Notes under the pieces: model-generated
Database searches by the model: none
Told to the model about the DNA's origin: nothing
The model's input: only the letters and a program-made list of their open reading frames with translations
Translations under genes and position numbers: made by a program
In this document: positions 1 to 64,000 of the stretch, one piece after another
Position numbering within the stretch: position 1 is the first letter of the stretch
Layout of the letters: each line of letters begins with the position of its first letter
DNA from: Rhodohalobacter sp. 614A
Lineage (GTDB): Bacteria; Bacteroidota; Rhodothermia; Balneolales; Balneolaceae
Assembly (NCBI RefSeq): GCF_021462415.1
Contig: NZ_JAKEDS010000002.1
Span: forward strand, 496,001 to 560,000
Direction of reading: 5' to 3'
Length of the DNA: 64,000 nt

Positions 1-59
1 TAAGTAAGGAAATAGCAAAAAAACCAAAAACCGGTGAACTAAAAAATTTGGCAAGTTAA
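1..59 (+). CDS. Possible 3' end of a gene cut by the window edge
   Basis: Reading in frame 3 from the left edge gives an open stretch of 18 codons ending at TAA (57-59), translating as SKEIAKKPKTGELKNLAS. The lysine-rich, proline-containing tail looks like the C-terminus of a real protein, and a terminator-like hairpin follows 70 bases later on the same strand. Nothing in the 18 residues identifies a family. It could equally be non-coding, because an open stretch this short is not significant on its own. Confidence 0.3.
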   Translation, partial: SKEIAKKPKTGELKNLAS

Positions 60-129
60 CGGCTAATCCAGCTTTTCATAAGCTGATTACCCGCAGTGGT
101 TCTGATATTGAAAAAAACTAGGTCGATAT

Positions 130-166
130 GTGATCGGTGGTTAACAAGCCGGTCACTCTTTTTCTT
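130..166 (+). terminator. Rho-independent terminator-like hairpin
   Basis: Arms GTGATCGG (130-137) and CCGGTCAC (149-156) pair over 8 positions with one G-T wobble and are followed by TCTTTTTCTT. The orientation fits termination of the plus-strand gene that appears to end at 59. Confidence 0.5.
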
Positions 167-191
167 GAAAATAATAGTTGAGCAAAAAGAC

Positions 192-221
192 AAAAATGTC
201 TCAGTGATATGAGGCATTTTT
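192..221. terminator. Bidirectional terminator-like hairpin downstream of rsgA
   Basis: Arms AAAAATGTCTCA (192-203) and TGAGGCATTTTT (210-221) pair over 12 positions with one wobble around a 6-base loop. The A-rich 5' arm and T-rich 3' arm give a U-tract in both directions. It can end rsgA (minus strand) and back up the hairpin at 130-166. Confidence 0.6.
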
Positions 222-262
222 CTATTTAAAGGATCTGATATTCAGGCAAGTGAATTTTTTTC

Positions 263-316
263 GGTCTGTGGGAGACCTCATTTTTAAACGTGGTTTATAC
301 TCGCCCCGTTTAAAAA
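263..316. other. Two further hairpins in the rsgA downstream region
   Basis: GGTCT (263-267) pairs with AGACC (273-277). TTTTTAAACG (281-290) pairs exactly with CGTTTAAAAA (307-316) around a 16-base loop. Neither has a clear U-tract, so they do not look like simple terminators. They may belong to the 3' UTR of rsgA or to a small RNA. No protein-coding signal is evident between 60 and 348. Confidence 0.35.
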
Positions 317-348
317 TTGAACTGAGAAGATTGATAGCACTTTATGAT

Positions 349-1263
349 TCAGGAGTCCGGCAGTGTTTCCAGAATACTGAGATAGGAATTGTACCTCTCG
401 GGATCGATTTTTCCTTCATCAAACGCTTCAATTACACCACAAGACGGCTCGTGATAGTGCGTACAATTATAATATTTACAACCCTGTCTAGGTTCAATCA
501 TCTCAGGAAAGTAAAGAGACAATTCACTTTTATCGATATTAACAATTCCAAACTCGCGAATGCCGGGAGTATCCACAATATAACCGCCGGTTGTTAGTGG
601 AACCAGTTTGGCAAATGTAGTGGTGTGTTTGCCTTTGTTAGAGTAAGCGGAAACGGCATTCACTTTTAAATCCAGTTGAGGATCTATAGCATTTAATAAG
701 CTGGTTTTCCCCACACCGGATGGACCAATAAAGACGGATACTTGTCCTTTCAACTCCTCTGAAAGCCTTTCTAATGAGTCTTCATCATCTTTTGAGGTGA
801 TAAGGAATTCATATCCCAAATCCCGGTATAAGTTTTTCAAATCCTCCAGGAATCTGTTGTCTTTATGATTGGCAAGATCGTTTTTATTTATAATAATTCC
901 GGCGGGAACTTCATACGCTTCACAGGTCACCAAAAAACGATCGATAAAACCGGGTTTTAACTTTGGCTGTTTGATACTTTGAACAACCCACGCTCTGTCG
1001 ACATTTGAAACGAGTATTTGTTCGCCCCGGCGGCCATGGGTAGCCTGCCTGGGAATGTAATTTTCTCTCTCCTTGATTTCCTTTATGGTGCCGGCACCGT
1101 CTTTTTCAATCTCAACATTTACAAGATCGCCAACAGCAATGGGATTGGTCACTTCGCCGGTATCGAGGCGGAATTTGCCAGGCAACCGGCAATCCACAGT
1201 TTTTCCGTTTAGAGAAACTTTATACCATTTGCCGGTAGACTGAATAACACGACCTTCCTTCAC
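349..1263 (-). CDS. rsgA: Small ribosomal subunit biogenesis GTPase RsgA
   Basis: A 304-residue circularly permuted GTPase that helps the late maturation of the 30S subunit in the cytoplasm. Visible in order: an N-terminal OB-fold-like region (about 1-75), the G4 motif NKND (about 126-129) placed before the P-loop GPSGVGKTSLL (about 180-190), the G3 motif DTPG (about 232-235), and a C-terminal zinc knuckle with C-x5-C-x-H and a later Cys (about 262-276). G4 preceding G1 is diagnostic of the YlqF/RsgA permutation. Length is normal for the family. It stands alone between a hairpin-rich downstream region and the PfpI-like gene upstream, whose terminator lies at 1327-1358. Confidence 0.95.
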   Translation of the reverse strand: MKEGRVIQSTGKWYKVSLNGKTVDCRLPGKFRLDTGEVTNPIAVGDLVNVEIEKDGAGTIKEIKERENYIPRQATHGRRGEQILVSNVDRAWVVQSIKQPKLKPGFIDRFLVTCEAYEVPAGIIINKNDLANHKDNRFLEDLKNLYRDLGYEFLITSKDDEDSLERLSEELKGQVSVFIGPSGVGKTSLLNAIDPQLDLKVNAVSAYSNKGKHTTTFAKLVPLTTGGYIVDTPGIREFGIVNIDKSELSLYFPEMIEPRQGCKYYNCTHYHEPSCGVIEAFDEGKIDPERYNSYLSILETLPDS

Positions 1264-1326
1264 ATTGCTTGTGTCAAGATTAATAAATTTTTAGCAGTGC
1301 AATTTAAAATATAAGCACAAAATAAA

Positions 1327-1358
1327 GAAGCCATCCTTTAAGGTTAAAGGATGGCTTC
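1327..1358 (-). terminator. Terminator of the PfpI-like gene
   Basis: A perfect 14-bp inverted repeat: GAAGCCATCCTTTA (1327-1340) and TAAAGGATGGCTTC (1345-1358) with a 4-base loop. Read on the minus strand it is followed by TTTATTTTG. It sits between the stop of the PfpI-like gene and the start of rsgA. Confidence 0.8.
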
Positions 1359-1381
1359 GTAATGATCGTAATCTTTAAAAA

Positions 1382-1951
1382 TTAATTGGGAGCGAGTTCT
1401 TCATGAACGCCTTCCCGAAACTCCTCAATCATTTTATCATTAAATGCAGGAATGTCATCAGGATTTCGGCTGGTGGTTAATCCCTGATCAACCACAACTT
1501 CTTCGTCCACCCAATTCACACCGGCATTAATCAGGTCGGTTTTAATAGATGGATAGGAAGTCATTTTCCGGCCATCCAGCTCTTTCGTTTCAATCAGGAT
1601 TTGTGGTCCATGACAAATAGCTGCTATGGGTTTGCCGGCATGTAAAAAACCGGTAACAAACTGAATAGCCTTTTTATTCATTCGTAACTGGTCGGGATTT
1701 AATACCCCACCAGGCAGCAAAAGATTATCAAAATCTTCAGCCTTCGCTTCGTCCAGATTTACATCAACTTCGTATTCATCGCCCCAGTTTGTATGATCCC
1801 ATGCTTTTATGGTTCCACTTTCGGGAGCGACAATAAAAGTCTCCGCACCAGCCTTTTCCAAAGCTTTTTTCGGTTCGGTCAGTTCTACTTCTTCAAATCC
1901 ATCGGTTGCTAAAATGGCAATTTTTTTACCTTTAAGTTCTTCAGTACTCAT
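1382..1951 (-). CDS. PfpI/DJ-1 superfamily protein (YhbO-type deglycase/protease-like)
   Basis: A 189-residue single-domain protein of the DJ-1/ThiJ/PfpI superfamily. The nucleophile elbow AICHGPQ is present, with the Cys followed directly by His as in PfpI/YhbO enzymes. The upstream acidic partner lies in the early motif ATDGFEEVEL. The family includes stress-induced proteins reported as glyoxalase-, deglycase- or protease-like, and which activity applies here cannot be told from sequence. No signal peptide, so cytoplasmic. It has its own terminator at 1327-1358 and is separated from lon by about 170 bases, so it is probably transcribed alone. Confidence 0.88.
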   Translation of the reverse strand: MSTEELKGKKIAILATDGFEEVELTEPKKALEKAGAETFIVAPESGTIKAWDHTNWGDEYEVDVNLDEAKAEDFDNLLLPGGVLNPDQLRMNKKAIQFVTGFLHAGKPIAAICHGPQILIETKELDGRKMTSYPSIKTDLINAGVNWVDEEVVVDQGLTTSRNPDDIPAFNDKMIEEFREGVHEELAPN

Positions 1952-2076
1952 GATTACGAATAGTTTTAGTTCTCATTTTATCTTGTATTTATTTAAAGAA
2001 AATGAAGGCTATTTTGTTCCATTTTTCTTCAGTCAAATCCTTTTGAATTCCTGGTTCAAAAATTCACTGAAAATAA

Positions 2077-2101
2077 AAAAGCCCCAGAATGTGGGGCTTT
2101 T
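2077..2101 (-). terminator. Terminator of lon
   Basis: AAAAGCCCCA (2077-2086) and TGGGGCTTTT (2092-2101) form a perfect 10-bp stem with a 5-base loop. On the minus strand it is followed by TTTTTTATTTT. It lies 23 bases after the lon stop codon. Confidence 0.85.
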
Positions 2102-2123
2102 AGTTGTGTGTGAAAGAAGTTTT

Positions 2124-4664
2124 TTACTCCATTACCAAGCTTTCAGCACTGGTATCTTTTGTCCTGCCGGACGCCCCATTGTGCGATTTATGTTCATCGG
2201 AAACTTTAAATCGCTTTTGAGGGTCGGTAACAGGTTTTTCTTCAAGTACAATGTCGAGAATGGGATCCATCCGTTCTATATATTGAACCTCAAGACCACC
2301 CAATACATCCGACTCAATTTCATCGACATCTTTCTCATTCTTCTTAGGCAACACTACTTTTTTAATGCCTGAACGTTTTGCGGCAAGCACTTTTTCTTTG
2401 ATACCTCCAACCGGCAGAACCAATCCACGAAGGGTGATTTCACCCGTCATAGCAAGAGAGCCTTTTACTTTTCTTTGAGTAAAGATGGATGAAACTGCTG
2501 AAAAAATACTGATTCCGGCGGATGGCCCATCTTTAGGAACGGCCCCTTGCGGCACGTGGATATGAAGATCCCAATATTTAAAAGCATCCTCGGGGATATT
2601 TAATTTATCGGCGTGAGCTTTTAAATATGAAATAGCAAGCATGGCAGATTCCTTCATTACATCGCCAAGCTGTCCAGTGATATGAAGTTTGCCACTGCCT
2701 TTGCTAACACTTGCCTCAATAAAGAGAATGTCACCTCCGTAAGGAGTCCATGCAAGTCCGGTGGATACACCAGGAACAGTGGTTCGCTCGGCCACTTCTG
2801 AGAAGAATTTCTGCTTGCCAAGTATTTCCTGGATGTCATTCACTCCAACACTTTTTTCGTCGATGTCATCACTGGCGATTTGTGCAGCCACATTTCTGCA
2901 TACGGCAGCTATTTGACGTTCCAGATTCCTTACACCGGATTCCCGTGTGTACTCATCAATAATTTTTTCGATAGCAGCTTTAGAAATTTTGATCTGTTTT
3001 TTAGACAAACCATTTTCTAGAATTTGTTTCGGAATGAGATACTTACGCGCAATTTCAACTTTCTCTTCCAAGGTGTATCCACTGATGTTGATAATCTCCA
3101 TTCTGTCACGAAGGGGCGCTGGAATAGTATCCAGTGAGTTCGCTGTTGCGATAAACATGACTTTGGAGAGATCGTATTCCAGTTCAAGATAATTATCTGT
3201 GAACGAGTCATTTTGTTCGGGATCAAGAACTTCAAGCAGGGCAGAGGTCGGATCACCCCGAAAATCAGATCCTACTTTATCAATCTCGTCCAGCATCATG
3301 ACCGGATTTCCTTTTCCGGCTTTTTTCATTGCACGGAGAATTCGTCCCGGAAGTGCGCCAATATAGGTTCTTCTGTGTCCACGAATTTCAGCTTCATCAT
3401 GAATACCACCGAGACTAAAGCGTTCAAACTGCCTGTTCATGGCTCTGGCAATAGACTTACCCAACGATGTTTTTCCAACGCCGGGAGGGCCATAGAAACA
3501 AAGGATTGGCGCCTTCATATCTTTTTTCAGCTTTAATACGGCCAGATATTCAATGATTCGTTTTTTAACTTTTTCGAGTCCGTAATGATCTTCATCAAGA
3601 ATTTTCCGGGCATGTTTGAGGTCCAGCTTATCATCGGAATATTCGCCCCACGGAAGATCCAGAATCCACTCTACATAGCTGTGAATAATTCCGTAATTCG
3701 GAGATGAATTTGGTGTCATTTCAAGCCGCTGAATTTCTTTTTCTGCGGCTTCTATAACTTCCTCTGGCACATCAACTTTACTTTCAAGACGTTCACGAAG
3801 TTTAGCAATATCTTGCTGTTCGCTATCTTCGCCAAGTGCTTCCTGTATTGCCTTCATCTGTTGGCGGAGATAGAAATCCCGCTGTTGATCGTCAATATCC
3901 GTTTTAACTTTCGAACGGATTTCTTCACTAAGATTTAAAACCTGAAGCTCTTTATTCAGGTGCTCCATTACCTTATCCAGCCGTTCTGAAAAGGTCTTGA
4001 TTTCAAGCAAATCCTGTTTCTCATCAAGAGATACCTGGAGGTTCGAAGAAATAAAGTTCAATAAAAAGGTAGGGCTGGAAATATTATTAATTGCGATAGA
4101 TGCCTCCGAAGGAATATTCGGAGATAAATTCACAATTTTAGAAGCCGTCTCTTTAATGGATCGCATGGATGCATCCCGCTCAATTCCTGAAACATCCATG
4201 TTTTGTTGAACGGGTTCTACATCGGCTTTAAAGAATGGATCGGTTTGCGTGAATTCCTCAATGTGGAAAACACTTTTTCCCTGGATGACAATACTCTTGC
4301 TGCCATCAGGCATTTTGATAAGTTTTAAAATTTGGGCTACAGTACCATATTGAAAGAGGTCTTGGGGATCCGGATCTTCAACAGACTCATCTTTCTGAGC
4401 TACTACACCAATGGTTTTGTCGTTTTCATAGGCTTCTTTAACAAGAGCAAGAGAACGGTCTCTTCCTACGGTGATTGGAACGACAACACCCGGAAATAAG
4501 ACGGTATTTTTAAGGGGAAGAATAGGCAAACTATCCGGAATTTCTGATTCCGTAAGTTTTCTTTCCTCTTCTTCGCTCATCAGAGGAATTGCTTGTTCAA
4601 AATCATCAAATCCTTCATTTTGATCTTCAAATGCCGTCTGAAATCTGTTTTTATGTTCAAACAT
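2124..4664 (-). CDS. lon: ATP-dependent Lon protease
   Basis: An 846-residue LonA-type protease that unfolds and degrades misfolded and regulatory cytoplasmic proteins. Domains in order: N-terminal substrate-binding LAN domain (about 45-245), a coiled helical segment (about 250-350), AAA+ ATPase with Walker A GPPGVGKTS (Lys398) and Walker B MMLDEIDK, and the C-terminal peptidase domain with catalytic Ser715 in PKDGPSAG and Lys758 in GGIKEK. Both dyad residues are at the expected 43-residue spacing, so it should be active. The N-terminus has about 20 extra acidic residues before the LAN domain. Transcribed alone, with a strong terminator at 2077-2101. No heat-shock element was identified upstream. 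Confidence 0.97.
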   Translation of the reverse strand: MFEHKNRFQTAFEDQNEGFDDFEQAIPLMSEEEERKLTESEIPDSLPILPLKNTVLFPGVVVPITVGRDRSLALVKEAYENDKTIGVVAQKDESVEDPDPQDLFQYGTVAQILKLIKMPDGSKSIVIQGKSVFHIEEFTQTDPFFKADVEPVQQNMDVSGIERDASMRSIKETASKIVNLSPNIPSEASIAINNISSPTFLLNFISSNLQVSLDEKQDLLEIKTFSERLDKVMEHLNKELQVLNLSEEIRSKVKTDIDDQQRDFYLRQQMKAIQEALGEDSEQQDIAKLRERLESKVDVPEEVIEAAEKEIQRLEMTPNSSPNYGIIHSYVEWILDLPWGEYSDDKLDLKHARKILDEDHYGLEKVKKRIIEYLAVLKLKKDMKAPILCFYGPPGVGKTSLGKSIARAMNRQFERFSLGGIHDEAEIRGHRRTYIGALPGRILRAMKKAGKGNPVMMLDEIDKVGSDFRGDPTSALLEVLDPEQNDSFTDNYLELEYDLSKVMFIATANSLDTIPAPLRDRMEIINISGYTLEEKVEIARKYLIPKQILENGLSKKQIKISKAAIEKIIDEYTRESGVRNLERQIAAVCRNVAAQIASDDIDEKSVGVNDIQEILGKQKFFSEVAERTTVPGVSTGLAWTPYGGDILFIEASVSKGSGKLHITGQLGDVMKESAMLAISYLKAHADKLNIPEDAFKYWDLHIHVPQGAVPKDGPSAGISIFSAVSSIFTQRKVKGSLAMTGEITLRGLVLPVGGIKEKVLAAKRSGIKKVVLPKKNEKDVDEIESDVLGGLEVQYIERMDPILDIVLEEKPVTDPQKRFKVSDEHKSHNGASGRTKDTSAESLVME

Positions 4665-4818
4665 GTAAAGGGGATAAATTTCAATGTTAAATTATTTTAC
4701 TCAGTAAATGGCAAATTGGAAGCCAAAAATCTCTTTGCTACCATAACGTCAGAAGTGGCATCAGGGTTCTGCCAAATTGTGAGTGCCGGATTATTTTCTG
4801 TCACTTGGACAGGTTCCT

Positions 4819-6357
4819 TTACTGGAAATAAAATTTCAGTCCCAATAAGGAAAAACCTAAAATCTCCTGTGTGGGTCCGATTTTACGGCTTTTCAGTAAT
4901 ACAGACATATTCACATCGAAATGATTTGTTTCAATACCCGTTCCAAAACTGTAATAACCACTCATTTCCGGGGCAAATCGCGTTCCACCCCGGATGGGAA
5001 TATAAGGTACAGGACGCAACTCCACACCAATGTAGCTTGCTAACCCTTTATGGTTGAATGGAGTATCGGACAGGGAATAGCTAAAGTCTCCTACTACTTT
5101 AACTGCCTGGTACTGAAATAGTGCTCCTGCCTGTATGCTGGTAGGGAGGAGGAGGTCGAACGGGTCTGCGTTATGCGAATCAGCGGTTAAGTTTGTGAAA
5201 TCATCAAATTGAGACAAAAACAGGTAATGTTCATTAGGTGCGCCCGTGAAAACGGTTTCTGATGGCGATTCCAATTCAGATGTAAAAGCCTCGGCCGTTT
5301 CAGAGGTATATTGATAAGGTGATTTATATTGATAAACAGCTCCAAGATCTGTTATTGAAAGGCTTAGCCGAAGCGACTTTTCTGTGGGTTCATTTTGTTG
5401 GCGTAATACAGAAAGGTCGTCACCAAATGTAATCAGATAAGTGACGCCGATATCAAGTCCTATTCCGATCCCTGCGGGTTTATAAAGATCATTGAATGAA
5501 TGTTCGGATTGTGATGGCAGGCTGCCATTATTAAAATAGTGTTCACCGTATCCGCTTAAAATTCCGGAAGTTTGCTGGGTATAGGCAGTCTTTTGATTCC
5601 AAAGTGATGATTCGGAATCCATCTCATACCAATTTGTGTAATCTGCTTCAAAAGTTGATCCGGCCAGTACAATTTTTGGGGCAATACCAATGATAAATTC
5701 CGAAAGTTGGGGAAGCAGTCCGTTTAAGTACGTAAACGATTCAGCATACCCAAAGGAGAACTCATGCAAAATGTGTGTTTTCTGGCTGAAGGACCGATCT
5801 ACAATCATACTGTTGTTTTTTTCTACAGGTATATTGGCAAACAGGCCTTTGCCGAGTTCGTACCTGCTGCCGAATCGTGTTCGAAGAGATAGGGCATAAC
5901 TTCGTTTTGGGCGTACCCATTTCAGGCCAAACCAATAAAAATCATACTCCGTTAAGAACTCTCTTTTTGTCTTGTTGAGACTGGAATAGTTTCGGTTGAG
6001 GAGTGATTCATAGTCATCACTTTCCAGTGTTTTAACGTCCGACTGAGCATCAAAAATCGTGAATTGATCGGTAAAATGATTGTACCGGTCCAAGCTGTTT
6101 GGAATCGGAAGAAGTGTATCGTAATAGAGCCCTCCCTGAAGTACCGAAATCTGAAATCGATAATTTTTTTCCTGGATGTAGAGATTTGCCGGATTAACAA
6201 AGAGTGCTTCAAACCCTGTTAAATAGGCCGTTCCACCTCCGCCGAGCGCCATACTTTCGGTAGTGAATGATATTTGTGCCTGCGAAGTTCTGGGAATCGC
6301 TAACGCAAAAATCATGCAGAGAGTTAGTAAAACGTACTTTTTTTCCAGGATCAGCAC
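4819..6357 (-). CDS. DUF5723-like outer-membrane beta-barrel protein
   Basis: A 512-residue exported protein. The first 27 residues form a signal peptide ending in TSQAQ. The mature start, with a glycine-rich stretch (SMALGGGGTAY) and the phrase FVNPANLYI, is typical of Bacteroidetes barrel proteins of the DUF5723/PorV-like kind, which resemble FadL-type barrels. Alternating hydrophobic strands run to the end, and the terminal strand carries the aromatic pair FYF. Function is unknown; I infer an outer-membrane protein. It starts 10 bases after the helicase gene on the same strand, so the two are probably co-transcribed although nothing suggests a shared function. No terminator was found in the 154 bases before lon. 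Confidence 0.7.
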   Translation of the reverse strand: MLILEKKYVLLTLCMIFALAIPRTSQAQISFTTESMALGGGGTAYLTGFEALFVNPANLYIQEKNYRFQISVLQGGLYYDTLLPIPNSLDRYNHFTDQFTIFDAQSDVKTLESDDYESLLNRNYSSLNKTKREFLTEYDFYWFGLKWVRPKRSYALSLRTRFGSRYELGKGLFANIPVEKNNSMIVDRSFSQKTHILHEFSFGYAESFTYLNGLLPQLSEFIIGIAPKIVLAGSTFEADYTNWYEMDSESSLWNQKTAYTQQTSGILSGYGEHYFNNGSLPSQSEHSFNDLYKPAGIGIGLDIGVTYLITFGDDLSVLRQQNEPTEKSLRLSLSITDLGAVYQYKSPYQYTSETAEAFTSELESPSETVFTGAPNEHYLFLSQFDDFTNLTADSHNADPFDLLLPTSIQAGALFQYQAVKVVGDFSYSLSDTPFNHKGLASYIGVELRPVPYIPIRGGTRFAPEMSGYYSFGTGIETNHFDVNMSVLLKSRKIGPTQEILGFSLLGLKFYFQ

Positions 6358-6367
6358 TTGAAAATCC

Positions 6368-8659
6368 CTAATGATTGAGGACTTGTAATTTGGCAGCGCG
6401 AAGCATCAGGGTTTTTTGTCCCCTGTTTTTGAAAAATACAACAACTCTTGAGTCTTTTCCTGTTCCGCTTCGGCGAATAATTTTGCCGGGGCCAAACGTT
6501 GGATGCATCACATGGGCACCGGCATGAAAAGGATCATCATCATACTCATATTGATAATCACTGGTTGATGATGAAGAGTTCTTTGATTGGAGCGGCTGTT
6601 TCCAGTCGTATTCAATTTTTTGGTCGGATGACGATGAATTATTTGGTGAAAAATCATCCCGGTTCTTTTGCTTAATGGTGGCACCGGACTCTGTTCTCAC
6701 AATCCCGGGATCTACCTCATCCAGAAATCGTGAGCGGGCCTGCCGTTGCTCTTCTCCAAAACGATATCTCATCTTGCTATGGCTGAAAAACAGATGCTTC
6801 TCAGCACGGGTTATTGCCACATAAAAGAGGCGGCGTTCTTCTTCAATATTGGCCTCTTCTCCTTCCCGAGCCCCCATTGGGAAAAGATTTTCTTCCAGGC
6901 CTACGATAAAAACGGCGGGAAATTCCAGCCCTTTGGAAGCGTGAACCGTCATCAAAGTTACGGCCGGTTTGTCTTCATCATATTTATCTGTATCCGTGAT
7001 CAAGCTAATCTCCTGGAGAAATGAAGCAAGATTTGGATTGCCATTATTCTGTTGATAGTAAGCGATGGCATTCTGAAGTTCGAGAACGTTATCCCGGCGG
7101 GACAGGGATTGCGCACTGTTTTCCTCAACCAAAGCCTTCATATAACCGCTTTGTTCCAGGATTTTTTTTGTCACTTCCAAAATAGAAGTGCCTGTCTCGA
7201 GCTCCCGGCGCAGGTTATTAATCATCTCCACAAACTCGCCAATTTTAACTTTTGCAGGTTTGTAAAGATCAGCTTCCTCCACATTTTGAATGATATTCCA
7301 GATTTTCCGCCGCTCATTTCTGGCTTTTTTCAAAATATCATTCAGCGTTTTGTTTCCGATTCCACGGCTCGGTTCATTGATAATTCGAAGTAATGCCTGT
7401 TCATCTTCGGGATTTACCAACAAGGTGAGATAAGACAAAACATCCTTGATTTCTTTTCGCTGATAGAATGAAAGTCCGCCCACCAACTGGTAAGCAATTC
7501 CTTTCCGGCGGAGCGATTCCTCAAAAATTCTGGATTGATAGTTTGTTCGGTAAAGGATCGCGAAATGATTGTTTTGATAGCCGTGGCGAAGCTTCAAATT
7601 GTTGATGTGATTGACCACCCGGTTTGCTTCATCCCGTTCATCAAAATTTTCGAGAAGAGTGATCGTATCGCCTTCTGCATTGTCCGTCCAAAGCGTTTTT
7701 TCGAGTTGCTTTTCATTTCGTTTGATGATCGAATCTGCGCACTGAAGGATGTATTTTGTAGAGCGGTAATTTTGTTCCAGCGGAACCTCAATCGCATCTT
7801 CATAATCACTTTTGAAGTTCAGAATATTCGTGATATCGGCCCCGCGAAACGAATAAATACTCTGGGCATCATCGCCCACCACACAAATATTTTCATACTT
7901 CTCAGCCAGCATTTTTGTGACTTTATACTGGGCGTGATTGGTATCCTGGTACTCGTCAATAAGAATATGTTTGAACCGATCCTGATATTTCTCCAGCACA
8001 TCCGGATGTTCCTGAAAAAGCTGAATCGGGCGGATCAGCAGATCGTCAAAATCCATGGCGTTCGTCTGCTCCAATCGAATATGATAGATCTCATAAATTC
8101 GGGCAGTAATGTCATCCAGTGTACTGTTTACAAATCGAGATTTATAAGTATCCGGCAGGATTAATTGATTTTTGGCATCGCTGATTTTACGGTGAATGGT
8201 TCTCGGTTTGATTTCCCTGGGATCATAATTCAGTTCTTTCATGATCAGTTTGATGGCATTCTCCGAATCACTGGTATCATAGATCGAAAAGTTGGCAGAG
8301 AACCCGATTTTTTCCGCCTCAAACCGAAGAATTTTTGAGAAAATAGAGTGGAAAGTTCCCATCCACAGACCTTTGGCCTTGTCACCGATCAGGTTCTGAA
8401 TTCGTTCCTGCATTTCCCGTGCGGCCTTGTTTGTAAACGTAAGGGCCAGAATCTGTTGAGGTAACGCGTGATGCTGTTGCAGAAGGTACGCTATGCGATA
8501 GGTGAGAACTCTTGTTTTCCCGCTGCCGGCACCGGCTACGATCAGAAGCGGCCCATGCGTATGCGATGCAGCTTGTCTTTGTTGTTCGTTTAATTCTTTA
8601 AGAAAATCCGGTGGTGATTTTCGCCCTGATGATTCCGGCTGTAGCGTAAATTTCTGCAT
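6368..8659 (-). CDS. pcrA: ATP-dependent DNA helicase, PcrA/UvrD family
   Basis: A 763-residue superfamily 1A 3'-5' helicase acting in DNA repair and replication restart. Motifs seen: Q motif LNEQQRQAA, Walker A GAGSGKTR (about 43-50), motif Ia TFTNKAA, motif II DEYQDTN, motif III GDDAQSIYSFRGA, motif IV EQNYRST, motif V TVHASKGLEF and motif VI YVAITRAEK. The C-terminus carries the PcrA/UvrD tail with HPTFGPGKI, the Tudor-like domain that in PcrA contacts RNA polymerase. A short serine/glutamine-rich linker precedes that tail. The DUF5723 gene follows after 10 bases. All helicase motifs are intact. Confidence 0.95.
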   Translation of the reverse strand: MQKFTLQPESSGRKSPPDFLKELNEQQRQAASHTHGPLLIVAGAGSGKTRVLTYRIAYLLQQHHALPQQILALTFTNKAAREMQERIQNLIGDKAKGLWMGTFHSIFSKILRFEAEKIGFSANFSIYDTSDSENAIKLIMKELNYDPREIKPRTIHRKISDAKNQLILPDTYKSRFVNSTLDDITARIYEIYHIRLEQTNAMDFDDLLIRPIQLFQEHPDVLEKYQDRFKHILIDEYQDTNHAQYKVTKMLAEKYENICVVGDDAQSIYSFRGADITNILNFKSDYEDAIEVPLEQNYRSTKYILQCADSIIKRNEKQLEKTLWTDNAEGDTITLLENFDERDEANRVVNHINNLKLRHGYQNNHFAILYRTNYQSRIFEESLRRKGIAYQLVGGLSFYQRKEIKDVLSYLTLLVNPEDEQALLRIINEPSRGIGNKTLNDILKKARNERRKIWNIIQNVEEADLYKPAKVKIGEFVEMINNLRRELETGTSILEVTKKILEQSGYMKALVEENSAQSLSRRDNVLELQNAIAYYQQNNGNPNLASFLQEISLITDTDKYDEDKPAVTLMTVHASKGLEFPAVFIVGLEENLFPMGAREGEEANIEEERRLFYVAITRAEKHLFFSHSKMRYRFGEEQRQARSRFLDEVDPGIVRTESGATIKQKNRDDFSPNNSSSSDQKIEYDWKQPLQSKNSSSSTSDYQYEYDDDPFHAGAHVMHPTFGPGKIIRRSGTGKDSRVVVFFKNRGQKTLMLRAAKLQVLNH

Positions 8660-8827
8660 GAAATATTTCTTGCTTCCTATTGACTTCTGAAGTGTGTAAA
8701 ACTACGAATAATTACGGAAGGGTTAAGGACAAATTTGGATGAAATCTTACTTCGGTCTGATGAAGATTAGTATCTCATGATAGTACCATTTTGCCGTATT
8801 AAGATTCCAAATCAGGATGAATGAAAC

Positions 8828-10153
8828 TTAGTTTTCATCAATCAACAAAAGCTGAATATCCATCACATTATTTCCGGTAGGGCCGGTTTTGATATGTCCG
8901 CCAAACTTTTCAAAAAAGTGATAGCTGTCGTTCTTCTCGATATATTCATTTGGATTGATTCCCCCGGATTCGGCTTCCTCAAAAGTGTTCTGGTCCACCA
9001 CAGCACCGGCGGCATCGGTTGGGCCATCTATTCCGTCTGTTCCTGCACTTAAGAAAATGACAGGTTCATCATAATCTTTCAACTTCTTCGCCATTCGTAA
9101 AGCGATTTCCTGGTTACGTCCACCCAAGCCATCTCCGGTCACTTTAACTGTACTTTCTCCATAAAAGACAGCCGCATTTTTTCCTGATTTTTTGATCAAG
9201 TCATTTTGAAGATGCTCCAAAATATGTTTTTCAAACTCATCCACTAAGCCAGACCAGGCCGGTTCAATCAGCGTTGTTTTGTAACCTTGCTCCTCAAGCA
9301 TGGATTTCGTTTTCTGAGCTACTTTTGATGCGGAAGACACAATCCATTGTTTATGATTGGGGATATCTTCTGTTTGAGAAGAACCTCCATTTCTGGCTTC
9401 TTCATCCATTTTATTTGCGAGATGATTTCTTACATCATGTGGCAGATCATTCCAGATCATATACTTTTTCAGCACTTTAAATGCTTTATCGAACGAAATC
9501 TCCTGGGGAGTGGTGGGACCGCTGCCTATGGACGCCAGTTCATCATTCGGTACGTCTGAAATAACCAGATCGATCAAAGTTACCTTATTAAAATAGGATA
9601 AAAGCCGGCCGCCTTTAACTTCAGAAAGAGCTTTCCGAACCGTATTGACTTCGTGAATATCGGCTCCGGATTCCAAAAGAATCTTGTACGTTTTCTGAAA
9701 ATCTTCAATGCTTAACCCTTTTGCCGGATAGCACATCAGCGCTGAAGTTCCTCCCGACAATAGATTAATCACGACTGAATCGTCTGGAATTTCTTCAATC
9801 AGTGAAATCAATTTTTTGGTTGCTTTTACACTGTTTTCATCCGGAAGAGGATGGGAACCTTCCATCATTTCAATTTTTGAAGGAGAGGTTTCCGTATCTG
9901 GCGGAGCAATGATAAAGCCTTTTTCGAGATCGTCCGCCAGGATATTTTCCATCGCAATAGCCATGGTTGGAGAAGCTTTTCCTGATCCGATTACATAGGC
10001 TTTTTGGTGTCCGCCAAGGCTAAACTTTTCATCATGTATAGAGAGTGTTCTGCTTTTCTTATCCCAGTGTACGATTTCAGGGAGAAATTCTTTGGGATTG
10101 ACATTCTTCAAAATGGATTTAAAAAATTGAACCGTCTGTTTTTTCTGATTCAT
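8828..10153 (-). CDS. Glycerate 2-kinase, MOFRL/DUF4147 family
   Basis: A 441-residue cytoplasmic kinase of the GckA/TtuD class, which phosphorylates D-glycerate to 2-phosphoglycerate with ATP. The DUF4147 N-terminal domain (about 5-240) carries the AYVIGSGKAS, GSHPLPDENS and LLSGGTSALM motifs. The C-terminal MOFRL domain (about 320-435) carries GGRNQEIALRMA and LSAGTDGIDGPTDAAGAV. Length matches the family. It could serve glyoxylate/serine-pathway or sugar-acid breakdown, but no neighbouring gene of such a pathway is present. It is divergent from the riboswitch-controlled receptor. Confidence 0.88.
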   Translation of the reverse strand: MNQKKQTVQFFKSILKNVNPKEFLPEIVHWDKKSRTLSIHDEKFSLGGHQKAYVIGSGKASPTMAIAMENILADDLEKGFIIAPPDTETSPSKIEMMEGSHPLPDENSVKATKKLISLIEEIPDDSVVINLLSGGTSALMCYPAKGLSIEDFQKTYKILLESGADIHEVNTVRKALSEVKGGRLLSYFNKVTLIDLVISDVPNDELASIGSGPTTPQEISFDKAFKVLKKYMIWNDLPHDVRNHLANKMDEEARNGGSSQTEDIPNHKQWIVSSASKVAQKTKSMLEEQGYKTTLIEPAWSGLVDEFEKHILEHLQNDLIKKSGKNAAVFYGESTVKVTGDGLGGRNQEIALRMAKKLKDYDEPVIFLSAGTDGIDGPTDAAGAVVDQNTFEEAESGGINPNEYIEKNDSYHFFEKFGGHIKTGPTGNNVMDIQLLLIDEN

Positions 10154-10256
10154 CCTTTTTTTAATTCGTTTCTAAAATCTGTGAATTAAAATTTAATAGC
10201 CCCTTTAATAACTACTAAATAAACTAAAATCAATGGGGAAATGATCAAAGTTTGTG

Positions 10257-10285
10257 TTGACTTAAGTGGAAAATCGGCTTACCAT
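10257..10285 (+). promoter_or_regulatory. Candidate sigma70-type promoter for the riboswitch transcript
   Basis: TTGACT (10257-10262) and TACCAT (10280-10285) are separated by exactly 17 bases and lie just before the first base of the cobalamin riboswitch, as expected for a transcript whose leader is the aptamer. The match is 5 of 6 for the -35 box and 4 of 6 for the -10 box. A Bacteroidetes-type TAnnTTTG element is not visible here. Confidence 0.45.
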
Positions 10286-10290
10286 AAAAA

Positions 10291-10470
10291 AAGCATCAGG
10301 TTTCCGATTTAAAAATCGGGATGAAAAGGGAATCCGGTGAAAATCCGGAACTATCCCCGTAGCTGTAAGCTCATCATTGTGTTAGCCTTTCGATGCCACT
10401 GCCCCGATGGTTCGGGGCGGGAAGGCAGCTAACATATTGAGTAAGTCAGAAGACCTGCCTGTTTGCCAAA
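10291..10470 (+). promoter_or_regulatory. Cobalamin (adenosylcobalamin) riboswitch
   Basis: All hallmarks occur in order: GGGAATCCGGTGAAAATCCGG, the core CCCCGTAGCTGTAAGC, GCCACTG (10395-10401), the P6 hairpin CCCCGA/TCGGGG, CGGGAAGGC (10418-10426) bracketed by the GTTAGC/GCTAAC stem, and the B12 box AGTCAGAAGACCTGCC (10444-10459). CAGGT near 10297 can close P1 with ACCTG. Such elements shut off expression when cobalamin is bound. About 115 bases separate the aptamer from the receptor start codon. They contain a small bulged hairpin (GGCTTTC/GAAGAGCC, near 10480) but no clear terminator, which favours control of translation. This last point is inference. Confidence 0.96.
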
Positions 10471-10585
10471 CTAATTCAGGCTTTCGGAGGAAGAGCCGGG
10501 AATAGAGAATCAATTTTCGGTTCTATATCCCCACACTTTTTTCATCGGAAGCTCATCGGTTCAATATAAACATCAAAAAATAACC

Positions 10586-12493
10586 ATGAGCAAAAAATTC
10601 TTAACACTCATAATTGGGGTATTTTTGTGCACCTCATCACTTTATGCACAAACCAATTCTCAGGTTGCAGATACTACGCTAAATCTTGACGAGATTGTTA
10701 TCCAGGCTTCAAAAATTTCCGTTTCACCAAGAGAAACAACACGTCCGGTTCTGATTATCGGCCGGAAAGAAATTGAACAAAGTTCGGGAAGCAATGTAGC
10801 ACAGCTTTTACATCAGCACAGCGGAATTCGTGTAAACAATTCAATGGGTTCTCCGGCCAATAACCAGGATCTTTTTCTGCAAGGGGCGAGTTCATCCTAT
10901 GCATTAATTTTGTTGGATGGCATTGCTGTAAACGATCCATCCGGAGTTGGCGGAGCAATTGACTTACGATTACTTCCTTTGCACAATGTTGAACGAATCG
11001 AAGTTCTGAAAGGAAACCAATCTACACTTTATGGTTCTGACGCACTTGCCGGAGTTATTAATATTATCACCAAAGAAAGTGCTGCAAATATTTTTCAACC
11101 GTCTGCAATGTTTGAATACGGCGCTTACAACTCTTTGAAAGCCGCCGGTGAAGTTAGCGGATCCGTAGAGGAACTTCTGGATTATTCTGTAGGATATAAT
11201 TATCAGTCCAGTGATGGTATTAGCGCTGCAGCTACCCCGGAAGGCTCGGAATCATTCCAGGATGATGGATATGATCAAAATTCTTTTTATGCAAATGTAA
11301 CTGTAAAACCTGTAGAAGGGCTGGCGATTAAACCGTTCATAAAATACTCTGATTTTGAAGGTGATTATGATGCGGACGCTTTTATGGATGCACCCAATTC
11401 ATTTTCAAACAATATGTTGAATCCCGGCGTCCAGGCTATATTCGAAACAGGGCGGTTCAGAGTAAATTCAACATATATGATTTCGGAAACAGAGCGAGTA
11501 TTTTCAAGTCAATATGGGGAATCATCTTATGAAGGTAAATTTCAAAATTTTGATACATTCTTAAATTACCGGTTTAGTCCGTATATCCATGCGATGGCAG
11601 GTATTAACTGGCAGGAAGGTCTCATTCCTGAGGATGAAGTAAATGATATTTCTGAAGTTTCCACATCGTTTACAAGTCCATACGCTACAGTGTTTCTTGA
11701 TGCCGGAAACGGACTCCGGGCCGAAGCAGGTTTCCGGGTAAATATCCATTCTGAGTATGGTAATAATTCTACCTACAGTTTTTCTCCTTCCTACCAGATT
11801 TCTGATAACTTCAAAGTTTTTGCTTCCTATGGAACCGGGTTTAAAGCCCCGTCTTTGGATCAGCTTTTCGGGCAGTTCGGAGCCAATCCTGACCTTGAAC
11901 CAGAGGAAAGCCGAAGTATTCAGGTTGGATTTGAAACGTATTTAGCTGAACAAACTGTGAAAATTGAAACTCACTATTTTGACCGCGAAATCGAGAACTT
12001 AATTGCATATGCTGCTGCGGGTTATATAAATCGCGATCTCGAAGAGACCAGCGGAATTGAGTTGAGTATCAATTGGCTGGCAACAAGTAATCTTACCGTT
12101 GGCGGTTTCTACAACTACCTGGAAGGGGAAAGTATTACTTTAGACGATGCCGGTGATGAACAATCCAGCAGTGATTTGATAAGGCTTCCGAAAAACAGTT
12201 TCGGGCTGAATGCTGCCTACCAATTTGGAAACGGTTTAACCGTTAAAATAGACGGTGAGTTTGCAGATGAACGAACCGATTTGTTTTTCAATCCAGCCAA
12301 TGGCTATGCTTCCGAAGAAGTAACGTTGGATTCGTATGTTCTTGCCAACCTTTATGCAGAATATGCAATTCTTGATCAGTCATTGACGATTTACACGACC
12401 GTTAGAAATCTTTTTGATACAGATTTTACCGAGGTTTACGGATATAACACGATGGGAATTCACGCAAAAGCCGGGGTTCGGTTTAGTTTATAA
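10586..12493 (+). CDS. btuB: TonB-dependent outer-membrane receptor, BtuB-like (cobalamin uptake)
   Basis: A 635-residue TonB-dependent transporter. A signal peptide (1-21, ending YAQ) is followed by a TonB-box-like LDEIVIQAS (about 34-42), the plug domain (about 50-155) with LLDGIAVND and the VERIEVLKG-SALYG-like block (STLYGSDALAGVINIIT), then a 22-strand-type barrel with FKAPSLDQLF (the usual GFKAP motif) and a C-terminal aromatic strand. The substrate call rests on the riboswitch directly upstream. There is no carboxypeptidase-like extension, so it is of the BtuB rather than the SusC type. No btuFCD genes are in the window. Confidence 0.9.
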   Translation: MSKKFLTLIIGVFLCTSSLYAQTNSQVADTTLNLDEIVIQASKISVSPRETTRPVLIIGRKEIEQSSGSNVAQLLHQHSGIRVNNSMGSPANNQDLFLQGASSSYALILLDGIAVNDPSGVGGAIDLRLLPLHNVERIEVLKGNQSTLYGSDALAGVINIITKESAANIFQPSAMFEYGAYNSLKAAGEVSGSVEELLDYSVGYNYQSSDGISAAATPEGSESFQDDGYDQNSFYANVTVKPVEGLAIKPFIKYSDFEGDYDADAFMDAPNSFSNNMLNPGVQAIFETGRFRVNSTYMISETERVFSSQYGESSYEGKFQNFDTFLNYRFSPYIHAMAGINWQEGLIPEDEVNDISEVSTSFTSPYATVFLDAGNGLRAEAGFRVNIHSEYGNNSTYSFSPSYQISDNFKVFASYGTGFKAPSLDQLFGQFGANPDLEPEESRSIQVGFETYLAEQTVKIETHYFDREIENLIAYAAAGYINRDLEETSGIELSINWLATSNLTVGGFYNYLEGESITLDDAGDEQSSSDLIRLPKNSFGLNAAYQFGNGLTVKIDGEFADERTDLFFNPANGYASEEVTLDSYVLANLYAEYAILDQSLTIYTTVRNLFDTDFTEVYGYNTMGIHAKAGVRFSL

Positions 12494-12503
12494 TTGTTAA
12501 ATT

Positions 12504-12589
12504 TCCGATGGAACGATCGGCCAGTTTGTGAATGGCGACATCGCTTAGGTGAATTCAAAAATCGGTCGTCCGGTCCATCGGATTTTTTT
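12504..12589 (+). terminator. Terminator-like structure after btuB
   Basis: TCCGATGGA (12504-12512) pairs exactly with TCCATCGGA (12574-12582) and is followed by TTTTTTTA. The 61 bases between include further imperfect pairing (GATCGGCC with GGTCGTC). It lies between btuB and the PP-loop gene, so it either separates the two or acts as a partial read-through terminator. Confidence 0.6.
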
Positions 12590-12618
12590 ATCTTCACACA
12601 AGAAAACCCTGAACTATT

Positions 12619-13329
12619 TTGGAAACGGACTCGCAAAAGTACAAAACAATTCTAAGCTGGAGTGGAGGAAAAGACAGCTCTATCGCTCTTCAGAGACTGT
12701 TGGAAAACGATCAGGTTTCTGTTGAAAGATTACTTGTTTCTATAAACTCATTCACAAACCGTGTGTCTATGCACGGCGTTCGAAAAGAACTGATCCAAAA
12801 GCAGTCCGATGTTCTTGGAATTCCTGTTACGTTTCTGAATCTTCCCGAAAATCCTTCGATGGAAGACTACAATTCAATTCTTCAAGAGCAGATGATTCAA
12901 CTGAAGAAAGAGGGCTTTACCCATTCTGCTTTTGGTGACATTTTTCTTGAGGATTTACGTAAATACAGGGAAAAACAGCTCGACGAGATTGGGATGAAGG
13001 CACTTTTTCCGATTTGGGAAGAAGATACAACTCAACTTGCCCAGACATTTATTGCCGATGGTTTCAAAGCAATCTTTGCCTGTGTGAATGAGAATCTGTC
13101 CGTCTCGAGATATGCTGGTGAAGTATTTTCGAATCAATTTTTAGAGAACATTCCTGAGGATGTGGATCCATGCGGTGAAAATGGAGAGTTTCACACGTTT
13201 GTTTTTGACGGGCCGATTTTCCCCAAACCTGTTCCTTACAAAAAAGGAGACATAGTAGATAAAAAATATCCTTCACCCGAAGGTGATGGAGAGATGGTAT
13301 TTCGCTTTTGTGATTTGATGGCTGTCTAA
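12619..13329 (+). CDS. PP-loop ATP pyrophosphatase (Dph6/MJ0570-related)
   Basis: A 236-residue adenine-nucleotide alpha-hydrolase of the COG2102 type related to diphthine-ammonia ligase. The PP-loop SGGKDS is at residues 15-20, MHGVRKELI is near 51-59, and FGDIFLEDLRKYRE is the family's central block. Bacteria lack diphthamide, so the real substrate is unknown. The start is TTG at 12619, chosen because the PP-loop then sits at the usual distance from the N-terminus and no ATG fits. It follows btuB on the same strand, and a role in cobalamin or nucleotide salvage is possible but unproven. Its stop codon interlocks with that of vapC on the other strand. Confidence 0.85.
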   Translation: METDSQKYKTILSWSGGKDSSIALQRLLENDQVSVERLLVSINSFTNRVSMHGVRKELIQKQSDVLGIPVTFLNLPENPSMEDYNSILQEQMIQLKKEGFTHSAFGDIFLEDLRKYREKQLDEIGMKALFPIWEEDTTQLAQTFIADGFKAIFACVNENLSVSRYAGEVFSNQFLENIPEDVDPCGENGEFHTFVFDGPIFPKPVPYKKGDIVDKKYPSPEGDGEMVFRFCDLMAV

Positions 13330-13724
13330 GCTTTCCAAATTTCACACACACCGGATTCCAAAATCCTGTTATCATGTGTGGCGAGTGCAAAGTCAGAAAT
13401 TATTGCTGTGGCCGTGATTAATCTGTCGGCAGGATCGGCATGGAAAGAATTGGGCAGGATGCGTTGTGTGAGTACTACATCAATATCCACAGGAAGAAAG
13501 GAAATAAAATCAGGATTGGTTGCTTCACGAATCCAGGTTTGAAAATCGGGTTGGAGGGAAATTCGTTGCTTTCGTTCCAGCATCTCAGTTTCCCAAATTG
13601 AAACCCAGGATATGCAAAGGTTTTTCTCCAAAGCTTTTGAGTCCAGAGCTTTTCGCTCTTTAGGCGATAAATTTCCGTCGCCCAATAGCCACCAAAGCCA
13701 AATATGTGTGTCGAGAAGAATCAA
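13326..13724 (-). CDS. vapC: VapC-type PIN-domain toxin
   Basis: A 132-residue PIN-domain ribonuclease. Acidic metal-binding residues are Asp5 (LLDTHIWLW), Glu45 (SIWETEML), Asp97 and Asp100 (HADPADRLI) and Asp118 (THDNRIL), so the active site is complete. VapC toxins cleave tRNA or rRNA when their antitoxin is degraded. It overlaps the antitoxin gene by 4 bases (ATGA), the usual translational coupling. Its TAG stop shares bases with the TAA stop of the convergent PP-loop gene, leaving no room for a terminator. Confidence 0.9.
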   Translation of the reverse strand: MILLDTHIWLWWLLGDGNLSPKERKALDSKALEKNLCISWVSIWETEMLERKQRISLQPDFQTWIREATNPDFISFLPVDIDVVLTQRILPNSFHADPADRLITATAIISDFALATHDNRILESGVCEIWKA

Positions 13725-13993
13725 TCTTTGTCGGGTTCATTCACTCCAATAGAATGATTCCAATCAGGGCCAGAATACCCTTCGAAACCGGAATCGGCAG
13801 GAGAGAGGCCGGATGAAGAACCTTTTCCCTTCAATTTTTTCCAGGGTGCTTTGGATCTTGAAGCTCTTTCTGAACCTTTAAGCTCATTCTCCAAACTTCG
13901 AATAAACAGTTCCTTAAGCGTAATATTTTCCTCAAGAGCCTTCATTTTGGCTTTTTTTAAAATAGAATCCGGTAAATCGATTGTTGTTCGCAT
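13721..13993 (-). CDS. vapB: VapB-type ribbon-helix-helix antitoxin
   Basis: A 90-residue small protein opening with MRTTIDLPDSILKKAK, a ribbon-helix-helix DNA-binding beta strand and helix, followed by a hydrophilic glycine/serine-rich tail (about 45-90) likely to wrap the toxin. Antitoxins of this kind neutralise VapC and repress their own promoter. The upstream 78 bases are very AT-rich and carry CATAT-like repeats spaced by about 8-9 bases (near 13997-14023), a possible operator; this is a weak guess. Confidence 0.82.
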   Translation of the reverse strand: MRTTIDLPDSILKKAKMKALEENITLKELFIRSLENELKGSERASRSKAPWKKLKGKGSSSGLSPADSGFEGYSGPDWNHSIGVNEPDKD

Positions 13994-14071
13994 AAAAACA
14001 TATTAACATATCTACATAAATATGGCAATCTTCGTTTTATTGCACCTCAAGCTATTTCGTGAAAAAAAGAT

Positions 14072-14935
14072 TCAGCTTTCTGATTCACCGGTGACACGAA
14101 TCTTCACGGAAGTATCCAAACGGGAGGCGCTGGTTCCCCGGTAATGACCGGTTACAGGCATGGTGTTGGCAGGGTCGTGACTTGTGGCAACTGGGATGTA
14201 GTATTTATTGATGAACAGGCCGGAACTTGGATCTAGGCCAATCCACCCTGCTCCGGGAAGTAAAACTTCCACCCAGGCGTGGAGCTCATGACCTTCGCCA
14301 AACATGGGATTAAATGCATAGCCGCTAACAAATCGAGAGGGCAGCCCTTTACTGCGAAGCATCATCATCAGCATCCAGGAGAGTTCTTTGCATGAACCTT
14401 TTTTTGATTCAAAGCATTTGTCAATATCCAGTTCTACTTCGCCTTCATTGTATTCGTGTGTCCAGAATTGACAGATGTAAATGATCAGATTTGATAAAAA
14501 GTTTATAAGATCATGCTCACTTTCATCCTGTATTTCATCCACAAATTCACTCAATTTTTTTGATAAAGGATCGTGCTGCAAATACGGTTTTAAAAGTACT
14601 TGCTGCTCTTCAGGGTAAAACTGCTCGCCGTCGTTGAGTTTAATGACCGGATCCAGCAGAAAATCAAACGGATTAAATTCGCGCACCTCCAAATCCATCT
14701 CCATATGAATGCTGAATTCTGTGATACGCGTGTCATGAATCCAAACCTGGTAGCAGTGATTATCCTCAGTATCAAGGCGGGAGGCCAGTCCGTCCGGTTG
14801 GGGTGTTACCTCTATATGAAAATTATTGAGTGTGAGGTACGGCCTGTCCAGCGGGTAGAAACGCAGGTAATGAATATCAAACTTTACCGGCGATTTATAC
14901 CTGTATTTTGTGGTATGTGTAACCTTCAGATTCAT
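14072..14935 (-). CDS. Transglutaminase-like cysteine protease of the Anbu/ATP-grasp operon
   Basis: A 287-residue protein with a bacterial transglutaminase N-terminal domain (about 1-95, starting MNLKVTHTTKYRY) and a transglutaminase core. The catalytic triad is visible: Cys in KGSCKELSW (about 183), His in HELHAWVEV (about 219) and Asp in GWIGLDPSSG. Members are thought to cleave or transfer peptides. No signal peptide. It is the last gene of a tight four-gene minus-strand operon, directly abutting the Anbu gene with no spacer. In related operons the pair is proposed to process peptides made by the ATP-grasp/alpha-E proteins; this is established only as a genomic association. Confidence 0.9.
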   Translation of the reverse strand: MNLKVTHTTKYRYKSPVKFDIHYLRFYPLDRPYLTLNNFHIEVTPQPDGLASRLDTEDNHCYQVWIHDTRITEFSIHMEMDLEVREFNPFDFLLDPVIKLNDGEQFYPEEQQVLLKPYLQHDPLSKKLSEFVDEIQDESEHDLINFLSNLIIYICQFWTHEYNEGEVELDIDKCFESKKGSCKELSWMLMMMLRSKGLPSRFVSGYAFNPMFGEGHELHAWVEVLLPGAGWIGLDPSSGLFINKYYIPVATSHDPANTMPVTGHYRGTSASRLDTSVKIRVTGESES

Positions 14936-15685
14936 CTAAGAGGTTAATTTAATAGGTGTTATGTCTGTCGGAAAGAGAGCCTGGTCCAAGGCATCTGCCG
15001 GCATATGATTGATAGAATTTCGAAGACTTTCGTTCCAGTATTCTGAGATGTGTTCCAGCTCTTTCTCATCAAACCTGTGTTCGATAATTTTATACGTGTC
15101 TTTTCTCAAAATGACCGTGTCCAGAGGATAGCCTACATCATTTGCAGACAGCCGGGTTGCATCGAATGAGAGAAAAGCACTTCTGAGCGCATATTCCAAC
15201 GTCTCGTTGCAGGTAATGGAACGCCTTAATATCGGGTGACCAAAACCGGTATTCCCGATGATGACAAAAGGTGTGCTGTAGCCAACTTCAATCCAATTAC
15301 CCTCCGGGTAAAGAAGAAAAAGCTTTGGTTCTTCATCACGCTGTAACTGTCCGCCGACAATCGCATAGAGGTTAAATTTAAATCCAGACTCTTCAAGGTT
15401 TGCCCGGTCTTCTTTTGCTACGCGTTTTACCTGTTCAGAAAACTTGTTCGCAGCTTTGTAAAGCTTATCAAAACTGTCATCCTCCTCTTCAATTACTTCG
15501 TTGAAATAAGTGATGGCTTTATCACGCACCGATCGCAAACCCGAGGTCATGATAAAAAAGCTGTGTTTGGGTTTATTTACAGTGTAAACTTTTTTGGATG
15601 TTGTTGTTTCTGATCCCGAAGTAATCCGTGTATCAGCAAGGCCCACAAGGCCTTCATTGGTTTTAATACCTAAACAGTAAGTCAT
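14936..15685 (-). CDS. Anbu-type (bacterial proteasome homologue) peptidase
   Basis: A 249-residue Ntn-hydrolase related to HslV and the 20S beta subunit. The start MTYCLGIKTNEGLVGLADTR is the Anbu signature: Thr2 becomes the N-terminal nucleophile after Met removal, and the conserved GLADTRI block follows. Structures of relatives show open helical or ring assemblies, but no protein substrate is established. It lies between the alpha-E gene (next start, no spacer) and the transglutaminase-like gene, the order usually seen for this system. It is soluble, with no signal peptide. Confidence 0.92.
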   Translation of the reverse strand: MTYCLGIKTNEGLVGLADTRITSGSETTTSKKVYTVNKPKHSFFIMTSGLRSVRDKAITYFNEVIEEEDDSFDKLYKAANKFSEQVKRVAKEDRANLEESGFKFNLYAIVGGQLQRDEEPKLFLLYPEGNWIEVGYSTPFVIIGNTGFGHPILRRSITCNETLEYALRSAFLSFDATRLSANDVGYPLDTVILRKDTYKIIEHRFDEKELEHISEYWNESLRNSINHMPADALDQALFPTDITPIKLTS

Positions 15686-16663
15686 TTATTGATCCATTTG
15701 TTGAAAAGATTGATCATGTTCAATTTTGAAAAAATTTTGATGAATAGCGTTCGAAACTTCATTTATTCTGATCTGTAAATTGTCCAGAAATTCATGAAGC
15801 CCATAGTTGATAACATCAGACACATCATAGTATTCAAGCTGGGAACGGAGCGAGCCGAGCGCTTTTTCCGCACTGTTTGTAAATCCATGCCCCGATGAAT
15901 CGGATATTTTGTAAAGACACTTTTCAGCTTCACAAAGACAGAAAAAAATAGATCGCGGGAAGTATTTGTTCAGCACAAGAAAATCGACAACGCCGGACGG
16001 ACTGATTTCACCAAAGATTCTCCGGTATGTATTGAATCCGGAAACAGATTTCAGGAGTGATGTCCATTGAAGAATGTCAATCGTAGAGCCCACTTCATCC
16101 GGCGAGGGAAGCAGTACATGGTACTTCACGTCCAGAATTCGGGAGGTTTTGTCTGCCCGTTCCAAAAATTGACCGAGCTGACGAAAATACCACTCTTCGG
16201 TTCGGGCAACGCTGTTATCTTCAATTCCATAGAGAAGCTGAATGCTGTATTTAACCTCGGTAAAAAATCCACGGGGATCTTCAAACTGCCAGATTTTCTT
16301 TCGTTTTCCCTCCAGGGCAAAAAGGTATGCTTCATTCAGTTTTTCCCAGCTTTCCTTGGTCAGTTTTTCACGAACCGTACGCGCATTTCCTCTCGCTTTG
16401 GATATACAAGAGAGAAGTGAATTTGGATTTTCATCATCAAAAGCCAGAAAGTAAATAGCGTTGAAACGATCAAAATTTTCATATTTACTGATGTACAATT
16501 CGCGGTCACCGGTTGCCGTAATCAACGGCTCCCACTGCTCTTTTTCACTTGGTGGGAGATCTAACATGAGATTGAAATTTACATCGATAAATCGTGCGTA
16601 ATTCTCTGAACGCTCAAGATATCGTCCCATCCAGTAAATGGAATCTGCAACGCGGCTTAACAT
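15686..16663 (-). CDS. Alpha-E domain protein
   Basis: A 325-residue all-alpha protein of the Alpha-E family (DUF403). It opens with MLSRVADSIYWMGRYLERSENYAR, the family's characteristic helix, and contains EEWYFRQLGQFLERADKTSRILDV, a second copy-like helix, suggesting internal duplication. Alpha-E proteins are always linked to circularly permuted ATP-grasp enzymes and were predicted to be their partners in making peptide-like products. No catalytic residues are recognisable. It is separated from the upstream ATP-grasp gene by 24 bases and abuts the Anbu gene. Confidence 0.9.
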   Translation of the reverse strand: MLSRVADSIYWMGRYLERSENYARFIDVNFNLMLDLPPSEKEQWEPLITATGDRELYISKYENFDRFNAIYFLAFDDENPNSLLSCISKARGNARTVREKLTKESWEKLNEAYLFALEGKRKKIWQFEDPRGFFTEVKYSIQLLYGIEDNSVARTEEWYFRQLGQFLERADKTSRILDVKYHVLLPSPDEVGSTIDILQWTSLLKSVSGFNTYRRIFGEISPSGVVDFLVLNKYFPRSIFFCLCEAEKCLYKISDSSGHGFTNSAEKALGSLRSQLEYYDVSDVINYGLHEFLDNLQIRINEVSNAIHQNFFKIEHDQSFQQMDQ

Positions 16664-16687
16664 ATTTCTAGAGGTTAGGATGCTTAA

Positions 16688-18115
16688 TCATTCGTATAAA
16701 ATCCAGGTATCTTTACTGCCACCGCCTTGCGATGAGTTTACGACTAATGATCCCTTTCTTAACGCAACACGGGTAAATGCACCGGGAATGACTTCAATGT
16801 CTTCGCCATAAAGTATGTAGGGACGTAAATCTACATGGCGGGGTTCGATATTCGACTCCGCCAGTGTGGGTACTGTGGAAAGTGATAATGTTGGCTGAGC
16901 AATATAATTACGGGGATTTTTCCGGATCAGTTCTGCGAATTTTTGATGCTCATTTTTATCTGCTTTAGGCCCAATCATCATACCATAACCGCCTGCGGCA
17001 TTGGTTTCTTTTACCACCAGCTCTGGAAGGTGCTCCAAAACGTATTGGCGTTCTTTTTCATCAGAGCAGAGATATGTGGGGACGTTCGGAATGATTGGAT
17101 CTTCATCCAGATAATATTTGATGATTTTCGGAACATATGCGTAAACAGCTTTATCATCGGCTACACCGGTACCCGGCGCATTTGCAAGTGCAATATTTCC
17201 GGCGCTGTATGCGTCGAAAAGTCCCTCAGCCCCCAGCATGGAATTTTGCTTGAAGGTTTTAGGATCGAGAAAAGTATCATCAATTCTTCGATAGAGTACG
17301 TCAACCTGCTGCAACCCCTGCGTGGTTTTCATGAATACATGGTCATTTTTTACCACAAGATCCTGTCCGGTAACCAGTTCAACACCCATCATTTGTGCCA
17401 GGTAGGAATGCTCAAAATAAGCGGAGTTATAAATGCCCGGCGTTAAAAGTCCCACAACAGGTTTACTGCTATCTGTCAGGTATTGAAGTAGATGCAAGAG
17501 CTTGTTGGGGTAGTCGGACACAGGCCGGACACCGATTTTATTAAAAAGGGTAGGGAAGGCGCGTTTTATAATTTCACGGCTTTCCAGGAGATAAGACACT
17601 CCCGAAGGACATCTCAGATTATCTTCCAATACAAAAAATTTGCCGTCCTTGTCCCGAACAATATCTGTTCCGGTGATGTGACACCAAATCTCCCGGGGCG
17701 GAGTCAATCCTTCGCAAGGTTTGAGGTAATTAGAACTCGAGAGAATAATTTCCTGAGGGATAACTTTGTCCTTCAGAATTTTTTGGTCATTGTACAGGTC
17801 CTGGATAAAAAGATTCAGTGCATAGATACGCTGTTTTAGTCCTTTTTCAACCCGTTGCCACTCTTTACCGCTCATAATTCTTGGGATAATATCAAGCGGC
17901 AGAATTTTTTCAGTGCCTTGATTATCGTGATACACATTAAAAGTCATTCCCATGGACAGCTGAGCCCGTTCCGTCGATTGCTGGATTTCTCTGAGCTTTT
18001 CATCCGGTATTTCTTCTAACAATTTTTTGAACTTCAAATAGTGAGGCCGACACTGCCCGCTGATGTCAACCATTTCATCATAGGAGTCATTATGTGTATA
18101 GGATACGTTAGGCAT
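16688..18115 (-). CDS. Circularly permuted type-2 ATP-grasp ligase
   Basis: A 475-residue protein of the CP_ATP-grasp (DUF404/DUF407) family, predicted to ligate amino acids or peptides using ATP. Recognisable blocks are SMGMTFNVYHDNQG near residue 55, FVLEDNLRCPSGVSYLLE near 175, VKETNAAGGYGM in the 380s and QPTLSLSTVP near 415. It is the first gene of the operon; the 232 bases upstream (18116-18347) are AT-rich and should hold the promoter, but no element was convincing. Downstream follow alpha-E, Anbu and the transglutaminase. Substrate and product are unknown for the whole family. Confidence 0.92.
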   Translation of the reverse strand: MPNVSYTHNDSYDEMVDISGQCRPHYLKFKKLLEEIPDEKLREIQQSTERAQLSMGMTFNVYHDNQGTEKILPLDIIPRIMSGKEWQRVEKGLKQRIYALNLFIQDLYNDQKILKDKVIPQEIILSSSNYLKPCEGLTPPREIWCHITGTDIVRDKDGKFFVLEDNLRCPSGVSYLLESREIIKRAFPTLFNKIGVRPVSDYPNKLLHLLQYLTDSSKPVVGLLTPGIYNSAYFEHSYLAQMMGVELVTGQDLVVKNDHVFMKTTQGLQQVDVLYRRIDDTFLDPKTFKQNSMLGAEGLFDAYSAGNIALANAPGTGVADDKAVYAYVPKIIKYYLDEDPIIPNVPTYLCSDEKERQYVLEHLPELVVKETNAAGGYGMMIGPKADKNEHQKFAELIRKNPRNYIAQPTLSLSTVPTLAESNIEPRHVDLRPYILYGEDIEVIPGAFTRVALRKGSLVVNSSQGGGSKDTWILYE

Positions 18116-18347
18116 TAAATTAAATTATTTAAATAATCTGTGTTTATAACATTATTAATTTAAACCATTTTAATAAATGGCAAAATATGATTTTGTTGAA
18201 TTAATGGGAAATATTTTTGCAGGAAAGAAATGGTTTTTTGGCAAATGGAAGAGAATACAAGTTTTTGATTTCGGGTTACTCATCCAAAACAGAATAGAGC
18301 GAGTAGGAAAAGTCTGAAAAAGAATCTCCTCTCAACATAAAAAAGGT

Positions 18348-19502
18348 TTAAACAACGGATGGCTGAACCTTTAATGCTTGAGATTGTTCTGAGACTTCGA
18401 CTCCCATCCGTTTGATATCTCCAAAAAATTGAGTCGGCTCAATCAGGTCTGCCTGAAACCATAATCCTGATTTCCGAATAGAACCATTCAGGTATTGAAG
18501 AATACAAGCTACGGCCGGGACGGCGGTCAGAACATAGGCATTACTGTGAGAGAGTTTCATGCAAAAAGAACTGGTTCTATGATTTGAAACTCCCTGCGCA
18601 TCTATTTGCAGCACAGCTTGATAGGGTGGTTTACTGAAATTCACAAGGCTCCAGTACAAAAGCTTGGCGATGTGTTTATGTACTCTTTCTCCAAACAACT
18701 TGAGAGCTGAAAAGGATAGGGGCATGATTAAATAATCTGTCATCCAGTTGAAGCCTGCTATATAAAAACCCACTTCTTCCAGTCCCTCGATAGTATCGGG
18801 GAGGCATCGAAGTTCTTCAAGGTACATCGGCGTACATATCTGTTTCCCGAATGTGTTACCGAAATCAAAGGTGGGAAGGTTTTTAAACCCTGTTTTTTTC
18901 CAATCTCCATTTTTAAAAACCGCAGGGTTGAAATCTTTTAATTCGTGAATGAATTCCAGAATTGTGGAATCTGAAAATTCGAGCTCTTTCCAGTTAATCT
19001 GAAAGGAACCGTACACATTGGCAACGTTTAACTCATCGAACTGGCCGGCAGCATGGCGGATCATTGCCGCGGGAACACCCGGATGGAAACCTCCGTCGGT
19101 GATAAAACAACGGTTCTTGGTTTCAATCTTATGCCGGAGAGATTGAAGTACGCTCAGTTTTTGTGGAGAGGAGAGCTGTATATCGATATAATCAGTTTCG
19201 GTATCGAGGGCAATTGTTGCCACTTCCTTCACAAAATCCATCGTGCTGGAAGCTACCACAACCAAATCCGTATCCCAGAAGGAGGACACCAAATCATTTA
19301 GATTAGCCGCATCTACTTTTTTTGCTGAAATGCGGTTTGTGCGGTAAGCAAGATTCAACGTTTTGGCAGCTTCTTTTGCTTTATCAGGATTTCGGCCCGC
19401 TATAACAATTTCTGCATTCGTTTCCTGTAGCAGGTATTTCGCAATCAGAAATCCAGTATTTCCATATCCGCCAAGAATCAGGATTTTGGGTAATGACGGC
19501 AT
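18348..19502 (-). CDS. Saccharopine dehydrogenase-like NAD(P)-binding protein
   Basis: A 384-residue protein with an N-terminal Rossmann fold (ILILGGYGNTGFLIAKYLL, about 7-25, then IVIAGRNPDKAKEAA) as in saccharopine dehydrogenase and its relatives in plastids and bacteria. The middle shows FITDGGFHPGVPAAMIRHAA, also found in this family. The C-terminal half is not recognised. Substrate unknown; a lipid or amino-acid oxidoreductase role is possible. It is the last minus-strand gene of the 18.3-23.6 kb block, separated from the ftsE-like gene by 90 bases. Confidence 0.75.
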   Translation of the reverse strand: MPSLPKILILGGYGNTGFLIAKYLLQETNAEIVIAGRNPDKAKEAAKTLNLAYRTNRISAKKVDAANLNDLVSSFWDTDLVVVASSTMDFVKEVATIALDTETDYIDIQLSSPQKLSVLQSLRHKIETKNRCFITDGGFHPGVPAAMIRHAAGQFDELNVANVYGSFQINWKELEFSDSTILEFIHELKDFNPAVFKNGDWKKTGFKNLPTFDFGNTFGKQICTPMYLEELRCLPDTIEGLEEVGFYIAGFNWMTDYLIMPLSFSALKLFGERVHKHIAKLLYWSLVNFSKPPYQAVLQIDAQGVSNHRTSSFCMKLSHSNAYVLTAVPAVACILQYLNGSIRKSGLWFQADLIEPTQFFGDIKRMGVEVSEQSQALKVQPSVV

Positions 19503-19592
19503 CTTAACCTCTCTCGTTAATCAGCTGTTTAATATTACGTTAGGAAAGGAATGTGTAGATATGATAAATTCAGAAATTTCCGGAGAGAACCT

Positions 19593-20270
19593 TTACAGGA
19601 CTTTGATATCCTGAAGAGTCCCATTTTCGATCTGAACCGTACGGTTAGGGAATTTCCGGATTACATCATAGTCGTGAGTGACCATCAAAACACCCATCCC
19701 GCGATTATTAATTTGGTGGAGAAGTTCCATAATCGATGAACTGGCTTCAGGATCGAGGTTGCCTGTGGGTTCGTCCGCCAACAAAAGACGCGGTTCATTT
19801 GCCAATGCCCTGGCAATGACCACTCGTTGTTTTTCTCCACCGGAAAGATCGTTTGGCATCGCTTTTCGTTTATGACTCAAACCAACCAGTCCGAGGACTT
19901 CAATTACACGTTGCTTGATAAACCGTTTTTTGTGGCCGGTTACACGCAGGGCAAATGCCACATTATCAAATACATTCCGATCCGGTAAAAGTTGGAAATC
20001 CTGGAAAACCACCCCAATTCGGCGCCTGAGGTAGGGAATTTTCCGGTCCGGAAGATTGGATACATCAAAATCGGCAACTTTAACCAGTCCTTTGGTGGGT
20101 TTTACATCTTTATACAGGAGTTTCAGAAAAGAACTTTTACCGGCACCAGTCCTGCCAATTACATAGCAAAACTCACCCGTTTCAAGAGAAAAGTTGATGC
20201 TGTCCAGGACCGGCGTACCATTATAAGCAACCGATACATTCAACATTTGGATAACGTCGTTGCTGCTCAT
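19593..20270 (-). CDS. ftsE: FtsE-like ABC transporter ATP-binding protein
   Basis: A 225-residue cytoplasmic ATPase. Walker [10 protein letters not shown] (about 38-46), Q-loop block [22 protein letters not shown], signature [15 protein letters not shown] and Walker [15 protein letters not shown] are intact, and the Q-loop wording is typical of FtsE. With the membrane protein FtsX it would control peptidoglycan hydrolases at the division site. No ftsX is next to it. A LolD/MacB-like ATPase is the alternative. Its start overlaps the methyltransferase stop by 4 bases, so it is translated from the pdxA-led transcript. Confidence 0.82.
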
Positions 20271-21043
20271 TTTAATACCATTGTTATTCTGAGACTTCTT
20301 TTGTGAGCCGGTTTCAGTTCAAACCCATCATACGCCTGTAAGATACTGAAATCCGTTTGCTCAATCATCTCCCGAATTTCACTGAGAGTATAGATTTTTT
20401 GTTGATGTTGCTCCTCAAATCGCTCCAGAACTTCCCCGCTTTTTTCATCCAGTTTTTCGATGTGAAAGAGATTTGTATGCATCCGTTCTTTAGCATTAAA
20501 CGAGCTTCCCCGCCGATACCGAATCTGCCCGTTGATGGTTTTTCTTTCATTATTCAGAAATTGAATGGCTTTACGGGAATTACGCGGAGTGGTAAAATCA
20601 TACACAAAAATTCCTCCCGGATTCAGAACCTTCTTCACTTCCTGGTGAAGTTGAATAATCTCCTCTTTTGTATGTAAATAGTTGATGCTGTCAAACACCA
20701 TGTAAACCACATCAAAGGTCTTCTCAAAAGAGAGATTCAGAAAATTCATGGGATAAAAATCAATGTCTGAATTGACTTTGGAAGCTTTTTCCCGCGCAAT
20801 TCGGATCATATCGGCCGAGCCGTCAGTAGCTGTAATTTCATAGCAATCAAGCTCTTCGAGGGAAAGGGCAATTGTTCCGGTTCCACAAGCCAGTTCCAGA
20901 ATAGAGCGGGCCGTGGGCTGATGCATCAGAATAATTTCATCGATATAATCAGCCCATGTTTCATAATCCACATCCGACATCACAATGTCATAAATATCAG
21001 CGAGTACAGAATAAGTTGGTTTTTCCTGGAGGGTAAGATTCAT
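20267..21043 (-). CDS. Class I SAM-dependent methyltransferase
   Basis: A 258-residue protein with a Rossmann-type methyltransferase fold. Motif I is SILELACGTGTIALSL (about 43-58), the acidic end of strand 2 is ITATDGSADMI, and a post-I motif VVYMVFDSINYL follows. The N-terminal YDIVMSDVDYETWADYI is common in Bacillus YqeM-like methyltransferases. The methyl acceptor is unknown. It is coupled on both sides: a 1-base overlap with pdxA upstream and a 4-base overlap with the ftsE-like gene downstream. Confidence 0.85.
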   Translation of the reverse strand: MNLTLQEKPTYSVLADIYDIVMSDVDYETWADYIDEIILMHQPTARSILELACGTGTIALSLEELDCYEITATDGSADMIRIAREKASKVNSDIDFYPMNFLNLSFEKTFDVVYMVFDSINYLHTKEEIIQLHQEVKKVLNPGGIFVYDFTTPRNSRKAIQFLNNERKTINGQIRYRRGSSFNAKERMHTNLFHIEKLDEKSGEVLERFEEQHQQKIYTLSEIREMIEQTDFSILQAYDGFELKPAHKRSLRITMVLK

Positions 21044-22038
21044 TAAGATTTTTTTGTCCTGTTTTCTGTCATCATAACGGCCATTTTGTATGCTGATAAA
21101 AACGAGTGTTCGTCTGCAATATTTTTTCCGGCGATATTAAAAGCTGTTCCGTGATCGGGCGATGTTCGAATGATAGGCAAACCTGCTGTAAAGTTTACAC
21201 CTTCGCCAAAAGTGAGGGCTTTAAATGGAATGAGTCCCTGATCGTGATACATGGCGAAAGTTGCATCGAATTGTTCGTAAATATGGTTTCCAAAATATCC
21301 GTCTGCAGCAAAAGGTCCAACTATATTCAAGCCTTCTACGGCTAACTCTTCAATTGCCGGGCCAATTAATTCAATCTCTTCTTTTCCAATTACACCGCCA
21401 TCACCCGCATGTGGATTCAATCCAAGAACGCCAATTTTTGGCTCATATAACCCAAAATCATTTTTGAGACTCTGGTGAAGAATTCGGAGATGACTTTGAA
21501 GTTTTTCTTTCTGAATGGATTTTACCACATCTTTCAACGGAATATGAATGGTTGCCAAAGCCACACGTAAATCATCACTGGCCAAGATCATAACAACTTC
21601 ATCCGTTTCGGTTGTTTCAGCTAGAAATTCTGTATGTCCCGGCACATCATAACCCGCTTTATGAATGGCTTCTTTGGATATTGGAGCTGTGACAAGCGCG
21701 TTTGCCTGGCTATGCAAACAGAGTTCAATTCCCTGGTAAACAGCTTCCATAGCCAACCTTCCCGCTTCCTTGGATATTTCACCAGGCTTCAGTTCAAACT
21801 CGGCATCATCAAAAAGATCCAGAACGTAAACGTAACCCGTCTCAAGCTCGGTATTTCCTACAAATGGTTTGGCTGGAAGATGGATGTCAAACAGATGACT
21901 GTAATACTCAAAAACGGGCTTGCTTCCAATCCAAACCGGAATGGAATTCTCAAGATCCAAATCCTTTAATGATTTGAGTGTGACTTCCGGCCCAATTCCG
22001 TTGGGATCTCCCATGCTTATGGCTATCGTCGGCTTCAT
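21043..22038 (-). CDS. pdxA: 4-hydroxythreonine-4-phosphate dehydrogenase PdxA
   Basis: A 331-residue NAD-dependent dehydrogenase of the DXP-dependent pyridoxal-phosphate pathway: it oxidises 4-phosphohydroxythreonine, which decarboxylates to the substrate of PdxJ. The start ISMGDPNGIGPEV is diagnostic; the metal-binding histidines lie in PGHTEFLAE, GLNPHAGDGG and AMYHDQGLIP; the C-terminal RTSPDHGTAFNIAGK is conserved. Length is normal. It heads a tight operon with the methyltransferase and ftsE-like genes. No pdxJ is in the window. Confidence 0.96.
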   Translation of the reverse strand: MKPTIAISMGDPNGIGPEVTLKSLKDLDLENSIPVWIGSKPVFEYYSHLFDIHLPAKPFVGNTELETGYVYVLDLFDDAEFELKPGEISKEAGRLAMEAVYQGIELCLHSQANALVTAPISKEAIHKAGYDVPGHTEFLAETTETDEVVMILASDDLRVALATIHIPLKDVVKSIQKEKLQSHLRILHQSLKNDFGLYEPKIGVLGLNPHAGDGGVIGKEEIELIGPAIEELAVEGLNIVGPFAADGYFGNHIYEQFDATFAMYHDQGLIPFKALTFGEGVNFTAGLPIIRTSPDHGTAFNIAGKNIADEHSFLSAYKMAVMMTENRTKKS

Positions 22039-22104
22039 GTTCGGAAAATAGAAAGATCAGGGATGAGGAAAAAATGCAGTTTGGTTTTGTTTAATTTAAT
22101 AAGA

Positions 22105-22131
22105 ATCATGCTGAGCTTAACTCAGCATGAT
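22105..22131 (-). terminator. Perfect hairpin after the GWxTD gene
   Basis: ATCATGCTGAG (22105-22115) and CTCAGCATGAT (22121-22131) form an 11-bp perfect stem with a 5-base loop. It lies 16 bases after the GWxTD stop codon on the minus strand. The following tract (TCTTATTAAATTAAAC) is only moderately T-rich, so it is a likely but not ideal terminator and might instead be a short dispersed palindrome. Confidence 0.55.
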
Positions 22132-22146
22132 CTGAAAAAATCAATC

Positions 22147-23580
22147 CTACGACTGCTGTTCAGAAACAAGCTCAAAATCTCCAAAGCCGGTTGTAGCCTC
22201 GAAAATCAGCGTTTTGTTGGGATAAACCCAGATTTCGCGTGTAGGCGCATTGGTTGGCATTCGGCGTTCAATATTATCCGGTTCGCCGTAGAGGATGTAA
22301 GCTTTCCCCTGGTCCGTTTCAAAACCGGGTACCTGTAGTGATGAAAACTCATTATAAGCATAATCAATTCTTTTATAGAACTCCGTCATCAATTCATTGA
22401 ATTCTGTATCCTGGGTTGGGTCCCGTTGCGCCCAGAACTCACGGAATTTGCGTTCTTTTTCCGTGTCTGACCCGGAATCAATTTCATCCAGTGTGTTGTC
22501 GCTGACGATGAACCGAAGCATGTTAATTGCAACATCCAGGTTGTACAGACTGACCGGCATGTCCAGCCATTGAGATTGGATCATTTTTTCGCCAAGAACT
22601 TCGCCACTTTCACTGTTTTCAAGGGCAATCCGGTACCTGGAGTTCTCAAAATTTTGGTTAGGAATTTGAGCATATGCATAAAGAGCGCCATCATCAGAAA
22701 TGTTGGTATGAAAACCGATTTCATCTTCTGAGTGTGTGAAACTAACTTCGCCAAAACGAATGAGTTCTTCAGGACTGATTTCTACGGTATGGCGAAGTTC
22801 TTTTGAATCGGCATTGGCTCCGCCAGTCAGGCGATAAAGCTTTAGACTCAATGACCCGGCATTCTCACTTGCTGTTTCCGGAATTCGTACCAATATGCTG
22901 TAATTCTGCCCATATAAAATATTATTACCATAGTTATAAAAGGTAGCCGAGAAGCTGTTTTCATCTGTTTCAAAACTTTTCAGCAACATAAATTCGGGGT
23001 TATCAGACCCTTCATAACCTGTGATTTCAAAATTTCTTTTTGGAGATGGCATTTCTCTGTCCGGCCTGCTATTTCTGCGATCAGCCATCGCCGGCATGTT
23101 GGAACGAATCATTTGAAGCTCATAGTGATATTCACCGGGACCGAGCGTGGTACTCATAAATCCCTGTGTATAATCTGATCGGGATGTTGTTTTCTCATAT
23201 GTATCCACCCAAAGCGTGTCTTGCCATGCATCTCTGAAAAGAGATTGACCCGTGTCCGATGATCTCCGGGAAGCCATTCCTTCATAAACTTCAAAACCAA
23301 CCTGAACAGGGCCATAATACTCAGCTTCCGGTCTGGGGCCTTTCATGTTCATACTTTTTTTGAGGAAAGGAACAGAATCATAATCGAGCCTGAAGAGCAC
23401 AGCAATTTGCGACTGGTTATCATCGGTGGGAAAGGAGACATGATCAAAATAGGAATTCGGTCGGTCCGTTCGCATTAAAAGTCCCTGATAAGCCGAACCA
23501 GCTCGATGAGTTCTTTGTGCATACAGAGTGGAAACAGTAAGGCTAAGCAGCAGTAGGAATAGTAAAGTACGTTTAATCAT
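22147..23580 (-). CDS. GWxTD domain-containing exported protein
   Basis: A 477-residue protein with an N-terminal signal peptide (ending TLYAQ, about 1-21). The C-terminal 110 residues contain the GWxTD-type pattern: KFREFWAQRDPTQDTEFNELM, then RIDYAYNEFSS, GKAYILYGEPD and REIWVYPN. The middle is beta-rich with no recognised domain. GWxTD proteins are common in Bacteroidetes, Acidobacteria and relatives, with no assigned function. A periplasmic or surface location is inferred from the signal peptide. It has its own upstream region of about 130 bases, divergent from the acyl-CoA carboxylase. Confidence 0.82.
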   Translation of the reverse strand: MIKRTLLFLLLLSLTVSTLYAQRTHRAGSAYQGLLMRTDRPNSYFDHVSFPTDDNQSQIAVLFRLDYDSVPFLKKSMNMKGPRPEAEYYGPVQVGFEVYEGMASRRSSDTGQSLFRDAWQDTLWVDTYEKTTSRSDYTQGFMSTTLGPGEYHYELQMIRSNMPAMADRRNSRPDREMPSPKRNFEITGYEGSDNPEFMLLKSFETDENSFSATFYNYGNNILYGQNYSILVRIPETASENAGSLSLKLYRLTGGANADSKELRHTVEISPEELIRFGEVSFTHSEDEIGFHTNISDDGALYAYAQIPNQNFENSRYRIALENSESGEVLGEKMIQSQWLDMPVSLYNLDVAINMLRFIVSDNTLDEIDSGSDTEKERKFREFWAQRDPTQDTEFNELMTEFYKRIDYAYNEFSSLQVPGFETDQGKAYILYGEPDNIERRMPTNAPTREIWVYPNKTLIFEATTGFGDFELVSEQQS

Positions 23581-23707
23581 GATGGAGATGGTTATTGTGT
23601 GTTGCTTATTTAAATAACGGACTACACAAATTATATTTTACCATATTGGAACGTGAGATTCACAATCGGTATTATCACACCAGAAAATTAATCTAATATA
23701 TTGCATA

Positions 23708-25318
23708 ATGAAAGAAGATTGGCTTCAGAAGCTTGTTAATACGTTAGATAAAGAAGTAGAAAAAATAAAAGAGGGCGGGGGAGCTGCAAAAGCCGATAAA
23801 GAGCATAAAAAAGGAAAGCTGACGGCGAGAGAAAGAATCACACTTCTTTTGGATGACGATGACGATTTTATCGAAATTGGTGTGTGGGCCGCTTTTGAAA
23901 TGTATAAGGAAGAGGGCGGCTGCCCGTCCGCCGGTGTCGTTACAGGAATCGGGAAAGTTGCAGGCAGAGAGTGCATGATTGTTGCAAATGATGCTACTGT
24001 AAAAGCCGGGGCCTGGTTTCCTATGACGGCCAAAAAGAATTTACGTGCGCAGGAAATTGCATTGGAAAACCATCTGCCGATTATTTACCTGGTAGATTCG
24101 GCAGGGGTTTATCTGCCGATGCAGGATGAAATTTTTCCGGACAAGGAACACTTCGGTCGAATCTTCCGAAATAATGCGCAACTAAGTGCAAAAGGCATTC
24201 CACAGATTGCAGCTATTATGGGAAGTTGTGTTGCCGGCGGGGCTTATCTGCCGATTATGAGTGATGAAGCCCTGATTGTTGACGGCACAGGAAGTGTTTT
24301 TCTTGCCGGCAGTTATCTTGTAAAAGCCGCTATTGGCGAAGATGTGGATAATGAAACTCTGGGCGGAGCCACCACTCATACGGAAATCAGCGGTGTAACG
24401 GATTACAAGGTGAAGGATGATACCGAATGCATTCTGACGATACGCGATTTGATCGGAAAACTTGGACCAACAGGCAACGCAAATTTTAACAGGCAGCAAA
24501 CCGTTGAACCAGAATTGGATGTAGCTGATGTTCTCACCGATTTTCCTGAAGACCGCAGCAAACCATACGATATGATGCCGATTATTAAATCGATGGTGGA
24601 TGCCAATTCTTTTACTGAATTCAAAAAAGGCTACGGCCAGACATTAATTACCGGTTATGCCCGAATGGATGGCTGGAGTGTGGGGATTGTGGCCAATCAA
24701 AGGAAAATAGTAAAGAGCAAAACAGGAGAGATGCAGATTGGCGGTGTGATCTATTCCGACAGTGCCGACAAAGCCGCCCGGTTTATTATGAACTGTAATC
24801 AAAAGAAAATACCTATTCTTTTTTTACAGGATGTAACCGGGTTTATGATCGGCAAGCGGAGTGAACATGGCGGCATCATCAAAGATGGGGCAAAAATGGT
24901 CAATGCCGTTGCCAATTCTACCGTGCCGAAAATTACAGTGATTGTTGGAAACAGTTACGGCGCAGGAAATTATGCGATGTGCGGGAAAGCGTATGACCCA
25001 AGATTTATTTATGCCTGGCCAACAGCGCAGATTGCCGTAATGGGCGGAACACAAGCCGCTAAAGTTCTGACACAAATCAAGGTCTCTTCTCTCGAAAAGA
25101 AAGGCAAAGAAATTTCTGATGAAGAAAAAGCCGGTATCCTGAAAAAAATCAAAAACCGGTACGACAAACAAACTGATGTTCGCTATGCAGCCGCACGGTT
25201 ATGGATCGACGATATCATCACTCCCGAAGAGACGCGGAAACGAATTTCTCATGCCATCTCGTGCGCCAATCATAATCCTGAGATTCCAGAGTTTAAAACC
25301 GGAGTGATTCAGGTTTAG
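23708..25318 (+). CDS. Acyl-CoA carboxylase beta (carboxyltransferase) subunit
   Basis: A 536-residue biotin-dependent carboxyltransferase, most like the methylcrotonoyl/propionyl-CoA carboxylase beta subunit. The N-terminal half holds GKLTARERITLLLDD, the crotonase-type oxyanion block GSCVAGGAYLPIMSDEA and HTEISGVTDY. The C-terminal half holds GFMIGKRSEHGGIIKDGAKM, GNSYGAGNYAMCGKAYDPRF and the invariant QIAVMGGTQAA. The partner biotin carboxylase/BCCP subunit is not in the window. The substrate may be 3-methylcrotonyl-CoA (leucine breakdown), but propionyl- or geranyl-CoA cannot be excluded. An AtuA-like gene at 39.3 kb may be relevant to the same kind of pathway. Confidence 0.9.
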   Translation: MKEDWLQKLVNTLDKEVEKIKEGGGAAKADKEHKKGKLTARERITLLLDDDDDFIEIGVWAAFEMYKEEGGCPSAGVVTGIGKVAGRECMIVANDATVKAGAWFPMTAKKNLRAQEIALENHLPIIYLVDSAGVYLPMQDEIFPDKEHFGRIFRNNAQLSAKGIPQIAAIMGSCVAGGAYLPIMSDEALIVDGTGSVFLAGSYLVKAAIGEDVDNETLGGATTHTEISGVTDYKVKDDTECILTIRDLIGKLGPTGNANFNRQQTVEPELDVADVLTDFPEDRSKPYDMMPIIKSMVDANSFTEFKKGYGQTLITGYARMDGWSVGIVANQRKIVKSKTGEMQIGGVIYSDSADKAARFIMNCNQKKIPILFLQDVTGFMIGKRSEHGGIIKDGAKMVNAVANSTVPKITVIVGNSYGAGNYAMCGKAYDPRFIYAWPTAQIAVMGGTQAAKVLTQIKVSSLEKKGKEISDEEKAGILKKIKNRYDKQTDVRYAAARLWIDDIITPEETRKRISHAISCANHNPEIPEFKTGVIQV

Positions 25319-25374
25319 CCAGGGGTTTTCAGGAGGACTGAAGAATTTCGGGATATAGTTTGTGTTGCAGGACT

Positions 25375-25424
25375 ACGAGATTCTTCACATCGACTCACTC
25401 CGTTTGTCTATGTTCTGAATGACA
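25375..25424 (-). repeat. Dispersed intergenic repeat remnant
   Basis: Read on the minus strand this begins GTCATTCAGAAC, continues with ACGGAGTGA, and ends GTGAAGAATCTC. The wording is close to the inverted repeat at 39150-39223 (GTCATTGCGAAC, GGAGTGAAG, CAATCTC), and this kind of GTCATT...ATCTC element recurs between genes in many bacteria of this group. Here only one arm is recognisable. The rest of the 244-base gap 25319-25562 shows no gene. Confidence 0.4.
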
Positions 25425-25562
25425 GTTTTTTAAACAACTCGCAACCAATCACTTCGCCGGGACCAGCCCTTTACAATCTTTATATGAATCCGGCTTGAAC
25501 CTTAGGGAATCTTTTCCTAAATCTTACCCACACGTTCTTTTCAAACAAACCAGTCATTTCAT

Positions 25563-26885
25563 ATGAAGAAAACCTACCTTCTTTGGGCAGTTCTTCTGTT
25601 AAGTAGTTTACTGCCTCTCTTAGTATTTGCACAAAGCCCCCCGGCTTATGCATTGGAAAATGTAACCATTCATCAAAGTGATGGATCCGTTATTGAATCG
25701 GGTACAATTGTCTGGCGCGATGGGGTAATCGAAGCCGTCGGACGAAATGCCGAGATTCCTTTTGATGCTTTTTCGGTTATAGACGGCGGAGATTCCCTCC
25801 ACGTTTATCCCGGATTTATTGACGGCCTCGGAACCTGGGGAAGTCCCGATCTTCCAAGTCGTCCTGAGCAAGTGGATGATCCCGGAAATCCTGGATATGA
25901 GCGCGCAGGAATTCAGCCGGAACGTTCTGGCGGCGAACTTCTGGATGCATCCGGAATCAAAATTACCGATGTGATGAAAGCCGGAATTACCACTGCCAAC
26001 CTTGGCCTGAAAGGATATATGCTTGCGGGTCAGCCGGATCTCTATTTTCTGAATGGAGAAGAGACCACCGATTATCTTTTTAGAGAATCGACCGGCTATC
26101 AATTTGCTTTTCAAGGAGCTGCAGGTGGTTGGTCCAGCCGGGCGTATCCCTCAACCACAATGGGCGTGATGGCACAATTTCGTCAATTGATGTACGATGC
26201 AGAGGCCTTACAGGATCATATTCAATATTTTGCGGATGCCAACGGAAATATTCAGGCACCCAAAAGAGATAAGGTTTTGGAGTCTCTGTTTCCGGTCTTA
26301 AATGGTGAAGCCAAACTCTTCGCTAATGTAGATTCGCCGGAAGATTTTGAACGATTGATGATTCTGAATGATGAGTTTGGTCTTGACATCATTATCGTTT
26401 CCGGGAAATCCATGAACTACAAAGCTTCTGAACTTGAAGAGCTGGGAATCCCTGTATTAGCCTCCATCGAATTTCCGGAAAAACCAAAATGGATGAAGGA
26501 TGATGAGGAAGATTCCGAAGAAGAATCCATTTCATCGGAAGAGCAAAGCTATCGGGAGCGACAGGAGAAAGCTTATAACTCGGCAATCAAAAATATCAAA
26601 ACACTTCTGGATGAAGATGTCCGGGTTGGTTTTGCCAGTGCGGGACTGAACGCTGATAAGCTTCTCGAATCTCTCAGAACATTGAAAGAAGAAGGAGATC
26701 TTTCGGATGAAGAAATCCTTCAAATCCTCACCGTCAACACGGCCGAAATATTGGAAAGCAGCGAAACACTGGGTCAGTTGGAATCAGGTTTTAATGCAAG
26801 TTTTGCAGTGTTTGATTCTCCGTTTTTGGATGAAAAAGCCAAAGTGAAAATGGTCATTTCAAACGGAGAGATTCATGAATTTTAA
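25563..26885 (+). CDS. Exported amidohydrolase-like protein lacking the HxH metal motif (first of three)
   Basis: A 440-residue protein with a signal peptide (about 1-24, ending VFA). It has the composite amidohydrolase fold: an N-terminal beta-sandwich (ALENVTIHQSDGSVIESGTIVWRDGVIEAVG), then VYPGFIDGLGTWG where the usual PGxIDxHxH would be. The two metal-binding histidine positions are Leu89 and Thr91. The C-terminal ILTVNTAEILESSETLGQLESG is the normal closing motif. Without histidines a metal-dependent hydrolase reaction is unlikely, so it may be a structural partner of the following enzyme. A 10-20 residue acidic insert (about 320-335) is present. Its end overlaps the next gene by 11 bases. 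Confidence 0.78.
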   Translation: MKKTYLLWAVLLLSSLLPLLVFAQSPPAYALENVTIHQSDGSVIESGTIVWRDGVIEAVGRNAEIPFDAFSVIDGGDSLHVYPGFIDGLGTWGSPDLPSRPEQVDDPGNPGYERAGIQPERSGGELLDASGIKITDVMKAGITTANLGLKGYMLAGQPDLYFLNGEETTDYLFRESTGYQFAFQGAAGGWSSRAYPSTTMGVMAQFRQLMYDAEALQDHIQYFADANGNIQAPKRDKVLESLFPVLNGEAKLFANVDSPEDFERLMILNDEFGLDIIIVSGKSMNYKASELEELGIPVLASIEFPEKPKWMKDDEEDSEEESISSEEQSYRERQEKAYNSAIKNIKTLLDEDVRVGFASAGLNADKLLESLRTLKEEGDLSDEEILQILTVNTAEILESSETLGQLESGFNASFAVFDSPFLDEKAKVKMVISNGEIHEF

Positions 26886-28386
26886 AAAGAATAGTTATCA
26901 GGAAATGAATAAAAGGAAACATAGCTTTTTGAAGATTTCTAAGTCGGTAATGACTCTTTTGAGTTTGGCATTTATTCTGATTGCCGGAGCAATAACACCG
27001 GCAGTTGCCCAGGAAAAAGGGTCTGTTTTAATTGAAAATGCCACTGTCCTGACAATAACCGGTGAAAATCTTGAAAACACCGATGTTTTGGTTGAGGATG
27101 GAATCATTACTGGAATTGGTGAAGATCTCGATGCTCCCCGTGGAGCGGATCGAATTGACGCAACCGGTAAATATGTGATGCCGGGTATTATCGATGCTCA
27201 CTCTCATCTCAACGGTGTGGATATCAATGAGGCTACATCGCCGGCAACGCCACAGGTTACGATGAAAGAGTCGATTGATCCGAATGATATTGCCATTTAT
27301 GCGGCACTCGCGGGTGGAATTACATCCATCAACCTGATGCACGGTTCAGCAAATGTGATTGGCGGACGAAATGCTACGCTAAAATTGCGGTACGGACAAG
27401 ATCAGCAGGGACTGATTTTTGAGGATGCTCCTCAAACCGTCAAATTTGCACTTGGTGAAAATCCGATGCGAGTCCATGGCGAGAGTTCGAGAATTCATCC
27501 AAGTACAAGAATGGGTGTCGAGATGGTGATTCGTGAGTATTTTGATGCCGCGATTGACTATCGAAGAAACCGAACCGAATACCTTGAAGCCAAAGAAGAA
27601 TATGAGCGAACCAGGAGTGGAACGCCACCGCTACCAGTTGCAAAAAATCTTCGTTTAGAGGTTATCGCCGATATTATTGATGGGAATATTCTGGTTCACT
27701 GCCATTCGTATCGGGCCGATGAAATCCTGATGCTTACCCGTGTTTTTGAAGATTATGGTGTGGAAAATTACACATTTCAGCATGCCAATGAAGCCTTTAA
27801 GGTGGCCCCTGAATTGGCTGAACATGGTGCACATGCTTCGGTTTTTGGGGATTGGTGGGCGTACAAATTTGAAGTGTATTACAGTACCGCATACAATGCT
27901 TCCATTCTGAATGAAAATGGTGTGGTTGTGAGTATCAATTCGGATGATAACGAACTCATCCGGCACCTGAACCACGAAGCCGCGAAGACAATCCGGTATG
28001 GAAGCACATCAGAGAATGATGGGTTGAGAATGATCACGCTCAATCCGGCTATTCAGCTTGGAATTGATGAGTATGTTGGCTCTATCGAAGAAGGAAAACA
28101 AGCTGATATTACGATCTGGAATGGTCATCCGTTGAGTGTTTACAGCATCAACGAAATGACTTTGATTGATGGTGTGGTTTACTTCGACCGTGAAAATGAT
28201 GGCGATGATATGAGGTTAGATCGTGCAGTCAGCGCTACCGAAAATTACGAGGATACACAATCCACTGCTTATCAAAGTTCAGGTGGCAGAGATGAAGATG
28301 CCTGTATGGAAGGCGTGTTTATGCTTTTCGATTCGCAGGAAAACAGGCAGGCGTTTCACCAGGAATTCCACAATCATACTAAATAA
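26875..28386 (+). CDS. Exported amidohydrolase with complete metal site (second of three)
   Basis: A 503-residue amidohydrolase with an N-terminal signal peptide ending at PAVAQ (about 45). Metal ligands are all in place: His109 and His111 in IDAHSH, His275 and His277 in VHCHSY, His303 in QHANE, and Asp357 in NSDD. The family covers imidazolonepropionase-, prolidase- and dipeptidase-like enzymes; substrate is unknown here. The start at 26875 has a purine-rich GGAGAG 6-7 bases upstream and lies inside the preceding gene, implying coupling; ATG 26905 is an alternative that gives a more typical signal peptide. The neighbours are its two metal-site-less paralogues. Confidence 0.87.
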   Translation: MNFKKNSYQEMNKRKHSFLKISKSVMTLLSLAFILIAGAITPAVAQEKGSVLIENATVLTITGENLENTDVLVEDGIITGIGEDLDAPRGADRIDATGKYVMPGIIDAHSHLNGVDINEATSPATPQVTMKESIDPNDIAIYAALAGGITSINLMHGSANVIGGRNATLKLRYGQDQQGLIFEDAPQTVKFALGENPMRVHGESSRIHPSTRMGVEMVIREYFDAAIDYRRNRTEYLEAKEEYERTRSGTPPLPVAKNLRLEVIADIIDGNILVHCHSYRADEILMLTRVFEDYGVENYTFQHANEAFKVAPELAEHGAHASVFGDWWAYKFEVYYSTAYNASILNENGVVVSINSDDNELIRHLNHEAAKTIRYGSTSENDGLRMITLNPAIQLGIDEYVGSIEEGKQADITIWNGHPLSVYSINEMTLIDGVVYFDRENDGDDMRLDRAVSATENYEDTQSTAYQSSGGRDEDACMEGVFMLFDSQENRQAFHQEFHNHTK

Positions 28387-28394
28387 CCAGTTCT

Positions 28395-29708
28395 ATGAAG
28401 AAAGCAGTTTTATTAACCTTTACGATTGTTTGTATGAGTGCACAATTGCTGTTCGCTCAGATCACGGAAAAACCGGAATTCGGTAAATTTGCCATCACAA
28501 ATGCAACGATACATACCGTAACCAATGGTACAATTGAAGGCGGCATTGTTTTGATTGAGGATAATTCAATTTCATTTGTGGGCCAAAATGCCAGGATTCC
28601 GAATGATTACACCACTATCGACGCAACGGATAAACATGTCTATCCGGGATTCATTGACGCCAACACTCGTCTTGGTCTTGAGGAAGTGGCTTCAGTGAGC
28701 TTAACCCAGGATTATGCCGAGGTGGGTGATTTCAATCCCCACATGAAGGCATTTACGGCTGTTAACCCGAATTCAGCTTCCATTCCCGTCACAAGGGTAA
28801 ATGGAATTACGAATGTGGTTGCCATTCCGGCCTCGGGTGTTATTGCAGGAAAAGCAGTTCTGCTGAATCTTTGGGGATACACACCTGATGACATGGCTGT
28901 CAAACCATCCGCCGGACTTCACATCGAATGGCCTTCTGCCATGAAAGGCGGTTTTTGGGATAGCCGATCGGATGAAGAAGTTCAGAAAGAGTTTGAGGAA
29001 GATCTCAAAGAACTCAATGACTTCTGGAAAAAAGCAGCCTTCTATGATGAGATGATGAACGAATATGAGCTCGATCCCGGGAATCGTTCGCAACCGGATA
29101 AAAACACCAAAATGGAAGCGATGCGGGAAGTTGTGAGCGGAGAAGTGCCGGTCATCATTTCAGTGAATAGTGAAAAAGACATCAAAAATGCACTTGAATG
29201 GGCGGAAGAAAACGAAGATGTAAGTGTCATATTTGCAGGCGTTTCAGAAGGCTGGAGGGTTGCTGAGGAATTAGCTGAGGCCGAAATCCCCGTGATAACA
29301 TCCAGCCAGTATACCATTACCCGGGATTATGATAATTACCAGCGCCCCTATCAAAATGCCGGTTTAATGGCAGAAGCCGGGGTGAAGGTGATGATATCCA
29401 CCGGTGAAGGTGTTGAAAATGTGCGGAATGTCGGATTTCATGCAGGATACGCCGCCGCGTACGGCATGGGCAAAGAAGAAGCTTTGAAAGCGGTAACCAT
29501 CAATCCTGCGGAAGCGTTTGGGGTTGGTGATCAGCTTGGGAGTATTGAGGAAGGAAAAACAGCGAATCTCTTTATTTCCGATGGTGATCCATTCGAGCCT
29601 ATGACGCATATTGAATACGTCTTTATTAATGGATATAAAATCCCGATGACCAGCCGTCATGATCAACTCTATGAAGAGTTTTTAGACCGGGACGCGGTTA
29701 ATCGATGA
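28395..29708 (+). CDS. Exported amidohydrolase-like protein lacking the HxH metal motif (third of three)
   Basis: A 437-residue paralogue of the first gene with a signal peptide (about 1-22, ending LFAQ). The fold markers are present (FAITNATIHTVTNGTIEGGIV, KHVYPGFIDANTRLG, VTINPAEAFGVGDQLGSIEEG), but the histidine positions after IDA are Asn90 and Arg92. A later GFHAGYAAAYGMGKEEAL segment resembles the end of the barrel. It begins 8 bases after the second gene, so all three are one operon ended by the terminator at 29796. Likely non-catalytic or using a different chemistry. Confidence 0.78.
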   Translation: MKKAVLLTFTIVCMSAQLLFAQITEKPEFGKFAITNATIHTVTNGTIEGGIVLIEDNSISFVGQNARIPNDYTTIDATDKHVYPGFIDANTRLGLEEVASVSLTQDYAEVGDFNPHMKAFTAVNPNSASIPVTRVNGITNVVAIPASGVIAGKAVLLNLWGYTPDDMAVKPSAGLHIEWPSAMKGGFWDSRSDEEVQKEFEEDLKELNDFWKKAAFYDEMMNEYELDPGNRSQPDKNTKMEAMREVVSGEVPVIISVNSEKDIKNALEWAEENEDVSVIFAGVSEGWRVAEELAEAEIPVITSSQYTITRDYDNYQRPYQNAGLMAEAGVKVMISTGEGVENVRNVGFHAGYAAAYGMGKEEALKAVTINPAEAFGVGDQLGSIEEGKTANLFISDGDPFEPMTHIEYVFINGYKIPMTSRHDQLYEEFLDRDAVNR

Positions 29709-29795
29709 TGTGATTAGCATGAGAAGTAGTTTTCCGAACTTCTTGATCATGGAATGATGAAGCTCGGAAAAATGGATGCATATTTGATAAGAAGG

Positions 29796-29828
29796 AGAGA
29801 GGATCTCATACAGATCCTCTCTTTTTTT
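29796..29828 (+). terminator. Terminator of the amidohydrolase operon
   Basis: AGAGAGGATCT (29796-29806) and AGATCCTCTCT (29812-29822) form a perfect 11-bp stem with the 5-base loop CATAC, followed by seven T. Clear rho-independent terminator in the plus direction. Confidence 0.9.
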
Positions 29829-29871
29829 GATAGATGACCGCTACTATCCTGTACACGTATGAAAAAAATAG

Positions 29872-32800
29872 CTAACTATTTTTTTCTGTTTCAAACTGAT
29901 CAACATACTCCGTTGGACTCATTTCGTAATACTCTTTAAAAACATAGCTGAAATAGGAGAGGCTTTTATATCCCACTGCGTAGGCTACTTCCGTAATATT
30001 CCCCGCTTCTATCAGCAGCAGTTCTGACGCTTTCTCCATCCGGTATTTTTTGATGTATTCGCCGGGAGAGAGATCCGTTTTTTTCTTTAATTTCCTCAAA
30101 ACCTGGCTTCGGTCCATGTGCAATTGATCGGCCAAATCCTGCACTTTAAAATCAGGGTTGGAAAATTGCTCAGCTAAGACTCCATCAATCTTTTTCAAAA
30201 ATGGATCATCAGATGATTTTTTTTCACGTTCAACCGAATGGTTTTTAGGATGTTCTTTCTGCAACAATTTCCTGAGCCTATGCCTGGATTCGATCAAATT
30301 CTGAACTCTGGCTTTTAAAAGATCGGGATCAAAAGGCTTGGTGATGTAATCATCGGCACCAACTTCCAAACCTTCGATCTGACTTTTTTTCGCGGCTTTC
30401 GCGGTCAGGAAAATGACCGGAATAGAAGCCGTCGCTGAATTCTCTTTCAGTTTTCTATTAAACGAAATCCCATCAAGCTCCGGCATCATAATATCGGCAA
30501 TAATGAGATCCGGCAGATATTTTTCTGCGATGGAAAGTGCCTGGACTCCATTGGCAGCTTCCAGAACACGATAGATTCCCGAAAGTTCTTCAATCAAAAA
30601 TTCGCGAACATCATCATTATCTTCCACAACCAATATGGTTGTTTGGTCTGTATCCGCAGTTTCTTCAGTATGTTCTTTTTTCTGATACACTTCATGATCA
30701 TCATAAAAATCAGGAGCAATTACATAGTCTTTTTCTCCCGATTTGAGCTGATCTTCAGTAAAATGATTTTTGCCTTTTTTCAGTCTTACCGTAAATGTAG
30801 TGCCTTCACCGGGAACTGAAGAGACAGTCAGATCACCCTGATGAAGTTTTGCAAATTCCAAAGCGAGTGAAAGGCCAATTCCCGATCCTTCATGATAACG
30901 GGTTTCGGAAGAATCCACCTGGTAAAACCGGTCAAAAACTTGTTTCTGTTCCGTTTCTGAAATGCCAATACCGGTATCACTGACCTGAATGGTAATATCA
31001 TTTTCGAGTTCATTCACTTCAACAAGAATACGTCCGCCGGAAGGCGTAAATTTGATGGCATTTGACAGAAGATTCCCTGCAATTTTATCGAGCTTATCTG
31101 GATCTGCATAAACGGTCAGGGATTTATCAGGGACTTCAAGAATAAGTTCCAGTCCCTTTTCATCACAGATGGATTGAAACAGTTCGGTAAGATCTCCCAG
31201 GAATCGATTGAGATCAATTTTAGCGGCACGCACTTTCAATTTCCCCTGTTCAACATGCGTTAATTCCAGGGTTTGGTTCATCAGTCTCAACAGGCGATTA
31301 CTGTTACGAAGCATGCGGTCGAGCTCGTGCTGAGTCGGCTCGTCAAATTTTTGTCTGTCTTTCGAAAGAAGCCGTTTTAAAGGACTTATGATCAGAGTCA
31401 ACGGTGTTCTGAATTCGTGGCTGATATTTGTAAAGAAACGGGTTTTCGCCTGATCCATCTCTTTTAGGCGCTCGGCTTGTTCTTCCGTTTTTTGTTTTTC
31501 GTTTTGTAACTCTTCAGTTCTTTCATCAACCAGTTGTTTTAATCGTAGTTCATTCTGTTTGAGGGAACGAACTCTCAGCCGAAAACCGATATACAAAAGG
31601 AGTGCGATTCCCAAAATCATCAGGGCTCTGAACCATATCGTCTCATAAAAAAATGGGTCTATGACAATGGTCTGAGTCGCCGGATCGGGATTCCAAACGC
31701 CTACATTGTTGGATCCCATGACCTCAAATGTATAACGACCCGCAGGAATATTGGTGTAGGATACAGTCCGGCGGGACCCGGCTTCCACCCACGTATCATT
31801 ATAGCCTTTTAGTCGATATCGAAACCTGTTTTTTTGAGGTTCCACATAACTAAGAGATGTAAATTCCAGCTCAAAATCCCGTTGGGCTGCTTCAAGGTTG
31901 ATATCGGATTTTTCGGTGCTTAGGAATGTTTGATCAGGCGTTTGAAGCTGCTCAATATGTATGGGCGGAATCAAATCGTTTGTGATGATCTCAGAAGGAT
32001 TGAAGACAGTTATTCCACCCTGACCCGGAAACCACATTTGTCCATCGGACGCAAAAATTCCGGGTGATTGTACGCCCCCATTTCCCTCACGATTGCGAAG
32101 TCCATCACTTTCGGTATAGGAAACCCCATTGATGGATTTAATTTCACCCTGATGAAAAGCTTCAAGTTGTTCCTTTGAAACCGTAAAAATCCCCCGGTTG
32201 GTATTGAACCAGAAATTGCCATCATCGTCCATCAAAACAATGTGGATCACATAATCTAGCAGGCCGTCGCTACGGTCATAATGGGTGATGGTTGTAAAAT
32301 CCGGCTGGCTATCTTTTATCTCCAAACGAATCAGTCCGATGTCTTCGGTGCCAATCCATAAAACATAATTTTCGGGATTTGACCCCGGTTCAATAAAAAG
32401 AGAGCGAATCAGATCGCTTTTTAAGCCACTATTTGAACTGTATAGGTCAAAATTTTCATCTGAGTAATTTGCGATTCCACCGCCATTCGTAGCAATCCAA
32501 ACAGAACCATCCGGCGCATTCAAGAAAAATCTGGCAGCAAAATCTGTAAAACCATTTGTACTGTTAAAGATTTTCCACTGGTCATTTTTCTTTCGAAACA
32601 ATCCGATGTTTGAGCCCAGCCATAAATCTTCATTTTTATCCTTCCAGATCGCATGAACAGTTGCATTCATGAGACTCTCCGGTTCGAGCACTTTTTTGAA
32701 TTGATGGGCTCCGGGATTGAGTTCGAAATATCCATTATTGATAACCCCGGCAAGAATTTTACCATCATCTTGTTGCAGAAGAGAACGGATCGCTACGACA

Positions 32801-34050
32801 TTTTCATTTTCGAAATCATATAATTCACTGATAGCTCCACTGTTGATATGGACCACACCCGGACCAAAAAGTCCAGCCCAGACAGTCCCGTTATCATCCT
32901 CCATTAATGGATATACATTATTCCCGGGCAGCCCGTTTTCCGTGCTGTAAACTGTAAAAGGATTCGGCTTTATTCTGTATAAACCATCCATTGCCGTACC
33001 TACCCATAAATTTCCCTCGTGGTCAAACAGATAACTGTTAATATCATCTTTGATTTCAAGAACCAATTCATCTTCATGGAAAATTTTATTTCTTGTGAAT
33101 GTCCACTTCTCTCCACCTTGACTGGTAAAAAAGGATTCCCCCAGAGAGTAGGTTTCTCCCACGCCCCGTTTGTAATGGTTGGCAATGGGCCCGCCAAAAA
33201 GGAAGAACCCATTATCGAACTCTTCATAAGGAATTGTTTTCCCATTGGTTTGCATTTGCAGGAGATTGGCATCAGGATTCGATTCGTTTGAAGAACAACA
33301 GGGCTGAATTTTTCCATTTTGAAAGGTGTATAAATCCCCATCAGATGCTATCCACATCACACCGGAGTTATTTTCATACAACGGATAAAATTCAAATGGA
33401 ACCAGGGCTGTAAACATGCGTTTTGTCTCTCCATTCGCATATCGATACACATCCTGAGTGGTTCGATCCATATACCAGATGGCGCCATTTTTTTGCACAA
33501 ATATCCGATGGATGTTCCCCTTAATGATTTCCGGCTCAAAGGGTTGAAGCTTCTTTCCATCATACACACTGATGCCTTTATCCGTACCAAACCAAATGTT
33601 TCCATCCGGCCCTTTTGAGAGCTGGTAACACAGTGAGCCATTCAGTCCGTCTTCTTCTCCAATATGTTTGAATGTTCCATCCGAAAAGCGGACGAGAAAT
33701 TCCTGTTCGGTTTCCAGCCATAATGAACTGTCTGCCGCCTGTTGGAAATTCTGAAATCGGTTGGTTGGCAGATCGGGATATTCTTCGGTCTGATAGACTT
33801 TAAACTGAAGTCCGTCAAATCGCACCAAGCCATCAAAGGTTACAAACCATAAGTATCCATCCTGGGTTTGATGAATTCTTAGTGCATTATTCACCGGCAG
33901 TCCATCTTCCATTCCCCAGCGGTCAATAACAAAAGAGGGGTGATAGATACGGCTTTGAGCCTGTGCGGTAAGTGTAGCTGTCAGAATTAAAAAACTGCTA
34001 ACGATCAGCTTTAAAGGAAGATGAAATAAAGATGTCTTCGGAAGATGCAT
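29872..34050 (-). CDS. Hybrid two-component system sensor/regulator (HTCS)
   Basis: A 1392-residue one-protein two-component system. In order: signal peptide (about 1-31, ending TAQAQ); periplasmic two-bladed-propeller region of Reg_prop repeats (about 40-690), with repeated GLP.N and G.LW.GT phrases; Y_Y_Y domain (about 720-795); membrane helix (about 805-826); coiled coil; HisKA with phospho-acceptor His878 in SHEFRTPL; HATPase with NLLSNAIKFTPSGG and DTGIGIS; receiver domain with Asp1186 in ADIMMPELDG; and an AraC-type DNA-binding domain at the end (YKSLSYFSYVFKEYYEMSPTEYV). Such proteins usually sense a polysaccharide breakdown product and switch on a nearby transport/secretion locus. The most likely target here is the divergent secreted-protein locus at 34.5 kb; no SusC/D pair is present. 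Confidence 0.95.
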   Translation of the reverse strand: MHLPKTSLFHLPLKLIVSSFLILTATLTAQAQSRIYHPSFVIDRWGMEDGLPVNNALRIHQTQDGYLWFVTFDGLVRFDGLQFKVYQTEEYPDLPTNRFQNFQQAADSSLWLETEQEFLVRFSDGTFKHIGEEDGLNGSLCYQLSKGPDGNIWFGTDKGISVYDGKKLQPFEPEIIKGNIHRIFVQKNGAIWYMDRTTQDVYRYANGETKRMFTALVPFEFYPLYENNSGVMWIASDGDLYTFQNGKIQPCCSSNESNPDANLLQMQTNGKTIPYEEFDNGFFLFGGPIANHYKRGVGETYSLGESFFTSQGGEKWTFTRNKIFHEDELVLEIKDDINSYLFDHEGNLWVGTAMDGLYRIKPNPFTVYSTENGLPGNNVYPLMEDDNGTVWAGLFGPGVVHINSGAISELYDFENENVVAIRSLLQQDDGKILAGVINNGYFELNPGAHQFKKVLEPESLMNATVHAIWKDKNEDLWLGSNIGLFRKKNDQWKIFNSTNGFTDFAARFFLNAPDGSVWIATNGGGIANYSDENFDLYSSNSGLKSDLIRSLFIEPGSNPENYVLWIGTEDIGLIRLEIKDSQPDFTTITHYDRSDGLLDYVIHIVLMDDDGNFWFNTNRGIFTVSKEQLEAFHQGEIKSINGVSYTESDGLRNREGNGGVQSPGIFASDGQMWFPGQGGITVFNPSEIITNDLIPPIHIEQLQTPDQTFLSTEKSDINLEAAQRDFELEFTSLSYVEPQKNRFRYRLKGYNDTWVEAGSRRTVSYTNIPAGRYTFEVMGSNNVGVWNPDPATQTIVIDPFFYETIWFRALMILGIALLLYIGFRLRVRSLKQNELRLKQLVDERTEELQNEKQKTEEQAERLKEMDQAKTRFFTNISHEFRTPLTLIISPLKRLLSKDRQKFDEPTQHELDRMLRNSNRLLRLMNQTLELTHVEQGKLKVRAAKIDLNRFLGDLTELFQSICDEKGLELILEVPDKSLTVYADPDKLDKIAGNLLSNAIKFTPSGGRILVEVNELENDITIQVSDTGIGISETEQKQVFDRFYQVDSSETRYHEGSGIGLSLALEFAKLHQGDLTVSSVPGEGTTFTVRLKKGKNHFTEDQLKSGEKDYVIAPDFYDDHEVYQKKEHTEETADTDQTTILVVEDNDDVREFLIEELSGIYRVLEAANGVQALSIAEKYLPDLIIADIMMPELDGISFNRKLKENSATASIPVIFLTAKAAKKSQIEGLEVGADDYITKPFDPDLLKARVQNLIESRHRLRKLLQKEHPKNHSVEREKKSSDDPFLKKIDGVLAEQFSNPDFKVQDLADQLHMDRSQVLRKLKKKTDLSPGEYIKKYRMEKASELLLIEAGNITEVAYAVGYKSLSYFSYVFKEYYEMSPTEYVDQFETEKNS

Positions 34051-34317
34051 GAGCCAGAATTTACCGCTGGGATGTCTTAGCTGATGGAATAGTTCGGTTT
34101 AATGTAGCAGACTTTTTGTAATTAATCAGGTTAAAAAAAATCAACTTATTGAAATGAATCCAACAAAATTACACCTGTTACATTCAGAACAGAAAAACCG
34201 TGTTTCAATCTGATTAACACACTTTTGCATCCTCATCTAAAACTTTTACACCATTTCTGATAACTCTTCTGCATGCATTTTCTGTACAATAGATGCAATT
34301 CGTGAACACAATGATAC

Positions 34318-34497
34318 ATGACCATAAAACAAACCAACCCGGATTCTGAAAATCAGAAACCGACGGATTCATCACACTCAAAAAATGATAAACAGCAGAA
34401 ATGGCATCATTCTTCTTCCAGGACAGAAGTGGATGCTCTAAAAGCTATACTCAAAAAAAAGAAAAGCCGGGATGATGACGACTCCGACCAAAAGTGA
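34318..34497 (+). CDS. Small highly charged hypothetical protein
   Basis: An ATG-started open frame of 59 residues, MTIKQTNPDS at the start and ending with RDDDDSDQK, with a lysine-rich block (ILKKKKSR) before the acid run. The frame is continuous and rich in serine, lysine and aspartate, with no signal peptide or membrane segment. No clear ribosome-binding site precedes it. It lies in the divergent region between the HTCS gene and the secreted protein, ending 12 bases before the latter's start. I do not recognise a family; it may be a real small protein or chance. Confidence 0.35.
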   Translation: MTIKQTNPDSENQKPTDSSHSKNDKQQKWHHSSSRTEVDALKAILKKKKSRDDDDSDQK

Positions 34498-34509
34498 CAG
34501 CCTTCTTAT

Positions 34510-37500
34510 ATGCATAAATCCAATACAACCTCTATGAATTATCCACCTTTTCAATCCGTCTCGCAATCCTTCAAACAGTTATTCGTTCCGGAAAAAACTT
34601 CTGTTCGGTTTACAGTTCAAATCATTCTCTTGATTGTCCTTTTTTATTTTCTGGGAGGATTAGCCTTCAGTCAAACTATTTATGTGGATATTAATGCATC
34701 CGGTTCCAATAATGGCACTTCCTGGGCGGATGCCTATGCTGATTTACAGGATGCGCTTGGTGCCGCTACCGGAAGTAATGAGATCTGGGTTGCCGAAGGG
34801 ACCTATATTCCCGGATCCACCCGGAATGACCATTTTGTGATTTCCAGCAGTCAGAACGGTTTAGAAATATATGGGGGATTTCCAACCGGCGGGGATTCAT
34901 TCAACAATCGCGATTGGGAAAATTATGAAACGATTTTGAGCGGAGAGATCCAGGATGATAACGATAGTTCTAACAACAGTTATCATGTAATTGAGACGAT
35001 TGATATTTCAACCGGAGTCATTGTGGATGGATTTACCATCACCCAGGGAAATGCCAACTCCTCAAGCACCTTTGACAGATATGGTGGTGGGTGGTTCAAT
35101 CAGGCTACAACCGGAAATACATCCAGCCCTACCATTCGTAATACTGTTTTTATAGAAAACCAAGCTAACTATGGTGGTGGAGGAATGATAAATCTTGGAA
35201 TGGGTGGAGTTGTCTCACCGCTGTATGAAAACGTTACGTTCTCTCAAAATTCTGCCGCTTCCAGCGGCGGGGCAATATACAACACAGCCGTTAGTGGTGG
35301 AATCGCATCCCCTGAGTATATAAACTGTACCATCATTAATAATACAGCTCCCTCAAATGGTGGTAATGGTGGTGGTGTCTATATTAGTTTATCGAATGGG
35401 TCCGGCTTAACGGCATTCACAAATTGCCGTATAGCAGGAAATAGTGCAGCCGATGGCGGTGGATTATATTTTCTCGCAAACAACGGCGGAGATGGAACAA
35501 TCACAATTACCAATAGCCTTATCACCGGGAACCGTGCAGCAGGTTTTGGAGGCGGCATGTACAGTACCAAACAATCAGGCAGTTTGCCCTCGCATATTAT
35601 CACCAACACCACGTTTGCCAGTAACCATGCCGAAGGTTTTGGTAGTGCCATGATGAGCAATGGAAGCCAGGACAGCCCCCGTTTTATAAATAGCCTTTTC
35701 TACAATAATACTACCGGGGGCGGTTCTAACTTTGTATTTTTAACCAATAGCGGAGGAACATCGTACATTACTCATTCTATGTTTCAGTCGAGTTACAGCA
35801 GTCTGAACGAAGGCTGCACCAACTGTATCGATCAATCAGGAGGAGGGAATGTTTACGAAACGAATCCTCAGTTTGTGGATGCTCCTTTAGGCACAGCTGC
35901 TCCCACAACAGCGGGTGATTTCTCTCTTCTCATTACTTCGCCGGCGATCAATCAGGGAGATCCATCCACAGACTTTTCTATCTTTTTGGATGATGGAGGA
36001 GAAGAAATAGATTTTGCAGGAAATCCCCGGTTGTATGATGGAGATCCCTCAACCGACTTGATTGATATGGGGGCTTATGAAGTACAGGATGAGCCGTTTA
36101 CCATTACACTTACCGGCGGGGAAGACTGGCGGATGCTTTCCTCTCCCATCGATGGCTTTTCGTATGAAGAACTGCTTGAAGACTTCTGGACCCAGGGAGG
36201 AACGGGCGCCGATTGGAGTGGCGGAACGCCCAATATTTACACATGGGCGACCGATCAGGATGGAAATAGTCCCATCGACTGGGCTCCTCTTACCGACCTT
36301 ACCGCGACCATTCCAGCTGGCAGTGGCTTTTTGATGAGTGTGTACAGTGATGATGATTATGATGAAGATCCCGAAGGATTTACGAAAACGATTCAGCCTC
36401 ACGGTCCGATTCGAAACGGAAATATATCCCCGAACATGAATTCAACTTCCGGGGGATGGTCACTTGTGGGAAATCCATATGTATATCCGGTGGACTTTTC
36501 TGAATTAAACACTTCTGGATTAACCGGCGTGGCATACGTTTTTGACCGCAATTACAGCGGCTCTGATGGTGGCGATTCCAATGGAAATACCGGCGGATGG
36601 CGCAGTAGCAATGGCAGCTACGGCGATTTGACCGATGGAATCATTCATCCCGCGCAGGGATTCTTTGTACAAAACAGCGGAAGCAGTGGCTCACTCACCT
36701 TTACCGAAGCCAGCCAGACTACCGGTGGACAGTTCTACGGAAAAGAAAAAGAGTTACAAAATTTTGTTCGATTAGAGCTCAAAGGAGAAGCAGGATACAA
36801 TTCGGCCTGGATTCGATTCTCTTCCGAGGGAGCTAACAAACAAATCTACGGAGATGCCCTGGAATTGCAACCTTATTCCGAGAATTACACACTTCTTGGT
36901 ACAAGAAAAAATGATGGCACATTGCTGGATATCGCCCAATTCTCTTTGCCAGAACCATCCACTGAAATCCCGCTGGCAGTAGAAGCGACCATCCCCGGAA
37001 CCTATCATCTGTCAGCAACAGATATCGATCTTCCGGCGGGAACACAATTCTATTTGCATGATCGCCAAACCGGGCAAACCATGTTGATTGACGAATCGCT
37101 CGACTATACTTTCACCATTTCGCAGGCTCAAAAATCCCCGGTATCACCCCGGGAAATGACATTTAAAAATGGACCAATGAAAGCCATAAGTGTTCAATCG
37201 GATCGGTTTGTCATCAGCACATCCATGAGCGATAAGTTTCCAAACGAGCTCCCCGGAAAAATTGCGTTAGGGCAAAACTACCCGAATCCGTTCAATCCAG
37301 CAACGGTTATCAGTTATCAGCTTCCAGCCACCAGTGAAGTGCGTTTAGAAGTCTTTGATATGCTGGGTCGACAGGTTGCAACCCTGGTTGAAGGATCTGT
37401 AGAAGCCGGAAATCACCAGGTCAACTTTGATGCCGGAAATCTCACAAGCGGCGTCTATCTGTATCGGCTGACCGCCCACGGTGCAAACGGATCGAATCAA

Positions 37501-37533
37501 ATCTTCACCAGAAAATTAACTCTTATTAAATAG
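34510..37533 (+). CDS. Secreted right-handed beta-helix protein with T9SS C-terminal sorting domain
   Basis: A 1007-residue exported protein. A long N-region leads to a hydrophobic segment (about 38-56) and a cleavage-like FSQTIYVD. Residues about 58-480 form a parallel beta-helix of the polymorphic-outer-membrane/choice-of-anchor type, with many N-rich turns (GGG.YN, TNCTIINNTA, ITNSLITGNRAAGFGGG). A beta-sandwich region follows (about 515-740), then a T9SS type-A tail starting at QNYPNPFNPATVISYQLP (about 918) and ending TRKLTLIK. It should be secreted through the type IX system and attached to the cell surface; ATG 34534 is an alternative start. The beta-helix could bind or cleave a polysaccharide, but no catalytic residues are evident. 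Confidence 0.88.
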   Translation: MHKSNTTSMNYPPFQSVSQSFKQLFVPEKTSVRFTVQIILLIVLFYFLGGLAFSQTIYVDINASGSNNGTSWADAYADLQDALGAATGSNEIWVAEGTYIPGSTRNDHFVISSSQNGLEIYGGFPTGGDSFNNRDWENYETILSGEIQDDNDSSNNSYHVIETIDISTGVIVDGFTITQGNANSSSTFDRYGGGWFNQATTGNTSSPTIRNTVFIENQANYGGGGMINLGMGGVVSPLYENVTFSQNSAASSGGAIYNTAVSGGIASPEYINCTIINNTAPSNGGNGGGVYISLSNGSGLTAFTNCRIAGNSAADGGGLYFLANNGGDGTITITNSLITGNRAAGFGGGMYSTKQSGSLPSHIITNTTFASNHAEGFGSAMMSNGSQDSPRFINSLFYNNTTGGGSNFVFLTNSGGTSYITHSMFQSSYSSLNEGCTNCIDQSGGGNVYETNPQFVDAPLGTAAPTTAGDFSLLITSPAINQGDPSTDFSIFLDDGGEEIDFAGNPRLYDGDPSTDLIDMGAYEVQDEPFTITLTGGEDWRMLSSPIDGFSYEELLEDFWTQGGTGADWSGGTPNIYTWATDQDGNSPIDWAPLTDLTATIPAGSGFLMSVYSDDDYDEDPEGFTKTIQPHGPIRNGNISPNMNSTSGGWSLVGNPYVYPVDFSELNTSGLTGVAYVFDRNYSGSDGGDSNGNTGGWRSSNGSYGDLTDGIIHPAQGFFVQNSGSSGSLTFTEASQTTGGQFYGKEKELQNFVRLELKGEAGYNSAWIRFSSEGANKQIYGDALELQPYSENYTLLGTRKNDGTLLDIAQFSLPEPSTEIPLAVEATIPGTYHLSATDIDLPAGTQFYLHDRQTGQTMLIDESLDYTFTISQAQKSPVSPREMTFKNGPMKAISVQSDRFVISTSMSDKFPNELPGKIALGQNYPNPFNPATVISYQLPATSEVRLEVFDMLGRQVATLVEGSVEAGNHQVNFDAGNLTSGVYLYRLTAHGANGSNQIFTRKLTLIK

Positions 37534-37570
37534 CAAAGTATTTAGTATTCAAAACCAAAAAACAACCATC

Positions 37571-37771
37571 ATGAAACGGTCACATTTTTTTATTGCACTT
37601 TGTGCGGCCATTTTTTTGGCTCTCATTATCATACCAAATCGGGCATCTGCTCAGGCCCCTCCGCCTCCGCCGTCTAAACCGGAACAAACTCCAATTGATG
37701 GCGGCCTTTTCTTGTTGGCAGCCGCAGGTGGAGGATATGCTATTAAAAAGTTACGGCAATCTGAGAAATAG
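37571..37771 (+). CDS. Small PID-CTERM-like exported protein
   Basis: A 66-residue protein: signal peptide MKRSHFFIALCAAIFLALIII (ending about 28 at ASA), a proline run (APPPPPSKPEQT), then PIDGGLFLLAAAGGGYAIKKLRQSEK. The pattern proline run, PIDGG, short hydrophobic helix, then basic end is the tripartite C-terminal sorting signal called PID-CTERM, as I recall it, found in Bacteroidetes relatives with an exosortase-like transpeptidase. I do not recall the cognate enzyme with certainty and none is in the window. The entire mature protein is little more than the signal. It follows the T9SS cargo after 37 bases and may be co-transcribed with it. Confidence 0.7.
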   Translation: MKRSHFFIALCAAIFLALIIIPNRASAQAPPPPPSKPEQTPIDGGLFLLAAAGGGYAIKKLRQSEK

Positions 37772-37850
37772 TTTTCATTGAGTGTGCCTGAAAGAGTGTT
37801 TGAGCGGAAAATAAGATTCGCCTGTACACTCTTTTAACGCCACTGAAAAC
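37771..37850. terminator. Nested hairpin between convergent genes
   Basis: GTTTTCATTG (37771-37780) pairs with CACTGAAAAC (37841-37850) with one mismatch; inside, AAAGAGTGT (37791-37799) pairs exactly with ACACTCTTT (37826-37834). The element lies between the plus-strand PID-CTERM-like gene and the minus-strand DUF819 gene, so it can end transcription from both sides. Confidence 0.55.
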
Positions 37851-37855
37851 TCAAT

Positions 37856-39109
37856 TTAGCTCACCGCCTGCATTAACCATGCACAAATATATGCTGCGTA
37901 GGTTCCAAGAGCATATCCTAAAACGGCCAGCAATACTCCAACCGGCGCAAGTGCAGGGTGAAACGCCGATGCTACCACCGGGGCGGAGGCTGCTCCTCCA
38001 ATATTTGCCTGGCTTCCTACTGCTGTAAAGAAAAAAGGAGCTTTAATCAGTTTTCCAACGGAGAGGAGCAAGGTTATATGGATCAAAATCCATACGGCAC
38101 CGACAATGAAAAACCCAGGTGCGTCCAGTATGGAAGAGATGTCCATTTTCATTCCGATGGTCATCACCAGGATGTAGATAAAAATACTGCCGATTTTTGA
38201 AGCACCGGCGCCTTCCAGTTCACGAATCTTCGTGAGCGATGCAATGAGTCCGCCCGTGGTAGCAACGACGATAATCCAGAAGAAAGAAGAATCAAGGCTA
38301 AACTGTTCCAGAACCGGTGCATTTTCTGAAATCCAGGGAGCAATGGTATCTCCCGCGATATGACCGATCGCTGTAATTCCAAAAGCTACGGCACCCAATT
38401 TTACCAAATCCAAAAACGAAGGTACTCTGGCGATGCTGGCACGATATTCCTCAATATTGTTTTTTAATTCGGTAATGGCAGATGAATCTGCCTTGAACCA
38501 GCCATCTACCCGGTCAGAAATTCCGGCGCCATAAAGTAGAAATGCCATCCAGATGTTTGCAACGATTATATCGACGGTAACCATGGCCCCAAATAGTTCA
38601 TCGCTTGGACCGAATACTTCGTACATGGCCGCCTGATTTGCACCGCCGCCAATCCAGCTTCCGGCAATGGTGGAGAGTCCGCGCCAAACGGCTTCGGGTC
38701 CGGCTCCGCCAACCACATCAGGATTGAAAAATCCTACGATTATAATTGCAAGAGGTCCGCCAATCAGGATTCCTGTCGTTCCGGTTAAAAACATGATGAT
38801 TGCTTTCGGACCGAGATTTAGAATTCCTTTAAAATCAATACTCAAGGTTAACAAAACCAAACAGGCCGGAAGCAAATAACGGGAAGCCATAAAATAGAGA
38901 TTCGAATCCGCTTCCGAGACCACACCAAACGTGGTCAATAAAGAAGGAATGAAATAACACAGGAGCAGGGCAGGAACAAACGTATAGAATTTTTGCCAGA
39001 ATGGATGTTCACTGTTTGATGTTATGAAAATGACAGCAAGAATTACCATGAGAAGTCCGAAAACAATGGCATCATTTGTCAGGAGTGCAACGGCAGGTGT
39101 TAAAATCAT
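37856..39109 (-). CDS. DUF819 family multi-pass membrane protein
   Basis: A 417-residue inner-membrane protein with about 10-12 hydrophobic helices and the phrases GSWIGGGANQAAMYEVFG and GSQANIGGAASAPVVASAFHP, which mark the DUF819 (YjcL-like) family. The two glycine-rich re-entrant-like motifs, one in each half, suggest an internally duplicated transporter of the bile-acid/CPA type. Substrate unknown. Convergent with the PID-CTERM-like gene and divergent from the AtuA-like gene. No partner genes. Confidence 0.85.
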   Translation of the reverse strand: MILTPAVALLTNDAIVFGLLMVILAVIFITSNSEHPFWQKFYTFVPALLLCYFIPSLLTTFGVVSEADSNLYFMASRYLLPACLVLLTLSIDFKGILNLGPKAIIMFLTGTTGILIGGPLAIIIVGFFNPDVVGGAGPEAVWRGLSTIAGSWIGGGANQAAMYEVFGPSDELFGAMVTVDIIVANIWMAFLLYGAGISDRVDGWFKADSSAITELKNNIEEYRASIARVPSFLDLVKLGAVAFGITAIGHIAGDTIAPWISENAPVLEQFSLDSSFFWIIVVATTGGLIASLTKIRELEGAGASKIGSIFIYILVMTIGMKMDISSILDAPGFFIVGAVWILIHITLLLSVGKLIKAPFFFTAVGSQANIGGAASAPVVASAFHPALAPVGVLLAVLGYALGTYAAYICAWLMQAVS

Positions 39110-39149
39110 AGAGTTCGGTTATCTTTTAATTGGTTGTGATCTTGCTATT

Positions 39150-39223
39150 GTCATTGCGAACGGAGTGAAGCAATCTCTTATCGTATTTTGAATGTGGAGA
39201 TTGCTTTGCAAGCTCGCAATGAC
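39150..39223. repeat. Inverted intergenic repeat
   Basis: Outer arms GTCATTGCGA (39150-39159) and TCGCAATGAC (39214-39223) pair perfectly, and inner arms GAAGCAATCTC (39167-39177) and GAGATTGCTT (39197-39206) pair over 10 positions. The whole is a 74-base imperfect palindrome in the divergent gap between DUF819 and the AtuA-like gene. A related single-arm copy is at 25375-25424. Such elements recur in genomes of this group as non-coding palindromes, possibly a REP- or MITE-like family. Confidence 0.65.
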
Positions 39224-39313
39224 CAAAAGTAATTAGTAGCTTTTCAAAAACTTTTTATAATGCATATAGAATCAAGCGGGTTATTTTGTGATTCAAAGAA
39301 ATAGAATATACCA

Positions 39314-40681
39314 ATGAAAGAAAAGATCAAAATTGCATCAGGACAGGGTTTTTGGGGAGATCTTCCCAAAGCGCCAATCAATCAGGTAAAAAAAGGGTCA
39401 ATAGATTATTTGGTGATGGATTATCTCGCGGAAGTAACGATGTCGATCATGCAAAAACAGCGCATGAGAAATGAAAATTTTGGTTATGCCCGGGATTTTG
39501 TGGATGTGATTGAAGCGATTCTGAATGAAATTAAACATGATGGAGTGAAAGTAATATCTAACGCAGGAGGCGTGAACCCGAATGCCTGTAAAGATGCGAT
39601 TCTTCAAGTTGCTCAACGTGCCGGCGTAACCGGATTAAAAATTGCCGTGGTGGATGGAGATGATATTTTGCCGCATTTGGATAAACTCCTAAAGGAGGGA
39701 CACAAACTTCAAAATATGGAAACCGGAGAATCGATCAAGACAGTGAAGGACGATCTGCTCAGTGCAAACGTCTACTTTGGCTGCCGACCGATTGTTGAGG
39801 CTTTGGAAAAGGACGCTGACATTGTGATTACGGGCCGGGTGACAGACACCGGGTTGACACTTGCCCCGATGGTTTACGAGTTTGGATGGGATTTCAAGGA
39901 TTATAATCTGATGGCCGCCGGAACCATCGCCGGACATATTATTGAATGTGGCGCTCAGGTTAGCGGTGGAAATTTTACAGATTGGGAAACAGTGGATGAT
40001 TTTGTTGAAATTGGATTTCCAATTATTGAAGCGTATCCGGATGGTACTTTTTTTGTAACAAAACACGTAAATACCGGCGGCCTTATCTCGGAAATGACGG
40101 TTAAAGAACAGCTTCTGTATGAAATCGGAAATCCAAAAGAGTACATCACTCCGGATTGTATTGCGGATTTTACTACCATCCAGGTTCAACAAGATGGAGA
40201 GAATCGTGTGAAAATATGGGGAATTGAAGGAAAGCCGGATACTCCCACTTATAAAATTTCAGCAAGTTATATAGATGGTTATAAGCTCTCATCCACCCTG
40301 ATTTATAGCTGGCCGGAGGCACTGAAAAAAGCCAAAGCTGCCGGAGATATTTTGTTGAAGCGTGCAGAAAAACTGGGGATATCATTTCGGGAAACGAATA
40401 TCGAATTTGTAGGGTTGAATTCCTGTAACGAAGATGCGATGGAACTTGAAAAAGATCAAAGTGATTTAAATGAAGTTCAGATGAGAATCTCCGTGCATGG
40501 TGAGTCAAAAGAAGACCTGGATCGGTTTGGAAAAGAAATTGCCCCACTGATTTTAACAGGCCCCAGCGGTGCGACGGGTTTTGCGGGTGGTCGACCCAAA
40601 GCGAGTGAAGTGGTAGCTTATTGGCCCGCTCTTTTGGGAAAAAAAGCATCAACTCCCAGGGTTAATTTATATGAGGTTTGA
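39314..40681 (+). CDS. DUF1446/AtuA-like protein (acyclic terpene utilisation)
   Basis: A 455-residue protein of the DUF1446 family, whose named member AtuA is encoded in the acyclic terpene (citronellol/geraniol) utilisation cluster of Pseudomonas. The start KIKIASGQGFWGDLPKAPI is characteristic, and the conserved blocks KVISNAGGVNPNAC, ADIVITGRVTDTGLTLAP and ECGAQVSGGNFTDW are present. Biochemical role unknown. The usual companion geranyl-CoA carboxylase genes are not adjacent, but an acyl-CoA carboxylase beta subunit lies 14 kb upstream. The standalone length is typical. No signal peptide. Confidence 0.88.
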   Translation: MKEKIKIASGQGFWGDLPKAPINQVKKGSIDYLVMDYLAEVTMSIMQKQRMRNENFGYARDFVDVIEAILNEIKHDGVKVISNAGGVNPNACKDAILQVAQRAGVTGLKIAVVDGDDILPHLDKLLKEGHKLQNMETGESIKTVKDDLLSANVYFGCRPIVEALEKDADIVITGRVTDTGLTLAPMVYEFGWDFKDYNLMAAGTIAGHIIECGAQVSGGNFTDWETVDDFVEIGFPIIEAYPDGTFFVTKHVNTGGLISEMTVKEQLLYEIGNPKEYITPDCIADFTTIQVQQDGENRVKIWGIEGKPDTPTYKISASYIDGYKLSSTLIYSWPEALKKAKAAGDILLKRAEKLGISFRETNIEFVGLNSCNEDAMELEKDQSDLNEVQMRISVHGESKEDLDRFGKEIAPLILTGPSGATGFAGGRPKASEVVAYWPALLGKKASTPRVNLYEV

Positions 40682-40834
40682 TAGATGGCAGACAATTTCA
40701 TTATTCAGAGTCGAACCAGGTCGAAATAACTCAAAATGGCCTGGGAAATAATGGAAGAAGTAGAGTCAATCATTCATTAACTTCTTTCACGACCTTTTAA
40801 TCTGTTTTCTTTAACAAAAGAAACTATTCGCAGT

Positions 40835-41890
40835 ATGGTTATCGGAATTATTGGAGCTGGAATTTCAGGTTTAACAGCCGGCAGAATGTTAGCCGGAGCA
40901 GGACATGAAGTAACAATTTTTGAGAAAAGCAGGGGATATGGCGGCAGGATGGCAACCCGATATGCCGGCAAGAATTTAGGCTCCAAAATGGACCACGGTC
41001 TTTCAAATTTCGAAGTAAAATCTGACGAGTTTCTTGAATTCACAGAAGAACTCCTTGAAAAGGGGCTGATACAAAAATGGGGTAGAAAATTCGCTTCTTT
41101 TGATGGCGATAAACTTCTGGAGTCGACACCAAATATTTCTTCAGGTCCGCTTTATACTTCTACCAAGGGAATGAATGAGATTGGAAAATATTTGAGCCGA
41201 TGGGTTGATATCCGCACAGAAACGAAAGTTGGTGGACTGACTTATTTCGGAACTAATCGATCCAAAAAACGATCCTGGATGATAAATCTCACCTCCAGCG
41301 AAACATTTGGGGCCGATGCCGTGATTCTCGCACTCCCGGCTCCACAAGCCTATGGCATTTTGGGAATGGCGAGGGACGAAACCAACACGTTAAAAATTAT
41401 CCGCCAGATTGATGAGGTGAGTTATAAACAAACGTATTCTCTGATGGTTGGTTTTGACTCTCAGGATGTTCCCGAGTGGGAAGGAGTGATTTGTCAAAAT
41501 AGTGCTCTCGAATTTATTTCAAACGAAGCTCTGAAAAGGGAATCGCAAGAATGCTCTTTTGTACTGCATGCAACAGAATCATTTACAAAAGAGTACAAAA
41601 ACAAGAATGAGGAAACGGTCATCAGAAAAATGCTGGATGAATTTGTGAAGGTTGTCGGTGACCGGGCTGTTTCTCCTAAATGGAATCAACTCCATTTTTG
41701 GCGTTATAGTAGAGCAAAAAAAATCATAAATAGTCCGTATCTTGAGCTTGAAGATGAAGACGCCCCATTGGCACTCGTCGGAGATTTTTTGCAGGGAAAT
41801 ACGGTAGATGACGCTTACCGTTCTGCTCATTTATTAGCAACGGACTGGATAAAAAAATTTAAAAATAAGGTTCACATTCCAATTGAATGA
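40835..41890 (+). CDS. Renalase-like FAD-dependent oxidoreductase
   Basis: A 351-residue flavoprotein. The N-terminal dinucleotide-binding motif GIIGAGISGLTAGRMLAGAG (about 4-23) is followed by EKSRGYGGRMATRY, the block shared by renalase and its bacterial homologues. The C-terminal FAD contact appears as LALVGDFLQGNTVDDAYRSAHLLA. Bacterial renalase relatives oxidise abnormal alpha-/6-dihydroNAD(P) forms, a metabolite-repair role; this substrate is inferred. No signal peptide. The ABC half-transporter follows 63 bases later. Confidence 0.84.
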   Translation: MVIGIIGAGISGLTAGRMLAGAGHEVTIFEKSRGYGGRMATRYAGKNLGSKMDHGLSNFEVKSDEFLEFTEELLEKGLIQKWGRKFASFDGDKLLESTPNISSGPLYTSTKGMNEIGKYLSRWVDIRTETKVGGLTYFGTNRSKKRSWMINLTSSETFGADAVILALPAPQAYGILGMARDETNTLKIIRQIDEVSYKQTYSLMVGFDSQDVPEWEGVICQNSALEFISNEALKRESQECSFVLHATESFTKEYKNKNEETVIRKMLDEFVKVVGDRAVSPKWNQLHFWRYSRAKKIINSPYLELEDEDAPLALVGDFLQGNTVDDAYRSAHLLATDWIKKFKNKVHIPIE

Positions 41891-41953
41891 AACAGGCAAA
41901 AGCTTCGTTTCTTCTTTTTATATTTAGCGCTCAGGACAAAAACCACACCTAAC

Positions 41954-43756
41954 TTGGACTCCTTTAAAAAGCTTAATCGGTATTTGAAAAAGTACAGGGG
42001 AATTATTCTTCTTGGTGCTCTTTTTCTAACCGGATCCAATTTTTTCCTTATCTGGATTCCAGTGCTCATCCGGCGCACGATGGACCGTGTTGAGCAGTTA
42101 GGAACCGATCAGGGTGGGCAGTACGAATCAATGATGGACATTCTCTTCTCGAGCGAAGCCGGAGAAATTCTTGCGTTCAATTCATTGCTGTTGGTGGGGA
42201 CAGTACTTTTATATGGAATTCTTCTCTTTGCAACGCGGCAAACGCTGATTGTCAGTTCCCGAAAAATTGAATTTGATATTCGAAACCGGGTTATGGACAA
42301 ATTGTTGGTCTTACCTCAAAGATACTTTGCATCCAATACCTCTGGTGAAATTTATGTGAGAGCTACCGAAGATATTGCCAGGGTTCGTGAATATTTTGGT
42401 CCGGTTCTGATGTACACCATCAATACATTTACCCGCGCAGGATTTATCATCTCCATGATGATTATCGTAAATCCGACTCTCACGTTTTGGGCTCTTGTAC
42501 CGCTACCGTTTCTTTCAGCATTTGCCTATTGGGTGAGCGGTTTTATCAATAAATACCAGGTAATTATCCAGGAACAGTATTCCAGAATAGCCGGCAAAGC
42601 AAACGAAACGTTCAGCAGTATTCGTCTGATTAAAGCGTATAACCGGCAAGAGTATGAGCAGAAAAAGTTTGAAGCCGAAAGTGAGGACTATCGAAAGAAA
42701 AAACTTCGGCTGGATCTGGTTGAATCTCTGTTTCATCCCACACTGAATCTCCTGATTGGTGTATCGGTGGTGATTGTAGTTTGGAAAGGTGGAGTGATGG
42801 TGATTGATGATCAGATTACGGTTGGAAATATTGCCGAATTTGTGATTTACGTAGCTTACTTAACCTGGCCGGTTGCGGCATTGGGATATACGGTAAATAC
42901 ACTTCAGAAATCACTGGCTTCCTGGGAACGCATCAATAACATGCTGAGTGAACCGATTGAAATTCGCGACAAAAACAGGGAATCAGGTTCAGTTTCTTCT
43001 GAAATGAAAGGGGAAATAGAATTCAGAAATGTAAGCTTCAGATACCCAGGATCTGAAGAGTTTGCTATCAGAAATATTAACATGAAGATTCCGGCCGGAA
43101 GCAACATCGCCATTGTTGGAAGAACGGGGGCAGGAAAAACATCGTTAGTTAATTTAATTCCGCGTCTTTTCGATCCTACGGAAGGAGATATTTTTATAGA
43201 TGGTGTAAATGTAAAAAATTGGAATTTGGCTGATTTAAGAAAGTCAATTGGTTATGTTCCTCAAGAAACATTTCTCTTTTCTACAACTATTAAAGAGAAT
43301 ATTGCATTTGGCGTAGAAGATGCTTCCATGGAACAGGTTGAAGAGGCGGCAGACAGCGCACAGGTGCTTGATAATATTTTGGATTTTGAGAAAAAATTTG
43401 AGACACTTGTTGGAGAAAGAGGAATCACTCTTTCAGGCGGACAAAAACAGAGAACTGCTATTGCCAGGGCTATAATAAAAAAACCTGGAATTGTTATATT
43501 CGATGATTCGCTAAGCGCCGTCGATACAAAGACAGAAGATGCTATTTTAGAGCATCTGCGGGTGAAATTGGCACATGTCACAACTATCATGATATCACAC
43601 CGAATATCTACAGTTAAAAACGCTGATACAATTTTTTATATTCAGGAAGGTTCGATTGTAGAATCAGGTACCCATGATGAATTAATAGAAGTCGAAGGAC
43701 GTTACTTTGACATGTACCGAAAACAATTACTTGAACAAGAATTGGCTCAAATATAA
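41954..43756 (+). CDS. ABC exporter half with degenerate catalytic site (YheI/BmrC-like)
   Basis: A 600-residue inner-membrane half-transporter: six transmembrane helices (about 15-315) then an ATPase domain. Walker A VGRTGAGKTS and signature LSGGQ (493-497) are canonical, but Walker B reads IVIFDDSLSAVD with Asp518 where the catalytic Glu belongs. That FDDSLSAVD wording is typical of the degenerate subunit of heterodimeric multidrug exporters. The start is TTG at 41954; it places the first helix normally. The partner subunit is encoded 1.3 kb downstream, after ribonuclease Z. Substrate unknown, perhaps drugs or lipids. Confidence 0.88.
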   Translation: MDSFKKLNRYLKKYRGIILLGALFLTGSNFFLIWIPVLIRRTMDRVEQLGTDQGGQYESMMDILFSSEAGEILAFNSLLLVGTVLLYGILLFATRQTLIVSSRKIEFDIRNRVMDKLLVLPQRYFASNTSGEIYVRATEDIARVREYFGPVLMYTINTFTRAGFIISMMIIVNPTLTFWALVPLPFLSAFAYWVSGFINKYQVIIQEQYSRIAGKANETFSSIRLIKAYNRQEYEQKKFEAESEDYRKKKLRLDLVESLFHPTLNLLIGVSVVIVVWKGGVMVIDDQITVGNIAEFVIYVAYLTWPVAALGYTVNTLQKSLASWERINNMLSEPIEIRDKNRESGSVSSEMKGEIEFRNVSFRYPGSEEFAIRNINMKIPAGSNIAIVGRTGAGKTSLVNLIPRLFDPTEGDIFIDGVNVKNWNLADLRKSIGYVPQETFLFSTTIKENIAFGVEDASMEQVEEAADSAQVLDNILDFEKKFETLVGERGITLSGGQKQRTAIARAIIKKPGIVIFDDSLSAVDTKTEDAILEHLRVKLAHVTTIMISHRISTVKNADTIFYIQEGSIVESGTHDELIEVEGRYFDMYRKQLLEQELAQI

Positions 43757-43820
43757 AACATAAAAACGGGGACCTTTTGTTTGAACGGCAAAAGCCCATA
43801 AATCACAGCGGGAGATAACA

Positions 43821-45053
43821 ATGATTATTGTACCCTTAGGTGTTGCCTCAGCAACGCCAACTGCAACCAGACACTTGCCATCTGTTGCCCTGTGGAGAGA
43901 AGGAGATGTTCATCTTTTCGATTGCGGGGAAAATGCTCAAATGCGGATGTTGCAAGCAGGACTTAAACGGTCTAAGATTGAAAATATCTTCATATCCCAT
44001 TTCGATGTCGATCACTTTTCGGGAATCATAGGATTGCTTTCCACACTGCAATTGCAGCGCCGGGAAAAAGCACTGAATATTATTGGTCCGAAAGGAATGA
44101 AGGAATATGTGGAATGGAACCTCAAATTTGCGAAAGTAGATCTTAATTTTGAGATTAATTTTGTAGAAATAGAAGAAGGTTTTGAAGGAGAAAAAGTGGT
44201 TGATGAAGATGAGTACTATGTGGAGGCTCGTCCGTTAAATCATTCAAAATTTTGTATAGGTTATCGCTTTCAGGAAAAAGATCGTCCCGGAAAGGTTGAC
44301 GCTGAAAAAGCGGAAGCGATGGGAATTACAGAAGATGCTCAATACAAAGCTCTGAAATCCGGCGAAGACGTTGAGTTGGAAGACGGCACGGTTATAAAAT
44401 CGTATGATATTGTTGGTCATCCGCGACCGGGCGACAGTTTTGCTTATGTAACGGATACAAAATATCATCCAAATTCTGTGAAGCTGGCGATGAATACAAA
44501 CATTTTGTATCACGAAGCTACTTTTAGTGAAACGCTGGCTGATAAAGCGGCAGAAACCGGCCATTCAACATCGGCAGATGCAGCCCGTGTTGCCAATGAA
44601 GCTCAAACAAAACTTCTGGTTATCGGACATTTTTCAGCTCGATATACAAACCCTTTTGTCTTGTTGCGAGAGGCACGGGAAAAATTCTTCCCTGCGTGGC
44701 TGGCTACTGAACTCCGCCCGATTTATACGAATCCATCCCAGGAAAAAGGAATCGTACAGCAGAAGGTTTATTTGAAAGAAGCGAACGACAGTTCTGGCAG
44801 CAGCAGTAGTAGTGGCGGCGACAAGAAAAAAAGGAGTAGCTTCAAAAAATATGACAAGAGCAATAAGCGTTTCAGAAAACGTAAAAGTTCTTCATCAGAC
44901 AGAAACCGAAAGACACGAAGCGACTCTAACGAACGCAGACGCAAGCGTCCCGAAAGAAGCAGGAGTGACAGTCATGACACGAACAAAGGGTCGTCACGAG
45001 CTCCGAAACACATTACGCCAAGAACACCTTTCGATAATTTTGACCGCTTCTAA
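43821..45053 (+). CDS. rnz: Ribonuclease Z with altered HxH motif and long basic tail
   Basis: A 410-residue metallo-beta-lactamase-fold nuclease that removes 3' trailers from tRNA precursors. The usual HxHxDH motif reads HFDVDH (residues 60-65), so the second histidine is Asp62. The other ligands look normal: His in RPLNHSKFCIGY, Asp in YVTDTKYHPN, and His in VIGHFSARYTNP, and GHSTSADAARVA is conserved. The enzyme core ends near 320 against a usual length near 305. A 90-residue tail (about 321-410), rich in Ser, Lys and Arg, follows and looks disordered and RNA-binding. The gene lies between two ABC half-transporter genes; a GGAG sequence precedes ATG 43821 by 9-10 bases. Confidence 0.9.
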   Translation: MIIVPLGVASATPTATRHLPSVALWREGDVHLFDCGENAQMRMLQAGLKRSKIENIFISHFDVDHFSGIIGLLSTLQLQRREKALNIIGPKGMKEYVEWNLKFAKVDLNFEINFVEIEEGFEGEKVVDEDEYYVEARPLNHSKFCIGYRFQEKDRPGKVDAEKAEAMGITEDAQYKALKSGEDVELEDGTVIKSYDIVGHPRPGDSFAYVTDTKYHPNSVKLAMNTNILYHEATFSETLADKAAETGHSTSADAARVANEAQTKLLVIGHFSARYTNPFVLLREAREKFFPAWLATELRPIYTNPSQEKGIVQQKVYLKEANDSSGSSSSSGGDKKKRSSFKKYDKSNKRFRKRKSSSSDRNRKTRSDSNERRRKRPERSRSDSHDTNKGSSRAPKHITPRTPFDNFDRF

Positions 45054-45066
45054 TTTGTAACGCGTT

Positions 45067-46854
45067 TTGAGATCTAAAAGTGAAACGAAAGCCGTCGATT
45101 CTATATTGATTCGACGGCTTTACTACTTCTTTAAGCCTTATCGATGGTGGGCTATTCTGGCAATCGTACTTACCTTGTCAGCAGCTTACCTGGGAACCGT
45201 TCAACCAAAACTGACACAGATTGCCGTTGACGAACACATCACCAATGGGGATGTTGACGGGTTGATGTGGATCATTTTATTGATTGTTTGTGCGCTGGTT
45301 GGTGAATTCCTGATTCTTATTCTGAATACCTACATCACCCGTTGGTTTGGACAAGGTGTTTTATATCGGTTGAGGAACGCAGTATTCGAGAAAATTCAAT
45401 CGCTCCACGTACAGTTTTTTGATAAAAATCCTATTGGGAGATTAATTACCCGAACCACCAGTGATATTGAAGCACTCAGCGAGCTTCTGTCCGATGGAAT
45501 AGTGAATATGATCGGAGATCTGTTCAGAATCTTCTTTATTCTTTATTTCATGCTTACCATGAGCTGGGAATTGACCATTGTCTCCATTCTGGTTCTTCCG
45601 GTTCTGTTTTATGCAACTTTCTGGTTTAAAGGAAAAGTTCGCATCGCATATCTTGAAGTAAGAGACCAGATTGCACGGCTGAATTCCTTTGTACAAGAGC
45701 ATATCAATGGAATGTCAGTTGTACAACTCTTTAACCGTGAGAAGAAAGAGAAGCAAAAATTTATTGATATCAATGCAGATCACAGGAAAGCTCACATTTC
45801 TACAATCTTTTACTTCTCCATATTCTGGCCGGTGATTGAGGTTCTTGCCAGCCTCGCCATGGCCCTGGTGGTTTGGTATGGAGGCGCACGGGCTTTGATG
45901 GGGGACGTGACGTTTGGGGTGCTCCTGGCTTTTATTCAATATGTGCGCCAGTTCTTTAACCCGATCAGAGGTCTCTCTGAAAAGTACAATACACTTCAAT
46001 CTGCGTTGGCTTCCTCCGAACGGATTTTCAATGTTCTTGATACTCCAAAGAAAATTGCTGAACCGGATCAAGAAACCTCGATCAAGGATTTCAAGGGAGA
46101 AATTGAATTTCAGGATGTTTCTTTCCGATATAATGAAGACGAAGAACTGATTATAGACGATGTGTCTTTTAATGTGAAACCCGGTGAACTACTCGCAATT
46201 GTGGGTGCAACCGGTGCAGGAAAAACAACCATCATAAATTTGTTGCTCAGATTTTATGATATCCAGAAAGGAAAAATTCTTTTGGATGGAACAAATATTC
46301 GAGATCTGTCTCTTAAAGATTTACGGTCCCAGTTTGCACTCGTTCTTCAGGACAATGCCCTTTTTTCAGGAAGTGTTTTAGAGAACATTACTTTGGGGCA
46401 TGAAGAAATTACACGAGAACAGGTAATAGAAGCAGCAAAAGAAGTGGAAGCGCATCAGTTTATAAAAAAATTACCGGGTACGTATGATTTCGTACTTAGA
46501 GAGCGTGGTGCTTCGTTATCTATGGGACAAAGGCAATTGATTTGTTTTGTACGAGCTATGGTTTATGATCCAAAAATTTTAATCCTTGATGAAGCCACTT
46601 CCAGTGTTGATTCCGAAACCGAAGAGCTTGTTTCCCGTGCCTGTAAAAAGATGATGCAAGGCAGAACATCCATTGTTATTGCTCACAGATTATCGACAAT
46701 TCAAGGTGCAGACAAGATCTTGGTTATGCATAAAGGACAAATTCGGGAAACGGGAAATCATCATCAATTGATACAAAAAGAAGGTGGAATTTACAGGAAA
46801 TTATATGAGTTACAGTATAGAGATCAGGCTATTAACTCAAACACAATTGCTTGA
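45067..46854 (+). CDS. ABC exporter half with competent ATPase site (YheH/BmrD-like)
   Basis: A 595-residue half-transporter with six transmembrane helices (about 15-330) and an ATPase domain. Walker A VGATGAGKTT and Walker B ILILDEATSSVD with catalytic Glu509 are intact, but the signature is LSMGQ (484-488). With the LSGGQ of the 41954 gene this subunit completes one working ATP site, leaving a second degenerate site: the arrangement seen in TM287/288 and BmrC/BmrD. TTG at 45067 is the start and lies 13 bases after the ribonuclease Z stop, so one transcript seems likely. Confidence 0.9.
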   Translation: MRSKSETKAVDSILIRRLYYFFKPYRWWAILAIVLTLSAAYLGTVQPKLTQIAVDEHITNGDVDGLMWIILLIVCALVGEFLILILNTYITRWFGQGVLYRLRNAVFEKIQSLHVQFFDKNPIGRLITRTTSDIEALSELLSDGIVNMIGDLFRIFFILYFMLTMSWELTIVSILVLPVLFYATFWFKGKVRIAYLEVRDQIARLNSFVQEHINGMSVVQLFNREKKEKQKFIDINADHRKAHISTIFYFSIFWPVIEVLASLAMALVVWYGGARALMGDVTFGVLLAFIQYVRQFFNPIRGLSEKYNTLQSALASSERIFNVLDTPKKIAEPDQETSIKDFKGEIEFQDVSFRYNEDEELIIDDVSFNVKPGELLAIVGATGAGKTTIINLLLRFYDIQKGKILLDGTNIRDLSLKDLRSQFALVLQDNALFSGSVLENITLGHEEITREQVIEAAKEVEAHQFIKKLPGTYDFVLRERGASLSMGQRQLICFVRAMVYDPKILILDEATSSVDSETEELVSRACKKMMQGRTSIVIAHRLSTIQGADKILVMHKGQIRETGNHHQLIQKEGGIYRKLYELQYRDQAINSNTIA

Positions 46855-46888
46855 ACGCACTAACTAATCAAATAAGGAGGAACCCAAA

Positions 46889-47140
46889 ATGGCAGACTTA
46901 AAAGAAAAAGAAGAAGAGTTGAAAGAAACTCTCAAAAAAGAAAGAGAAGAATTAAAAAAATCCTACGATGACATTCGGAAACGATTGAAAACCGAAGGTG
47001 ATCGTCTTCAGGGTGAACTCAGAAAAGAGTATGACACCGCCCGCAAATATGTAGAAAAAAATCCTGAAACCGGAGTTGGTGTTGCATTAGCCGGTGGATT
47101 ATTGTTAGGTTTTGCGATTGCAAAACTTTTCAACAGATAA
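46889..47140 (+). CDS. Small DUF883/YtxH-like membrane-anchored protein
   Basis: An 83-residue protein: a strongly charged coiled coil (about 2-53, Glu/Lys-rich) and a C-terminal membrane helix (GVGVALAGGLLLGFAIAKLF). The TARKYVEKNPETGVGVALAGG passage resembles the C-terminus of ElaB/YqjD-type (DUF883) proteins, which bind ribosomes or membranes in stationary phase. Start ATG 46889 has a strong AAGGAGG (46874-46880) at 8 bases. It stands between the ABC gene and prfB. Function not assigned. Confidence 0.65.
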   Translation: MADLKEKEEELKETLKKEREELKKSYDDIRKRLKTEGDRLQGELRKEYDTARKYVEKNPETGVGVALAGGLLLGFAIAKLFNR

Positions 47141-47146
47141 AATTGA

Positions 47147-48272
47147 ATGAACCCAATACAATTTGATAAAGTTGAAGACCTCTTTGAGCGCCTGGATGCG
47201 CTCAGGGGGTATCTTTGACTACGATAAGCGCAAAGTTCGAATTATAGAATTACAGGAACAAACCCAGGATCCCAATTTCTGGAATAACCCAGATAAAGCT
47301 CAGCAGGTGATGCGAGAGCTTGATTTCGAAAAGGAAATCACCGGGAAATGGGATAACCTCAATGATCTTCGGGAAAGCATTAAGGTTTACAAACAGTTCC
47401 TGGATGAAGGTGAAGATGTAACCGATGAAATTCAGGCGGAGGTTTCTGACTTCAAAGAGAAGCTGAAAGACCTCGAGCTTCAAAATATGCTCAGTGGTGA
47501 CGATGATCACCGAAATGCAATTGTTACGTTCAATCCCGGAGCAGGCGGAACCGAAAGCCAGGACTGGGGGGTGATGCTCTTCCGAATGTTTTCTCGCTGG
47601 GCCGAGAAAAAAGGACATGATGTTTCGGTAGTTGAATACCAGGATGGCGATGTGGCCGGACTAAAAAGTGCTACACTCGAAGTAAAGGGGCCGAACGCTT
47701 ACGGATATCTTAAATCGGAAAGTGGCGTTCATCGTTTGGTACGGATTTCTCCTTTCGATAGCAACTCGCGGCGACATACTTCGTTTTGCTCGGTTTTTGT
47801 TTCACCCATAATAGACGATACGATTGAAGTGAATCTGAATGATTCGGATATCGAACTTCAGCGATTCCATGCCAGTGGTGCAGGCGGACAAAATGTGAAC
47901 AAGGTAGAAACCGGTGTTCGTCTTATCTGGACGGGCAAGCTCTCGGATGGAACCGAAGAACGGGTTGTTGCTGAATGCCAGCAAGAGCGATCTCAACTTC
48001 AGAATCGTGAGAAGGCAATGGTTTTGTTGAAATCGAAAGTGTACGAGCTGGAAAAGAATATCAAAGAAAGAGAACAGCAGAAACTTGAGGATTCAAAAAG
48101 CAGTAATGAATGGGGATCTCAAATCCGGTCATATGTTTTTCACCCTTATAATATGGTGAAAGATCACCGGACCAATCACGAAACCGGCGATGTGCAGGGA
48201 GTGATGGACGGCGATCTCGACGAGTTTATGAAAGCTTACCTGATGATGAGTGCCGCGGCAGTTTCATCATGA
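47147..48272 (+). CDS. prfB: Peptide chain release factor 2 with programmed +1 frameshift
   Basis: A 374-residue class-I release factor for UGA and UAA stops. Translation starts at ATG 47147, reads 23 codons ending ...LRGYL at CTT (47213-47215), meets an in-frame TGA (47216-47218), and shifts +1 by skipping T47216 to continue at GAC 47217 to the stop at 48272. The product has the SPF codon-recognition motif (RISPFDSN) and the peptidyl-hydrolysis GGQ in GAGGQNVNKVETG. The coordinates span the whole joined frame; the uninterrupted frame starting at 47163 is only part of it. coaE overlaps its stop by 4 bases. Confidence 0.96.
47204..47219 (+). other. Programmed +1 ribosomal frameshift site of prfB
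   Basis: The sequence AGGGGGTATCTTTGAC matches the classic prfB shift site: an internal Shine-Dalgarno AGGGGG, three bases, the slippery CTT, then the stop TGA followed by C. Low RF2 slows termination at the TGA and favours the +1 slip, giving autoregulation. Seen directly in the sequence. Confidence 0.95.
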
Positions 48273-48871
48273 TTACAGTTGGGGTAACAGGGGGAATCGG
48301 CTCGGGAAAGACCACCGTTTGCAAAGAGTGGGAAAAACTTGGAGCAAAAGTTGTGTACGCTGATGATCTTGCCAAGAATTTGATGACTTCTGATTCGGAT
48401 CTGAAACAGAAATTAGTCAAAGCATTTGGTCGGGAAACATATCACGAAGATGGTTCCCTTAATCGTCCCCATTTAATTCGCCATGCTTTTGAAGAGGACA
48501 GAGTGGAAGAATTAAATAAGTTGGTTCATCCGGCAGTTGCCAAAAAGTTCAAAGAAATTAGTGAACAGGCGAAGCAAAACGGCGAAAAGATACTGGTTGA
48601 AGAAGCTGCTTTATTACTTAATAATGGTCGCCCATCATTTCTCGATATCATTGTACTTGTAAAAAGTAACCGGGAGAAAAGGATTGAACGAGTAGTAGAA
48701 AGAGATGGTGTTTCTTCTGAAAAAGTATTAGACCGTGACAAAAATCAACCTGATTTCAACAATCTCTCACACCTGGTGGATTATACAATAGAGAACAATG
48801 GAACGCTTAATGAACTTAAAGAAAAGTCCGGGAAGTTGTTTGATTTGTTGATGGAAATAGCAAGAAAATAA
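48269..48871 (+). CDS. coaE: Dephospho-CoA kinase
   Basis: A 200-residue kinase for the last step of CoA synthesis (phosphorylation of the ribose 3'-hydroxyl). Walker A GVTGGIGSGKTTV (about 4-16) and the family blocks VVYADDLAK, RPHLIRHAF and HPAV are present. ATG 48269 overlaps the prfB stop (ATGA), so translation is coupled. It is convergent with the DUF192 gene; no terminator is obvious in the 44 bases between. Confidence 0.95.
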   Translation: MITVGVTGGIGSGKTTVCKEWEKLGAKVVYADDLAKNLMTSDSDLKQKLVKAFGRETYHEDGSLNRPHLIRHAFEEDRVEELNKLVHPAVAKKFKEISEQAKQNGEKILVEEAALLLNNGRPSFLDIIVLVKSNREKRIERVVERDGVSSEKVLDRDKNQPDFNNLSHLVDYTIENNGTLNELKEKSGKLFDLLMEIARK

Positions 48872-48915
48872 AATGGGCTTTTGCCAGGCTCAGGGTTCTC
48901 AAAAAGAAAACTTTT

Positions 48916-49425
48916 TTAAAGATCCGCGCCGTCTACGGCAATCTTCATTCCTTCGCGGATATCGTGTTCAAGCGTGTAACCGGCATTCACTTCTACAACA
49001 TATTGCGCGGGTTCTTCCGATTGAATACTTTCCTGAGAATACGGCTGAGTATTACGATGAATGCGGACGATTGTCATTTCGGAATTTACAAACATGATAT
49101 CCAAAGGAAGGGGAGTGTTGGCCATCCAAAAACTTCTTGTTTGCTGATTGTCGAAGATAAAAAACATACCCGCATCATCCGGTAAATCTGTTACATTCAT
49201 CAAACCTTCGCTGCGGGAACGGTTATTGTCAGCAATGGCAGCTTTAATTGTGGAAATTGTATCAGCTTCCGATCTGAGAAAGGAAACCTCGGCATTAAAT
49301 TCTAATACGCGTCCGTTTTCTTCATTGGATTCCTGATTCTGGTTATTATTGTCAGAACAGGAACTTAGAATAAGAAGTCCCACAAAAAGAAAGAAAATGG
49401 GATAGATGAAGATTTTACTGAACAT
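48916..49425 (-). CDS. DUF192 lipoprotein
   Basis: A 169-residue lipoprotein. The signal peptide ends in the lipobox LSSC (Cys 23), followed by an Asn/Gln/Glu-rich linker. Residues about 55-165 form the DUF192 domain with NNRSRSEGLMNVTDLPDDAGMFF and FWMANTPLPLDIMFV, the conserved core. Function of the family is unknown. It lies convergent to coaE and divergent from the rimP operon. The 142 bases upstream to about 49567 contain a leader hairpin for rimP. Confidence 0.9.
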   Translation of the reverse strand: MFSKIFIYPIFFLFVGLLILSSCSDNNNQNQESNEENGRVLEFNAEVSFLRSEADTISTIKAAIADNNRSRSEGLMNVTDLPDDAGMFFIFDNQQTRSFWMANTPLPLDIMFVNSEMTIVRIHRNTQPYSQESIQSEEPAQYVVEVNAGYTLEHDIREGMKIAVDGADL

Positions 49426-49536
49426 TAAAATGATTGGCTTGAATAATATTAGGCATTTATAGTAAACAGCAATGCGCGTATTTGCAAGTCGTATCAGTTG
49501 TAATTTTCTACATTTTAGGTTATTTTTTGGGTCTGT

Positions 49537-49569
49537 AAAGTGAGCGCCGGGAGGTACTCACTTTTTTTT
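49537..49569 (+). terminator. Terminator-like hairpin in the rimP-nusA leader (possible attenuator)
   Basis: AAAGTGAG (49537-49544) pairs exactly with CTCACTTT (49557-49564) around a 12-base loop containing GGGAGG, followed by T to 49569. It stands only 22 bases before the rimP ATG (49592), with no upstream plus-strand gene to terminate, since the preceding gene runs the other way. It therefore reads as a leader attenuator. E. coli has a terminator-containing leader ahead of its rimP gene too. Confidence 0.6.
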
Positions 49570-49591
49570 GTACTTATATGTAGTGAAACGG

Positions 49592-50050
49592 ATGCAAAAC
49601 GAATCAATAAATAAAATAAAAGAGATTGCATATCCCATTGTGGAGCAAGGGGATGCATTTCTTGTTGATGTTGAGATTAAACATCAAAAGGTGCCGGAAG
49701 TATGGATTTTGGTTGATTCTGAAAGTGGAAACGTTTCGTTAGATACATATTCGGCGATTAGCCGAAGAATTGGTGATGCACTTGATGAAGAGGATATTTT
49801 TCAAAACAAATACAGACTGAATGTTTCATCCCCGGGATTGTCCCGGCCGCTCTCTGATAAGCGTCAATATGCAAAAAATCAGGGGCGTGTTGCAAAGGTG
49901 AAATATAAAGAACAAGATCAATATCAAACGGTAGAAGGCGTTATCAAACAGGTTGAAAAAGATAAAATTTCAATAAACACGGAGGATGGAGATGTGTTTG
50001 AAATTTTATTCGAAGATATTGTTGAAACCAAAATTGTTCCAAAAATTTAG
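49592..50050 (+). CDS. rimP: Ribosome maturation factor RimP
   Basis: A 152-residue factor for 30S maturation. Recognisable blocks: PIVEQGDAFLVDVEI, SLDTYSAISRRIGDALDEED, LNVSSPGLSRPLSDKRQY and the C-terminal SH3-like domain. The frame is open to TTG 49568, but ATG 49592 gives the usual spacing to the first block and avoids the hairpin, so it is preferred. First gene of the classic rimP-nusA-infB-rbfA-truB operon. nusA follows after 27 bases. Confidence 0.93.
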   Translation: MQNESINKIKEIAYPIVEQGDAFLVDVEIKHQKVPEVWILVDSESGNVSLDTYSAISRRIGDALDEEDIFQNKYRLNVSSPGLSRPLSDKRQYAKNQGRVAKVKYKEQDQYQTVEGVIKQVEKDKISINTEDGDVFEILFEDIVETKIVPKI

Positions 50051-50077
50051 GCCTTAACTTTTAAACAAAAAATTCTG

Positions 50078-51337
50078 ATGCAAGACGATATTTCCAAGCT
50101 CATTATTCAGTCTTTTGCTGAAATTGCAAAAGACAAAGGAATTGATAAGGACCTTTTGTTGTCTATTCTCGAGGATGTATTTCGAACCATGATTCGAAAA
50201 AAATACGAATCCGACGAGGCCTTTGAAGTCATTTTAAATGCAGACAGGGGAGAGATCCAGATATTGCACATCCGGGAAGTGGTTCCGGCTGATGAGCTGA
50301 CAGATGAGGTCACAGAAATTACCCTTGAAGATGCACAAAAACACGATCCGGATTTGGAGCTTTACGATGAGTATGCTCAGGAAATATCGATCACAGATTT
50401 TGGCCGGCGGGCTGTTACCATGGCGCGGCAGCAATTGGCGCAACGAATCCGTGAAATAGAGAAGGATAATATTTTTGAGGATTACTCCGACCGAGTTGGC
50501 GAAATTGTTTTGGGTGATGTATATCAGGTTCGAAACAACAAAGACATTCTTGTGAATCACAACGGAGTGGAGCTTTTACTGCCAAAAAATGAGCAGATTT
50601 ATAAAGACCGTTTCCGAAAAGGTGACACCATTCGGGCAGTGGTTGTGGAAGTAAAACGACACAGCGGAAATCCGACAGTTGTTATTTCCCGAACATCGCC
50701 ACTGTTTCTTGAAAGGCTATTTGAAAATGAAATTCCGGAAGTTTTTGATGGCATCATCGAATTGAAACGAATTGCCCGCGAACCCGGAGATCGTTCAAAA
50801 GTAGCGGTTATTTCGCACGATGAACGCGTTGATCCCGTTGGTGCATGCGTTGGTATGAAAGGAATTCGGATTCACGCCGTGGTGAGAGAATTGCAAAACG
50901 AGAATATCGATGTCATCAACTATAGTGATGATAAGATTGAATTCATCAAACGTGCGCTTCAGCCTGCGAAGGTTCTGAAAGTTGAATTGAGTGAAGACGG
51001 TACCCGTGCAAGTGTTCTTGTTCCGGCGGATGAAGTTTCTAAAGCCATCGGAAAAGGTGGGGTCAATATTCGATTGGCTTCCAAGCTTGTGGATTGCGAA
51101 ATTGACGTGTTCCGTGAAGTTGAAGAAGAAGACGATATTGATATCGCCGAATTTGAGATCGATTTCGGTCCCGAAACCATTGCTATTCTTCGTGAGATTG
51201 GATGCGACAGTGCACGTGCCGTACTCGAACTTGACGAGGATGAACTTGTGCGCAGAACTGAGGGACGAATTTCCGAAGAAGAAGCCGAGCGCATTATTGA
51301 TATCATTGCATATGAATTTGAGGACGAAGAAGATTGA
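50078..51337 (+). CDS. nusA: Transcription termination/antitermination factor NusA
   Basis: A 419-residue RNA-polymerase-associated factor. N-terminal polymerase-binding domain (about 1-130), S1 domain (about 135-200), then two KH domains with GDRSKVAVIS and GACVGMKGIRIHAVVRELQNE and a GKGGVNIRLASKLVD. The C-terminal acidic-rich region is short, with a helix-hairpin-helix-like IGCDSARAVLELDEDELVRR. NusA is known to regulate its own operon in E. coli, which fits the hairpin ahead of rimP. A 61-base gap separates it from infB. Confidence 0.96.
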   Translation: MQDDISKLIIQSFAEIAKDKGIDKDLLLSILEDVFRTMIRKKYESDEAFEVILNADRGEIQILHIREVVPADELTDEVTEITLEDAQKHDPDLELYDEYAQEISITDFGRRAVTMARQQLAQRIREIEKDNIFEDYSDRVGEIVLGDVYQVRNNKDILVNHNGVELLLPKNEQIYKDRFRKGDTIRAVVVEVKRHSGNPTVVISRTSPLFLERLFENEIPEVFDGIIELKRIAREPGDRSKVAVISHDERVDPVGACVGMKGIRIHAVVRELQNENIDVINYSDDKIEFIKRALQPAKVLKVELSEDGTRASVLVPADEVSKAIGKGGVNIRLASKLVDCEIDVFREVEEEDDIDIAEFEIDFGPETIAILREIGCDSARAVLELDEDELVRRTEGRISEEEAERIIDIIAYEFEDEED

Positions 51338-51398
51338 TCGTACCTTTAGGAATCGGCTCATTTTTTTACATTAGATAATAAACGACGAAACACCATTT

Positions 51399-54200
51399 AT
51401 GACCAAACAAAAACCCAAAAAGCTCTTTAAGGTAGCATCAGAATTTAATGTTGCCACTCAATCCATTGTAGACACGTTGAGTGAGAACGGATATGATGTG
51501 ACCAATCGGCCAAACTCCAGCATTACACAGGAGATGTACGATGTGCTGGAGGGGGTATATGGTGATGACAAAGAGAAAAGCATCGAGCATGAAAGAGCGC
51601 GGGAAGAGTACGAAAGTCGCCGCAATCAAATCATGTCGAGCCGGAATGAAAGTGTTACTATTGACAGCCATCTTGAGCCGATTGAGGACCTTCCCCTCGA
51701 GCCTGAAGAAGATCCTGTTCCGGAACCAAGCCTTGAACCACAGGAAGAAGAGGTAGTAGAAGCTGCTCCGGAAGAAGAGGAAGAAATATCAGATGAAGAA
51801 GAAGACGAGATTGATGAGCCGGCGCCGGTTGAAGCCCAAGAACAAGAAGATGAGGCTGAAGAACTGGAAGAAGCCGACGAAGTTGATGAACCTGATGAAG
51901 AAGAGGAAGAGGATGAAGAAGAAGTTACGGCTGAAGCTGAGGAAGATTCAGATGAAGATGTAGAAGATGATGAGGTGGAGGACGACGAGGACGAAGAAGA
52001 GCCAGAGGCTAAAAAAGAAGATTCGCAAGAAGATGAGGAAGAGGAGGTTGTCCGGGGCAGAGCCAATAAACTAAGCGGTACCAAGGTTTTAGGAAAGGTT
52101 GAATTTTCTCGTGAAAACCGGAAGAAGAAAAAAACCAGAAAGCGACGAAAAGATCGTCTTGACAGGGATGAAGACTATACCCGCAAAGACAAAAAACAAC
52201 CTAAGAAGGATGATACAGCAGACAAATCATCATCCAAAAAAACCAAAAAGAAAAAATCGCGGCGAAGCAGTAAGGTCGACGATGAGGATGTAGAAAAGAA
52301 AATGCGTGAAACCCTTCAAAGAATTAAGGAGGGGGACACTGTAGGAAGCCGACGGCAAAAACGACGTCGTCAACGTAAGGAAGAAAGGGAAGAAGAACGT
52401 GCACATCAGGAGGAACTCGAAGAACTTGAAGAGTCAACGCTTGAGGTTACTGAATTTATTACAGTGAGTGATCTTGCCGACTTGATGGGTGTGAAACCTA
52501 ATGATGTGATTACTACATGTATGTCTCTCGGTACCATGGTTTCCATTAACCAGAGACTGGATGCTGCAACGATTGAGCTTGTAGCAGCCGAATACGACTT
52601 CGATGTTGAATTCGTAGATGCCGAAGAGATGATCGAAGAAGAGTTTGAACTCATTGAAGATGATCCGGAAGATCTTGAACCCCGCTCCCCGATTATTACC
52701 GTAATGGGCCATGTGGATCACGGGAAAACCTCTTTGCTTGACTACATTCGTAAAGCAAAAGTTGCTGCCGGTGAGGCAGGCGGAATTACGCAGCATGTGG
52801 GTGCGTATGAGGTTGAAACCGAATCAGGAAAGAAAATTACATTTCTTGATACTCCCGGTCACGAAGCGTTTACCGCTATGAGGAGTCGTGGAGCCCAAGC
52901 CACAGATATTGTTATCCTCGTTGTTGCTGCCGATGATGCCGTAATGCCTCAAACCATTGAAGCTATCAACCATGCCAAAGCGGCCGGAGTTTCTATTGTT
53001 GTGGCTATTAACAAGATGGATAAAGAAGGTGCGAATCCGGATAAAATTAAGAACCAACTTTCCGAACATGGTGTAATTGTTGAGGAATATGGAGGAAACA
53101 ACCAGGTAGCTGAAGTTTCTGCTCATACCGGAGAAGGGATTGATGAGCTTCTCGAAAAAGTTCTTATCGAAGCTGAACTGATGGAGCTTAAGGCGAATCC
53201 AAATCGTCTTGCACAAGGAGTTGTTCTTGAATCGCGAATCGATAAAGGAAAAGGAACTGTCGCCAACATTCTTATCCAAACCGGAACATTGAAAATTGGT
53301 GATCCTTTTGTGGCCGGTCCTGTTTTTGGACGGGTACGTGCTATGGAGGATGAGCGTGGAACCCGGTTGAATTCAGCAGGGCCATCTACCCCGGTTCAGT
53401 TAACCGGATTTGATGACACGCCACAGGCCGGAGATCGATTAATCGTCTCGAGTGATGAAAAAACGGCCAAAGAAATTGCTAATCAACGGCAGCAAATTCG
53501 CCGGGAACAGTCACTCAGAAAAGTGAAACACCTTACATTGGATGATCTTTCTCGACGAATGGCCCTTGGTGAGGTTTCTGAACTGAATATCATTATCAAA
53601 GCCGATGTGGATGGTTCCATTGAGGCGCTTTCCGGTGCATTGCAGAAACTTGGCACCGAAGAGGTATCTGTGAATATTATACACACAGGTTCTGGTGCTA
53701 TTACTGAAAGTGATGTTCTTCTCGCTTCAGCATCAGATGCGATTATCATCGGTTTCCAGGTTCGGCCTACGTCCAGCGCTCGTAAGCTTGCAGAGGCCGA
53801 AAGCATTGATATTCGGCTGTTCAGTGTTATTTATGATGCGGTTGATGAGGTTCACGATGCTCTTGAAGGTATGCTCAGTCCTGAAATCAAAGAAGAAATG
53901 AAAGGATTGGTTACTGTTCGTGAAGTCTTCAGGATCTCCAGAGTTGGAACTATTGCCGGCTGTTATGTAAATGAAGGTAAAGTGAACCGGAATAACCCAA
54001 TCCGAATTATCCGTGATGGTGTTGTAATTTATGATGGTGAGATTGATTCTCTCAAACGTTTCAAAGAAGATGTGAAGGAAGTTCAATCTGGCTACGAATG
54101 TGGTATTAGTATCGAAGGCTTTAACGACATTAAAGTTGGTGATGAATTTGAAAGCTATGAAGTGATTGAAGAGAAGCGGAAGCTTGAAGATGCCCGCTAA
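51399..54200 (+). CDS. infB: Translation initiation factor IF-2
   Basis: A 933-residue GTPase that brings fMet-tRNA to the 30S subunit. A short IF2_N-like helical domain (about 5-50) is followed by an extreme acidic region (about 93-215), then a basic, lysine/arginine-rich region (about 230-340), a second IF2_N (about 350-405), the G domain with GHVDHGKTS (about 437), DTPGHEAF and NKMDK, and domains II-IV. It is longer than typical (about 890 in E. coli), because of the charged linker. All GTPase motifs are intact. Third gene of its operon. Confidence 0.97.
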
Positions 54201-54264
54201 ACTGTTCTGAATATTTCACAGATTTACACCAAATCTTAATGCTAACACCAAAAAATGAGGAATC

Positions 54265-54654
54265 ATGAGTATACGGACAGAAAGACTCAGCTCTGTTATT
54301 CAAAAAGATATTGGACAGATTCTTCAGCAAAACTATCAGCCTGCCGGCACTTTTATTACGGTGACCCAGGTTCGGGTTACAGATGATCTTTCCATTGCTA
54401 AAATTTATTTAAGCATTTTTTCTCCCGGCAGGGAAACCGATCCCATCTACAAGGCTATTGATGATCATCAGGATGAAATTCGTTATCAGCTGGCATCAAA
54501 AATAAAAAATCAGGTTCGCCGCATTCCGGAACTTCTTTTTTATGAAGATGATACCGCCGAATATGTGAATAAAATGGAACATCTGTTTAAGAAGGCAAGA
54601 GAGGGACGGGCAGATGATGCTGATGAAAATCAATCAGATAAATCTGAAGCATAA
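54265..54654 (+). CDS. rbfA: Ribosome-binding factor A
   Basis: A 129-residue KH-fold 30S maturation factor. It starts MSIRTERLSSVIQKDIGQILQQ, has VTDDLSIAKIYLSIF and RRIPELLFYEDDT, the family's typical blocks, and ends with a short acidic tail. The spacing of 64 bases from infB and 17 from truB fits a single operon. Confidence 0.93.
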   Translation: MSIRTERLSSVIQKDIGQILQQNYQPAGTFITVTQVRVTDDLSIAKIYLSIFSPGRETDPIYKAIDDHQDEIRYQLASKIKNQVRRIPELLFYEDDTAEYVNKMEHLFKKAREGRADDADENQSDKSEA

Positions 54655-54671
54655 ACCATTGCTATCCATTC

Positions 54672-55421
54672 ATGGCTAAAAGCATTATCCCCTTAAACGA
54701 ATTGCCAGTTATTGACAAGGATAGTGTTGAAACCTCAAACCTTGATGTTTACTCATCGGGTGCAATTATTGTAATGGATAAACCTTTAGGGTGGAGCAGC
54801 TTCGATATCGTTAAATATGTACGAATTCGGATTCCTGCAAAAAAAGTTGGTCATGCCGGTACGTTAGATCCTTTGGCTACGGGACTCTTATTGTTGTGTT
54901 CTGGCAAGGCAACCCGAACCATTTCCGAAATTCAATCCCTAAAAAAGACCTATGTAGCAAGAATAAAGTTTGGTGTATCTACTCCAAGCTACGATTCTGA
55001 AATCGAGCCGAATGAAACCGCAGAATGGCAACATATAACCGAAGATGATATCAGGAAAATCATCAAGGAAAAGTTTACAGGGACGATATTTCAAACTCCA
55101 CCGGCTTATTCTGCAATAAAAGTAAAAGGGGAAAGACTTTATAAAAAAGCGCGAAAAGGGGAAGATGTTGAACTTCCTGTCAGACAGATTTCTATTGACT
55201 CCATCGAAATCCAGGACTTTTCCTTGCCTGAAATTACCGTGAAAGTTCATTGCGGTAAAGGAACATATATTCGTTCTTTGGCCCATGATTTAGGAATTGC
55301 TTTAGACAGCCGTGCTCACCTCACCTGGCTGAGAAGGACTGATTCAGGGGGCTTTTCTGTTGAGAATGCATTAACACCCGATCAATTTGGAGATCAAATA
55401 AAGATGATCAAAAATGGCTGA
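54672..55421 (+). CDS. truB: tRNA pseudouridine(55) synthase TruB
   Basis: A 249-residue enzyme making pseudouridine 55 in the T-loop of tRNAs. The KVGHAGTLDPLATGLL block contains the catalytic Asp; MDKPLGWSSFDIVKYVR, PPAYSAIKVKGERLYKKARKG and CGKGTYIRSLAHDLG are also conserved. It lacks an obvious C-terminal PUA domain beyond a short tail, giving a slightly short protein. Its stop overlaps the start of ribF by 8 bases. Confidence 0.95.
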   Translation: MAKSIIPLNELPVIDKDSVETSNLDVYSSGAIIVMDKPLGWSSFDIVKYVRIRIPAKKVGHAGTLDPLATGLLLLCSGKATRTISEIQSLKKTYVARIKFGVSTPSYDSEIEPNETAEWQHITEDDIRKIIKEKFTGTIFQTPPAYSAIKVKGERLYKKARKGEDVELPVRQISIDSIEIQDFSLPEITVKVHCGKGTYIRSLAHDLGIALDSRAHLTWLRRTDSGGFSVENALTPDQFGDQIKMIKNG

Positions 55422-56376
55422 AATTATTTTTTTGAATGACGTTAAAAGAGATTTGAACACCGTGCTTACTGTAGGCACGTTTGACGGCGTTCATGCAGGG
55501 CATAAAGTTCTTATTAACAAGGTTTTGGATGTTGCTGAAGAAAAGAAAGCCCGCAGCGTAATTGTAACTTTTGATCCTCATCCGAGGGATATTATCAACC
55601 CCGGTGATGCGGGAATCAAACTTCTGAGCTCTCTTGATGAGAGAAGCGAAATGCTAACAGATTTAGGCGTAGATGAAATGGTTGTCATTCCATTTGACCG
55701 GGATTTTTCACTTCTGACATCCGAAGAGTTTGTACGAGATATTATCTGGGAAAAAATTGGGGTCTCAGCATTTGTAATTGGCTACGATCATCAATTCGGG
55801 AGAAATCGCGAAGGAACAATCGAAACCGTACAGGAGCTTGGCAGAGAACTTGGTTTCCATACACATGTAGTGTCAAAACAGGAAGTGGGAGACAAAACAG
55901 TAAGCAGCACCGCTATTAGAAAGGCGATCTATGAGAAAGGCGATATGGAACTGGCGGCTTCTCTTTTAGACAGATTTTATATTCTGAATGGAACGGTGGT
56001 TCACGGCGATAAGAGAGGAAAGAAAATTGGATATCCAACAGCGAATATTCAGCCGCAAAATTCACAAAAAGTGATTCCCAAAGATGGTGTTTATGCCGTT
56101 TGGGTTAGGTTTGAAGGGGAATTCTATCAAGGAATGATGAATATTGGTCAGCGCCCGACGTTTAATGGTGGCGGTACAGTTTTAGAAGTTCATATTCTTG
56201 ATTTTGAAAAAGAAATTTATGGCAAAGATATCCAGTTACAATTCGTGAAACGCATTCGGGAAGAGCAACATTTTGATGGTATTGAAAATCTCAAAAATCA
56301 ATTAAGAAAAGATGAAAAAGAAGTTCGTGATGTTTTAGAGAATAGATCTCCAAATATTGCAAAACACTTGAAATAA
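55414..56376 (+). CDS. ribF: Bifunctional riboflavin kinase/FAD synthetase RibF
   Basis: A 320-residue two-domain enzyme converting riboflavin to FMN then FAD. N-terminal nucleotidyltransferase with GTFDGVHAGHKVLI (the HxGH motif) and IVTFDPHP; C-terminal flavokinase with GDKRGKKIGYPTANI, DGVYAVWVRFEG and NIGQRPTF. Length is normal. Starts inside truB, and a translational coupling is likely. rpsO follows after 49 bases. Confidence 0.95.
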   Translation: MAEIIFLNDVKRDLNTVLTVGTFDGVHAGHKVLINKVLDVAEEKKARSVIVTFDPHPRDIINPGDAGIKLLSSLDERSEMLTDLGVDEMVVIPFDRDFSLLTSEEFVRDIIWEKIGVSAFVIGYDHQFGRNREGTIETVQELGRELGFHTHVVSKQEVGDKTVSSTAIRKAIYEKGDMELAASLLDRFYILNGTVVHGDKRGKKIGYPTANIQPQNSQKVIPKDGVYAVWVRFEGEFYQGMMNIGQRPTFNGGGTVLEVHILDFEKEIYGKDIQLQFVKRIREEQHFDGIENLKNQLRKDEKEVRDVLENRSPNIAKHLK

Positions 56377-56425
56377 CTTTATTTTATGTAGCTATGTTAG
56401 ATAAAGTAAATTTGATAAATCAGAA

Positions 56426-56695
56426 ATGAGCATAACAAAAGAAAAGAAACAAGAAATTATTGAAAATTACGGTGGCTCCGGAGAGAATACCGGGTCAACG
56501 GAAGCGCAGATTGCTATACTTACCGCTCGAATTAATGATCTGACTGAACATTTAAGTGGAAATAAGCAAGATCATTCATCACGGCGTGGCCTTCTAAAAA
56601 TGGTAGGAAAAAGGCGACGACTTCTTAACTACCTTAAGGATAATGATATTGTGAAATACAGGGAATTGATTAAGGACCTGGGTATTAGAAAATAA
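56426..56695 (+). CDS. rpsO: 30S ribosomal protein S15
   Basis: An 89-residue ribosomal protein binding 16S rRNA, of normal length. [23 protein letters not shown] and [22 protein letters not shown] are diagnostic. A strong terminator lies just downstream (56709-56736), so most transcription probably ends here, with pnp expressed from its own start, as in many bacteria. Confidence 0.98.
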
Positions 56696-56708
56696 GCATC
56701 TCCAGTTT

Positions 56709-56736
56709 GGCACGTATTTACACGTGCCTTTTTTTT
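56709..56736 (+). terminator. Terminator after rpsO
   Basis: GGCACGT (56709-56715) and ACGTGCC (56722-56728) form a perfect 7-bp stem with a 6-base loop, followed by eight T. It separates rpsO from pnp. Confidence 0.85.
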
Positions 56737-56777
56737 ATCCTCAAATACCGTTCGCTTACCATGTGGTATTTGTTTGA

Positions 56778-56807
56778 TTTGCTTTTAAAAAAGGATAATT
56801 ACATTTG
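56778..56807 (+). promoter_or_regulatory. Candidate Bacteroidetes-type promoter for pnp
   Basis: TTTG (56778-56781) and TACATTTG (56800-56807, fits the TAnnTTTG -7 consensus) are 18 bases apart, close to the 19-21 expected. The transcript would begin about 25 bases before the pnp start. Weak, single-site evidence. Confidence 0.3.
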
Positions 56808-56838
56808 ACAATTTAGACGAAAGAAAAAAATAGATTTT

Positions 56839-58953
56839 ATGAAAGAAGATTTTAAAAGTGTTGAGTTTGCACCGGGGAAAACATTATCAGTTGAGACGGG
56901 AAGACTTGCAAAATTAGCTGATGGTGCCGTAATGGTGCGCATGGGAGATACCATGGTTTTGTGTACAGTTGTAAGCGCTAAAGAGGCAAAGCCGGGTCAG
57001 GATTTTTTCCCACTAGTAGTTGATTTACGCGAAAGCTTTACTGCTGGAGGAAAATTTCCGGGAGGATTTATCAAGCGGGAAGGCCGCCCTTCAGACAATG
57101 AAACTCTTGCCAGCCGATTGATTGACAGAAGTTTGAGACCTCTTTTCCCTGATGGATATTACAATGATACTCAGGTCATTTGCCAGGTTTTTTCATCCGA
57201 TGGTCAGCATGAGGCCGATGTATTGGGAGCTTTGGGAGCCTCTGCAGCAATTCACATCTCAGATATTCCCTACGATGGTCCCATGGCCCAGGTGAAAGTT
57301 GGACGAATCAATGGGGAGTTTGTAATCAATCCAACCATTGATGAGCTAAAAGAAAGCGATATGGATATGATTGTTGCCGGTACTGCCGACAGCGTGATCA
57401 TGATTGAAGGAGAGATGAAGGAAATTAGCGAAGGTGAAATGCTGAATGCCATTAAAGAAGGACATAAAGCCATCGCAAAATTATGTGAATTTCAGGAAGA
57501 GCTTCGAAGAGAGTTTGGTGTTGAAAAACGCGATTTTGAACCATCGTCATTCGACGAAACCCTGAAAGCGAAAGTAGAAGAATTGGCTGCCGGTAAAATA
57601 AATGAGATTGTAAATACCGGTCTCGGAAAAGAAGAGTATAACGGCCAGCTCAGAGAAGTCAAGAATCAGGCAATTGAAGAGCTTACGGCTATTGAAGAAT
57701 ATGAAGAAGCCGAAGCAGACATTTCCAATATTCTGAGCAAGATCGAAAAAAATGAACTCCGAAATATGATTTTGGAGAAAAAGCGAAGAATTGATGGAAG
57801 AACCCCTGAAGACATTCGGGATATCTGGACGCAGGTTGGATACCTTCCCAGAACTCACGGATCTTCCATATTTAGCCGTGGTGAAACACAAGCACTTGTT
57901 TCTGTAACGTTAGGAACAAAACAGGATGCTCAGTCCATTGATACTTTGTTTTATGAAGAGGATAAAACCTTCTTCCTGCACTATAATTTCCCTCCATTTT
58001 CTGTAGGAGAAGCAGGATTTATGCGAGGTCCCGGCCGACGCGAAATCGGGCATGGACATCTTGCAGAACGAGCTCTGAAAATGGTTTTACCTAAATTTGA
58101 AGACTTTGGTTACGTAATTCGGGTTCGATCCGACATTTTAGAATCCAATGGTTCATCTTCCATGGCATCCGTGTGTGGAGGTTCTATGGCTCTGATGGAT
58201 GCAGGTGTGCCATTGCCGAAACCAGTTGCAGGAATTGCAATGGGAATGATTGTTGGAGAAAACAACACCGTTGTACTTTCTGATATTCGGGGCGAAGAAG
58301 ATTTCATGGGAGATATGGACTTCAAAACCGCCGGTACCGCCGATGGTATCACAGCTACCCAAATGGATATGAAAGTTCAGGGAATCAGCTTTGAGATTAT
58401 TGAAGAAGCCCTTGAACAAGCCCGAACAGGTAGGTTACATATTCTGGAGAAAATGGCGGAAACCATTTCAACAGGTCGAGAAACCTTATCTGAGTATGCA
58501 CCGCAGTTCATCAATATGACGATTGATGGCGACAGTATTGGCGCTGTGATTGGGCCTGGCGGTAAAGTGATTCAAACTCTTCAAAAAGAAACAGATACAG
58601 AAATCTGGATTGAAGAAGATGATAAGGGCAAAGGTCAGATTACCATTTCTGCTGATAGCCTTGAAAAAGCTGAAAATGCTAAGAAACGTATTCAGGCTAT
58701 CGCCGGTCAGCTTGATGAAGGAGCAACTTACGAAGGTACCGTAAAAGCCATTAAGGAATACGGAGCTTTTGTTGAGATTGTACCTGGTAAGGAAGGATTG
58801 CTTCATATCTCAGAGTTAAATCACAGTCATGTGAAGAAAGTAGAAGATATTCTTTCAGTTGGAGATACTGTAAAAGTAAAACTGCTGAAAGTTGAACATG
58901 GTGGAAAACTTCGGCTTTCAAGGAAAGCACTGCTTCCAAAAGATGATGAGTGA
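56839..58953 (+). CDS. pnp: Polyribonucleotide nucleotidyltransferase (PNPase)
   Basis: A 704-residue phosphorolytic 3'-5' exoribonuclease. Two RNase PH domains (about 10-140 and 315-470), with FTAGGKFPGGFIKREGRPSDNETLASRLIDRSLRP and GRREIGHGHLAERAL, a helical linker, KH domain with GAVIGPGGKVIQTLQKET (about 570), and S1 domain with EGTVKAIKEYGAFVEI and LLHISELN near the end. Usual length. It is part of the rpsO-pnp pair found in most bacteria. A perfect terminator follows at 58983. Confidence 0.97.
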   Translation: MKEDFKSVEFAPGKTLSVETGRLAKLADGAVMVRMGDTMVLCTVVSAKEAKPGQDFFPLVVDLRESFTAGGKFPGGFIKREGRPSDNETLASRLIDRSLRPLFPDGYYNDTQVICQVFSSDGQHEADVLGALGASAAIHISDIPYDGPMAQVKVGRINGEFVINPTIDELKESDMDMIVAGTADSVIMIEGEMKEISEGEMLNAIKEGHKAIAKLCEFQEELRREFGVEKRDFEPSSFDETLKAKVEELAAGKINEIVNTGLGKEEYNGQLREVKNQAIEELTAIEEYEEAEADISNILSKIEKNELRNMILEKKRRIDGRTPEDIRDIWTQVGYLPRTHGSSIFSRGETQALVSVTLGTKQDAQSIDTLFYEEDKTFFLHYNFPPFSVGEAGFMRGPGRREIGHGHLAERALKMVLPKFEDFGYVIRVRSDILESNGSSSMASVCGGSMALMDAGVPLPKPVAGIAMGMIVGENNTVVLSDIRGEEDFMGDMDFKTAGTADGITATQMDMKVQGISFEIIEEALEQARTGRLHILEKMAETISTGRETLSEYAPQFINMTIDGDSIGAVIGPGGKVIQTLQKETDTEIWIEEDDKGKGQITISADSLEKAENAKKRIQAIAGQLDEGATYEGTVKAIKEYGAFVEIVPGKEGLLHISELNHSHVKKVEDILSVGDTVKVKLLKVEHGGKLRLSRKALLPKDDE

Positions 58954-58982
58954 TAGTTTAGCAACCTAAACTAACTTATTTT

Positions 58983-59016
58983 AAAAGCGACTTCATTTTT
59001 TGAAGTCGCTTTTTTT
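58983..59016 (+). terminator. Terminator after pnp
   Basis: AAAAGCGACTTCA (58983-58995) and TGAAGTCGCTTTT (59001-59013) pair perfectly around a TTTTT loop, with a T-tract running to 59016. Clear rho-independent terminator. Confidence 0.92.
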
Positions 59017-59071
59017 ATTTTAAGCCAGTATTACTGTGAGCTTTGTTCTGTAAGTGTATTATTTTTATCAA

Positions 59072-59719
59072 ATGAGATTCTTAAAAAAAATTCTGTTTCC
59101 AATCATTTTTACACTGGTACTGATTTCAAACGGATATAGTCAACAGAATTCTGATCCTAAAGGTGCTTTTGTACGTTCTTTAGTTGTACCTGGATGGGGG
59201 CACTATTATGTAGATCATAACGAATGGAGAAGGGGACAGATTCATCTTGGTGCAGAGGTGGCGTTGATTATTTCCTATTTTGGTTTTTCAGCTCGCGCAG
59301 ATAATTTGGAAACTCAATATGAAACGCTCGCCTCTTTAGAGGCCGGAGTGGATATCTCTGGCAGAAGCCGAACGTTTAGAATTGCCATAGGTAATTTCAA
59401 TACATTGACTGAGTATAACGATTTTCAACTTCGGAGCAGAAATTGGAACCGAATTTTTGATGCCCAAGCTGAGAACAAGTGGAATTGGGAAACCGAGGAT
59501 GCACGTAACAGTTATAACGATCTCCGTTCAGATGTTGATCGTGTTAGAAACCAACTTCCTGCAATATTTGGTTTGATGGTAGTGAACAGAGTGATCAGTG
59601 CAGTAAGTGCCTATAATCGGGCAAAAAACCATTCCAAGACTCCTGAGCTCTCTCTCTTACCCGTCTCCACACGTTCAAATGGTCTGGGAATTGTTGGGAA
59701 AATGAATATTCGATTCTAG
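59072..59719 (+). CDS. DUF5683 exported protein
   Basis: A 215-residue protein with a signal peptide (MRFLKKILFPIIFTLVLIS, ending near GYSQQ) and the typical start of DUF5683, AFVRSLVVPGWGHYYVDHNEWRRGQ. The central and C-terminal helices include DARNSYNDLRSDVDRVRNQ, and a hydrophobic segment lies near residue 170. Function unknown. The frame is open from GTG 59054, but ATG 59072 gives a cleaner signal peptide and is preferred. truA follows after 15 bases, so the two are co-transcribed. Confidence 0.78.
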   Translation: MRFLKKILFPIIFTLVLISNGYSQQNSDPKGAFVRSLVVPGWGHYYVDHNEWRRGQIHLGAEVALIISYFGFSARADNLETQYETLASLEAGVDISGRSRTFRIAIGNFNTLTEYNDFQLRSRNWNRIFDAQAENKWNWETEDARNSYNDLRSDVDRVRNQLPAIFGLMVVNRVISAVSAYNRAKNHSKTPELSLLPVSTRSNGLGIVGKMNIRF

Positions 59720-59734
59720 CAGAGCAGACACTTC

Positions 59735-60469
59735 ATGAATAATCGTTATAAGCTCACATTCGAATACGATGGTACGAATTTTAATGGCTGGCAAAAACAG
59801 CCTGAAGGCCGGACGGTTCAGGATGTAATTGAAAAAGCGTTGAGTACATTTTATCAAGAGCAGATAGAAATTGTGGGACAGGGTAGGACGGACGCCGGTG
59901 TACATGCAAAGGAACAGGTAGCCCATGCCGATTTGCCTTCTTTGTACAGTCTTCAGCGGATTTTGAGGGCAATGGCAGGACTCTTCCCTGAGGATGTAGC
60001 TCTGGTTGATGCAAAAAAAATGGATGATGATTTCCATGCAAGATTTCACGCCAAATCGCGAATATATCAATACCGTGTTTTAGAAAGACAATCTCCAATA
60101 ATGAGGAATTTTTCCTGGTCCGTTTTTAAGCCAGTATCAGTTGCATTGCTGGATGAATGTGCGGGGATGATTCTTGGTGAGCATGATTTTATCAATTTCT
60201 GTATTCCTCCGGATATAAGTGAGATGACAACGTTATGTACTATTCAGCAAAGCTTTTGGAGAAAAGAAGAGGGTGTACTGATCTATCAAATTGAAGGAAA
60301 CCGGTTTTTACGCCATTTGGTACGACGACTGGTGGGAGCAATGGTCCAGGTCGCAGATGGCACACTTCAATTCAATGATTTTCAACAGTTGTTAGTAACT
60401 CAGCCTGCCCGGCGTAAAGCTCATGCCGCACCGGCAAAGGGACTCACGTTAATGAGTGTTAGCTACTAA
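59735..60469 (+). CDS. truA: tRNA pseudouridine(38-40) synthase TruA
   Basis: A 244-residue enzyme modifying the anticodon stem-loop. YDGTNFNGWQKQPEGRTVQ, GQGRTDAGVHA (the catalytic Asp) and FLRHLVRRLVGAMVQVADG are diagnostic. Length is typical. A possible hairpin, CCATTGG/CCAATGG, lies about 20 bases after the stop, without a T-tract. Confidence 0.95.
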   Translation: MNNRYKLTFEYDGTNFNGWQKQPEGRTVQDVIEKALSTFYQEQIEIVGQGRTDAGVHAKEQVAHADLPSLYSLQRILRAMAGLFPEDVALVDAKKMDDDFHARFHAKSRIYQYRVLERQSPIMRNFSWSVFKPVSVALLDECAGMILGEHDFINFCIPPDISEMTTLCTIQQSFWRKEEGVLIYQIEGNRFLRHLVRRLVGAMVQVADGTLQFNDFQQLLVTQPARRKAHAAPAKGLTLMSVSY

Positions 60470-60648
60470 TTTTTCTTGTCTAAATTTCCATTGGGAAAGA
60501 GATAACCAATGGATTCATTCGCACATTTTTCGGCTCTAAAAAAATTAAAAAAATGATGGATTTTGGTTTTTTTAAAACCGTTTTAAAACTGTAGTAATGA
60601 TCATGGTTATAGTTTGCTTGTTAAATAAGTTCTTTTCGTTGTAAGTTT

Positions 60649-60676
60649 AAGGAGGTATATTTTAATGTATCCGTGA
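60649..60676 (+). promoter_or_regulatory. Strong ribosome-binding site ahead of a three-codon mini-ORF
   Basis: AAGGAGGT (60649-60656) lies 8 bases before ATG 60665, which opens a three-codon frame (Met-Tyr-Pro) ending at TGA 60674-60676. That TGA overlaps the GTG (60673-60675) that starts the hydrolase frame, 16 bases from the ribosome site. This suggests that ribosomes translate the mini-ORF and re-initiate on the hydrolase. Confidence 0.45.
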
Positions 60677-61443
60677 TTTTGTCGTTTTCAAATTGCCTCT
60701 TTAGTATGTATTCAAAGGAAAAATCAGAGATTCTCTTTTCAGAGAAAGCCCTATTTAATATTAAAGTACCTTATAAGCTGATAGAGACAAGCCAAACAGA
60801 CGAGAAAAAGCCTTTAATAGTATACTTACATGGATTTAACGATCATATTGAATCGTTTTTAAAAACCTGTAAGCCATTTTTAGATCGAATTGAAGCCTAC
60901 CATTTGTTTATTCAGGCTCCATATCCACTTTATGATAGATCCCACAAGAAAAAAGTTGAGGAGTGGGGAAGGGCCTGGTACTTGTATGATGGAGATCAAG
61001 AACAATTTCTGAATTCACTGGCGAAGACTTCAGAATTAATTGACGAGGTACTCACAACCTTAGAAAACAAGGTTTCAGTTGAAAGGCTTTGTGTGCTTGG
61101 CTATTCTATGGGAGGATATTTAGCTGGTTACTATGCTTTAACACGATATCATTTGGTGAATGACTTAATTGTTGCAGGTGCAAGAATCAAAACTGAAGTT
61201 TTGAATGAAAACTGGGGTTTAATCAAAGATTTACAAGTGCTTGCAATCCATGGTAAAGGAGATAATAAAGTTGATTATAAGCCTCAAAGAACCGAAATTG
61301 TACGATTATCAAAAAATGGTATAAATGCAAATTTCAAACTGATTAATCAAAAGCATATTTTTAATGTTGCGTACATTAAAGAAGCATGTGATTGGTTAGT
61401 CGAGAAGGGCTACAGTCGAAATAAGTATGCATTAAAACATTAA
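60673..61443 (+). CDS. Alpha/beta hydrolase (carboxylesterase/phospholipase-like)
   Basis: A 256-residue cytoplasmic serine hydrolase. VYLHGFND is the oxyanion-hole turn; CVLGYSMGGYLAGYYAL is the nucleophile elbow (Ser in GYSMGG); AIHGKGDNKVDY supplies the acid; NQKHIFNVAY carries the catalytic His. Substrate unknown. The frame is open from GTG 60673; ATG 60706 (MYSKEKSE) is the alternative and has no ribosome site before it. The strong site at 60651 supports the earlier start by coupling. Confidence 0.82.
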   Translation: MILSFSNCLFSMYSKEKSEILFSEKALFNIKVPYKLIETSQTDEKKPLIVYLHGFNDHIESFLKTCKPFLDRIEAYHLFIQAPYPLYDRSHKKKVEEWGRAWYLYDGDQEQFLNSLAKTSELIDEVLTTLENKVSVERLCVLGYSMGGYLAGYYALTRYHLVNDLIVAGARIKTEVLNENWGLIKDLQVLAIHGKGDNKVDYKPQRTEIVRLSKNGINANFKLINQKHIFNVAYIKEACDWLVEKGYSRNKYALKH

Positions 61444-61486
61444 CTAATCTGTTCATCGGCAACCTCATAAACAGACAAATTTTTTT

Positions 61487-62194
61487 ATGGAAAAATTAGA
61501 AGGACTAAAAATTCTTGTTGTAGAAGATGATCCAACAGTAAGACTGCTCGTAAGAAAAGCTCTTGAAAATCATGGAGCAACCATATCTGAAGCCGATTCT
61601 GCAAAAAATGGAGAGACCAAAGCTCTGCAGAATGAATATGACATGATTGTTCTGGATTTACGTTTGCCGGATGGAACTGGCTATGATGTCTGTGTAAATC
61701 TGAGAGATCAAAATGTTACGACTCCGATTTTGGTATTGTCAGCAGAACAAGAGACAAACATGAAGGTGAAAGTCCTGAACGTAGGGGCTGACGATTATCT
61801 TACCAAGCCCTTTAGTGTTGAAGAACTTCTTGCACGTATTGAAGCTATAATGCGTCGAAGTATTTCACAGGGAACAGAAAGTGAGCTGGAATGTTATGAA
61901 ATGAAAATTGACCTTATTAAGCGAAAAATGATTATCAATGACGCTGAGGTTGATTTAACAAACAGCGAGTTTAACCTTCTTGTATATTTGGTGAGAAATA
62001 GAGGGAGAACAGTGTCTCAGGAGGAGCTTGCAAAAAATGTTTGGGGAATTGGTTTTAATACTCAGACCAATTATATCAACGTGTATATTAGCTACCTGAG
62101 GAAGAAAATTCGGAAACATTCAGATTTTGAATATATACGAACGATCAGGAAAAAAGGCTTTAAGATTGTGTGTGGTCCCAAAGAGAAAGAATGA
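61487..62194 (+). CDS. OmpR-family response regulator (orphan)
   Basis: A 235-residue regulator: receiver domain with Asp14/Asp15, phospho-acceptor Asp57 (VLDLRLPDG), Ser85 and Lys107 (TKPF), and a winged-helix DNA-binding domain (about 140-228) with VDLTNSEFNLLVYL and NYINVYISYLRKKIRK. All phosphorylation residues are intact. No histidine kinase is adjacent, so its partner is encoded elsewhere. Convergent with the M23 peptidase. Targets unknown. Confidence 0.92.
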   Translation: MEKLEGLKILVVEDDPTVRLLVRKALENHGATISEADSAKNGETKALQNEYDMIVLDLRLPDGTGYDVCVNLRDQNVTTPILVLSAEQETNMKVKVLNVGADDYLTKPFSVEELLARIEAIMRRSISQGTESELECYEMKIDLIKRKMIINDAEVDLTNSEFNLLVYLVRNRGRTVSQEELAKNVWGIGFNTQTNYINVYISYLRKKIRKHSDFEYIRTIRKKGFKIVCGPKEKE

Positions 62195-62282
62195 TAAATT
62201 AACTCTTTCTCCTCTCTAACATATTTGTACATCAAACGAATCAGATCTGATCTCTTCAGAAACCAGCAAATATGAGAATTGT

Positions 62283-63272
62283 TTAGTCTGCGAAGGAGAG
62301 AGGCTCTTCTTCTACGGTGTTAGATTCTGAATGTCTGAAAAGCAGATATTCTTCGGGAGTAACATCGGCAATTAAATAATTCAATGGATCAATCGGGCGA
62401 TTTCTAACCAACACTTCATAATGCAAATGCGGACCTTCTGTAAGCCCTGAGTTTCCACTAAATCCGATTAACTCGCCTCTTTGAACTTTATCTCCTGTTC
62501 GTAATCCATCAGCAAACGTTGACAGGTGAGCGTATCTGCTGACAAATCCAAAACCATGATCGATCTCTATAACATTTCCAAATGTTCCTTTTCTACCGGC
62601 AAATTTTACAGTGCCGTCACCGGTTGCAAATACGTCAGTATTAATATCAGCACGAAAATCAATCCCCTCATGCATTCTCTTATAGCGTAGAACCGGGTGG
62701 ATTCTCATTCCATATCCGCTAATAATAATACCATTTACAGGGCGTATGGCGGGGATGCTTTTGAGACGCTCCTGGTTTGAATTATAGTAGTTTTTTACCT
62801 CGGCAAAAGAGACCTTTTGAACTCCCATTCTTCGTTCAAGACGATCTAATTTTGATGCCGTACTTCGCAGAATTTCTGAAGTTTCTTCGGTGTAATAATC
62901 AAAATGTGAATATCGATCTGTACCGCCAATTCCTCCCATCCTCAAATCTTCGGTCACAGGATCCAGGCCAAGTATGGTTCGATACATTTCATTATCCAGT
63001 TCAGAAATAGCTTGTAGCTGGTTTTCAATATCAATAATGGATGATTCAGCACGCTTGAGTTGATCAATAAGAGCCTGATTCTCATCCTTAAGCATAATTT
63101 CTGCGGGAGTGCCAATATAATTTGTCAGAATAGAGAGGCCAAAAGCTGCTAAAACAATACCGTTAATGAGCCAAAAGGAGAGGGAGTGGGTGAGCTTTTT
63201 TTTGATGTCGTATTCAATAGGTACAAATTCACAACGTTCTGAGTCGTAGTAAAAGTGATTTTTCTTAGCCAT
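62283..63272 (-). CDS. M23 (LytM) peptidoglycan endopeptidase, membrane-anchored
   Basis: A 329-residue protein with a single membrane helix (about 34-54) in an N-in arrangement, a coiled-coil region (about 62-90 and 125-150) and a C-terminal M23 domain. The zinc and catalytic residues appear in IHPVLRYKRMHEGIDF (His and Asp) and HLHYE (His-x-His). So it should cut peptide cross-links in the periplasm and is not degenerate. It may act in cell division or growth. hprK follows upstream (toward higher coordinates) with 83 bases between. Confidence 0.9.
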   Translation of the reverse strand: MAKKNHFYYDSERCEFVPIEYDIKKKLTHSLSFWLINGIVLAAFGLSILTNYIGTPAEIMLKDENQALIDQLKRAESSIIDIENQLQAISELDNEMYRTILGLDPVTEDLRMGGIGGTDRYSHFDYYTEETSEILRSTASKLDRLERRMGVQKVSFAEVKNYYNSNQERLKSIPAIRPVNGIIISGYGMRIHPVLRYKRMHEGIDFRADINTDVFATGDGTVKFAGRKGTFGNVIEIDHGFGFVSRYAHLSTFADGLRTGDKVQRGELIGFSGNSGLTEGPHLHYEVLVRNRPIDPLNYLIADVTPEEYLLFRHSESNTVEEEPLSFAD

Positions 63273-63355
63273 AGAAAATATTAAAGAGGTAGGTTTTAGC
63301 CTTAGAAATTTAGTCTTTATCTCCGTAAAATAAAAATTCAGATCGATATATTCTA

Positions 63356-64000
63356 TTATTCAAAATCGCCTTCAAAATATTCAACGGCTCTTCGCGGCAT
63401 TTCACTTCTTTTCTTCTTATCCGCGATATGTTTTTTAATTTTTTTCTGAAACGCTTCGGCGGCGTTATATCCGTAATGCTTGAGAAGGTAGTTCATCGCA
63501 ATAACTTCCGCAATAACCGTAATATTTTTACCCGGAGTAATGGGCAGGTGAATTAACGGAATATTCGTTCCAAGTATTTCAACTGTATCATGATCAAGAC
63601 CGGTTCTGTTGAGATTTTCGGTATCCTCCCAAAGGGATAATTCCAGGATCACTTCTAATCGTTTTTGATAGCGAACGGAACGAATCCCAAACATAGACAT
63701 GACATCAACAATGCCGAGGCCCCGTATCTCCATGAAATGTTTGTTCATTTCTGTGGCGGATGCCAGCAAAACATTGCTCTTTTTGGTTAGCATCACCACG
63801 TCGTCCGAAACAAGCCGATGCCCTCGTTCCACCAAATCCAGGGCTACTTCACTTTTCCCTAATCCGGATTTACCGCTTATCAGTATGCCAATTCCATACA
63901 CATCCACCATGGTTCCATGAAGCATGGTTTGAAGGGCAAAATAATCTTCAAGGAAATCCCGAAGCAGATACATGAATTTGGTGGTTTCCATTTCGGTTCT
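63356..64000 (-). CDS. hprK: HPr kinase/phosphorylase, cut by the window edge
   Basis: The C-terminal 215 residues of HprK; the N-terminal part (about 100 residues) lies beyond the window. The frame is open through the edge (the first visible codons are Arg-Thr-Glu), so the Met at 63991 is not a start. LHGTMVDVYGIGILISGKSGLGKSEVALDLVERGH has the P-loop GKSGLGKS, and VDVMSMFGI, EIRGLGIVDV and TPGKNITVIAEVIAMNYLLKHYG are the family's conserved parts. It would phosphorylate Ser46 of HPr; no HPr or PTS gene is visible here. Confidence 0.93.
   Translation of the reverse strand, partial: RTEMETTKFMYLLRDFLEDYFALQTMLHGTMVDVYGIGILISGKSGLGKSEVALDLVERGHRLVSDDVVMLTKKSNVLLASATEMNKHFMEIRGLGIVDVMSMFGIRSVRYQKRLEVILELSLWEDTENLNRTGLDHDTVEILGTNIPLIHLPITPGKNITVIAEVIAMNYLLKHYGYNAAEAFQKKIKKHIADKKKRSEMPRRAVEYFEGDFE

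Follow-up and report, generated by a model that had tools for sequence, protein, structure and literature searches.

Three genes for amidohydrolase-like proteins, here called P1, P2 and P3, lie in tandem in the window, by which we mean the whole 64,000-nucleotide stretch of Rhodohalobacter sp. 614A DNA that was analysed. The features of the locus are as follows.

25563-26885, + strand: P1, an open reading frame of 440 aa for a putatively secreted, non-metal amidohydrolase-fold protein with L89/T91 at the HxH position
25827-25835, + strand: Leu89-Gly90-Thr91 of P1, the HxH-equivalent position by sequence and alignment
26875-28386, + strand: P2, an open reading frame of 503 aa for the predicted metal-bearing catalytic subunit
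27199-27207, + strand: H109-S110-H111 (HSH) of P2, the HxH motif, absent from P1 and P3 by sequence and alignment
28395-29708, + strand: P3, an open reading frame of 437 aa for a putatively secreted, non-metal amidohydrolase-fold protein with N90/R92 at the HxH position
28662-28670, + strand: Asn90-Thr91-Arg92 of P3, the HxH-equivalent position by sequence and alignment
28683-28727, + strand: residues 97-111 of P3, a candidate partner-contact loop proposed from conservation and model confidence
29796-29830, + strand: predicted terminator after P3, between convergent genes, a strong palindrome followed by a T run

The three genes are co-directional and as tightly spaced as had been claimed for them, with an 11 bp overlap between P1 and P2 and a gap of 8 bp between P2 and P3. 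Between the genes no stem matching the terminator palindrome in length was seen, and examination of the P1/P2 junction for an RNA fold found none. The palindrome at 29796-29830 was assigned to the - strand by the palindrome scan. All three proteins have an export leader consisting of a hydrophobic stretch and an A-Q junction (VFA-Q, AVA-Q and LFA-Q), and these signal peptides, read by eye, suggest that P1, P2 and P3 are periplasmic, or at minimum exported. Simple clustering of the neighbouring genes at 160 loci found none that is widely recurrent, and hence no function can be drawn from context; the acyl-CoA carboxylase gene upstream recurs in 12 of these loci.

P1, P2 and P3 all score above the curated cut-off of the Pfam family Amidohydro_1 (PF01979), and the fold is thus kept in the two flanking proteins, as originally predicted. 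The best PDB match by sequence of each is 3OOQ, an amidohydrolase of Thermotoga maritima which we take to be TM0814. P2 matches 3OOQ with E=1.2e-66 and P3 with E=1.4e-37, and the match of P1 needed a profile (E=4e-26). The profiles of P1 and P2 match each other (E=4.6e-24), and the P2 profile is aligned over most of its length by those of both P1 and P3. An AlphaFold2 model of P3, built with 59 sequences (pLDDT 90.8, pTM 0.88), compares with 3OOQ at Z 46.5 and an rmsd of 2.4 over 367 residues, with the next PDB entries at about 25. Sequence for all three proteins, and fold for the P3 model and for the P2 part of a fused relative described below, place them in the same subfamily as 3OOQ. However, 3OOQ is a single metal-type protein that was solved by itself, with no dead partners reported and a title that assigns no function.

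The arrangement of P1 and P2 varies between relatives. In the two-gene form, P1 is either about 440 aa long, as in the window, or longer, mostly 550-680 aa, and carries an additional stretch at its C-terminus (long P1). In many lineages P1 and P2 are fused in a protein of about 1000 aa, with P1 at the N-terminus, an all-beta stretch and P2 at the C-terminus, and both split and fused forms are present in Rhodohalobacter, the window's own genus. P3 was always a separate gene among the loci examined. Of the evidence from sequence, this natural joining of a dead to an active domain speaks most strongly for P1 and P2 working as one unit. The AlphaFold2 model of a fused relative of the same genus (988 aa; pLDDT 86.1, pTM 0.81) has a P2 part that compares with 3OOQ at Z 46.6, with the next entries again at about 25. 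Its pTM would imply confident mutual placement of the two large domains; it suggests a confident domain arrangement, yet says nothing of the importance of the interface.

Metal ligands were compared in alignments of the trio that drew first on 40 relatives at the levels of family, order and class, next on 40 loci phylum-wide, and finally on 80 named genome loci. The relatives define a complete ligand set in P2 of H109, H111, K190, H277, H303 and D357, which as read from sequence is the HxH, K, H, H, D metal site of the amidohydrolase superfamily, with K190 probably at the position of the carboxylated lysine. The original prediction had named the residues at the HxH position correctly (Leu89/Thr91 in P1, His109/His111 in P2, Asn90/Arg92 in P3). 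Its ligand list for P2 stands for His109/His111, H277, His303 and Asp357; His275 does not belong there, since that column has Q or T in many relatives, and K190 had gone unlisted. With each distinct sequence from relatives across Bacteroidota counted once, all six ligands occur in 143 of 143 P2 domains versus 0/143 for P1 and 0/153 for P3. Because the six ligands are found in every P2 domain and in none of the 296 P1 and P3 sequences, the pattern is not due to chance. P1 and P3 have therefore lost their metal ligands, as had been supposed from the HxH position, and the remaining ligands are missing too; a search for relatives whose P1 or P3 keeps the histidines found none.

P1 and P3 might still be active if metal were bound through other ligands. 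Isolated H, D or E residues do survive at single ligand columns: 49% of long P1 keep the second histidine of HxH, and part of that type has D, E or N at the H303 column. However, nearly all P1 and P3 have S or G where P2 has H303, and most have Q, S or N where it has K190; column composition across relatives gave no consistent substitute ligands and no conserved combination. This candidate was dropped on that composition, and we regard it as very improbable.

The loss of the metal site is also ancient. In a FastTree analysis P1, P2 and P3 each form one clade (support 0.998, 0.999 and 0.996, respectively), and the ligand losses are therefore fixed and old; the orthologue alignment likewise finds them fixed phylum-wide. 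The organisms named in the collection are, among others, Fodinibius, Gracilimonas, Balneola, Fulvivirga, Cyclobacterium, Roseivirga, Algoriphagus and Saprospiraceae. A comparison of the three closest genomes gave dN/dS values of 0.066-0.091 for P1, 0.047-0.095 for P2 and 0.043-0.063 for P3, figures that are rough as dS is >1, and on these rough values both dead genes are under purifying selection. The alignments and tree establish an old, conserved trio in which P2 has a complete predicted metal site, with P1 and P3 keeping the fold without one.

Co-retention of the trio was assessed in 392 evenly drawn Bacteroidota genomes. P2 is present in 209 of these and a strong P3 match (E<1e-85) in 208; the two occur together in 208 genomes, P2 alone in one and P3 alone in none, counts that are not independent of phylogeny. 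The lone genome with P2 only (G103) has a 2523-aa frame and a long run of N after the P2 domain, and is no usable exception because this masked stretch adjoins the end of P2. Left out of the P3 count were 17 genomes without P2 that have weaker matches to the P3 profile (E>1e-78); they were assigned by scores to a second, paralogous module, with direct confirmation for one (G063). P3 was seen to lie away from P1-P2 in eight loci, in genomes that nonetheless keep P1-P2. As in prozyme systems, dead paralogues are thus co-retained with an active enzyme. That P1 and P3 are functionless, decaying duplicates would fit the disappearance of all their metal ligands, but it is contradicted by their dN/dS (0.04-0.09), open frames, phylum-wide conservation and co-retention. 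Pseudogene decay is ruled out family-wide by the selection estimates, conservation and co-retention, and we give this explanation practically no weight.

Conserved residues bear on what the dead proteins might do. Among relatives, E97, D106, E109 and G111 of P3 are nearly invariant and R134 is invariant. In P1, few polar residues are invariant across the phylum; R207 and R264, at 90% or more, are the main ones. When P3 is modelled alone, residues 91-110 are its least confident internal part (pLDDT blocks of 72 and 62, with residues 100-103 <50). Residues 97-111 are proposed as a partner-contact loop because near-invariant residues coincide there with low confidence when the protein is folded alone, and the loop may therefore touch a partner. 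The same residues could be read as a sign that P1 or P3 has evolved a new catalytic activity on the amidohydrolase barrel that needs no metal, given that the invariant acidic and basic residues of P3 are near the former HxH in sequence. We consider this improbable, as the invariant polar residues of P1 are so few, the invariant acids of P3 fall in a loop of low model confidence, and metal-less amidohydrolase-fold proteins are generally regarded as non-enzymes. These include the CRMPs (dihydropyrimidinase-related proteins), which have the amidohydrolase fold without a working metal site and gave weak matches to P1 and P3. The CRMPs belong to another subfamily and are animal proteins, and we know of no active partner for them in the same operon or polypeptide.

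Another explanation casts P1 and P3 in a binding or sensing role, the barrel capturing substrate or product and handing it to P2 or a transporter with no stable complex being formed. Retention of the fold under purifying selection would fit such a role, as would the invariant polar set that P3 has of its own (E97, D106, E109 and R134) and its ability to sit apart from P1-P2. On the other hand, P1 is covalently joined to P2 in many lineages, and the simple neighbour clustering, in which clusters were judged by one example each, brought out no transporter or receptor gene that recurs nearby. We think this explanation unlikely, though less so than a new catalysis. P1 and P3 could work separately within one pathway.

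The same genome contains another adjacent pair of this kind (locus L079, contig C1, about 1110 kb), with one metal-bearing member that has all six ligands and one dead member with R-V-T-S-G-G at the ligand positions. Of 20 regions taken from relatives, 19 contained the pair and the remaining one contained P2 and P3 of the trio. Every complete active member in these regions carries the full ligand set, which no dead member has. As this second module is also made of an active and a dead protein, the plan is a repeated one in these genomes. In a tree that includes it, the metal-less members (P1, P3 and the second dead member) are split from the metal-bearing ones (FastTree 0.98, SH-aLRT 96.7); the tree is unrooted, and the split is compatible with a single ancestral loss of the metal site.

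Dead relatives that assist an active enzyme have been described elsewhere. In one account, the aspartate transcarbamoylase (ATCase) of Pseudomonas aeruginosa has an inactive chain homologous to dihydroorotase, an amidohydrolase, that is required for the activity of its partner (PMC7053772). The partner there is an unrelated enzyme (ATCase), whereas here it would be an active paralogue of the dead chain. Accounts of the trypanosomatid prozymes of AdoMetDC and deoxyhypusine synthase describe a dead paralogue that hetero-oligomerises with the active one and activates it (PMC5201418; PMC3663545). The prozymes differ in fold and host, and have one dead partner versus two here; activation was shown in those systems and is inferred in this one. 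What sets the trio apart from the precedents is its combination of fold and partner, the presence of two dead partners, and a distribution across a whole phylum. Our searches, with most subscription journals outside their scope, found no literature on tandem, inactive or pseudo-amidohydrolases of Bacteroidota, and none on TM0814.

We consider it likely that the locus encodes a secreted heteromeric amidohydrolase of the 3OOQ type, with one catalytic and two non-catalytic subunits. The heteromer is supported by the ligand pattern, the co-occurrence of P2 and P3, the P1-P2 fusion, tight gene packing, selection, monophyly and the second pair. A heteromeric assembly had been suggested for these genes at the outset, and the fixed losses, the separate clades, the fusion and the 208 co-occurrences strongly support that reading, short of proving it. 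The other original suggestion, a new chemistry in the periplasm, is neither favoured nor dismissed by the evidence. The complex, its stoichiometry, the roles of the dead subunits, activation and the chemistry, as we infer them, would be as follows. P2 would be a 3OOQ-type hydrolase with a two-metal site, using a metal-bridging hydroxide to cleave a C-N bond, and P1 would serve as its built-in structural partner, in place of a homodimer mate. P3 would add another non-catalytic subunit, docked on P1-P2, perhaps by way of the E97-D106-E109/R134 loop, and it may complete or gate the active site of P2 or provide substrate recognition. The trio would then work like a prozyme or the Pseudomonas pseudo-dihydroorotase. 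A broader proposal, which we hold tentatively and at somewhat short of an even chance, is that Bacteroidota have a phylum-wide secreted enzyme in which one catalytic and two dead amidohydrolases assemble obligately. This enzyme would have arisen through duplications of a single ancient active/dead pair, its dead subunits would complete or gate the active site, and its plan would be reused in the second module of the same genomes.

The described dead-paralogue partners that we found are single cases, such as the parasite prozymes and a complex of pyrimidine synthesis. The trio family occurs in a majority of the Bacteroidota genomes sampled, and its fused and split forms and second module would give a large natural series. 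Such a series could be used to ask why an active enzyme retains dead copies and how homomers give way to heteromers. The trio also shows that many Bacteroidota proteins assigned to the amidohydrolase family, namely the fused proteins of about 1000 aa and the proteins encoded beside them, lack the metal site in one half or altogether.

The window's tandem amidohydrolase-fold trio (P1, P2 and P3, in which P2 bears the metal ligands and P1 and P3 are dead) is flanked by two genes, and a conserved cysteine lies in the tail of P2, where it is invariant across 24 aligned sequences.

22147-23580, opposite strand to the trio: gene for a GWxTD-domain protein
28303-28305, + strand: Cys477 of P2, within the C-terminal tail of split-type P2
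29872-34050, opposite strand to the trio: gene for a hybrid two-component regulator (Reg_prop, Y_Y_Y, histidine kinase, receiver, AraC)

In many lineages P1 and P2 are fused, and in one such protein (L073:6878-9841) an added all-beta stretch of ~100 residues (about 450-547) separates P1 from P2; the 440-aa P1 of the window lacks any equivalent of this stretch, which has no Pfam match.

Genome G034 carries two full pseudo-active-pseudo trios, one with a short P1 and the other with a long P1 (L047 and L075). At five loci (L127, L129, L137, L145, L149) P3 stands alone, with P1-P2 at another place in the genome, and is directly followed by a protein of ~300 aa ending in GPHGA or GPHGN, which by eye looks like an alpha/beta hydrolase.

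Two further loci in the window's own genome encode amidohydrolase domains.

L080:5029-8442 (contig C2, about 775-778 kb): 1137-aa protein, PD40 beta-propeller repeats with a C-terminal amidohydrolase domain
L079:5067-7615 (contig C1, about 1110-1112.6 kb): paralogous second module, active amidohydrolase first, dead one next

The L079 ligand positions read HHKHHD in the active member versus R-V-T-S-G-G in the dead one, and the same pair is also found in nearly all sampled relatives.

Follow-up and report, generated by a model that had tools for sequence, protein, structure and literature searches.

A ribonuclease Z with aspartate in place of the second motif II histidine, shared across the order Balneolales

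The window analysed here, a stretch of 64,000 nucleotides from the genome of Rhodohalobacter sp. 614A (NZ_JAKEDS010000002.1, positions 496,001 to 560,000), carries a gene for ribonuclease Z, rnz, whose product departs from the usual metal-ligand set at a single residue (Table 1). The gene is flanked by two same-strand ABC exporter genes, at 41954-43756 and 45067-46854, named by eye from their translations. Further along, at 47147-48272, lies prfB, likewise identified by its translation as release factor 2; it contains the classical programmed frameshift site, AGG GGG TAT CTT TGA C, at 47204-47219, and its upstream frame starts at 47147 and ends in ALRGYL-stop.

Table 1. Features of the rnz locus, in coordinates of the window
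Feature	Positions	Strand	Remark
rnz, ribonuclease Z, 410 aa, ATG start	43821..45053	+	sole RNase Z found in the genome
Asn38 codon AAT (FDCGEN for FDCGEG)	43932..43934	+	second fixed order-specific change
Motif II HFDVDH (H60-F-D62-V-D64-H65), codons CAT TTC GAT GTC GAT CAC	43998..44015	+	
Asp62 codon GAT	44004..44006	+	replaces second metal-binding His, by alignment
His141, motif III ligand	44241..44243	+	kept
Asp212, motif IV ligand	44454..44456	+	kept
His248 of HST motif	44562..44564	+	kept
His270, motif V ligand	44628..44630	+	kept
Basic S/R/K-rich C-terminal linker	44796..45011	+	low model confidence, likely disordered
Conserved C-terminal peptide ITPRTPFDNFDRF	45012..45050	+	

Family membership of the product is evident from several comparisons. 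It scores 313.4 bits on the curated profile TIGR02651 (RNase_Z), passing the cut-off of 292.95, and falls below that of the Thermotoga-type model TIGR02650 (30.3 bits, cut-off 507.05). Pairwise alignment pairs its residues 4-291 with B. subtilis RNase Z and 3-293 with E. coli RNase Z. Its AlphaFold model, which contains no metals, is of high pLDDT in the core, and Foldseek returns as best PDB matches 2fk6 (TMt 0.90) and 4gcw (TMt 0.91), both complexes of B. subtilis RNase Z with tRNA, as well as 2cbn. Furthermore, residues ~150-200, which we take to be the place of the tRNA-binding arm in RNase Z, align gap-free to the B. subtilis enzyme, so that the Foldseek matches and the alignment of this region together give an RNase Z fold with tRNA-binding arm.

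Motif II sets the protein apart. HxHxDH is given as a shared signature (PMC10340364), and the motif residues of RNase Z are called invariant in another paper, with pseudo-histidine motifs mentioned in long forms (PMC2942849). In the window, motif II reads HFDVDH, with D62 aligning to the second His of HxHxDH in both the B. subtilis and the E. coli enzyme; judged by its sequence, the protein is a variant RNase Z and not a canonical one, accepted by TIGR02651 and lacking HxHxDH. Re-reading the codons confirmed what the earlier note on this DNA had described for motif II, and its statement that the other ligands are normal held as well, with H60, D64, H65, H141, D212, H248 and H270 all kept. Motifs III (H141), IV (D212) and V (H270) are accompanied by the HEAT glutamate E232 and the HST histidine H248. 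In an alignment of 180 rows, some of them duplicates, the columns of the other ligands contain gaps from cut loci but no substitution; the HEAT glutamate is Asp in two outgroups there.

The earlier note had proposed comparing rnz across related genomes, and this comparison showed Asp62 to be an order-wide trait, something beyond the means of a reader of the one sequence, as were the second fixed change, N38, and the conservation of the C-terminal peptide. A class-wide DNA-pattern search (D[any]GE, 22 residues, HxDxDH; the canonical pattern was run likewise) covered 244 Rhodothermia genomes, namely 128 of Balneolales (28 of the same genus, Rhodohalobacter sp. 614A included, 64 other members of the family and 36 other members of the order) and 116 from the rest of the class. 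The HxDxDH pattern matches in 121 genomes, 120 of which belong to Balneolales (120/128); the remaining match, in a non-Balneolales genome (G524), does not read as RNase Z, leaving this pattern at an RNase Z in 0 of the 116 non-Balneolales genomes searched. The eight Balneolales genomes without a match (G022, G443, G446, G051, G055, G461, G466 and G469) have completeness values of 51-89%. Conversely, the canonical HxHxDH pattern occurs in none of the 128 Balneolales genomes and in 60 of the 116 others, or about 59 once the match of G249, which lies off its RNase Z, is subtracted; about 57 of these 116 fit neither pattern at an RNase Z. All 30 outgroups that were individually read (10 from the class, 20 from the phylum) have the second His.

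Within the order, the first 30 loci (the window's own and 29 of its genus or family) read H[FL]D[VMTI]DH in 29 cases, and the alignment places Asp in the thirtieth (L013). All alignment rows other than L071-L080 carry Asp at position 62, and among nonredundant Balneolales rows it is Asp in 115/115, one of 85 invariant positions. The codon itself varies, being GAT in 79 and GAC in 27 of 106 distinct Balneolales DNA stretches. The residues around it vary too, with HFDVDH in 73 of 136 rows, HLDGDH in 28, HFDTDH and HMDGDH in 11 each, HFDMDH in 7, HFDIDH in 4 and HLDVDH in 2. The Gly forms (HxDGDH) are seen in Balneolales families other than that of the window, which suggests that the change from Gly to Val beside Asp62 probably arose later, in the window's family. 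Two cases of a double match were noticed: a metagenome-assembled genome that is 88% complete (G467) has two Asp-type RNase Z matches, on contigs C150 and C277, which may reflect two strains binned together, and the isolate of L136 and L167 likewise has two Asp-type RNase Zs on two contigs, perhaps again two strains in one bin.

With this distribution, the possibility that the earlier note had itself regarded as fatal, a sequencing error in the codon, falls away, the Asp recurring in so many Balneolales genomes. Error or a decayed second copy would be the most trivial account of the residue, and we found no point in its favour; in an overlapping second collection (below), 97 of 109 scan matches are again of the Balneolales type with Asp, and the copy in the genome of the window is single and intact. 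This account is already refuted for the order, and its probability is negligible. The same residue being fixed across an order, Asp62 is beyond chance, and the window's protein is, on these alignments, a known enzyme in a variant form that is real and extends through the order.

A maximum-likelihood tree was computed with column 62 masked from 68 rows (37 Balneolales, mostly random picks, 27 His-type and 4 others). The 37 Balneolales rows form one clade (100/99) adjoining the ten His-type rows of the class. A single Balneolales branch having fixed Asp62, its order-wide presence counts as one event. The second motif II His would have been replaced by Asp in the ancestor of Balneolales, and Asp62 looks like an inherited, kept change of a whole order.

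One origin on one branch also suffices for a more modest explanation, in which Asp62 is merely tolerated and no metal retuning took place: the protein would have stayed a Zn RNase Z, whose first site is perhaps weaker. Drift would have fixed Asp a single time, or Asn38 would have compensated for it, with epistasis keeping it in place. Compared with the 27 His-type rows, residues 1-300 contain two clear order-specific fixed changes, D62 and N38, the latter (GEG to GEN) fixed alongside Asp in 114 of the 115 nonredundant Balneolales rows, as compensation would have it; five milder changes, at positions 159, 197, 253, 267 and 277, passed the same filter. Against mere tolerance stands position 62 itself, which in 115/115 rows has neither reverted to His nor taken up any third residue, though synonymous codons vary. 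A further argument against it comes from RNase Zs of other lineages that carry Asp, described next, all of which have Gly38. Taken together, we regard mere tolerance as rather unlikely, if a serious contender.

The pattern DCGE, 22 residues, Hx[DE]xDH was scanned for in 84,980 species genomes, a collection that overlaps in species with the 244-genome class search; the result is a lower bound, only DCGE and one spacing being detected. The scan returned 109 stretches: 97 RNase Zs of the Balneolales type, 4 RNase Zs of other lineages and 8 of something else. The 97 all read FD[CA]GE[NS]; some are titled Chitinophagaceae, Osedax symbiont or Rhodothermaceae and were assigned to the Balneolales type by sequence. 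The four from other lineages (L083, L125, L141 and L169) come from Clostridium psychrophilum (HGDADH) and three DPANN archaea, namely two Woesearchaeota (HWDGDH) and one Diapherotrites (HMDGDH). Three of them exceed the TIGR02651 cut-off, and L083 exceeds that of NF000801 only. They are 296-302 aa long, without basic tail, and retain Gly38, so Asn38 is not required for Asp, nor are tail and Asp62 bound together generally. In the tree these four lie on one side of a branch, separate from Balneolales; the tree was built without His-type archaea or clostridia, L083 has a very long branch and long-branch joins are flagged, so the four may stand for one Asp gain or for several. The other eight stretches were set aside after translation: seven (L096, L100, L109, L119, L123, L142 and L173) as chance matches and one, L092, as a Woesearchaeota protein with HPDSDHAGG that, judged by eye, resembles a ComEC-type metallo-beta-lactamase (MBL) domain. 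A phage origin was also considered and rejected, the HxDxDH pattern having 0 matches in viral_contigs.

A second canonical RNase Z, which the earlier note had held to be incompatible with its reading, did not turn up: a protein search of the genome (E up to 10) gives one match, rnz itself, and a TIGR02651 profile search (E up to 10) gives ten, one of which is above the cut-off. Of the nine matches below it, L331 and L335 were looked into, seven weaker places lying beyond them. L331, the next best (37.7 bits; L335 is a second stretch of the same protein), carries HEHMDH and was rejected as a candidate, most resembling MBL hydrolases of the PRK02113/GPMC type at scores below their cut-offs (GPMC 248.2 of 360 bits, PRK02113 237 of 386). 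The genome has 43 tRNA matches; 30 of these were read with their flanks, and in 27 the discriminator is not followed by CCA. A homologue of the CCA-adding enzyme is present. As far as RNase Z and CCA addition were surveyed, these findings, together with the lack of a further RNase Z match above the cut-off, lead us to expect that this genome depends on an RNase Z-type cut.

These observations weigh against a further explanation, in which pre-tRNA cleavage has been lost and the protein has another role, such as RNA binding or protein phosphodiesterase activity, with other nucleases trimming tRNA. One ligand is, after all, changed. Moreover, RNase Z has a second published activity, deAMPylation, as reported in PMC12663964, and the order-specific tail and C-terminal peptide described below hint at a further role. 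Yet the remaining catalytic residues are kept, no second RNase Z, the one 3' trimming enzyme searched for, was found in the genome, and most tRNA genes read there are CCA-less; we consider loss of cleavage very unlikely. The Asp-type enzyme would rather still remove tRNA 3' trailers before CCA addition, as its RNase Z family, the CCA-less tRNA genes and the missing second copy lead us to infer. In what we see as the best explanation, rnz is probably the housekeeping ribonuclease Z of a Balneolales bacterium, with activity deduced from sequence. A point against it is the tRNA complex 2fk6, an inactive mutant with Ala at the position of Asp62, which shows that activity may suffer from substitution at this site. 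The suggestion of the earlier note that the site may be retuned rather than dead gains support from the order-wide fixation of Asp, the unchanged other ligands, the single RNase Z found and the mostly CCA-less tRNA genes.

A connection between Asp62 and the tRNA substrates was also tried. Cytidines after the discriminator are reported to suppress RNase Z (PMC7479834). Thirty tRNA genes were read in each of four class genomes (G000, G043, G075 and G364, their tRNA totals being 43 twice, 44 and 47), of which two are Asp-type and two are His-type; the base directly after the discriminator is C in 120/120, and CCA is encoded in just 11/120. The connection was rejected, C standing in 30/30 tRNAs of each Asp-type and each His-type genome.

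The Balneolales enzyme shares with bacterial RNase Z (TIGR02651; B. subtilis 1y44/2fk6/4gcw, E. coli 2cbn) the whole catalytic domain, the other ligands, the HEAT and HST motifs and the fold, and differs in having Asp at the second His of motif II, Asn at the Gly that follows DCGE and an added basic tail of 74-222 aa with a conserved end. In its two-metal site, the first metal would now be held by H60, D62, H141 and D212, formerly three His and one Asp, the assignment of ligands to each metal following the solved structures of RNase Z. This set of two His and two carboxylates would be flavodiiron-like, with Asp for Glu, the Asp being shared with ComEC nuclease domains; it should weaken the preference for Zn to the benefit of a harder metal such as Mn(II), or Fe(II).

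Precedents for this come from several sides. The C-terminal metallo-beta-lactamase domain of ComEC, of the same fold superfamily, has HxDxDH in motif II and cleaves phosphodiesters (PMC8579336, PMC12455585). For example, one domain from Moorella thermoacetica is described as stabilised by Mn, not Zn, and active with Mn and less so with Co (PMC8579336), and a second Moorella domain, with H598-X-D600-X-D602-H603, binds two Mn and is an Mn-dependent nuclease (PMC12455585). ComEC is, however, not an RNase Z, acts on DNA and has Asn for the motif III His (PMC8579336), so its Mn need, measured there and not in the Balneolales enzyme, may not stem from Asp alone; the window's protein has no membrane competence domain among its family matches and keeps His141 in motif III. 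The change of D600 to Ala is reported to cost about 5-fold, the mildest among metal-ligand changes (PMC12455585), which also lends something to the view of a tolerated Asp62. Flavodiiron proteins, with the ligand series His, Glu, Asp, His, His, Asp, His, have an acidic residue at the second motif II position and an otherwise equal ligand order, but it is Glu, not Asp, in a redox diiron enzyme with a flavodoxin domain (PMC6033852). The Thermotoga maritima type of tRNase Z (TIGR02650; 1ww1, 2e7y) is a weak sequence and fold match with a separate family model, for which Mn effects are reported (PMC7479834). Mn is said there, citing others, to stimulate several RNase Zs and to rescue catalytic mutants of the T. 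maritima enzyme. According to the same source, crystals of bacterial RNase Zs show Zn, although it is Co, Mn or Mg that stimulates these enzymes and added Zn does not, so Mn use by the Asp-type would not be special.

By analogy with these systems, we infer that D62 is a metal ligand of the window's RNase Z, and a metal change appears the most likely meaning of Asp62. A first site favouring Mn or Fe is what the ComEC, flavodiiron and RNase Z metal precedents would suggest. We therefore favour, as moderately probable, the view that the RNase Z is active and that its first metal site, in which a carboxylate now takes the place of one His, would prefer Mn (or Fe) over Zn, the metal being assigned by analogy with ComEC and flavodiiron proteins. 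Motif II histidines are treated as invariant Zn ligands of RNase Z (for example in PMC2942849), and one of them is replaced order-wide in Balneolales and in a few other lineages, in an enzyme that seems to stay needed despite the ligand swap. Asp62 of Balneolales may thus serve as a natural experiment on the determinants of metal choice among nucleases of the metallo-beta-lactamase type, in an order with cultured members (Rhodohalobacter, Fodinibius, Gracilimonas and Balneola strains are among the scan matches). In open-licence literature (CC0/CC BY/CC BY-SA), titles and beginnings of abstracts yielded no Asp-type RNase Z variant, and no paper joins Balneola and RNase Z; HxDxDH as a written motif was found in one paper, on a putative lactonase.

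The second distinctive trait of these enzymes is their C-terminal end. Balneolales RNase Zs consist of the catalytic domain up to about residue 325, a basic linker and a conserved end (ITPRTPFDNFDRF in the window). Past residue 325, the 98 Balneolales rows that reach a stop have another 74-222 aa (median 93), whose net charge is +10 to +39 in 98/98, compared with 0-11 aa past this residue for the 27 rows of the His type; the remaining 17 of the 115 Balneolales rows run beyond the fetched piece. An ending [DN]R[FL] is common to all 98 stop-reaching rows, and the longer motif ITPR..[FY]D.[FY][DN]RF fits 92 of the 115. AlphaFold gives residues 316-410 low confidence and draws a helix at 405-409. 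With the end conserved and the linker before it changing fast, the end may be a docking peptide, and it would offer a second handle on a possible organisation of tRNA 3' processing in Balneolales. More tentatively still, and with real doubt, both traits may be joined: the order would have moved an essential tRNA-maturation enzyme from Zn to a dinuclear centre of Mn (or Fe) through a single change of His to Asp, Asn38 serving as its second-shell partner, and the same branch would have gained the disordered basic tail and the fixed docking peptide, tying RNase Z to RNA or another partner.

A search for the end peptide in 19 genomes of the family found 19 places in 18 of them and none in G082. 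Sixteen of the 19 lie at or beside the RNase Z end, and one (G443) was not placed. The idea of a general signal carried by other proteins as well was rejected, the two places elsewhere (G034 at 1289356 and G000 at 405201, the latter with an in-frame stop) looking like chance; a backward control of the pattern gave one match (G101).
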